This document shows positions 1 through 32,824 of a stretch of DNA of 32,824 nucleotides, in pieces. Where the stretch lies: positions 1 to 32,824 of the forward strand of contig PBPM01000028.1 of assembly GCA_002724635.1 (NCBI GenBank), written 5' to 3'. The position numbers and the translations under genes were made by a program. The first letter of the stretch is position 1, and each line of letters opens with the position of its first letter. The notes under the pieces are model-generated. The model did not search any database. It was not told the origin of the DNA and was given only the letters and a program-made list of their open reading frames with translations. This stretch comes from Rhodospirillaceae bacterium. GTDB taxonomy: Bacteria; Pseudomonadota; Alphaproteobacteria; UBA6615.

Positions 1-25
1 AGACGGCTCGGTTTCGAGGCGAACC

Positions 26-1270
26 ATGGCCAAGCTCCAGCCCGTGCGCGGCACCCATGACCTGATAGGCGATGAGGCGCGCGCGCATCTCGCGCTGATC
101 GATGCCGCGCGGACCGTCGCGGTGCGTTACGGCTACGGCCCGATGGCGACCCCCATTTTCGAGTTCACGGATGTCTTCCAGCGCACCCTCGGCGACACCT
201 CCGATATCGTCACCAAGGAGATGTATACCTTCGAGGACAAGGGCGGCGACAGTCTGACCCTACGGCCCGAAGGGACCGCCGGGGTGGCGCGCGCCGTCAT
301 CTCCGGGGGGCTGCGCAACGAGCTGCCGCTGAAATGTTTTTACAACGGCCCCATGTTTCGCCACGAGCGACCCCAGAAGGGCCGGCTGCGCCAGTTCCAC
401 CAGATCGGCGCCGAGCTGGTCGGAGTGGCGGAACCGACCGGTGATGTCGAGATCATCGCACTAGGCGTGGATATTCTGGACGCGCTGGGTGTCCTGTCGG
501 AGACGACCCTAGAGTTGAACACGCTGGGCGACGGCCCGAGCCGGGCCGCCTATCGTGACGCGCTCGTCGACTATTTCACCGGTCATGCCTACAGTTTGTC
601 CGACGACAGCCGGGAAAGGCTGACGCGCAACCCGCTGCGAATTCTCGATTCCAAGGATGCGCGCGATCGTGCCGTGATCGCAGATGCGCCGGTGTTCGAG
701 GACTATCTTAGTGAGGACGCGCGCGCCTTCTTCGATGCCGTCCGCACCGGGCTCGATACGCTCGAGATCGCTTATACGCTCAACCCGCGGCTGGTGCGTG
801 GCTTAGACTATTACAGCCACACCGCCTTCGAGTTTACGACCGAGGCGCTGGGTGCCCAGGGGACTGTGCTAGCCGGCGGGCGGTATGACGGACTGATCGA
901 GACCATGGGCGGCCCGGCGACTCCCGGCGTCGGCTGGGCGGCCGGCGTCGAACGGCTGGCGATGGTGATCGGCGACCCCACGCCTGCGCCGCGTCCTGTC
1001 GCGCTAGTCGGCATGGGCGAAGCAGGGGAGCGCGAGACCGTGCGCCTCGCTCGTGAACTGCGTCGCGCCGGGCTGACGGTTGAGCTGTTGTACAAGGGTG
1101 GACTGACGCGCGGCCTGCGCCGCGCCGACCGTGTCAACGCGGCTGCGGCAGTGCTGATTGGTGACGATGAGCTGGGCCGCGGTGCCGTTACCGTGCGTGA
1201 CCTCGACAGCGGTGAACAGGCCGACGTGGCGATTGCTGATCTGACCGACCACCTCGCCGCCTACCGTTAG
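26..1270 (+). CDS. hisS: Histidine--tRNA ligase (HisRS)
   Basis: This cytoplasmic class II aminoacyl-tRNA synthetase charges tRNA-His. The 414-residue product has the usual bacterial length. Seen in the sequence: the KLQPVRGTHDL opening, RPEGTAGVARA near residue 80 (motif 2 region), RPQKGRLRQFHQ just after, the histidine-binding GLDYYSHTAFEF near residue 260, GGRYDGL and the motif 3 stretch GVGWAAGVERLAM. The C-terminal 90 residues fit the anticodon-binding domain. The ATG at 26 follows a GAGG at 16-19. It leads a same-strand run with hemA 12 bases downstream, so co-transcription is likely. The start of the run lies only 25 bases into the window, so its promoter is not visible. Confidence 0.97.
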   Translation: MAKLQPVRGTHDLIGDEARAHLALIDAARTVAVRYGYGPMATPIFEFTDVFQRTLGDTSDIVTKEMYTFEDKGGDSLTLRPEGTAGVARAVISGGLRNELPLKCFYNGPMFRHERPQKGRLRQFHQIGAELVGVAEPTGDVEIIALGVDILDALGVLSETTLELNTLGDGPSRAAYRDALVDYFTGHAYSLSDDSRERLTRNPLRILDSKDARDRAVIADAPVFEDYLSEDARAFFDAVRTGLDTLEIAYTLNPRLVRGLDYYSHTAFEFTTEALGAQGTVLAGGRYDGLIETMGGPATPGVGWAAGVERLAMVIGDPTPAPRPVALVGMGEAGERETVRLARELRRAGLTVELLYKGGLTRGLRRADRVNAAAAVLIGDDELGRGAVTVRDLDSGEQADVAIADLTDHLAAYR

Positions 1271-1282
1271 CGAGCGATACGA

Positions 1283-2617
1283 ATGGGCCACCGTCCGGAA
1301 TCCGGGGCGGCGCCGGCCGACTATGTCGTCGTGGGCGCCAACCACAAGACTAGCAGTGTCACGTTGCGGGATCGACTTTTTGTCGAGGGCGCCGACGTGC
1401 CGGCGCTCCTTGCGAGGTTGCGCACCGGCGGGTTCAACGAGGCGATTATCGTATCCACCTGTGACCGGGTGGAGGTTCACGGCGCCGCGGTCGACCCGGT
1501 GTGCGCGGCGGCAGCCGGCCGCGATCTGCTCGCGTCACGCGCGGGCGGGTACGAGGGCCTGCCGGGCGGCGCGATTTTCGATCTGACCGGGGATGCAGCG
1601 GTGCGACATGTGTTTGCCGTCGCCGCGAGCCTGGAGAGTGTGGTGGTCGGCGAGGCGGAGGTGCTGGGCCAGATAAAGGCGGCCCACGCGAAGGCGGCCG
1701 AGGGCGGGGGTGCCGGTACGGCGCTTGAGTCCCTGATGCAGCAAGCCTATGCCGCAGCCAAGAAGGTGCGTGCGGAAACGGCGATCGCGGAGGGGCCCGT
1801 CTCGATGGCGGCAGCGGCGGTGAAGGCCGCGGGGAGCCTGTTCGGCAGACTCGAGAATGTTTCGGCGTTACTCGTCGGTCCGTCGGAGATGGGAATCCTG
1901 ATGGTCGATCACTTTCGGGGTGGCGGATTGCGCCGGGTCACGGTGGCGGCCCGCAACGCGTCCCGCGCCGCCGCCCTGGCGCAAATCGTCGACGGACACA
2001 GCGTGACCTATGACGATATTCCGGATGCGCTCGTCGATGCCGATCTTGTGATCGGTGCGGCCGGTCTCGGACGCCACATGATTACGGCGGAGATGCTGCG
2101 TGCGGCTCTTCGCGCACGCCGTCGCAAGCCGGTTTTCGTTCTCGATGTCGCGATCCCGGGTGATGCGGATCCCCGAATCGCGGATCTCGACGACGTCTTC
2201 TTATATGACCTCGACAATCTCGAGGCGATCGCGCGGTCGAACCGCGACATGCGCGATGCCGCTATGCAGGCGGCTTGGGCCATCGTCGACGATCATGTCG
2301 ACGCGTTCCGGGTCCGGCAGGCCGAACGTGAGGCGGTACCGGTGGTCGCCGAGCTACGGACCCGGTTCGGGGCTGTGCGCGACACGCTGCTGACCGAGTA
2401 TCCGCGCGCGGATGCGGAGGAGGCCACCCGGCGCCTGATCAACCGCCTCCTGCATGAGCCGTCGGCCGCCCTGCGCGAGGCGGCGCGCACGACAGGCGCG
2501 GAGAACCCGGTGGCAGAGACGGCAAGGCGCTTGTTCGCGCTGGCGGATAACCAGAGTGATGATGATACCGAAAGGCGGGAGGGGCGGAAAGCGGACCCCT
2601 CCGGAAGCGAGGACTGA
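1283..2617 (+). CDS. hemA: Glutamyl-tRNA reductase
   Basis: This enzyme reduces glutamyl-tRNA-Glu to glutamate-1-semialdehyde with NADPH, the first committed step of C5-pathway tetrapyrrole synthesis. The 444-residue protein shows [15 protein letters not shown] near the N-terminus, the catalytic cysteine C60 in STCDRVEV, and [13 protein letters not shown] in the catalytic domain. A nucleotide-binding domain ([10 protein letters not shown] region) and a helical dimerisation domain follow. The last 25 or so residues are charged and low in complexity. Many well-known alphaproteobacteria make 5-aminolevulinate with the C4 enzyme ALAS, so a C5-type HemA is a useful lineage marker. Its TGA shares one base with the prfA ATG, which points to translational coupling. 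Confidence 0.95.
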
Positions 2618-3705
2618 TGAGCCTGGATGAAAAACTCGACCGTGTGGTGGAGCGTCACGCCCAATTGGCCGACATGCTGGCGCAGACCGACGGCAGCGAT
2701 CCGCAGGAATATGTCCGCCTGTCGAAGGAATATTCCGACCTGAGTCAAGTCGTCGAGACCGTACTCGCACTTCGCGCCGCGCGCGAGGAGATCGTCGGGC
2801 TCGAGGAGATTCTTTCGGACGAGGGCGGCGACACTGAGATGAAGGAGCTCGCCGAGGCTGAGATCGAGGAACTGCGCGGGCGCGTGCCCCAGCTCGAGCA
2901 GGTGCTTAAGATCATGCTACTGCCGAAGGACGAGGCGGATGCGAAGAATGCAATCCTCGAAATCCGTGCCGGGACGGGTGGCGACGAGGCAGCGCTGTTT
3001 GCGGCGAACCTGTTCCGAATGTACCAGCGCTATGCCGAGCACAAGGGCTGGAGGGTCGAGGTGATGGATTCCAGCGACACTGGAATCGGAGGTTTCAAGG
3101 AGATCGTATCATCGATCAGCGGCCAGGACGTGTTCTCGCGCCTGAAATACGAATCCGGTGTCCACCGTGTGCAACGGGTACCTGAAACCGAGAGTAGCGG
3201 GCGGATTCATACCTCTGCGGCCACTGTCGCCGTGCTGCCGGAAGCCGAAGAAGTTGACATCGACATTGCCGAGAGCGACCTGCGCATCGACACCTACCGC
3301 GCGTCGGGGCCGGGCGGGCAATCGGTGAACACTACCGACAGCGCGGTCCGCATCACGCATGAGCCGACTGGGATCGTGGTCACCCAACAAGACGAGAAAT
3401 CCCAGCACAAGAACCGGGCCAAGGCCATGCGCGTCCTGCGCGCGCGTCTCTATGAGCATGAGCGCCAGCAGATTGACGCCGAGCGCGCAGCGTCCCGGCG
3501 CAGCCAAGTGGGCTCTGGCGACAGGTCCGAGCGCATCCGAACGTACAACTATCCTCAGGGGCGGGTAACCGACCACCGAATCAACCTGACTCTTCATAAG
3601 CTCGACCGCATCCTCGACGGGGAGGGGCTTGATGAACTCGTCGATTCGCTCACAACAGAGGAACAGGCGGCCCAACTCGCCGAGGACGATGGCACCGATG
3701 AATGA
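2617..3705 (+). CDS. prfA: Peptide chain release factor 1
   Basis: RF1 reads UAA and UAG in the ribosomal A site and triggers peptide release. The 362-residue protein carries the GGQ hydrolysis motif at residues 233-235 within [17 protein letters not shown], the same numbering as in E. coli. The PxT-type stop-recognition tripeptide appears as PET in [15 protein letters not shown]. The N-terminal 100 residues are acidic and helical, as expected. The ATG at 2617 overlaps the hemA stop by one base. The end overlaps prmC, whose product methylates the GGQ glutamine, so enzyme and substrate are made from neighbouring genes, the common bacterial arrangement. Confidence 0.97.
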
Positions 3706-4570
3706 TATACAGGCCAACACGGTCGCGGTGGCTTTGGTCCAAGCCGCTGATCGCCTGAAGGCGGCTGGTGCCCAAACACCGGAGCTCGACGCGCGTGTCC
3801 TACTGTGCCATGCGACGGGTCGCGATTATGCGTGGGTAATAGCAAACGGCGAGGTAGAGATCGGGCCGGCCGCGCGGGATGGTTTTGCTGAAATGCTGGC
3901 GCGCCGGGAACGCCGTGAACCCGTCTCGCAGATCGTCGCGGCGCGCGAATTCTGGTCCCGGGATTTCCGGGTCACACCGGACGTGCTGACGCCGCGCCCG
4001 GACACAGAGACGCTCGTCGAGACAGTACTGTCGCGAATCGAGGACTGGGATGCTCCCTTACACATGCTCGACCTAGGCACCGGCAGCGGCTGCCTGCTCC
4101 TGACGTTGCTGGCCGAATGTCCCAATGCGACGGGCCTCGGCATTGATGCTTCCCCCGAGGCACTCGAGGTGGCCGCATCGAACGCCGTGGCGCTGGGGCT
4201 GGATATGCGCGTCGCGTGGCTCGAGGGCGACTGGTGCGACGGTCTAGATGGCAATTTCGACGTAATTGTCTCAAATCCGCCCTATATAGCGCGCCACGAG
4301 CTGCGCCATCTCGAGCCCGAAGTGCGGGACTATGAGCCCCGGCTCGCCCTAGACGGCGGCGCGGACGGGTTCGCGGCATACCGGCGGATCGTCCCGGCGT
4401 TGCGTCGCCTCGGCACGGGGGCATCAGTCATTGCATTGGAACTCGGGCAGGGTCAGGCGCACGGGGTCGCGGCGCTGGGACGGGTCGCCGGATTGCGGAT
4501 CGCCGACGTCGATCAGGATATCAACCGGCGGGCGCGGGTAATTACGTTCGAGCCCGCATCAAACGGTTAA
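3698..4570 (+). CDS. prmC: Release factor glutamine methyltransferase PrmC
   Basis: PrmC is an S-adenosylmethionine-dependent N5-glutamine methyltransferase that modifies the GGQ glutamine of RF1 and RF2. Visible are the helical N-terminal domain, the SAM-binding [12 protein letters not shown] stretch and the catalytic NPPY at residues 193-196. The frame is open further upstream, with ATGs at 3629, 3689 and 3698. I chose 3698 because GAGGA at 3682-3686 lies 11 bases before it and the resulting 290 residues match the family; 3689 is almost as likely. The gene overlaps the last 8 bases of prfA. It closes the housekeeping run; a 258-base gap without a recognisable gene follows. Confidence 0.94.
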
Positions 4571-4828
4571 CTGTCTCCGAGCCCGCGATCAAAAAAGTTC
4601 TTGGAAAACAAAAGCGAGCCGCCTAGGGTGTTGTTGTCAGATACACCGCATGTTGCTTTTTGTGATCTCAATCCCTTAGGCCTTGGCGTGTAGTCTGAAC
4701 TCCCGGATCCGAACTCGAAGAGACCACTCGCGGTCGAGCGGTTCTTCCTGAAAAGCGCGTTATACATACGAATTGTGCCGATCAACCGAGAGTTGGACCG
4801 TAATCAGAAACACTGATCGACGGAAGCA

Positions 4829-5371
4829 ATGCGACCAAACGCAAACAACAGGCGGCAGCGGGGCCGCGGCGGACGCAAGTCTGGCAACCCCCGTAATCAG
4901 ACCTATGACAGCAACGGCCCCGGCGCACGCGTGCGCGGTAATCCGTCGCAGATCTATGAGAAGTATCAGCAGCTGGCCCGCGATGCGGCGTCTGCGGGTG
5001 ATCGCGTCGGGGCGGAGAACTTTCTCCAGCACGCTGAGCATTACTACCGGCTGATGAGTGCGGCTGCGGCGAAGAACGAGCAGCGAAACAACGCGGATGA
5101 GAATTCGCGCGACGAGAACGCGCGCGATGAGCAGGCGCGCAGCCCCGGTAACGGCCACGGCGCATTCGTCGAGGATCTGCAGGCCGAAGACAACGCGGCT
5201 GACGATAGCGTGCAGGCTAACGACGATGCCGACGCGAAGCCCAATGGGCGTAAGCGTCGCACACGGCGTTCGAACGGACGTGACGACGGCGGCAAGGATG
5301 CTGCCGACGAGAGGACGGCCGGCGATGACGTAAGCGAAGCTGCCAGCGACGACGAAGGCGTTTCAACCTGA
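4829..5371 (+). CDS. DUF4167 domain-containing protein
   Basis: This 180-residue protein is of unknown biochemical function and belongs to a family found mainly in Alphaproteobacteria. The N-terminal 80 residues carry the domain: a very basic, Asn/Arg/Gly-rich start (NNRRQRGRGGRKSG), then a helical core with PSQIYEKYQQLARDA and NFLQHAEHYYRLM. The remaining 100 residues are low-complexity and rich in Asp, Asn, Arg and Ala, probably disordered. The basic start suggests nucleic-acid or ribosome binding, which is inference only. Its place between prmC and clpB is one I associate with this class of bacteria. The gap before it contains a TATACAT box at 4761-4767 that might serve as a -10 element; no convincing -35 accompanies it. 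Confidence 0.85.
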   Translation: MRPNANNRRQRGRGGRKSGNPRNQTYDSNGPGARVRGNPSQIYEKYQQLARDAASAGDRVGAENFLQHAEHYYRLMSAAAAKNEQRNNADENSRDENARDEQARSPGNGHGAFVEDLQAEDNAADDSVQANDDADAKPNGRKRRTRRSNGRDDGGKDAADERTAGDDVSEAASDDEGVST

Positions 5372-5398
5372 CATCGCACCCGTTGTGAAGCCAAGTAA

Positions 5399-6149
5399 TC
5401 AATGCGGGAGATGTTGTTGCGCGGATGGGGCTGGCCCGGGGTCAACACGCGCGAAGATGCCAAGGTCCCGGTGCCCCGTTCGTTTTGCAGTGCCTTCGGC
5501 AAGGTCATTTCCCGCGATGCCGTCTCAAGGGAGACGTTCGCCGCGGCGTAGCGCCGTTTGTGCTTTATGACTTCGACTACTGCCCCGCTGGTGCGGACCT
5601 CGCGGTCGACCCATGCGAACTCGCTCTAAGCGGCCGTAGCGGCGAAAAAGATGTTGCTGCGGAACTGGCGTGCATTCGAAGGGCCTATAAATGCGCCGAG
5701 ATAGGCGACGCTGTTTACGTTAATCCGGGAAACGACCTTGGTGTCGAGATCGGAGAAGCTGTGATCGCCGGCCTCGAGCAGGGCGGCGTTCTTGGGATTT
5801 TATCCACCGGAAAATCGGCACGGAATGCCTCGACGGATGCCCGTCCTGGGTTGGTCGTCAGCGCCGATCCGAGAACTATTTGGTGCTTGTGGCGCAGAGC
5901 CGGGATGCCGGTTTCGGCTTAGTGTAAGGCATTGAGCTCCGCCAACCTCTTGTCCCGCAAGAGGGCCAGAAAGTTCATCTTGCGCATCCACACCGAATTG
6001 GCCGTGTCGAACGCGAAATCGGGCTGACCGAGTGCCAAACGGCGGTCCCCCTTAATGGTTTAGCCTTTTTCGAGCCGGGCATTGGGCAGCACGGCTCTAG
6101 AAAGCTCCTTACCGAGTAGCTATGAATTTCTCAGACAGTGTCCGTTCAT
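5399..6149 (-). pseudogene. Degenerate MOSC domain-containing protein gene
   Basis: Reading the minus strand from an ATG at 6149 gives, across several frames, a nearly complete MOSC-domain protein (a molybdenum-cofactor-sulfurase-related fold thought to handle sulfur or molybdopterin substrates). Recognisable pieces in order are an IHSYSVKELS stretch (family YPVKGLS), KGDRRLALGQPDFAFDTAN, VWMRKMNFLALLRDKRLAEL, LTTNPGRASVEAF, SFSDLDTKVVSRINVNSVAYL, ARQFRSNIFFA, SEFAWVDREV, TLPKALQ and GHRDLGIFARV. The lesions are in-frame stops at 6060-6062, 5919-5921 and 5626-5628, and frame changes near 6110, near 5795 and near 5470. The family cysteine of the RCAATN motif reads RYAAAN here. The total span of about 250 codons matches the intact family. 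This accounts for most of the 1-kb gap before clpB and explains the open frame on the opposite strand at 5425-5922. Seen by eye, without alignment. Confidence 0.8.
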
Positions 6150-6222
6150 CGGTTGCTGCATCGTTCGTATTTGCGCGATGAAATCGTCTTCGTGTGGCGC
6201 GTTGTCATGGTGGTTGCTGGGT

Positions 6223-6250
6223 CTTGTGTTGCGCGTTGGCAACACCATAT
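6223..6250 (+). promoter_or_regulatory. Candidate sigma-32 (RpoH) heat-shock promoter of clpB
   Basis: CTTG at 6223-6226 is followed after 18 bases by CCATAT at 6245-6250, the latter preceded by CA so that the -10 reads CACCATAT. Laid on the E. coli sigma-32 pattern (CTTGAAA, 13-15 bases, CCCCATNT), the spacer is 13 and the -10 matches 7 of 8. Transcription would start near 6258 and leave a leader of about 118 bases before the clpB ATG. A heat-shock promoter is what this family normally has. Not tested against a scored matrix. Confidence 0.6.
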
Positions 6251-6375
6251 CTCAAGGCAGCAGAAAGGTTCGTGCATTGTATGGCGAGCCGACCGTGTGC
6301 CCTTGTGGCGAATGCCGGGATCGGGTTCGTCTTCCAAGCCTGCCTCATGTGAGGAGGTCGTTCGAGGAGAAAAGC

Positions 6376-8973
6376 ATGAACTTCGAGAAATATACCGAAC
6401 GCGCGCGAGGATTCGTTCAGGTTGCGCAAGACCTAGCGCAGCGCAGCGCACATCAGCAGTTGGTGCCCGAGCATCTGCTCAAAGCCCTGCTGGATGATGA
6501 GGAGGGACTGTGCGCCAACCTCATCCGCTCCGCGGGTGGCGATCCGGTGGCCGCCGGGCGGTCGGTCGAGCAGGCGCTCGCTAAGCTTCCTAAGGTCGAG
6601 GGCGATGGCGCCGGCCAGGTCTATCTGGCCAAGGACATAGGACGCATTCTGACTGCGGCCCAGGACGTCGCGGACAAGGCTGGAGACAGTTTCGTTACGG
6701 TCGAGCGTCTGCTGCTGGCGATCGCGCTCGCAGCCGGCACTTCCGCCGCGAAGATTCTGGCGGGTGCTAATATTACTCCGCAGGCACTGAACGAAGCGAT
6801 CAACGCGTTGCGCAAAGGCCGCACGGCCGACAACGCCGCGGCCGAGGGCGCCTATGACGCGCTCGCGAAATATACCCGCGACCTGACCGCCGCGGCCCGG
6901 GATGGCAAGCTTGACCCGGTTATCGGACGCGACGAGGAGATTCGTCGCACGATCCAGGTGCTTTCACGCCGCACCAAGAACAATCCGGTCCTGATCGGCG
7001 AGCCGGGTGTCGGCAAGACCGCCATCGTGGAAGGACTCTCGCTGCGGATCATCAACGGGGATGTGCCAGAGAGCCTCCGTGAGAAACGCTTGCTCTCGCT
7101 CGACATGGGCGCGCTAATCGCCGGTGCGAAGTTCCGTGGCGAGTTCGAGGAGCGGCTCAAGGCGGTGCTCGAAGAGGTTACTGTGGCCGCGGGCGAGATC
7201 GTGCTATTCATCGACGAGATGCACACCATCGTCGGCGCCGGCGCGGCCGAGGGATCGATGGACGCCTCGAACATGCTGAAGCCCGCGCTCGCGCGCGGCA
7301 ACCTGCATTGCGTTGGCGCAACGACCCTAGACGAATATCGCAAGCATGTGGAAAAGGACGCGGCGCTGGCGCGGCGGTTCCAGCCGGTGTTCGTATCCGA
7401 GCCGACCGTCGCCGACACCATCTCCATCCTCCGCGGCCTCAAGGAAAAGTACGAGCTACATCACGGCGTGCGGATCATAGATGCCGCGCTTGTGTCGGCT
7501 GCGACCCTGTCCAACCGTTACATCGCAGACCGGTTCCTGCCGGACAAGGCGATTGACCTCGTCGACGAGGCCGCGTCGCGGCTGCGCATGGAGGTGGATT
7601 CCAAGCCGGAGGAGATAGACGAACTCGATCGTCGGATCATCCAGCTCAAGATTGAGCGCGAGGCACTGAAGAAGGAAAGCGACAATGCGTCGGCGGACCG
7701 GCTGGAGGCGCTAGAGAGGGAACTCGGCGAGCTGGAGGCCAGGTCTGCGGACCTGACCTTCGTCTGGCAGACCGAGAAGGAGAAGCTCGTAGGAACCCAG
7801 AAGCTCAAGGAGCAGCTAGACGCCGCGCGCCTCGAGCTGGAGCAGGCCCAGCGGGCGGGCAACCTCGAGCGTGCGGGTGAACTGGCCTACGGCCTGATTC
7901 CGGATCTCGAGAAAGCAGTGGCAGAAGCCAACGACGCGCCGGATGGCAACATGCTCGATGAGGAAGTCACCGATTCACACGTCGCGGGTGTCGTGTCGCG
8001 CTGGACCGGGGTGCCGGTCGAGAAGATGCTCGAGGGTGAACGCGAGAAGCTGCTAGCGATGGAATCGGTTCTGGGCTCCCGGGTCATCGGGCAGGGCGAG
8101 GCGATTGGTGCCATATCCAACGCTGTGCGCCGTGCCCGAGCAGGCTTGCAGGATCCCAACCGCCCGATTGGTTCGTTCCTGTTCCTCGGACCTACAGGCG
8201 TGGGCAAGACCGAGCTCACCAAGGCGCTGGCCGATTTCATGTTTGATGACGAGCAGGCGATGGCCCGTATCGACATGTCCGAGTATATGGAGAAGCACAC
8301 GGTTGCCCGTCTGATCGGCGCGCCGCCGGGATATGTTGGATACGAGGAGGGCGGCGCGCTGACCGAGTCAGTCCGACGGCGCCCCTACCAAGTGATCCTG
8401 TTCGACGAGGTTGAGAAGGCGCATCCGGATGTGTTCAATGTGCTGCTGCAGGTGCTTGACGATGGGCGCCTGACCGATGGCCAGGGGCGAACGGTCGACT
8501 TCAAGAACACACTGATCATCCTGACCTCAAACTTGGGTAGCGAGCATCTTGCTAACCAGACGGATGGTGAGGATCCGGACGCGGTTCGCGATGCTGTGAA
8601 GGAATTGGTCCGGGCAGCGTTCCGGCCCGAGTTCTTAAACCGGCTGGACGAGGTTCTGCTGTTCCGCCGTCTGACGCGCGAGCAGATGTTCAGGATCGTC
8701 GAGATTCAGCTTAGCCATCTGCGGCGCCTGCTTGAGGACCGGAAGATCGACCTCAACTTGAATGACGCGGCAACCGCATGGTTGGCAAATGCCGGCTACG
8801 ACCCCATCTATGGCGCTCGCCCACTTAAGCGCGTGATCCAGCGTCACCTGCAGAATCCGCTCGCCGCGATGCTGATCGAAGGCGTGATCGCGGATGGCGA
8901 CACGGTGAATGTGTCGGCCGGCGCGGATGGATTGTTGGTCAATGGCGAAGTCGTGCGGGCCGAGGCCGCCTGA
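6376..8973 (+). CDS. clpB: ATP-dependent disaggregase ClpB
   Basis: ClpB is a hexameric AAA+ chaperone that, with DnaK, pulls polypeptides out of aggregates after heat stress. The 865-residue protein has the N-terminal repeat domain ([12 protein letters not shown] onward), a first AAA module with Walker A GEPGVGKT at residues 208-215 and an FIDEMHT Walker B, a coiled-coil middle domain around residues 400-530, and a second AAA module with GPTGVGKT near 605-612 and LFDEVEKAH. The open frame extends upstream to 6082, but the ATG at 6376 has GAGGAGA at 6364-6370 and matches the family N-terminus, so the extension is rejected. A sigma-32-type promoter lies at 6223-6250. The next gene on this strand is a dead anti-sigma fragment. 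Confidence 0.97.
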
Positions 8974-9017
8974 TCGCCGCGGTTGTCCTGAGGTGTTTCT
9001 TCACCGTCGGTGCGCAG

Positions 9018-9314
9018 CAGCGTCATGATTTTATCCGCACGCCGCCGGATCTTTCGGGCCTCGCGGGCGATTAAGGCCCCCCGTTGTTGCCCGCATCGGT
9101 GTCCGGGTAGGTTACTCAATTCTTGTATGAGCCCGAGCCAAGCGAACGGCTGTGCCTTTATGCGGAGCAGAACCGTTATGGCAGCGAGACTGTCTCCCGT
9201 CTCTCCGGTCATGATGAAGTTTTGGTCTTCTCGTGGAAGGACAGCACTCTCGCCTGTCTGCTGATCGGTCAGGGCGAATGCGACCCGCAGCCGGGCTTGG
9301 CGCGCGCCATCTGA
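9018..9314 (+). pseudogene. Decayed C-terminal fragment of an anti-sigma factor gene
   Basis: One plus-strand frame behind clpB reads, through stops, like the periplasmic C-terminal part of membrane anti-sigma factors of the RsiW/COG5662 type. It shows TPPDLSGLAGD, a stop (TAA 9072-9074), PPLLPASVSG, a stop (TAG 9108-9110), then QFLYEPEPSERLCLYAEQN, GSETVSRLSGHDEVLVFSW and LLIGQGECDPQPGLARAI. Family members typically read PDLS, GGRLLP, FMYED, GRRLTLYVR, ETAFRF, FYWxDGxLGYAL and LARAV at matching positions. The N-terminal zinc-finger and membrane parts are gone, and clpB abuts the fragment. No ECF sigma-factor gene is nearby. Recognised by eye, so the family call is moderate. It fills most of the 348-base gap between clpB and the M23 gene. 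Confidence 0.55.
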
Positions 9315-9321
9315 CGGGAAC

Positions 9322-10674
9322 TCAATCCGCGAGCGTCTTGCCACCCTCCGCAGTAAGAGGGGCGGGTGCCAGCTCAGCGAAGTGTGCATAGACGCTCTCG
9401 CGCAGGGCCTGGAATGCAGTCAGACGCTCGCCGCCGAGCTTTTCGCCGCTGGGCAGCTTCAGCCCCAGCGGGTTGATTTGTTTGCCGTGACGGTGAATCT
9501 CATAGTGTAGATGCGGTCCGGTGGATCGCCCGGTAGAGCCGACATAGCCGATCACTTGGCCCTGTCGCACCCGCTTGCCCTGCCGAACACCGCGTGCATA
9601 GCCGTTCAGATGCGCATATGCGGTGGAGTAGGTGCCGTTGTGCCGAATGCGGATGTACTTGCCGTAGCCGCCATTCGTATGCGCTACCTCGACGGTGCCG
9701 TCGCCGGCGGCATAGATTGGCGTGCCAGTGGGGGCCGCGAAGTCAACACCGGCATGAAGGCGCGTGTAGCCTAGGATCGGATGCTTGCGCTTGCCGAAGC
9801 GTGACGACAGGCGGGCGCCGTCGAGCGGGGTCTTCATCAGCGCTTTGCGGACGCTTTCACCCTTCTCGTTGAAATAGTCGATCGTGCCCTTCGAGGTCTC
9901 GAACCGGTAGAGCGGCAACTGGGAGCCACGCATGGTGAGCTTGGCATAGTGGATGTCGCCATTGTTGACGACCACATCGTCCTCGTTGCGCTGGCGCTCG
10001 AACATGATCTCGAAGGCATCGCCGTTCCAGATGTCGCGCTGGAAGTCGACATCGAAACTGTAGATGCGGATAAGTTCGGTCAGCACCGAGATTGGAATAC
10101 CGGCGTCGCGTCCGTTCACGAACAGGCTTGAATCGATCGATCCGGTCGCTCGTACGAATTCCGTTATCAGTGGCAGTTCGACCTCTCGCGCGGTGAAGGC
10201 GGCGTCCGGTGTACGTGTAACTTCGACCTCGCGGTCATAGGTTTTTGGCAACTGCAGTGAAGAGAGCTGGTAGTCGACCGGTTCCGAGCCGGTGATGGGG
10301 GTGGTCGTATCGACCGGCCCGAGAGTGATTTGTAGCTTATCGCCGACGCGCAGATCGCGGCGCGGGTCGTAAACGCCTTCCAACGACTGGATGGCCTTAT
10401 GTGCATCGGCGCGTTCGGCGCCCGCCTTGATCAGGACTTCCATCAGCTTGTCGCCGTTCTCGATCTCGACCGTTCGCACCTGCGGGGTTGGATACTCAGG
10501 CTCGCGAACTCGCGTGGGGATGGCTTGCGGCTTGGCTGCCGTGGCGGACGCTGCAACTTGGGGTTGGGTGTCCGTGCCTACCAGCAATCCGGCCATGAAG
10601 GCGACCACTGGAAGCGCGACCACCACCGCGGCGATCGCGAACAGGGCCGGTTTCTTGCGCACATCGAACCGCAA
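9322..10674 (-). CDS. M23 family metallopeptidase (envelope murein hydrolase-like)
   Basis: This is a probable inner-membrane-anchored periplasmic peptidase of the LytM/M23 family, acting on peptidoglycan cross-links or activating amidases. The 450 residues comprise a basic start, one membrane segment at about 11-31, a linker, a LysM/OapA-like region (VEIENGDKLMEVLIKAGA to LRVGDKLQITLG), a middle domain and the C-terminal M23 domain. Zinc ligands are visible: H307 and D311 in HAGVD, and HLH at 388-390. The start is a TTG, chosen because GGAGG lies 9 bases upstream; the next candidate, a GTG at 10662, has no well-placed ribosome site. It faces clpB tail to tail and lies behind the MATE gene on its own strand. 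Confidence 0.9.
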   Translation of the reverse strand: MRFDVRKKPALFAIAAVVVALPVVAFMAGLLVGTDTQPQVAASATAAKPQAIPTRVREPEYPTPQVRTVEIENGDKLMEVLIKAGAERADAHKAIQSLEGVYDPRRDLRVGDKLQITLGPVDTTTPITGSEPVDYQLSSLQLPKTYDREVEVTRTPDAAFTAREVELPLITEFVRATGSIDSSLFVNGRDAGIPISVLTELIRIYSFDVDFQRDIWNGDAFEIMFERQRNEDDVVVNNGDIHYAKLTMRGSQLPLYRFETSKGTIDYFNEKGESVRKALMKTPLDGARLSSRFGKRKHPILGYTRLHAGVDFAAPTGTPIYAAGDGTVEVAHTNGGYGKYIRIRHNGTYSTAYAHLNGYARGVRQGKRVRQGQVIGYVGSTGRSTGPHLHYEIHRHGKQINPLGLKLPSGEKLGGERLTAFQALRESVYAHFAELAPAPLTAEGGKTLAD

Positions 10675-10740
10675 CCGCCTAATCCTCCACCCGAATCAAA
10701 TGCCGGCGGTTCAAAGGACCGAAACGCCGACACGTTTGCA

Positions 10741-10769
10741 AGATGGCCAACCGCCGCGCTTTGTGTCAA
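10741..10769 (-). promoter_or_regulatory. Possible promoter of the M23 peptidase gene
   Basis: On the minus strand a perfect TTGACA (10769-10764) is followed after 17 bases by CCATCT (10746-10741). The -35 and spacing are ideal, while the -10 is a poor match to TATAAT. It lies about 67 bases upstream of the TTG start. Weak call. Confidence 0.3.
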
Positions 10770-10823
10770 TAATCTATTGGCTCGATTAGATAAATTTTTC
10801 CTAGTAAAATCATAGCGTTGTTC

Positions 10824-12152
10824 CTATTTCGCCATCATTCGCTCCACCCGCGGGTAAAACACCGCGAGGGTTACCGCGCGAAAAAGCATGAACAGCATCA
10901 CCGACGCCCAGAGGCCGTGATTGCCTAGGAAAGACGGCAAGGTAAAGATCGCGACGGTGTAGAGCGCGACCGACACTACCATTGCGTTGCGCATCTCTGC
11001 TGAGCGCGTGGCCCCAATGAAAATGCCGTCCAGCTGATAAGACCAGACCGATACGAGCGGCGACAGCGCCATCCAGGGCAGGAATTCCCCTGCGAAGTTG
11101 AGCAACGTGGGGATGTCAGTAAGGAGGCCCAGAAGTGAAGGACCGAACAGGCTATAGACTAGCGAGTAGCCTACCGCCACGCAGCTGGCCATGAGCGTGG
11201 CGGCAGCGACCACGCTGCGCAGCAGACGCCGGTTGCGTGCGCCCACGGCCTCGCCGACCAGCGCCGATGTGGCATGTGCGAAGCCGTCAAGGCCGTGGGA
11301 TAGGAAGGACTGGAAATTCATCAATAGCGCGTTCGCGGCAAGGACGTTGGTGCCGAGGCGGGCGCCGGACCAGGTCAGGAGTGACCAGGCGAAGATCATT
11401 GTCAGGGTGCGTATGAAGATGTCGCGGCTGACCCGTAACAGGCTGCCGAGGGCCGCGAGGTCGAAGATGCTGGCGCACTGCCAAGCACCCTCGATCCGGC
11501 GCAGCCGCATTGCGATCAGCAGCAGGCCGAGCGCGACACCTGTGTATTGCGCCAAAGCCGTCGCCAGTGCGACACCCTCGATACCCCAGCCGAGCTCGAC
11601 GACAAACCAGATGTCAAGCGCCGCGTTCAGGCCGTTGATGACGATCTGGATCAGAAGGGCTGCGCGGGCGAACTGCATGCCCAGCATCCAGCCCAGGATC
11701 GCATAGTTGGCGAGCGTAGCGGGGGCTCCCCAGATGCGCGTGTCGAAGTAAATCTCGGCGAGGCGTTCGACATCGGCGGCCCCTTCGACAATTGCGAGCG
11801 CCCCCGCGCGCAGCGGATGCTGCGCGACGACCAGCACCAGCGCGGCGGCCAATCCGATGAGCAATGCGCGGGCCAGCACGGCGCGAATCTCGATGCCGTC
11901 GTCGCGGCCATGGGCCTGGGCGACGAAGCCGGTGGTGCCCATGCGCAGGAAGCCGAAGCCCCAGTAGAGGAACGCAAAGATCATCGAGCCAACGGCAACG
12001 CCTCCGACATAGGTAGGGTCGGGCAGATGGCCCATCACCGCTGTATCGACGGCGCCAAGCATAGGAACAGTCAGATTTGACAGGATGGTTGGCCAGGAGA
12101 GCTGCCAGATACGCCCGTAGGGCGCATCGCGTAGAGGCCCAGAGGCGTTCAT
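10824..12152 (-). CDS. MATE family efflux transporter (DinF-like)
   Basis: This is a multidrug and toxic-compound extrusion carrier in the inner membrane, normally an H+ or Na+ antiporter for small organic molecules. The 442-residue, strongly hydrophobic protein fits the 12-helix MATE plan in two halves. It starts with WQLSWPTILSNLTVPMLGAVDTA, and the FGFLRMGTTGFVAQAHG stretch is typical of the DinF branch. It starts 9 bases after the gamma-glutamyltransferase-like gene ends on the same strand, with AGG 8 bases before its ATG, so the two probably form one transcript. The substrate cannot be read from the sequence; a link to gamma-glutamyl or amino-acid compounds would be inference from the neighbour only. 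Confidence 0.9.
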   Translation of the reverse strand: MNASGPLRDAPYGRIWQLSWPTILSNLTVPMLGAVDTAVMGHLPDPTYVGGVAVGSMIFAFLYWGFGFLRMGTTGFVAQAHGRDDGIEIRAVLARALLIGLAAALVLVVAQHPLRAGALAIVEGAADVERLAEIYFDTRIWGAPATLANYAILGWMLGMQFARAALLIQIVINGLNAALDIWFVVELGWGIEGVALATALAQYTGVALGLLLIAMRLRRIEGAWQCASIFDLAALGSLLRVSRDIFIRTLTMIFAWSLLTWSGARLGTNVLAANALLMNFQSFLSHGLDGFAHATSALVGEAVGARNRRLLRSVVAAATLMASCVAVGYSLVYSLFGPSLLGLLTDIPTLLNFAGEFLPWMALSPLVSVWSYQLDGIFIGATRSAEMRNAMVVSVALYTVAIFTLPSFLGNHGLWASVMLFMLFRAVTLAVFYPRVERMMAK

Positions 12153-12161
12153 AGTGACGAC

Positions 12162-13982
12162 CTAGCGGCCGACGGCATAGGCTTCTTGGAAGCGGGGATG
12201 CGCCGCGCTTTTCAGGAACCAGCCTTGCGCGCCCTGTGCGCGGCCCACCGCCGTCATGCGGCCCAACGCCCAGTCACCGACCACGGTCATACGGTGGCCG
12301 CGTTCGCGCATGGCCGCGATGACGTCTTTGGCATAGCGCCCCTCCGCCTTGACTTCACCTGGCTGGAAGGTGCGCGGATAGAAGCTCGAGGGGAGATGGT
12401 CCGTGTGGAAGTTGGGCGCGTCGATTGCGGCCTGCAGGTCGTAACCGTGGTGGATGTGGCGCAGGAACATGGACAGCGCCCACTGGTCCTGAGCGTCGCC
12501 GCCGGGCGTACCGAAGGCGAGCGCCGGCTGGCCGTCGTGCAGGGCCATTGTCGGGCTGAGGGTTGTGCGCGGGCGGATGCCGGGCTTTAGGGTGGTAGGG
12601 AAACCCTCCTGCAGCCAAAACATCTGCGCCCGGGTGCCGAGACAGAATCCGAGCGACGGAATGGTCGGCGAGGACTGCAACCAACCGCCAGATGGCATGC
12701 AGGCGACCATGTTTCCCTCGGCATCAGCGGTGTCACAATGGACGGTGTCGCCATTCGCGCTACTGGGTTTGGCATCGGGTTCGCCGACCTCGGCGCGTGC
12801 CGCGTTGGGCTCGCCTGCACCCGGTGCGGTGTCGGCGGCGTGGAGATCGAAGATCGTAAATTCCGCGAGCGACGGGATGCGGTCGTCCGGGGCGCCGGGT
12901 TGGAACTCGAGTGAGGCTTCGTCGCCTACCATTGCGCGACGCGCATCGTTATAGGCGTCGGACAGAAGCGTTTCGAGTGGTACGTCGTTGACTGTTGGAT
13001 CGCCATACCAAGCCTCGCGGTCGGCCAGCGCCAGCTTCGCACACTCGACCTGGGTGTGCATGAAGTCCGGACCCAGCGGGTCCATCGACTCGATTTCGAA
13101 GCCCTTGAGTAGGGCCAGCTGCTGCAGAAACACGGGCCCCTGGCTCCACGCGCCGGGCTTGCAGATGGTGTAGCCGGCATAGTCGTAGTTTGCCGGCTCT
13201 TCGATCGTCGCCCGCCAGTTTGCCATGTCCTCGCCGGTCAGGAGGCCGCCATGAACTTCACCGGACGAATCTAGCCATTCGGTGGTGCGGCAGAAATTAT
13301 CAATTTCTTCGGCAATGAAGCCCTCGTAAAAGACGCGCCGCGCTGCCTCTATCGTGTTTTCCCGGTTTCCGCCGATCGCCTCTGCCTCATCGAGCAGCCG
13401 CTTATAGGTCGCGCCGATCACAGGGGTGCGGTGCATAGTGCCGATCGCGGGGGCCGCGCCGTCGACCAGCCAGGTCTCGGCCGACGTGGGCCAGGCCTTT
13501 TGGAAGAGCTCTTCCACCCCGCCGATGATCGTGTTCATCATCGGCACCACCGTATAACCGTCGCGGGCATAGGCAATGGCCGGTTCGATCACGTCGCGCA
13601 GGGACAGGCGACTATAGTCGCGCAGCATCAGCATCCAGGCGCCGAATGCACCGGGTACGCAGGGCGCGAGGAGACCGGTACCGGGCACTAGTTTGAGGCC
13701 GAGCCTGCGATAGGCCTCGATCGTCGCCGCAGCCGGCGAAACACCCTGACCGCAAATCACCTCAACCTTGCCGGTGCGCGCGTCGTGCAGGACGATCGGC
13801 AGATCGCCCCCGGGGCCGTTCTGATAGGGATGCACGATTTGCAGCGCGAGCCCGGTGGCGACGGCGGCGTCGAAGGCGTTGCCACCAATTTCGAACATGC
13901 GCCAGCCAGCCATCGTCGCTAGATAATGGGTCGAGGCGACCATGCCGTGGGTGCCACGGATTTCCGGTCGTGTGGTAAACAT
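12162..13982 (-). CDS. Gamma-glutamyltransferase family protein
   Basis: This is an N-terminal nucleophile hydrolase of the gamma-glutamyltranspeptidase family, which cleaves gamma-glutamyl bonds after self-processing into two subunits. Visible are GMVASTHYLATMAGWRMFE and GGNAFDAAVATGLAL at the start, GPGGDLPIVLHD, and the likely processing site with nucleophile threonine near residue 412 in GDTVHCDTADAEGNMVA. A PSGGWLQSSPTIPSLGF stretch stands where classic enzymes have their TIN and GSG elements. I see no clear signal peptide, so a cytoplasmic place is possible. The frame is open to 14075, but the ATG at 13982 starts the conserved region and leaves 606 residues. It diverges from dgcN across about 106 bases and heads a pair with the MATE gene. 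The exact substrate is unknown. Confidence 0.85.
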   Translation of the reverse strand: MFTTRPEIRGTHGMVASTHYLATMAGWRMFEIGGNAFDAAVATGLALQIVHPYQNGPGGDLPIVLHDARTGKVEVICGQGVSPAAATIEAYRRLGLKLVPGTGLLAPCVPGAFGAWMLMLRDYSRLSLRDVIEPAIAYARDGYTVVPMMNTIIGGVEELFQKAWPTSAETWLVDGAAPAIGTMHRTPVIGATYKRLLDEAEAIGGNRENTIEAARRVFYEGFIAEEIDNFCRTTEWLDSSGEVHGGLLTGEDMANWRATIEEPANYDYAGYTICKPGAWSQGPVFLQQLALLKGFEIESMDPLGPDFMHTQVECAKLALADREAWYGDPTVNDVPLETLLSDAYNDARRAMVGDEASLEFQPGAPDDRIPSLAEFTIFDLHAADTAPGAGEPNAARAEVGEPDAKPSSANGDTVHCDTADAEGNMVACMPSGGWLQSSPTIPSLGFCLGTRAQMFWLQEGFPTTLKPGIRPRTTLSPTMALHDGQPALAFGTPGGDAQDQWALSMFLRHIHHGYDLQAAIDAPNFHTDHLPSSFYPRTFQPGEVKAEGRYAKDVIAAMRERGHRMTVVGDWALGRMTAVGRAQGAQGWFLKSAAHPRFQEAYAVGR

Positions 13983-14075
13983 GGGCAGGGCGTCTCCGCG
14001 CGGGTTGAGTGCGGACCATAACGTCCTGTCAGCGGGCACAGCAACCGTGCCTGAATTTGAGCTCTGGCAGCCCAC

Positions 14076-14082
14076 GGGGAGG
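14076..14082 (+). promoter_or_regulatory. Shine-Dalgarno site deciding the TTG start of dgcN
   Basis: GGGGAGG at 14076-14082 lies 6 bases before the TTG at 14089. No in-frame ATG upstream has a comparable site, and the reading frame upstream of 14089 runs antisense into the start of the gamma-glutamyltransferase-like gene. Confidence 0.7.
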
Positions 14083-14088
14083 CGGAAA

Positions 14089-15096
14089 TTGCAGATTGAA
14101 CACCCTTATCTGATGTTCTTGGGCGACGCGGCGGATCAGCTTGCCGCGAAGACAGCCCAAGGAATCGTCCACTGGCGCCGCGACTGGTGCGTCGGCCAGT
14201 TGCGGCTGGACGATTGCAATGCGAACCTCGGCCTGCCCGAGATGACTATCGCCGAGGCCGCTGCCGCGGGTGTGCGGACGCTCGTCATCGGCGTCGCAAA
14301 TCGTGGTGGCGTTATCTCCGAGAGCTGGATCGAGACCATTCTCGCCGCGATAGGGGCGGGGATGGACGTGGCCTCGGGCCTGCATGCGCGTATCACGGAC
14401 ATTCCGGGGGTCGCTGACGCCGCAGCGGCGAATGGTGGACAGCTTTTCGATGTGCGCCATCCGACCGAGACTTTTGAGGTGGGCTCGGGTGTACGGCGGC
14501 CGGGCAAGCGTCTGCTTGCCGTGGGCACGGACTGCTCGGTAGGCAAAATGTACACGGCTCTAGCTATCGACGCGGAATTGACGGGGCGGGGCGTCGACTG
14601 CGACTTCCGTGCAACGGGGCAGACCGGCATCTTCATCGCAGGGTCCGGTGTGTCCGTGGATGCTGTTGTTTCGGATTTCATCTCCGGTGCGACCGAATGG
14701 CTGGCTCCGGCCAATGCGCCCGATCACTGGGACTTGGTCGAGGGGCAGGGCTCGCTGTTCCATCCTTCCTATGCCGGGGTAACCATGGGGTTGGTCCACG
14801 GTGCCCAGCCCGACGCGCTGGTGCTGTGCCACGAACCCACCCGAACCCATATGCGTGGCCTGCCACATCAGGCCTTGCCTGAGGTCAGCGCCTGCATCGA
14901 GGGACATCTGGCCGCGGCGCGGCTGACCAACCCGGACGCGCGATGCGTGGGTATCGCTGTGAACACGTCGGGTATGGACGGCGACGATACGCGCGTCGCC
15001 CTACTTGGTGAACTCTCGGATCGCTTCGCGATGCCGGCGCTCGACCCGGTTCGTGAAGGTGTCGGAGCGATCGCGGACGCTCTGGAGCGTATCTAG
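14089..15096 (+). CDS. dgcN: D-glutamate N-acetyltransferase DgcN (DUF1611 family)
   Basis: DUF1611 proteins named DgcN acetylate D-glutamate to N-acetyl-D-glutamate, the first step of a D-glutamate breakdown route described in marine bacteria. The protein opens with HPYLMFLGDAADQLAAKTA, a strong family signature. It has a P-loop GTDCSVGK at residues 146-153, ATGQTGIFIAG, VEGQGSLFHPSYAGVTMGL and CHEPTRTHMRGLP. I start it at the TTG at 14089 (335 residues) on the strength of the GGGGAGG upstream, although the frame is open from 13942. The dgcA gene follows after 3 bases, so they form an operon. It diverges from the gamma-glutamyltransferase-like gene and may share a regulatory region with it. 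The function rests on family and neighbour. Confidence 0.87.
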   Translation: MQIEHPYLMFLGDAADQLAAKTAQGIVHWRRDWCVGQLRLDDCNANLGLPEMTIAEAAAAGVRTLVIGVANRGGVISESWIETILAAIGAGMDVASGLHARITDIPGVADAAAANGGQLFDVRHPTETFEVGSGVRRPGKRLLAVGTDCSVGKMYTALAIDAELTGRGVDCDFRATGQTGIFIAGSGVSVDAVVSDFISGATEWLAPANAPDHWDLVEGQGSLFHPSYAGVTMGLVHGAQPDALVLCHEPTRTHMRGLPHQALPEVSACIEGHLAAARLTNPDARCVGIAVNTSGMDGDDTRVALLGELSDRFAMPALDPVREGVGAIADALERI

Positions 15097-15099
15097 CCC

Positions 15100-16080
15100 A
15101 TGGCTGAACTCGGCGTGCAGATCGAGACCTTCCCGCTCAGGCATCACTTCACCATCTCACGTGGCAGGAAGACCGAAACGGTCGTTGTGTTGGCGACGCT
15201 GCGAGACGGCGAGATCGTTGGTCGCGGGGAATGCTGCCCGAATACGCGCTATGACGAGACGCCCGAAGATGTGGCGGCGGATATTCGCGCCATGGCGCCT
15301 GCACTGCGCGATGGTCTAACGCGCGATGCGTTACAGGACGTGATGCCGCCGGGTGCCGCGCGGAACGCGCTCGACTGCGCGCTTTGGGATTTTGAGGCGC
15401 ATGCGTTCGGAGTCCCGGCCTGGGCCCTAGCCGGTTTGAATGAACCATTTCTGGTTGAGACTGCCTTCACCCTGAGCGCCGATGACCCGGCCGAGATGGC
15501 GGCTGCGGCTGCGGCAAACGCGACGCGCCCCTTGTTGAAACTGAAGCTCACGGGCACGAATGATCTTGACCGGGTGAGCGCTGTTCGCGCGATAGCGCCC
15601 GAAACCCGCTTGATCGTCGATGCCAACGAGGCATGGTCGGCCACGGCCTATGAGGCCATGGTGCCGACATTCGTAAAGCTGGGCGTGGAACTAATCGAAC
15701 AGCCGTTTCCGGCCGGTGACGACGACGCGCTCGGCGATCTGGCGCGCCCCATTCCGGTTTGCGCGGACGAGGCGTTTCGTGATTGCGACAGCCTCGCCGG
15801 ACTGGCGGGAAAATATGATCTCGTGAATATCAAGCTCGACAAGACGGGCGGGCTGACGGCTGCCCTGCAGGCGGCTCGGGGCGCACGTGCGGCCGGTTTC
15901 GGCGTCATGGTTGGCTGTATGGTGGGGACTAGTTTGGCCATGGCACCCGCCCTTCTGGTGGCGCAGGCGGCGGCGTTTGTCGACCTCGATGGGCCGTTGT
16001 TGCTGGCGCGCGATCGCACGCCCGGGCTCGTCGTTGACGGGAGCCGTTTGTCTCTCCCATGTTCAGGGCTATGGGGCTGA
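15100..16080 (+). CDS. dgcA: N-acetyl-D-glutamate racemase DgcA (enolase superfamily)
   Basis: This enolase-superfamily enzyme is related to L-Ala-D/L-Glu epimerases. As the partner of DgcN it is expected to convert N-acetyl-D-glutamate to N-acetyl-L-glutamate. The 326 residues show the two-base catalytic layout: KLK at 147-149, metal ligands D174 (IVDANEAW), E200 (LIEQPF) and D223 (CADEA), and the second lysine K245 in NIKLDKTGG. The VGCMVGTSLAMAPA loop is also typical. Start ATG 15100, 3 bases after the dgcN stop. If the partner gene is set aside, dipeptide epimerase is the alternative reading. A deacylase is needed to finish the route to L-glutamate; see the N-formylglutamate amidohydrolase at 16786-17670. 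Confidence 0.87.
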   Translation: MAELGVQIETFPLRHHFTISRGRKTETVVVLATLRDGEIVGRGECCPNTRYDETPEDVAADIRAMAPALRDGLTRDALQDVMPPGAARNALDCALWDFEAHAFGVPAWALAGLNEPFLVETAFTLSADDPAEMAAAAAANATRPLLKLKLTGTNDLDRVSAVRAIAPETRLIVDANEAWSATAYEAMVPTFVKLGVELIEQPFPAGDDDALGDLARPIPVCADEAFRDCDSLAGLAGKYDLVNIKLDKTGGLTAALQAARGARAAGFGVMVGCMVGTSLAMAPALLVAQAAAFVDLDGPLLLARDRTPGLVVDGSRLSLPCSGLWG

Positions 16081-16344
16081 CCGCCGAGGTCGCTCTGGTC
16101 TGGAGCGTCTAGGCGGTCCTATGCCAGATGTATAAACATTTCGATGCGGCGGAGGCACTAGACTCGGGTTTCGAGGAGCATTGGCGGTAAATATTGATCG
16201 GCAAGGCCCGCATATCATCGCAATGGTCGAACCAATCGATGTAAAATGGTGCAATGCGATAAAATTCGTGAAATTATCTTTCAATCGCCTACTTCTAGAG
16301 AAAAATATTCTATTAATTACTGCTGGGTATGCTGAAGCGACTTG

Positions 16345-16436
16345 TTATTGCATGTGCGAAAAGGTAACTCTGCTTGGCGCTGTAGAGCGTTTCCTCCCTA
16401 TGACTTCGGGCCGTGGTTTCCACGGCCCTTTTTTTG
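16345..16436 (+). ncRNA. Candidate small RNA or 3'-UTR-derived RNA with a CCTCCC motif
   Basis: The 413-base gap between dgcA and the GNAT remnant is unusually AT-rich from about 16190 to 16340 and contains no convincing gene. Its right part has TTTCCTCCCT at 16390-16399, an anti-Shine-Dalgarno-like single-stranded motif, just before a strong Rho-independent terminator. Unpaired CCUCC motifs are the target-binding element of several alphaproteobacterial small RNAs. A possible promoter is TTGTTA about 17 bases before TAACTC, with a poor -10. The 5' end is a guess. The alternative is the processed 3' end of the dgcNA transcript. Small open frames here look accidental. Confidence 0.35.
16408..16435 (+). 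terminator. Strong Rho-independent terminator
   Basis: A perfect 9-bp stem GGGCCGTGG (16408-16416) and CCACGGCCC (16420-16428) closes a TTT loop and is followed by seven T. It points to the plus strand and would end the dgcNA transcript or a small RNA. Confidence 0.9.
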
Positions 16437-16493
16437 TTAGTTTTAAAGCGCGGTGAACGCCGAGTTTTAATCGTCCGGCATGGTCTCGGCTCC

Positions 16494-16771
16494 CTAGCTC
16501 AGGGCGCGTTGCATGAGTACGCTGTCGATCTGACGGCCGATCTGAAACCGACCGCCAGCAGCGTCCTGACCATTTAGAAGCCCAGATGCGCGTGCAGGCT
16601 GTACGCTTCAATTACTTTCATTCGCCGGGCCATTTTCGGCGCGTCGGAAGGTGCTTCCTCAAACGAGGCGAGACCGGTGAGCACGCGGGCGGCATAGATG
16701 TCTTGGATCGCCATTGCGTCGTTGGCTGATGCATCGCGTAGGGTGAATGCACAGGTTGAGACGAGGGTCAT
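16494..16771 (-). pseudogene. Broken GNAT acetyltransferase (phosphinothricin acetyltransferase-like)
   Basis: The minus strand starts like an intact GNAT enzyme of the pat/bar family: FTLRDASANDAMAIQDIYAA, VLTGLASFEE and MARRMKVIEA. It then jumps directly to the family C-terminus, YSLHAHLGF, with roughly 85 central residues (the acetyl-CoA site) missing. A TAA follows at 16574-16576. The tail continues as MVRTLLAVGF and, after a one-base frame change, QIGRQIDSVLMQRALS with a natural TAG at 16494-16496. The three lesions are thus an internal deletion, a nonsense codon and a frameshift. It lies 14 bases downstream of the N-formylglutamate amidohydrolase gene on the same strand and was probably once its operon partner. 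Confidence 0.8.
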
Positions 16772-16785
16772 CGCTCGGATGCACG

Positions 16786-17670
16786 TCAGGCGGCGAGCGC
16801 CGCGGGTTTGAGCGCGGCGAGACGCGCGGCGAGCAGGTTCATATTCTCTGCGACCACAGCGAGTTCGTCGGTGCGCTCGATGGCGGCTTCGTCCATGTAG
16901 AGGGCGCGGTTTATCTCGATCTGTAGCGCATGGACGCCCCTTTCCGGTTGTCCGTAGTTTCGGGTGATAAAGCCACCGGAATAGGGCGCGTTCCGTACGA
17001 CGGTGTATCCCATTTCGTGCAGCGTCTCTTCGACGAGGCCGGTCAGGGAACGAGTGCAGGCGCGGCCGTGAGCATCACCGAGGATGAAGTCGACCTGCCG
17101 TCGCCGCCCAGCATCATTCTCCATCGGGCCGCCGATCGACGGCATAGAATGACAGTCGATCAGGATGCAAACTCCGAACTTCTCATGAGTCTGAGAGATG
17201 AGATCTTCCAGCGCCGCGTGATATGGCTGGTAGAAACGCTCGATTCGCTCACGGGCCTCGGCGAAGGAGAGCTTGCATGAATATATTTCCGCGCCGCTGG
17301 CGACCACCCGGGCGATCGTGCCCAGGCCCGCCGCCACCCGCGGTGATCGCTTTTTCACGAAGGCCGGCAATTTTTCTATGAACATCGCCGGGTCGAGTTC
17401 GTATGGCTCGCGATTCGGGTCGACGAACGCGCGCGGGAACAATGCCTTTAGCAGCGGGGCACCGTGATGCGGCACTTGGGCGAATAATTCGTCGACGAAG
17501 CAGTCTTCCGACCGACGGATGGCCTGAGCGTCGAGCCTAGATGCCGCCAGAAATGTCTCCGGATAGGCGCGTCCGCTGTGGGGCGACGAAAAGACCAAGG
17601 GCACACGCTGCTCCGCGGGTGCGAGTATCTCGATCGCGGCGTCGGAATCGTTAACGGTTTTGCGGTCCAT
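16786..17670 (-). CDS. N-formylglutamate amidohydrolase family protein
   Basis: This family (HutG-like, zinc-dependent) hydrolyses N-formyl-L-glutamate to L-glutamate and formate, and relatives act on other N-acyl amino acids. The 294 residues are intact and show VFSSPHSGRAYP, RRSEDCFVDELFA, DPNREPYELDP, LIDCHSMPS, NAPYSGGFITRNYGQPERGV and LQIEINRALYMDE; the SPHSG and DCHSM histidines are likely metal ligands. No other hut genes are in the window, so a role in histidine breakdown is not supported. The nearby dgcN-dgcA pair yields N-acetyl-L-glutamate, so a deacylase role there is possible but is only inference. It also diverges from the dead cpdR gene, a pairing I recall from other alphaproteobacteria. 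Confidence 0.88.
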   Translation of the reverse strand: MDRKTVNDSDAAIEILAPAEQRVPLVFSSPHSGRAYPETFLAASRLDAQAIRRSEDCFVDELFAQVPHHGAPLLKALFPRAFVDPNREPYELDPAMFIEKLPAFVKKRSPRVAAGLGTIARVVASGAEIYSCKLSFAEARERIERFYQPYHAALEDLISQTHEKFGVCILIDCHSMPSIGGPMENDAGRRRQVDFILGDAHGRACTRSLTGLVEETLHEMGYTVVRNAPYSGGFITRNYGQPERGVHALQIEINRALYMDEAAIERTDELAVVAENMNLLAARLAALKPAALAA

Positions 17671-17712
17671 AGCATGCCTGATGTAACGAAAAGCGGCGGT
17701 ACTGTCACCCTT

Positions 17713-17728
17713 GACAGGTTTGCCTGTC
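17713..17728. repeat. Short inverted repeat between the amidohydrolase and cpdR genes
   Basis: GACAGG and CCTGTC are separated by TTTG, a 6-bp perfect dyad about 45 bases upstream of the amidohydrolase start. It could be an operator or a small hairpin in the leader; nothing further supports either. Confidence 0.3.
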
Positions 17729-17863
17729 TCGACGTGAGTGTGCTTATGCCAAGGTGCTTTATTGCCCGATATTCCTCACCCTTTTGAAACCGGTTGCGCT
17801 TAGCATTAGGGCACCGAAGCAATGTGCGTCGGACGTCGCGAAGTACTCAGGGATACAGGTTGG

Positions 17864-18220
17864 ATGGTGCGGATACTGCTTGGCCAAGACAATCAATTGA
17901 TGCGTGTATCCCTGACCCGCGCGTTGGAGCGCAGCGGGCACGAGGTCACGGCTCTACCCTAAGGGCTTTCTTTGGTCGATGCGGTGTCGGCACGCGCCTA
18001 TGATCTGCTGATCGCGGACATGGTCATGCTGGGCATCGTAGGCATTAAGGTGTCGCGGTAGACAAGCAAGGTCAATACCGACCCGAAGGTTCTGCCTATC
18101 GCCGGCTTTGCAGCGGTCGCGATGAACGCGCGCGAGGAGATGGGCGACTTCGAGGTCCTATCGAAGCCCTTCCATCTGCGTGACTTGGTCGATCATGTGG
18201 ATGCGGAACTCCAGCAGTAG
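17864..18220 (+). pseudogene. cpdR: Response regulator cpdR, inactivated by two in-frame stops
   Basis: In Caulobacter CpdR is a single-domain response regulator that, when unphosphorylated, delivers ClpXP substrates; CckA-ChpT controls it. A single frame of 119 codons matches the whole protein: MVRILLGQDNQLMRVSLTRA, LERSGHEV, YDLLIADMVMLGI, LPIAGFAAVAMN and VLSKPFHLRDLVDHVDAEL. TAA at 17960-17962 and TAG at 18059-18061 interrupt it. The phospho-acceptor aspartate of LLIAD is kept, but the acidic pocket reads GQDN instead of the usual EDD-like sequence, and MPGMDGIEL has become MLGIVGIKV. Key-site drift as well as two stops argues for true decay rather than read error. No frameshift is present, so loss seems recent. 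Confidence 0.88.
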
Positions 18221-18225
18221 GTCGC

Positions 18226-18252
18226 CTGACGGCCGTTATTCTTTGCTATAAT
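18226..18252 (+). promoter_or_regulatory. Sigma-70-type promoter of the cupin gene
   Basis: A perfect TATAAT at 18247-18252 is preceded by TGC, giving an extended -10 (TGCTATAAT). CTGACG at 18226-18231 is a fair -35 with a short 15-base spacer. It lies about 38 bases before the cupin ATG. Confidence 0.5.
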
Positions 18253-18289
18253 CTTTCGGCCTATTGCTAAGAATGCCAAGGGAGGAGTC

Positions 18290-18619
18290 ATGCCCAACAC
18301 CGCCGAAATCAACTATACGCCCGATGCTGACGACCGTACGGCAGAGCTGAGCGAGATTGTCCATGAGGATAACCGCTCGCGCGTCGTGAAGTACACTATC
18401 AGGCCCGGTGAGCAGACCGGCTGGCATACTCATGAACTCGACTATGTGGTGATTTACCTGACCGCTGGGGAACTGACCTCGCATTTCGCCGATGGTACCA
18501 CCAAGGTGTTCACATATGAACCTGGGAAGGCCGGCTCCTACACGGCGCCGGTCGAGCATAATGCGGTCAACACTGGCGATACGGACGTGGTTGGCTACGA
18601 GATTGAGTATAAGCGGTAA
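18290..18619 (+). CDS. Small cupin domain protein
   Basis: This 109-residue single-domain beta-barrel protein has the cupin 2 pattern: YTIRPGEQTGWHTHELDYVV supplies the first motif (GxxxxxHxHxxD), and YEPGKAGSYTAPVEHNAVN supplies the second (PxxxxHxxxN). Metal binding through H, H and H is likely. Family roles are too varied (dioxygenases, isomerases, sensors) to name a substrate. GGGAGGAG sits just before the ATG and an extended -10 promoter lies upstream. It is probably a single-gene unit. Confidence 0.85.
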   Translation: MPNTAEINYTPDADDRTAELSEIVHEDNRSRVVKYTIRPGEQTGWHTHELDYVVIYLTAGELTSHFADGTTKVFTYEPGKAGSYTAPVEHNAVNTGDTDVVGYEIEYKR

Positions 18620-18716
18620 CGCCTGCGAAATTGGCTGGTGGCACCTCTTGCCATTGACTGGGGTGCGGTGTATCACCCGGCCTTGTCGTCGATAACGGCA
18701 AGACCCGTATCAGGTG

Positions 18717-18791
18717 GGGCGCGTAGCTCAGCGGGAGAGCACTGTGTTGACATCGCAGGGGTCGCTGGTTCAATCCCAGCCGTGCCCACCA
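18717..18791 (+). tRNA. tRNA-Val (GAC anticodon)
   Basis: The cloverleaf folds cleanly. The acceptor GGGCGCG pairs with CGTGCCC (one G-T), the D arm is GCTC/GAGC, and the anticodon stem CTGTG/CGCAG closes the loop TTGACAT with anticodon GAC (valine, GTC/GTT codons). The T arm is GCTGG/CCAGC around TTCAATC. Discriminator A and an encoded CCA end the 75-base gene. It marks the left edge of the polysaccharide locus. Confidence 0.96.
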
Positions 18792-18792
18792 T

Positions 18793-18809
18793 TTTATCAT
18801 AATGATAAA
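18793..18809. repeat. AT-rich palindrome just behind tRNA-Val
   Basis: TTTATCAT, A, ATGATAAA forms a perfect 8-bp dyad starting one base after the tRNA CCA end. It may act in 3' processing or as a weak terminator; there is no T tract after it. Confidence 0.45.
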
Positions 18810-18849
18810 TGCTGATGCGTGATCAGGCGCGAGCCTTCGCCGGAATGCG

Positions 18850-20802
18850 GTGCCCGCAAATACAATGGCGGCAGCCGGTTTGATCTCTCTCGTCGCGATT
18901 GGGTCCTCCGCTTGGATGGCGAGTGTGCTGGTCGTTTTGGCGCTGCTGGTTGCCTTGGTGTCCGGCCCCGCAGATGTCTGCGCGCGCCGCCCGGCACGTC
19001 CCGTGTTACTAGCCGTTGCGGCGATCGCATCGGCGCTGCTGCCGCTGTTTGGCTATTGGTTGGCCGGGCGATCTCATCCCAATGCGATCGGGGGGCTCCT
19101 GCCTTGGAACGATGCGGCAGGATACTATGGTTGCGCGCTTGCTGTTCTCGATGGGGAAGGGCTTGATGCCTTTTGTCAGCGCCGGCCGGCCTATTCGCTT
19201 TATCTTGCGGGGCTCCTGCGCGCCGCGGGCTCCGAGTTGCAGCTCGCTCTGCTATTGCAGGCGTTCCTGAACGCCGCCGCGATATTTGTGGCAGCATACG
19301 CCGCGCTGCAGCGCTGGGGCGCCGCTGCGGGGCTAGTCGTGATCGCTGTTCTGGCGCCGTTTGCCGCCGTGACCTCGGTCGCCACGCTCACAGAGAATCT
19401 TGGGTTCGTGCTTGGCGCCGCCGGACTTGTGTTTGTCCTAGCGGGTGCTGAGCGGCGCTCGAACGGACTGCTCGTGACGGGTGTGTTCATGTTTAGCGTC
19501 GCGCTTAATGCCCGGGCCGGTGCATTTCTGGTGCTGCCGCTACTCATATTGTGGCCATTCCTCGTTGCCAATATGCCGCGCGGCCGCCGTTGGCGTCTGG
19601 CCGGAATGCTCGTCCTCGCCGCGGTGGCCGGCTTCGTGCCCGGCCCGGTCCTAGTCGCGTTGCTCGGTGGACCGGTCGACCAAATTCACTCGAATTTCTC
19701 GTACACGCTATACGGCCTTGCGGCCGGAGGGGATCGCTGGACCGTTACCTTGACTAGATTGCCAGACGCGACGAGCGACGAAATCTACGCCGCCGCGTTT
19801 GCGCTGATCCGCTCGCAGCCGCATCTCCTCTTGTTCGGCCTATTGCAAGGTTTTCTCGAGTATCTGCAAAGGCTGCTGATTTACATCCCGTGGGGGGGCG
19901 CGCGGGTGATTCTGGCGATGTTTTGGCTTTGGGGAATCGCGTTTGTGCTGCAGTGGCGCAGTCGCGACGGTGACCGGATATTGGCACTGATCATTGTGGG
20001 TGTCGCTTTGTCTTCGCCGGTTCTGTCGATCGACGGCGACACGCGGGTTTACGCCGCGACTGTTACCATCGATGGGTTGCTGGCGGCACGAGGTTTCGCA
20101 GGCCTTGTTGCAGGCATCGCCACAGCGACGCAACGCGACCGCTCGATAGTCTGGGCCGGCGCAGTACTTGGGATTGTCGGTTTGCCGCAGATCTTCGTTG
20201 CCCACGACCCGCGTGTCTGGGGCGGGACAGTGGTGCTTGGCGGCCTCGTTGCTCTCCTTGCACGATGGATCCGGGCCGACCGTGCCGTCGACCCTCCGGC
20301 ACATGTTACGGCCGCATTGCCTGCCGCGGCGATCACCGCCGGCGCGATCATAGTCGCATTCGCTCTCCCCTTCGGGACGCCGGTGCCGCGTGCTCCGAAG
20401 GCACACGATGTCAAGGTGGCCTGCCGAGCTGGTGAGGCAGTTATCGCGCGGCTCGGACGCGACAGCCCGGTGATCACTATCGGTAGCCCGGCGGGGCCGC
20501 GTAAGCATTGGCCGGTGATGACATCGCGCGACAGGTTTAGAACGGAACTGGACCGTCGTACCCATCTTTATGACGAACTTGCAGCGCTTCCCGCGGAGAC
20601 GTCTGTCGTGTTCCTTTATGATCGCAAGCCTTTGCCAAAACCGGCAACTCGGATCTCTTTTCTCACGGGGCCCGCGCATCTAGTTCCGACCGATGGGGGG
20701 GTGTATCAGCTGTGTGTTTCGGGTGACGTGGCATCCGGACTTACGGATGCGCGCCGTATCTTGTCGGTGGACCGCATTAAGGACGCGCCCGCCGTCCCTT
20801 GA
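18850..20802 (+). CDS. Polytopic membrane protein, GT-C glycosyltransferase-like
   Basis: This 650-residue protein has about a dozen predicted membrane segments up to residue 520, then a soluble, probably periplasmic, C-terminal domain of about 120 residues. An acidic residue in the first outer loop, D88 in WNDAAGYY, followed by RRPAYSLYLAGLL, resembles the catalytic loop of lipid-phosphate-sugar-dependent GT-C enzymes (ArnT/PMT type). The resemblance is structural, not a firm family match. Given wecB and two glycosyltransferases nearby, transfer of a sugar to a lipid-linked glycan on the periplasmic side is the best guess. Start is the GTG at 18850; the ATG at 18865 is an alternative, and neither has a clear ribosome site. 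It is first in a three-gene plus-strand block. Confidence 0.7.
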   Translation: MPANTMAAAGLISLVAIGSSAWMASVLVVLALLVALVSGPADVCARRPARPVLLAVAAIASALLPLFGYWLAGRSHPNAIGGLLPWNDAAGYYGCALAVLDGEGLDAFCQRRPAYSLYLAGLLRAAGSELQLALLLQAFLNAAAIFVAAYAALQRWGAAAGLVVIAVLAPFAAVTSVATLTENLGFVLGAAGLVFVLAGAERRSNGLLVTGVFMFSVALNARAGAFLVLPLLILWPFLVANMPRGRRWRLAGMLVLAAVAGFVPGPVLVALLGGPVDQIHSNFSYTLYGLAAGGDRWTVTLTRLPDATSDEIYAAAFALIRSQPHLLLFGLLQGFLEYLQRLLIYIPWGGARVILAMFWLWGIAFVLQWRSRDGDRILALIIVGVALSSPVLSIDGDTRVYAATVTIDGLLAARGFAGLVAGIATATQRDRSIVWAGAVLGIVGLPQIFVAHDPRVWGGTVVLGGLVALLARWIRADRAVDPPAHVTAALPAAAITAGAIIVAFALPFGTPVPRAPKAHDVKVACRAGEAVIARLGRDSPVITIGSPAGPRKHWPVMTSRDRFRTELDRRTHLYDELAALPAETSVVFLYDRKPLPKPATRISFLTGPAHLVPTDGGVYQLCVSGDVASGLTDARRILSVDRIKDAPAVP

Positions 20803-20836
20803 TTATTGGAGCCACTAGATTGAAGAGTCACGTTCC

Positions 20837-22000
20837 ATGCATCTGATGGTGATCGTCGAGGATCGGATATCGGAGTGGGTATCCAAGGGAGAAATCCTAG
20901 ATGGATACTTCAACCCGTCGGCGGCGTTCGAAACGGTTACCGTGTTTGGCCTGGTGGGGGATCGCCCCGACGATACGGTGCTGGCGCGCCTGTGTGCCCC
21001 GGCGCAACACCGATATATCGGCGCTGGCATCGATCGGCGACGCCTGATGATTGCCACCGGGGGACTGCAACCGGGCCTGTTGATGCGCGCATTGCGAAGG
21101 CTGATGCTTCTGATTCCGCCCGATCAGCCTGCGGTGGTGCGTGCATATGGTGATGGGCTCGCGGCGGCAGCCGCCGCGGCCATTGGCCGGGACACGGCCA
21201 TCCCGTTTGCGGTGAGCGTCCACACCACGGCAGATCAGGATATCGAGGCACGCTATCTGGGCCTGCGTGATCGTCTCTGGCGCCGCCTTCTGCGTCCGAG
21301 CGTGCACCAGGCTATGATTGAGGCCAATGTGATCCTAGCAGCGTATACGCCGATCTTGGATCATTTGCCTGACGAAGTGTTCGACAAGGCTCTGGTGGTG
21401 CCCAACGTCGTCGGCGTGGCGTCGCGCCCGGTTATTCGGGCACGGCCCAATGGCCCGATGCGCGCGCTTTGGCTCGGACGACAGATGCCGGGACGAGATC
21501 CTCGGCCGATTATCTCGGCGCTTGAGATCACGCCCAATGTGACTTTGACCCTGATTGGCGACGGGCCGCTCCATGAGCTTGCACGCCGTGCCGCGAGCGG
21601 GTTGGGCGAGCGAGTTCGCTTTGTTCGTGCGATGGCAAACGACAGTCTGTGCGCCTCGCTCATAGATTATGATGTGTTGGTTGTTAATAGTGGTTTTCGT
21701 GAAGTGCCCAAGACCGTTATGGAAGCGGCTTTGTCAGGCCTTCCGGTAATCATTAATCGCTTGCCCGCTGCGGATTCGGCGGAATATTCAGAGCTCCCTG
21801 TCGTGTTCGCTGATGCGACTACCAGAGGATTCGCGGGGGCGTTGCGGGACCTTGAGAGCAACGCTTCTAAACACAAGGTGCTGGCCCACGAAACGCAGGA
21901 TGTCGCTTGGCGGTTGTGGGATCCTGCAACGGTAGCCGCCCGGGCGGCGGAAGTGCTGCGCGAGGTTGCCGGTGACCCAGGTAGGAACTTCGATTATTGA
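20837..22000 (+). CDS. Glycosyltransferase, GT-B fold, family 4-like
   Basis: This cytoplasmic 387-residue protein has two Rossmann-like halves. The N-terminal half is divergent; the C-terminal half shows LWLGRQMPGRDPRPIISAL, VTLTLIGDGPLHEL and the donor-site region SGFREVPKTVMEAALSGLPVI, the EAxxxGLPVI form of family 4 enzymes. Donor and acceptor cannot be named; the adjacent UDP-GlcNAc 2-epimerase makes UDP-ManNAc or a derivative a candidate donor. It starts 34 bases after the membrane-protein gene and ends 9 bases before wecB, so the three are probably co-transcribed. Confidence 0.82.
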   Translation: MHLMVIVEDRISEWVSKGEILDGYFNPSAAFETVTVFGLVGDRPDDTVLARLCAPAQHRYIGAGIDRRRLMIATGGLQPGLLMRALRRLMLLIPPDQPAVVRAYGDGLAAAAAAAIGRDTAIPFAVSVHTTADQDIEARYLGLRDRLWRRLLRPSVHQAMIEANVILAAYTPILDHLPDEVFDKALVVPNVVGVASRPVIRARPNGPMRALWLGRQMPGRDPRPIISALEITPNVTLTLIGDGPLHELARRAASGLGERVRFVRAMANDSLCASLIDYDVLVVNSGFREVPKTVMEAALSGLPVIINRLPAADSAEYSELPVVFADATTRGFAGALRDLESNASKHKVLAHETQDVAWRLWDPATVAARAAEVLREVAGDPGRNFDY

Positions 22001-22009
22001 GGATTTGGC

Positions 22010-23137
22010 ATGTCGGGGCTGGTGATTTTTGGAACGCGGCCAGAGGCCATCAAGCTTGCACCTGTGGTCGCGCAGCTTCGCGATAATCCGAGCGTAACTG
22101 GGCTGGAGATTGTCTGCACGGGCCAGCATGCCGAGATCATGACCCAGACACTCGAAGCGCTCGACCTCGCGGTAGATTCCAACCTCGACCTGATGCGACG
22201 CGATCAGACGCCGATGGAGGTGGTCGAGCGAATCATCGCCAATCTCACCAAACGATACGCTCATGCGCGTCCGGACTGGGTGCTCGTACAGGGTGACACG
22301 GCGACCGCCTTTGCTGGCGCCGTGTTCGGATATCTAGGAGAGAGCGCCGTAGTGCATCTGGAGGCCGGCCTGCGGACCAATGATATTCGTGAGCCCTGGC
22401 CCGAAGAGGGATTTCGCCAAGAGATTGCACGCCTTGCGGATCTCCATCTGGCGCCCTATCCCTGCGCGCGCGAGAATCTCTTGAACGAGGGGATCGATGC
22501 CGACCGTGTTCACGTGATCGGTAATACCGGGTTGGACAGCCAGAACGACATGCTGTCTCGGGCGAAGGGAGGGACTTTCGACTGGATGCCTGCGGGGCCG
22601 TTTGTCCTAGTTACGCTGCATCGTCGAGAGAATGTTGGTGCACGGCTGGAAGCGGCCTGCGAACGGCTGACGACGATGCTGGACACGCAACCCGATCTGA
22701 AAATTTTGTGGCCGATCCACCCAAATCCAAAGGTTCACGCCACCGTCTTCCAGTATTTCGGCGACCGCGGAGATCGCGTGTGGTTAATCGAACCGCTGGA
22801 CTATCCGAAGTTCCTGCTGGCCCAGCAGGCGGCACAGTTCGTCGTCTCGGATTCCGGAGGCGTACAGGAGGAGGCGGCCTCGATGGGTGTGCGTGTCGCA
22901 ATCGTTCGCGAGAAAACGGAGCGTCCTGACGCTGTAACTCTGGGGCTAACACGCATCGTTGGGGCGGATGCAATTGGCCTCATCGAGGCTGTGGACGATT
23001 TCATGACTACACCGGTCGATCTGGATTCGGTCGCGAAGTGGCGGTTTCTTCAAGGCGATGGGCATGCGGGTACGAAGGCTGCGGCTGCGATCGTCGAACG
23101 AGTCGCGGGTGATCAGGTGGTCCTTCGCCGGGCCTGA
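22010..23137 (+). CDS. wecB: UDP-N-acetylglucosamine 2-epimerase (non-hydrolysing)
   Basis: WecB interconverts UDP-GlcNAc and UDP-ManNAc, a precursor for ManNAc- or ManNAcA-containing surface glycans. The 375 residues are full length. FGTRPEAIKLAPV opens the protein, and the four residues matching the E. coli active site are present: D96 (QGDT), E118 (HLEAGLR), E132 (PWPEE) and H204 (TLHRREN). SDSGGVQEEAASMG binds the nucleotide. No UDP-ManNAc dehydrogenase (wecC) follows, so ManNAc itself may be the incorporated sugar unless the dehydrogenase lies elsewhere. The last 25 bases overlap the end of the opposing flippase gene. Confidence 0.93.
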   Translation: MSGLVIFGTRPEAIKLAPVVAQLRDNPSVTGLEIVCTGQHAEIMTQTLEALDLAVDSNLDLMRRDQTPMEVVERIIANLTKRYAHARPDWVLVQGDTATAFAGAVFGYLGESAVVHLEAGLRTNDIREPWPEEGFRQEIARLADLHLAPYPCARENLLNEGIDADRVHVIGNTGLDSQNDMLSRAKGGTFDWMPAGPFVLVTLHRRENVGARLEAACERLTTMLDTQPDLKILWPIHPNPKVHATVFQYFGDRGDRVWLIEPLDYPKFLLAQQAAQFVVSDSGGVQEEAASMGVRVAIVREKTERPDAVTLGLTRIVGADAIGLIEAVDDFMTTPVDLDSVAKWRFLQGDGHAGTKAAAAIVERVAGDQVVLRRA

Positions 23138-24576
23138 AACCGCGACGCCAGCAGGCTCATCAGGAGATATGCGCCCAAGAATGATGCGGCTAGTTGCCAG
23201 GTCGCAGCCCCGGTAGGCGATGCGGTCAGCCGGATGGCGATCGCGACACCGATCCCGGTTGCGAGTGCAGCTGCTACACGCGCGGTAACCTGTGGTGGTA
23301 GTAGTCCGGGTCCGAGCCCCTGCCGGCCGGTCGCGTAGATTAAAGAAAGGGCGAAGCCGATACGCGTGCCGGCAACTGAGGCGGCTGTGCCCAAAAGGCC
23401 GAACTCCGGGAGCAAAACGACGATCCCGATAATGGCTACCACCCCCCAAGCCAAGGATACCCACATCAGGAACATCGCTTTTCCCATGATGTAGAGAAAA
23501 TATTCCCACGGCGTGGCGGCTTGATTCACGAACGCGGCGAGGACGAGCAGGCCGATTGTCGTCGATGAAACCTGAAATGCCTCGCCCACTGCGAGAGTAA
23601 GAATCTGAGAGCCCAGCAGAGCGAGTATGACTGCCAGCGGGGTGCCCCATATGATAAAGTTGCCGAAAAGACGGTGGGTGACCGCCATTGCACCACGTGA
23701 GGAACCCCGGGCTATCGCCCGCGCCATGCGGGGGTAGAGCAGCCACCAGTAAGGCGCTCCCCAAGATGCGAGCAGTGCTACTAGGGTCTGGGCTGCGACG
23801 TAGCGACCGGCCATATCCGCGCCCGCGAGGCTGCCCACTAGGACGCGGTCTATCAGGCCCATCGACGCCTCGCCGAGGCTGGCGAACATGAATGGAATGC
23901 CCAGCGCCAGTGCAGCGCGGAGGCCGCTCGCGGGCAGGAACCGAAAACCATCGGCCCAGACGTCCTGTGACCGGGCGAAGTCGGTGGCGGCGAGCAGGAC
24001 GACAAGGAGCTTGAGCGCCGCGATCGCCGTCAGTGCGGTGACGGGATCGAGGCGATCTGCCAAGAACAGGAGGATCATGGCGAGGAGCGACAGTGCAGCC
24101 TCGCCGATCTGCAGCGTCGTCGCTGATCGCACGCGATGACGTGCCCGCAGCGCCTCGAATAGGAGGGATTGCCATGCGGCTGCCGGCAGCAGGACGGCGC
24201 CCATTCGAACGAGCATCGTCGCCGACGGGTGATCCGAGAAATGAACAGCAATCCCGTCGGCCAACAGCCACATGACGATTGCGGCCGGTATAGTGAGCCC
24301 GGATGTGATCGTGAAGGCCGTGAAGACCGGCGCGGATATCTCCGAGGCGCCGGACGCGCCCGCGATTTGCCTAATCAGGGCGAATCCCAGTCCCAGCAGG
24401 ACGACCGGCACAAGGATCGCCACCATGGCCTGGGTCTGGGCATAGGCGCCAAAGCCGTCTGCCGCCAACCATCGCGCGAGCAGGAATGCCATGACTAAGG
24501 CCGAGCCCTTACTCATGGCTTCGGCCGCGAAGCGCAGGATGAGGTCGCCGTGGAACCGATGGCGTCCGATCATCAT
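23113..24576 (-). CDS. Oligosaccharide flippase (Wzx/RfbX-like)
   Basis: This polytopic inner-membrane protein of 487 residues has the hydrophobic pattern of MOP-superfamily flippases, about 12-14 helices. It begins RFAAEAMSKGSALVMAFLLARWLAADG-like, with the characteristic K and G-rich first helix and the FGAYAQTQAM loop. It would move lipid-linked repeat units across the membrane. The frame is open to 24786, but the extension overlaps the methyltransferase gene. The ATG at 24576 comes one base after that gene's stop and is chosen; the next codon is also ATG. It is last of the six-gene minus block and overlaps wecB tail to tail. Confidence 0.85.
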   Translation of the reverse strand: MMIGRHRFHGDLILRFAAEAMSKGSALVMAFLLARWLAADGFGAYAQTQAMVAILVPVVLLGLGFALIRQIAGASGASEISAPVFTAFTITSGLTIPAAIVMWLLADGIAVHFSDHPSATMLVRMGAVLLPAAAWQSLLFEALRARHRVRSATTLQIGEAALSLLAMILLFLADRLDPVTALTAIAALKLLVVLLAATDFARSQDVWADGFRFLPASGLRAALALGIPFMFASLGEASMGLIDRVLVGSLAGADMAGRYVAAQTLVALLASWGAPYWWLLYPRMARAIARGSSRGAMAVTHRLFGNFIIWGTPLAVILALLGSQILTLAVGEAFQVSSTTIGLLVLAAFVNQAATPWEYFLYIMGKAMFLMWVSLAWGVVAIIGIVVLLPEFGLLGTAASVAGTRIGFALSLIYATGRQGLGPGLLPPQVTARVAAALATGIGVAIAIRLTASPTGAATWQLAASFLGAYLLMSLLASRFQARRRTT

Positions 24577-24577
24577 C

Positions 24578-25330
24578 TCAATCGGCCTTTTGGCCCGGGA
24601 GATGCGCGACAATGTACCAGCGCTCGGCGAGGCCGGGCAGGCTTTTCGATATGCAAGCATCCCAGCCGGGCCGTGTTTCGCTCCCTCGCACACGGCGAAG
24701 CAACCCGGGAACCCGGTCGAGTCCGGGACATAACAGAAACTGGGACAGCACGCCGTGAGGTTCCTGATGGCTGATCTCCAGGCCACAGGCCTCGATCAAC
24801 AGGCGTGCCTCCCGCGCGGTTTGGCCGTACACCCCGCCGAGCCCGCGTCGTTTGTAGTAGCGATGCCAATAGCGGATCGCGAGCGAGCGTGCACCGGCGA
24901 TATCGACGACCAGCGTCCCCTGTGGGCGGAGCGCACGGGCCATGGTTTTGATCGCGTCCGCTTGGGCCGATGGCGCGAGCAAAAGCAATGTCGAATAGCA
25001 ATAGATCAGGTCGAAGCTGTTTTTCGAGAAAGGTAGATCGGGCAGGGCGGCGGCGCAGGCGTGGACGGTGCCTAAAACGTCACGGGTCCGGCTCTGCCGT
25101 GCGAGTTCGTGTAGCATTCGCTCGCTCGGATCGACCGCGACGACCGTCAGAGGTTGCCGAGCGAGTTCAAGCGCGTGGCGGCCGGTCGCCGCGCCGACGT
25201 CTGCCACGATCCCGCGCTTCCGCGCATGGGCCTCGACGAGCGCCCATTTGCGCCTCTGGATATAATCCGTGCCGATATGGGTCGGATAGGACGCGGCCTC
25301 GCGGTCAAAATGGTCGGCGAGGTCCTTCAC
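24578..25330 (-). CDS. Class I SAM-dependent methyltransferase
   Basis: This 250-residue Rossmann-fold methyltransferase has motif I at about residues 43-50 (ADVGAATG), the acidic residue after strand 2 (VVAVDPSERML) and a YCYSTLLLLAPSAQA motif IV-like region. It is close to UbiE/ubiquinone-type families in look but sits in a glycan locus, so methylation of a sugar or lipid carrier is likelier. The GTG at 25330 overlaps the preceding gene's TGA (GTGA) and has GGAG 6 bases upstream. The longer frame to 25558 is antisense-like read-through of the neighbour and is rejected. Confidence 0.82.
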   Translation of the reverse strand: MKDLADHFDREAASYPTHIGTDYIQRRKWALVEAHARKRGIVADVGAATGRHALELARQPLTVVAVDPSERMLHELARQSRTRDVLGTVHACAAALPDLPFSKNSFDLIYCYSTLLLLAPSAQADAIKTMARALRPQGTLVVDIAGARSLAIRYWHRYYKRRGLGGVYGQTAREARLLIEACGLEISHQEPHGVLSQFLLCPGLDRVPGLLRRVRGSETRPGWDACISKSLPGLAERWYIVAHLPGQKAD

Positions 25331-26400
25331 GCGTCGCTCCGGTTTCCGTTGTTGCGCAGGGATCGCAGGAGGTCGAAGAACGCCGCTGTGCGGGGCCGCG
25401 GGACGAGTGTGCCGCGATGGTATGGCGCGAGGTCGCCGCCGAAGCCCTTCTTGAAATCGCTGATGCGCCGGTGTTTGCCGTCCGGCGCGCCGGGGAAGGC
25501 CTCGCCGCACTCGTAGTGTAGCAGGCCGTTTGCCGCGAACGAGCGGATCGCATGCCACTGCACAAGATCGTTTGCGCCGCTATGCAGTGCCTCCTTGTCA
25601 CTCGCCACGACCCAGTATAGTGCCGCTTTTTTGTATACGGCGAAGATATGGATGGCTATCACCCGGCCGTCAGGTGCGACCGCACAGAAGCCCGACGCAA
25701 GTCCTTGCGGGATGAAGTCCCCGAAGATCTTCCCAAAGTAGGCCTCGGGCTTTGCTGGAAGCTCGTTGCGTGCGGATGTCGCCCGGTGAAGCCTCAGGAA
25801 ATCGCCGAAATCGCGGTGTGCGATGTCCCGGACCGTGACGCCGCCGCGCTCGGCCTTGTTGACGGTCTTGCGTACGCGATGTTCCAGATTGCGCCAGAGC
25901 GCATCCTCGTCCCGGTCAGCGAGGCGCAGGATCCAGCTCTGAGTCGAGGCCTCGCGGCACCCCAGCATCACCAGCGGATTTACGCCGTTCCCCGAGAGCC
26001 GCGCGGGCGCCAGCGGCGCCATAGCAAGCTCGACGCGATAAGCGCCTTCACGCGCGGCCATGGTGGAAAGGCCTTCGCGTAATGCTTTCTCGACACGGGT
26101 GCGTTGGCGTGGCGAGAGACCGGGTGCGTAGGCCGGGCCGCCGGTGGATTCCAAGATCGCGCCGAGTTGCCGGACCGGCCGGCGCCCGAGCACGCGGCGC
26201 AGGGGTACAAGGGCGACCGGTTCGCTCGCGGCGGCGTCCATGAGCGCGAAACTGCAATCGCGCGTATCTGCCCAAGTCGCATATGCGTCGATCGCTTCCC
26301 AGCGATGCCAGATCCATGCCTCCGGAAACGCGTCCGCACATCGGTTCCAGCCTGTGGGCCCGACATCGGTGCGCGCTATGAGTTTTACGCTTGAGTTCAA
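25327..26400 (-). CDS. FemAB/GNAT-fold acyl- or aminoacyltransferase-like protein
   Basis: This 357-residue protein has two GNAT-like halves of the FemAB/BioF2-like type. It contains LEHRVRKTVNKAERGGVTV, FGDFLRLHRATSARNELPAKPEAYF, YWVVASDKEALHSGANDLVQW and, near the end, HRRISDFKKGFGGDLAPYHRG, a pattern of proteins found beside polysaccharide genes. In such loci it may add an acyl or aminoacyl group to a sugar; the substrate is unknown. The start chosen is TTG at 26400, because GAGAGG lies 6 bases upstream and the longer frame (to 26523) runs into the O-antigen ligase gene. It ends in a 4-base overlap with the methyltransferase start. Confidence 0.75.
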   Translation of the reverse strand: MNSSVKLIARTDVGPTGWNRCADAFPEAWIWHRWEAIDAYATWADTRDCSFALMDAAASEPVALVPLRRVLGRRPVRQLGAILESTGGPAYAPGLSPRQRTRVEKALREGLSTMAAREGAYRVELAMAPLAPARLSGNGVNPLVMLGCREASTQSWILRLADRDEDALWRNLEHRVRKTVNKAERGGVTVRDIAHRDFGDFLRLHRATSARNELPAKPEAYFGKIFGDFIPQGLASGFCAVAPDGRVIAIHIFAVYKKAALYWVVASDKEALHSGANDLVQWHAIRSFAANGLLHYECGEAFPGAPDGKHRRISDFKKGFGGDLAPYHRGTLVPRPRTAAFFDLLRSLRNNGNRSDA

Positions 26401-26422
26401 GATTACCCTCTCGGGTAGATAC

Positions 26423-27793
26423 TTACTCGCTTGCTCGCGATGCCGACAACCTAGCGCCAGCACCGAGAAGATAGACGAAGATGAAATGCGCCCAGTGATA
26501 TCGAAACACGGAGTTATCGACAACTTGGTGCACGAACAGCCCCATCAGTAGGGCGACGATGGCGATAACGGTTGGCGACATGGACGGGCCATGTCGGGTT
26601 GCGGCGAACACCGGCGAAAGCCAGGCGATCAGGACGAAAATAAGCCCAATGATTCCAGTCTCGATCAGCACTGACAGCGACACGGAATATGCGGACATGT
26701 TTAGGCCATGGGGGGCATAGACCATCTCCTCGGTCAGTCCGAAACCCTGGCCTGTACCCCAAGCCTTCCCAATGTTCTGTATTGCGATCCGCCATGCGTT
26801 TGAACGTTCGCGCAGTTCCAACACTTCCGTGTGCCTTAGATTGGCAACCTGATTAGCAATCCGCCATGCTTCGTACTTCTCGCCTGATTCCACGGCTTCC
26901 GCGTACTTTTCGCTCAATTCCGTGGTTTCTGCCGGACTGGATTGCGGATCGGAGCCGTTTGACCACGTAACGAAATAGAGTGCGAATGTCAGGGTGCAGA
27001 TCAGGAAAACCGAAAGCCGTGCGATTCGGGGGTGGCCCGTACGCAGGACGAGAACAAAAAACAAGCCGGCCACGACCATGATAAATGACGCTCGTGAGCC
27101 TGAGAGAAGCAGCAGGAAAACGACCAGTCCGGTAACCAGCGCAAACCCGATACCCTTTCGTCCGCGTATCGGTTGCGCCAATGCGGCCAGCGCTATTGTA
27201 GCGATGCCGGCAAACAGGCTCATGCTGTTGGGATTGGATGTCAGGCCGGAATAGCGCGGGATATAGAATCCGATCTCATACTGCCGTCCGCCCTCGGCGA
27301 CGCCGAACTTCCAACCGTTCAGATCGAGCAGGAAGTAGCGCAGCGCATTCTCGGGGATCGTTGTATCCCAGAAGGCGATCACGATGCCGGAAAACAGCCC
27401 CGAAGCGAGGACGATGGCTATCACAAGCGCGATCACCCAGCGGAATGTCTGTCGAGGTCGCGGATCCGCGGCGGCGAGCGCGCATATCGCGAGGCCCGGT
27501 ACAAAGACTATGAGCCAGCGTCGAAGCGCGGTAGTAGGGTCTTCGGCCCACAAAAGGCTTGCCGCGGCCCATGCCGCTACCAGAATCAAGGGCATGATGG
27601 CGTGTAAATTTGTCCTCAATTGAGCACGCAGCAAAACGGCGCCAACGGCCACCCCCAAGATCTGCAGGACGAGTATTGCTACAGGTGGCGAGGAGACGAA
27701 CCCATCCGCGTTGTAATAGCCTAGGAAGCCGGTCAGGCTCACCACCAGTGTGAACCGGAGGAAACCGCCGCCCCAAGTCTCGTCGCGGGTCAC
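26423..27793 (-). CDS. O-antigen polymerase/ligase family protein (Wzy/WaaL-like)
   Basis: This membrane protein of 456 residues has about ten or more helices and one large periplasmic loop around residues 280-345, rich in Glu, Ser and Asn (AETTELSEKYAEAVESGEKY). The Wzy_C region shows SGLTSNPNSMS, LLLSGSRASFIMVVAG and GTGQGFGLTEEMVY with APHGLNMSAYSV, whose histidine fits the conserved loop residue of ligases. It polymerises repeat units or ligates glycan to an acceptor; the sequence alone cannot separate the two. The GTG at 27793 overlaps the upstream gene's TGA (GTGA), with AAGGGG 10 bases before; the longer upstream frame is a shadow. Confidence 0.87.
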   Translation of the reverse strand: MTRDETWGGGFLRFTLVVSLTGFLGYYNADGFVSSPPVAILVLQILGVAVGAVLLRAQLRTNLHAIMPLILVAAWAAASLLWAEDPTTALRRWLIVFVPGLAICALAAADPRPRQTFRWVIALVIAIVLASGLFSGIVIAFWDTTIPENALRYFLLDLNGWKFGVAEGGRQYEIGFYIPRYSGLTSNPNSMSLFAGIATIALAALAQPIRGRKGIGFALVTGLVVFLLLLSGSRASFIMVVAGLFFVLVLRTGHPRIARLSVFLICTLTFALYFVTWSNGSDPQSSPAETTELSEKYAEAVESGEKYEAWRIANQVANLRHTEVLELRERSNAWRIAIQNIGKAWGTGQGFGLTEEMVYAPHGLNMSAYSVSLSVLIETGIIGLIFVLIAWLSPVFAATRHGPSMSPTVIAIVALLMGLFVHQVVDNSVFRYHWAHFIFVYLLGAGARLSASRASE

Positions 27794-29025
27794 GTGTCTT
27801 GTGCCCCTTCGGCAATGACCCGGTCCAAAACAGCGCGGAATTGCCGTCCGATATTGTCGATGCGGTATTCGTTGCGAACTGCGGCCGAAGACGCGGCCTG
27901 CCCGGCGGCGACCGTGCGAATGGCGTTGGCGAGCGTGGTTGCGATGGCCGCGATGTCGGCCGGGTCCACGGACCACCCGCCGACCCGCTCGATCAAGTCC
28001 TGAGTCGGTCCTTGCGGCGTTATCGCGAATAGCGGCCTTTGCGTGCCCAGATAGTCCACGATCTTGGAAGTCAGGAATATCGACCGACTAGGTGTTGGTG
28101 CATCACTGATGATCAGGATGTCGCAAGCCGCCATCCGATCGAGCGCGGCGGTGTGTGGCAGGATGCCCCCATGCGAAACATGATCGCTTGCGTCGCCAAA
28201 CTGTGCGAGCTCACGTTTGAATGCCTCGCCGCCGAGGCCGAATGTTTCTAGGCGGAAGTCGGGCAGCGTTTCGTCGACGGCCAGTCGGTCCACAGCCTCG
28301 AGCAGGTGGCGCGGGCTGCGTGGCCCGTAGAAGGTGCCGAAGATGCCTAGCCGTATCGGCCCGTCCTTTCGCTGTTGCGCTGATTGCGGATAGAGTTCCG
28401 GGTCAAATCCATGCGCGATCACATGGCTCTTGTCCGAGATATCCGGGTCGGGGTGGTGCGACTGAAAATGGTCGCGCATTTCAGCAGTCGGGAAGACCAG
28501 CGCATTCGCCTCGCGCAGTACGCTGTATTCGAGTGCCCGACTAAAGGCGGACAAGAGCGGTATTCTTCTATCATATGTTCCGCCGGACCAGGGATCCGAG
28601 AAGCACGCGATCCACGGGAGAGAGGGATGCCGTTTCTTGAGCTGGCGTCCTGCAGCGTGAACCGAGTGATACTGCGAGCGAGTGACGAGACAGTCATATG
28701 TCTTGGGACCCATTGCTTCCGCACGGGCGGCTGCGGCATTCGTCAGCAGCATGTAGCGGTCGGGCCTGAGGGGCAGGCGGGATATTTTTCCTAGGGCACG
28801 TAAAAACGTTCCGTCGATGCGTTCGATCCGGCCGAAGCGCTTCGCCACATAGTCGTCGAGACTATGGTCCGGTGGTTGTGGGAAGAGGCTGGCCCCCGCG
28901 GTCACCACGTCGACCGCGGCATCGGGGATAGCGGCCATCGTTTTCGACGTCACGAAGGCCTCCGGGCTGGCGACGGGCGGGAAGCAGTATCCCATGCAGA
29001 GGATGCGCATCGGGCCGTCACTCAT
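27790..29025 (-). CDS. Glycosyltransferase, GT-B fold
   Basis: This 411-residue cytoplasmic enzyme starts SDGPMRILCMGYCFPPVASPE, a typical first strand and loop of family 4-like enzymes. It continues with WIACFSDPWSGGTYD, LEYSVLREANALVFPT, RLGIFGTFYGPRSPRHLLEAV and, at the donor site, SIFLTSKIVDYLGTQRPLFAI, in the place of the usual EAxxxG motif. The ATG at 29025 overlaps the last 8 bases of the deacetylase gene; the frame open to 29103 is rejected. Its donor and linkage are not readable. It is second in the minus block. Confidence 0.83.
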   Translation of the reverse strand: MSDGPMRILCMGYCFPPVASPEAFVTSKTMAAIPDAAVDVVTAGASLFPQPPDHSLDDYVAKRFGRIERIDGTFLRALGKISRLPLRPDRYMLLTNAAAARAEAMGPKTYDCLVTRSQYHSVHAAGRQLKKRHPSLPWIACFSDPWSGGTYDRRIPLLSAFSRALEYSVLREANALVFPTAEMRDHFQSHHPDPDISDKSHVIAHGFDPELYPQSAQQRKDGPIRLGIFGTFYGPRSPRHLLEAVDRLAVDETLPDFRLETFGLGGEAFKRELAQFGDASDHVSHGGILPHTAALDRMAACDILIISDAPTPSRSIFLTSKIVDYLGTQRPLFAITPQGPTQDLIERVGGWSVDPADIAAIATTLANAIRTVAAGQAASSAAVRNEYRIDNIGRQFRAVLDRVIAEGAQDT

Positions 29026-29941
29026 GACCGGCTCCGGATAGCACCGACGTAAAGCCCGGTGCGGAATAGGGCGCGAACCGGCTAAGCAGGGTGATAACCG
29101 CATCGTCGCCCTCGATATCCGCGGGATCCAGATAGAGGTTGAGCAGCAGGGGTTGGCCGGCCTGCATCAGACCGAGATAGGCCTGCAGTTCGGCGCGCAG
29201 CCGATCCGTCGTGCCGGCGCCGTTGCGAACGAGCCCCCAACTGTCGAGGATTTGCCCCGGTTCACTGAGGCAGCCGCTGACCGGGAACTCTACGATACCG
29301 GCGCGCGAGAAGAAGGGGCCGTGGCGGAGAGCGAACAGGGGTCGGGTAGAGCTGGAATGGCGATAGCCGATGTCGGACAGATACTGCCACAGGGTTGCCA
29401 GATCGGCGGGGCGTTCGAAACTCGCGAAATGTGGCGTACGAAAACTTTCCGGCGTCTGGCCCAGAATGTCGTTGACAGCGTCGTGCCCGCGCCGAATGTC
29501 GCGCTTCCAGTCATCCGGATCCATCGCGCTGTAGAAGTAGGTCGAAGTTACGGCACCGGTGTTCGTGTCCAGCGCGGCATGGCGTCGGAACCCGTGGTTG
29601 AGGAAGACTCCGCCATCGTCGGCGATGGCGCGATAGCCCGTCGCGCCCGAATCGAGGACCTCGCCGGCCACGGCGTAAAGAGGCGATAGGCCGCCGGCCC
29701 GCAGGTGCGGGTGCAGGCGCTCGGCGGCAGCGCTGTCAGCATCGGTGTCGCAGTCGAAGGACAGCACGAACAGAGGCCCTCGCAGGCCTGCGCGGCGTGC
29801 GAGCGCGCTGGCCCGGCGTGCGGCACGTGCCGGGGCTAGGCGGCTGTATGCCCATGCCCAGGCAAGTCCTGGATCCTGTATCGCTCTGGAAATTTTGTTG
29901 AGCATAGGCCTGTATGCTTTGACGGCGGATGGCATCGGCAA
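29018..29941 (-). CDS. Polysaccharide deacetylase family protein (NodB-like)
   Basis: This carbohydrate esterase 4-type protein of about 307 residues would remove N- or O-acetyl groups from a sugar. Motif-like elements are LSFDCDTD at 60-67 (motif 1), NHGFRRHAALD with H116 and H121 (the H-x-x-x-x-H pair is one residue longer than the usual HxxxH), and FRTPHF near 168-172. I see no signal peptide or membrane anchor, so it may act inside the cell or through the complex. The start is uncertain: TTG 29941 or ATG 29935, neither with a ribosome site. It heads the minus block and diverges from the oxygenase gene across about 170 bases, where the block's promoter must lie. Confidence 0.78.
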   Translation of the reverse strand: MPMPSAVKAYRPMLNKISRAIQDPGLAWAWAYSRLAPARAARRASALARRAGLRGPLFVLSFDCDTDADSAAAERLHPHLRAGGLSPLYAVAGEVLDSGATGYRAIADDGGVFLNHGFRRHAALDTNTGAVTSTYFYSAMDPDDWKRDIRRGHDAVNDILGQTPESFRTPHFASFERPADLATLWQYLSDIGYRHSSSTRPLFALRHGPFFSRAGIVEFPVSGCLSEPGQILDSWGLVRNGAGTTDRLRAELQAYLGLMQAGQPLLLNLYLDPADIEGDDAVITLLSRFAPYSAPGFTSVLSGAGHE

Positions 29942-30112
29942 TGCGATGCGGGCAATGGGAATGATATTGGATTGATTGTACGCGATTCTGACTGTTGGCC
30001 GCGATGCCTTCGGATGCTTCGGTGAAGATGCCTCGTGGACTCCGGCACAACCTAAACTCTAGACTATTTTAGACCCGCGCGTCGGGCGGGGCACGGGATT
30101 GGAGATTTTACC

Positions 30113-30976
30113 ATGAATGGCCGGGAGGCGGATGTATCGCAGGCGCTCGAGATCGAGGCGGAGCTCAACTATCTGGTGGACACGAGCGAGACCCCGGTGT
30201 TTCGTCAAACCAAGAATGCAACTGATCTTGTCAGTCTCGGCGGTACGCGAAGGCCGCGCACGGTCACTATTCGAAACGCTCGGCCGACAGCGGAAGAATT
30301 TTCCCTCGACAAGCAAGGCTTCGCCTTTGCAACGCAGGTGACGAAGGTTACTGATTTCAATGACGATGCGCAGTTGTCCTCGATCTATACGCCGGAGATC
30401 GAGCGGCTGGTGGCCGAGATCGCCGGGGCCAGCGCGAGCGTGGTATTCGATCACACCCGGCGTTCGACACGGCCGTCGCATCGTGAGAAGTACGGGTCAC
30501 GTGATCCCGTTCCTGCGCCCCACAGCGACTATGACGACGCCTCCGCCCGACAACGCATGCATGATAAATTTGGCGACACGGCTGAAGAGCGCCTTCGGGG
30601 CCGGTTCGCCATCGTCAACGTTTGGCGCTCAATGTCGGGAACTATCGAGCAATGGCCGCTGACCATCTGTGATTCGCGCACCATCGACGAGGAATATCTG
30701 ATCTCGACCCAGCGGGAGGCGCCGATTCGCCCTGAGCCGTCCTTTGAGTACGCCCGTCCAAGTGCCACGCGCCATTCTGCTTACGATGGCAATCATCGCT
30801 GGTACTACTTCCCCCGAATGACCGGCGATGAAGTCGTGCTATTCAAGAACTACGATACGCGCGACGACGGCACGGCGCGCTTCGCGCTGCACTCGGCCTT
30901 CGAGGATCCCACGACGCCGGCTAACCCGGCGCCGCGGGAGACCATCGAGACCCGCGCATTTGCGTTCTACGACTAG
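30113..30976 (+). CDS. CmcJ/NvfI-family oxidoreductase (Fe(II)/2-oxoglutarate type)
   Basis: This 287-residue protein belongs to a family related to CmcJ (cephamycin), NvfI and gibberellin desaturases, which are non-haem iron oxygenases or related enzymes. Typical elements are FDHTRRSTRP, then PAPHSDY with a possible HxD metal pair H137/D139, RFAIVNVWRSMSGTIEQWPLT, CDSRTI, HRWYYFPRM with H228, DEVVLFKNYD, FALHSAFEDP and PRETIETRAFAFYD at the end. The substrate is unknown. The ATG at 30113 has GGAG 8 bases upstream. The crotonase gene follows after 24 bases, so the pair is probably one operon. It faces away from the glycan locus and need not be part of it. Confidence 0.85.
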   Translation: MNGREADVSQALEIEAELNYLVDTSETPVFRQTKNATDLVSLGGTRRPRTVTIRNARPTAEEFSLDKQGFAFATQVTKVTDFNDDAQLSSIYTPEIERLVAEIAGASASVVFDHTRRSTRPSHREKYGSRDPVPAPHSDYDDASARQRMHDKFGDTAEERLRGRFAIVNVWRSMSGTIEQWPLTICDSRTIDEEYLISTQREAPIRPEPSFEYARPSATRHSAYDGNHRWYYFPRMTGDEVVLFKNYDTRDDGTARFALHSAFEDPTTPANPAPRETIETRAFAFYD

Positions 30977-31000
30977 CCTTCCAGCTGAGGGAGACACCCC

Positions 31001-31771
31001 GTGTCGGACCCCGTCTTAACTGTTGAAGCGCCCAGCGATGACGTGCTGATTGTGCGTCTGAACCGCCCGCATAAGCGTAACGCATTGTCGTCCGAGCTGA
31101 AGCGCGAGCTTGCTGTGACGGCGCGGACACTCGAAGAGCGCACCGATATCGGCGCGGTTATACTGGCCGGCGCAGGCGGTGCCTTCTGCGCGGGCAACGA
31201 CCTGTCTGAGCCGGATTCCTTTGCGCAAGACATGCCCCTGGCGGAGGCTAGGCGGCACATCCGGCTGGGCCTCGAAATGTGCCGCGCTTGGGAATCCTTG
31301 CCGCAGCTGACGATCGCCGCGGTCGATCGGTTCGCGATCGGCGGGGGGGTCTCGCTCGCACTCGCCTGCGACTTTCGAATCCTCGGGACCGACGCGTGGG
31401 TGCGAGCACCTGAGGTCGATCTCGGGATCACCTATTCATGGGGAACGCTACCGCGCTTGGCACGCCTAGTTGGCCCGGCGCGCGCGAAGCTGATCGCGGG
31501 GCTCTGCCGGCGCATCGATGCGCCGACGGCACATACGTGGGGACTTTGCGAGGATGTCACGGACGATCCGTTGGCCGCGGCTTTGGCGATGGCGACGGAG
31601 ATAACCTCCAAGCCTCGGGTTGCTCAGCAGATGGTCAAGGAATCCGTGAACCGGTTTTTCGCAGGCCCTGATACCGCAACTCTCGAGCATGATCAGGTGC
31701 TTCTCAACATGACCGATCCGGACGCCCGGATCCGGCAGGCGGAAATACTAGACCGTTTGCGCGGTGCTTAG
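31001..31771 (+). CDS. Enoyl-CoA hydratase/isomerase family protein (crotonase)
   Basis: This 256-residue crotonase-fold enzyme acts on an acyl-CoA thioester. The oxyanion-hole regions are clear: GAGGAFCAGNDLSE and FAIGGGVSLALACDFR. In true hydratases the second motif reads GGGxEL; here a serine (GGGVSL) replaces that catalytic glutamate, while the other one (RAPEVDLG) is present. Isomerase, racemase, hydrolase or another crotonase activity is therefore likelier than plain hydration. The start is a GTG at 31001 with GAGGGAG just upstream. It follows the CmcJ-like gene by 24 bases. A bulged hairpin and TTTT at 31759-31798 may be a weak terminator. Confidence 0.88.
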   Translation: MSDPVLTVEAPSDDVLIVRLNRPHKRNALSSELKRELAVTARTLEERTDIGAVILAGAGGAFCAGNDLSEPDSFAQDMPLAEARRHIRLGLEMCRAWESLPQLTIAAVDRFAIGGGVSLALACDFRILGTDAWVRAPEVDLGITYSWGTLPRLARLVGPARAKLIAGLCRRIDAPTAHTWGLCEDVTDDPLAAALAMATEITSKPRVAQQMVKESVNRFFAGPDTATLEHDQVLLNMTDPDARIRQAEILDRLRGA

Positions 31772-32136
31772 CGTTCGCACCTAGGCCGCGCGGGTTTTGC
31801 TGACTTTCGCCATGCGCGTGCGACTGCGGTCCAATGCGCTCATGAGTCACGTCCCGTATGCACCACAACTCGACCCGGCTAGGCGCGGCGATCCGTATCT
31901 CGATATCCCGCGATCCGGGGGTACTATGATCAACTGGACTATGGTCCAGTATTACATCAAGCCCGACTACGAAGCGTCTGTGTTCGGCTAGGTCGCGGGC
32001 GGCCGTCTGACCCATTCGCGACTTCCTATACCGGAATCACGAATGCTTCCTCGCTACTGGAGAAGGTTTTCGTCGGCCTTCCTGCTTTTAGCCTCGATAC
32101 CGCGAGCGGGCATTTTCCGAAGGGGCGTGCCGTCAA

Positions 32137-32253
32137 CTAAATCATCTGTTCCTCGCGATTGCGCCACGTCGGCGACTTCGGCAGGCCGATGGGCTGGTAA
32201 TTTTCGAAGTTGATGCCCCATTGTCGTTTCCAGAGCACCCAGCGGAAATGGTT
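32137..32253 (-). pseudogene. C-terminal remnant of an unidentified protein gene
   Basis: The minus strand encodes 38 residues ending in a natural TAG at 32137-32139. They include HFRWVLWKRQWGINFENYQ and PIGLPKSPTWRNREEQ, which look like a genuine, Trp- and Arg-rich protein tail. An in-frame TAA (32254-32256) stands directly upstream, where the sequence turns AT-rich, so the rest of the gene has been lost. I do not recognise the family. Confidence 0.4.
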
Positions 32254-32340
32254 TTATCCAATATTTTTGTCAACACAGCTTCCATATATTCGGCAAATCC
32301 TTTAGACAAAAAAATAAAACACTTCAGATTTTTTTATCCA
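32252..32340 (+). repeat. Pair of 9-bp direct repeats around an AT-rich segment
   Basis: TTTTATCCA occurs at 32252-32260 and again at 32332-32340, flanking 71 bases of very AT-rich DNA. The left copy lies at the break point of the gene remnant. It may be a footprint of a lost insertion or a chance match. Confidence 0.3.
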
Positions 32341-32355
32341 TAGGGAGGGAATTCG

Positions 32356-32824
32356 ATGAAATTCCATCACAAGTCAACTTGGGCGGGTGCCGTTTCGGCG
32401 ATCGCTCTTCTCGCAACCGGCACAATTGCTCAGGCAGATGGTCACCTCAACGCTCAGGAAAAGGCGCTAATCGCTAGTGCCAAAGCGGAGGGTGCTGTGA
32501 CCATCATCAACCCGCTATTCAGTGATCGCACAGCCCAGCGCATGGGTGCTGCATTCAAGAAGCGCTATGGCCTTGGCGACGACTTCAAGTTTGCCAGCCT
32601 GCGCAAAGGCACCGGCGCCACGGTTGCCCAGGTCCGTCAAGAGATTAAGGCCGGGAAGTTCACGGTCGACATGATTCTTGTCTCGGCCCCGGGTTTCTTT
32701 GACCAGGCCGCCAAGCGTGGTGCGTTCGTGAAGCTCGATTCGGGCTATTGGAGTGATTTCTCCAAGACCATGGAAACGGCCGGACAGTATTCCAACTATC
32801 CGCACGTCGTGACCCCGCTGGCCT
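32356..32824 (+). CDS. Extracellular solute-binding protein, ABC transporter (partial)
   Basis: Only the first 156 residues are in the window; the gene runs off the right edge. A cleavable signal peptide is clear: MKFHHKSTWAG, a hydrophobic core and a likely AQA cut site near residue 31. The mature part (KAEGAVTIINPLFSDRTAQR, FKKRYGLGDDFKFASLRKGT, QVRQEIKAGKFTVDMILVSA) resembles family 1 binding proteins of the iron(III)/polyamine/thiamine type. The substrate cannot be told from this part. GGGAGGG at 32343-32349 lies 6 bases before the ATG. An AT-rich leader precedes it. Permease and ATPase genes would be expected beyond the window. Confidence 0.85.
   Translation, partial: MKFHHKSTWAGAVSAIALLATGTIAQADGHLNAQEKALIASAKAEGAVTIINPLFSDRTAQRMGAAFKKRYGLGDDFKFASLRKGTGATVAQVRQEIKAGKFTVDMILVSAPGFFDQAAKRGAFVKLDSGYWSDFSKTMETAGQYSNYPHVVTPLA

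Follow-up and report, generated by a model that had tools for sequence, protein, structure and literature searches.

In known relatives of the lineage studied here, CpdR is an adaptor that, when unphosphorylated, makes ClpXP ready for cell-cycle substrates. The Caulobacter protein both primes and localises ClpXP in this unphosphorylated state, and it is turned off when CckA, acting via ChpT, phosphorylates it (PMC8973945, PMC11519897). CpdR of C. crescentus is a single receiver domain of about 120 residues. The intact orthologs in the family studied here have the same build and mostly keep the residues E8, D9, D10, D52, T80 and K101, with D9Y in one genome (G002). In contrast, the cpdR frame in the window, that is, the whole 32,824-nt stretch of DNA analysed here, carries three in-frame stops and a degraded acidic pocket, and searches of its assembly (G000) recovered neither ChpT, CtrA nor RcdA, and only a scrap of cckA.

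Several comparable losses have been described. Two Caulobacteraceae lineages lost cpdR along with their flagella (PMC12700997), and several alphaproteobacterial clusters are devoid of CpdR-RcdA (Brilli et al. 2010, PMC2877005). In the Rhodospirillales, CtrA has a link to motility and is dispensable in the tested species; chpT, cckA and divL occur in only 27–36% of the surveyed genomes (PMC8116508). The window lineage resembles Phenylobacterium immobile and Acaudatibacter (PMC12700997) in being apparently non-flagellated, nested among flagellated relatives, and losing cpdR and rcdA. Those lineages, however, have no cpdR at all, the gene being listed with c-di-GMP-tied regulators, whereas in the window lineage ctrA, chpT and a functional cckA are also gone, and cpdR and divK are still recognisable as pseudogenes. 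Likewise, the same modules are missing to a varying degree from Rhodospirillales and Rickettsiales clusters (PMC2877005, PMC8116508), with GcrA kept in the Rhodospirillales cluster; the data there are presence/absence profiles, drawn from distant genera, whereas here intermediate stages are seen in one genus. The original prediction had presented the loss of cpdR as surprising, which is overstated given these published absences (PMC2877005, PMC12700997) and an empty or decayed cpdR site in four other members of the window's own family (G004, G007, G013 and G015). Other Alphaproteobacteria are already known to have lost cpdR and ctrA; the present case is new and well resolved, its novelty lying in the capture of such stages together with pseudogenes of two circuit members. 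In the portions of the literature available to our search, no report of a pseudogenised cpdR was found for this lineage.

The cpdR frame and its site

The ancestral cpdR frame spans window positions 17864–18229 on the plus strand and comprises 121 codons followed by a TGA stop at 18227–18229, as defined by syntenic intact orthologs, a codon alignment with the genus orthologs and the receiver domain found by Pfam (Response_reg, PF00072, E=5e-13). Our translation of 17864–18220 agrees exactly with the two in-frame stops described originally. Codon 33 is TAA (17960–17962, plus strand) where orthologs have GAT or GAC (Asp), and codon 66 is TAG (18059–18061, plus strand) where all five intact genus orthologs have CAG. 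The TAG at 18218–18220 (plus strand) had been taken for the natural stop; codon alignment makes it a third premature one, at codon 119, where four of the five have CAG and G001 has GAG. No indel was found over the 121 codons. The frame is 70–75% identical to the intact syntenic frames of five genus genomes (G001, G002, G003, G005 and G006), which excludes a chance resemblance and, at the conserved hutG–cpdR site, assigns it to the CpdR lineage. The open frame with acidic pocket, phospho-acceptor Asp, Thr/Ser and Lys is no longer there. The pocket AEDD has become GQDN (17882–17893, plus strand; E8Q and D10N in the alignment with orthologs), the loop MPGIDG reads MLGIVG with P56L and D59V, and the switch residue T80 is replaced by Ala, with the phospho-acceptor D52 and K101 being kept. 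The drift first noted for the pocket and the MPGMDG loop is thus confirmed. In total, 26 residues of the window frame, stops included, are absent from all nine orthologs, each of which has 0–8 private residues of its own.

The site itself has a conserved order, hutG – cpdR – cupin – tRNA-Val, and an intact 121-codon cpdR lies between divergent hutG and the cupin gene, followed by tRNA-Val(GAC), in the same five genomes. In the window, the divergent neighbour is an intact hutG-like N-formylglutamate amidohydrolase gene (16786–17670, minus strand; PF05013, E=8.7e-79), which is 87–91% identical to its counterparts in G001, G003, G004, G005 and G006 and 83% identical to that in G002. Downstream are an intact cupin gene (18290–18619, plus strand; PF07883) and the tRNA-Val(GAC) gene (18717–18791, plus strand). 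A hutG-linked cpdR also occurs in other Alphaproteobacteria, for example Mesorhizobium and Aminobacter, at about 40–54% identity.

Comparison of substitution rates revealed that dN between the window cpdR and the genus orthologs is 0.15–0.18 against 0–0.064 among those orthologs (NG86), and that omega is 0.13 on the window branch versus 0.034 elsewhere (2dlnL = 11.3) in a codon model fitted on the species-tree topology, all these omega and dN values being approximate given synonymous sites near saturation. That omega stays below 1 on this long branch is consistent with a gene that functioned for a long time and was inactivated recently. With no intact paralog in the assembly, an intact copy at the corresponding site of relatives, and relaxed selection, cpdR at 17864–18229 is, judged from its sequence, a genuine, relatively young, unitary pseudogene. 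The original call of a cpdR pseudogene is accordingly supported, and slightly understated the damage.

The relay in the window's assembly and across the family

The source assembly comprises 2.95 Mb in 137 contigs, with a completeness of 100 and a contamination of 6.15%. ClpX and GcrA are intact in it. Neither ChpT (PF10090), RcdA (PF07323) nor FliG was found, and no CckA was detected at E<=1e-40. The best match to CtrA is 34% identical, against 71–75% in seven genomes with full-length ctrA, so no CtrA ortholog was found. Of cckA, which lies directly upstream of recA in G006, a 52-residue scrap (residues 821–872, 65% identity) remains upstream of recA. A functional CpdR pathway would thus lack its phosphodonors CckA and ChpT and its target CtrA in this assembly, and retain ClpX. 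The CtrA, CckA and DivK queries represented the Caulobacter proteins, and are validated by the orthologs at 50–79% identity that they recovered in relatives; the absences rest on sequence and profile searches of draft MAGs. Of the possibilities raised originally, a second cpdR copy is excluded at the sensitivity of these searches, the only other receiver matches being 32% and 25% identical and lying in frames of 489 and 238 residues, whereas the suggestion that the lineage no longer needs the gene gains support from the missing chpT, ctrA and full-length cckA and from a dead divK.

This divK (G000:C95, about 54486–54851) is the second dead member of cpdR's circuit. It has TAA at codon 27 and TAG at codon 58, has lost its start codon and bears D53N at the phospho-acceptor, all free of indels and within a 6.9-kb block that is collinear with G006. 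In cpdR and divK alike, the 3' third has changed less than the rest (5 of 40 codons in cpdR, 4 of 40 in divK). This 5'/3' contrast is not significant for cpdR (p=0.51), and for divK it reaches p=0.006 post hoc; the 3'-end conservation is suggestive only.

In addition, divK of G002 (G002:C5:102526–102894) has a single TAA at codon 28 and is otherwise intact; this stop coincides with D9Y in CpdR and with a cckA cut down to residues 778–881. G002 possibly represents an earlier stage of the same decay.

Family members can be arranged in a series from a full relay (G006, G022) through an undetected relay with intact cpdR (G001, G011), double pseudogenes (G000) and remnants (G004) to clean deletions (G007, G015). 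At one end, G006 and G022 have the full set of cckA, chpT, ctrA, fliG, divK and cpdR. In G005, cpdR and divK are intact, cckA is truncated, chpT is interrupted and ctrA survives as a 63-residue remnant. In G001, cpdR and divK are likewise intact, chpT and ctrA were not found, and of cckA only the receiver end (residues 752–880) persists, with drifted motifs. G011, which is 97% complete in 7 contigs, has intact cpdR and divK with no detectable cckA, chpT or ctrA. The cpdR of G004 is a decayed, 5'-truncated remnant (residues 78–121, SKPF lost), and divK has no match in this genome. At the other end, G007 and G015 have neither cpdR nor divK, with hutG and tRNA-Val still adjacent. The series suggests that ctrA, chpT and cckA were lost before cpdR and divK. 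A four-gene tree places G000 next to G004 and shows G003 and G006, which bear the relay, nested with the relay-poor G001 and G005, which indicates recurrent losses. Furthermore, ctrA lies about 9–10 kb from fliG in G006, G008 and G012, with chpT alongside in G006 and G012; loss of a motility region could therefore remove ctrA and chpT together. Loss of RcdA was rejected as the trigger of cpdR decay, since RcdA is already absent from the relay-bearing G006 and G022.

As a separate observation, the recA match of G021 (G021:C20:34367–35257) is only 63% identical and reads through six TGA codons, which sets it apart from all other family members; this recA is possibly frameshifted or damaged.

A putative course of the decay and its rivals

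These data enable us to propose that the whole CckA–ChpT–CtrA/CpdR/DivK circuit is decaying after loss of the relay, with cpdR and divK seen mid-process and the process recurring in the family, a reading to which we assign a probability of about 85%. Initially, the lineage would have lost its flagella, cckA, which adjoins recA, and the ctrA–chpT pair, which flagellated relatives carry about 10 kb from fliG. With no upstream kinase relay and no CtrA target, CpdR and its upstream regulator DivK would lose their selective value, and a non-flagellated lineage of this kind would gain little from keeping DivK or a switchable CpdR. Afterwards, cpdR and divK would decay by point mutation, with ClpXP and GcrA remaining. 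The order of events, the non-motility of this marine and apparently non-swimming lineage, and a surviving ClpXP that works without CpdR are what we infer from the gene content. The milder change at the 3' ends, which uniform neutral decay does not predict, counts against this reading, though the cpdR contrast is non-significant; so do the mixed nature of the bin, described below, and the draft state of the MAGs behind the absences.

A fragmented, mixed bin might suggest that the stops in a functional cpdR were introduced by faulty sequencing or assembly, or by a chimeric contig. Indeed, clpX and recA each occur twice in G000 (C10/C52 and C14/C38) at 87–88% DNA identity, and the assembly thus appears to be a mixture of two related species. 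It yielded only one cpdR and one divK, and the two pseudogenes might stem from two related organisms; ctrA and chpT, in turn, were found nowhere in the bin. The lesions themselves make such an artefact extremely unlikely. Three independent nonsense codons are accompanied by some 23 private missense substitutions, pocket and switch residues among them, with a raised dN and no indel, and 26 private residues cannot come from two base-calling errors. Both flanks, hutG and the cupin gene, are intact and 82–93% identical to their genus orthologs, and the sister genome G004 has an independent decayed remnant at the same site. It is also very unlikely that cpdR is still expressed, be it by readthrough, by TAA/TAG recoding or as a functional C-terminal fragment. 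The frame is free of frameshifts, codons 81–114 contain only two private residues, and D52 and K101 persist; against this, the pocket acids and T80 are lost, and the 5'/3' contrast of cpdR lacks significance. Both TAA and TAG would need recoding, which we rejected because intact window genes end in TAA, TAG and TGA and the window encodes an RF1-kind release factor (2617–3705), reading TAA and TAG.

The retention of ClpX and GcrA would accord with another adaptor or a paralog having replaced cpdR, such that polar proteolysis is rewired yet still regulated. This is very improbable: no cpdR paralog was found in the genome, and CckA, ChpT, CtrA, DivK and RcdA are missing or dead, so that CpdR's known input has gone, as has its known principal target. 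A further reading, possible but tentative, holds that CpdR and DivK have a relay-independent job in relay-less sisters and that the window pseudogene marks a lineage where this job ended; CpdR might, for example, serve ClpXP as an adaptor that is constitutively active or is phosphorylated by other means. This reading is based on the constraint on cpdR in G001, G011, G020 and G021, where CckA, ChpT and CtrA were not found intact (G011 being the strongest case), which is as strong as that on the remaining branches (approximate omega 0.023 versus 0.041). Alternatively, this constraint may reflect a time lag after recent loss of the relay, recognisable pieces of cckA persisting in G001 and G020. 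The strong purifying selection on cpdR and divK in sister genomes with no detected relay is thus a puzzle of lag or relay-independent function, and it raises the question of what CpdR and DivK do in the absence of a kinase relay. Under decay following relay loss, the preferred reading, an isolated broken gene becomes a placeable step in the dismantling of a textbook alphaproteobacterial cell-cycle circuit.

Other elements around hutG

The hutG/cpdR intergenic region contains a 14-bp inverted repeat, TGTCACCCTTGACA (17703–17716; TGTCA-CCCT-TGACA, including TTGACA), identified in a nine-genome alignment. Genomes of the genus keep it even when their cpdR is dead or shortened, and it is degraded in G011. 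A viral origin of the locus was rejected, as viral contigs contain no cpdR relative and no phage match was found; so was a plasmid origin, the plasmid matches among those listed covering the tRNA-Val region only.

On the other side of hutG, the window encodes a dgcN–dgcA pair (N-acetyl-D-Glu racemase and acetyltransferase) adjoining a gamma-glutamyltransferase gene (13942–16080), which together form a D-glutamate catabolism cluster beside hutG. Between dgcA and hutG lies a small RNA of the mmgR/suhB family (16365–16443, plus strand; RF00519, 45.3 bits, above the gathering threshold). Its 3' half, consisting of the CCUCCCUA motif and a terminator, shows 93–98% conservation within the genus, and its linkage to hutG extends to many other Alphaproteobacteria.
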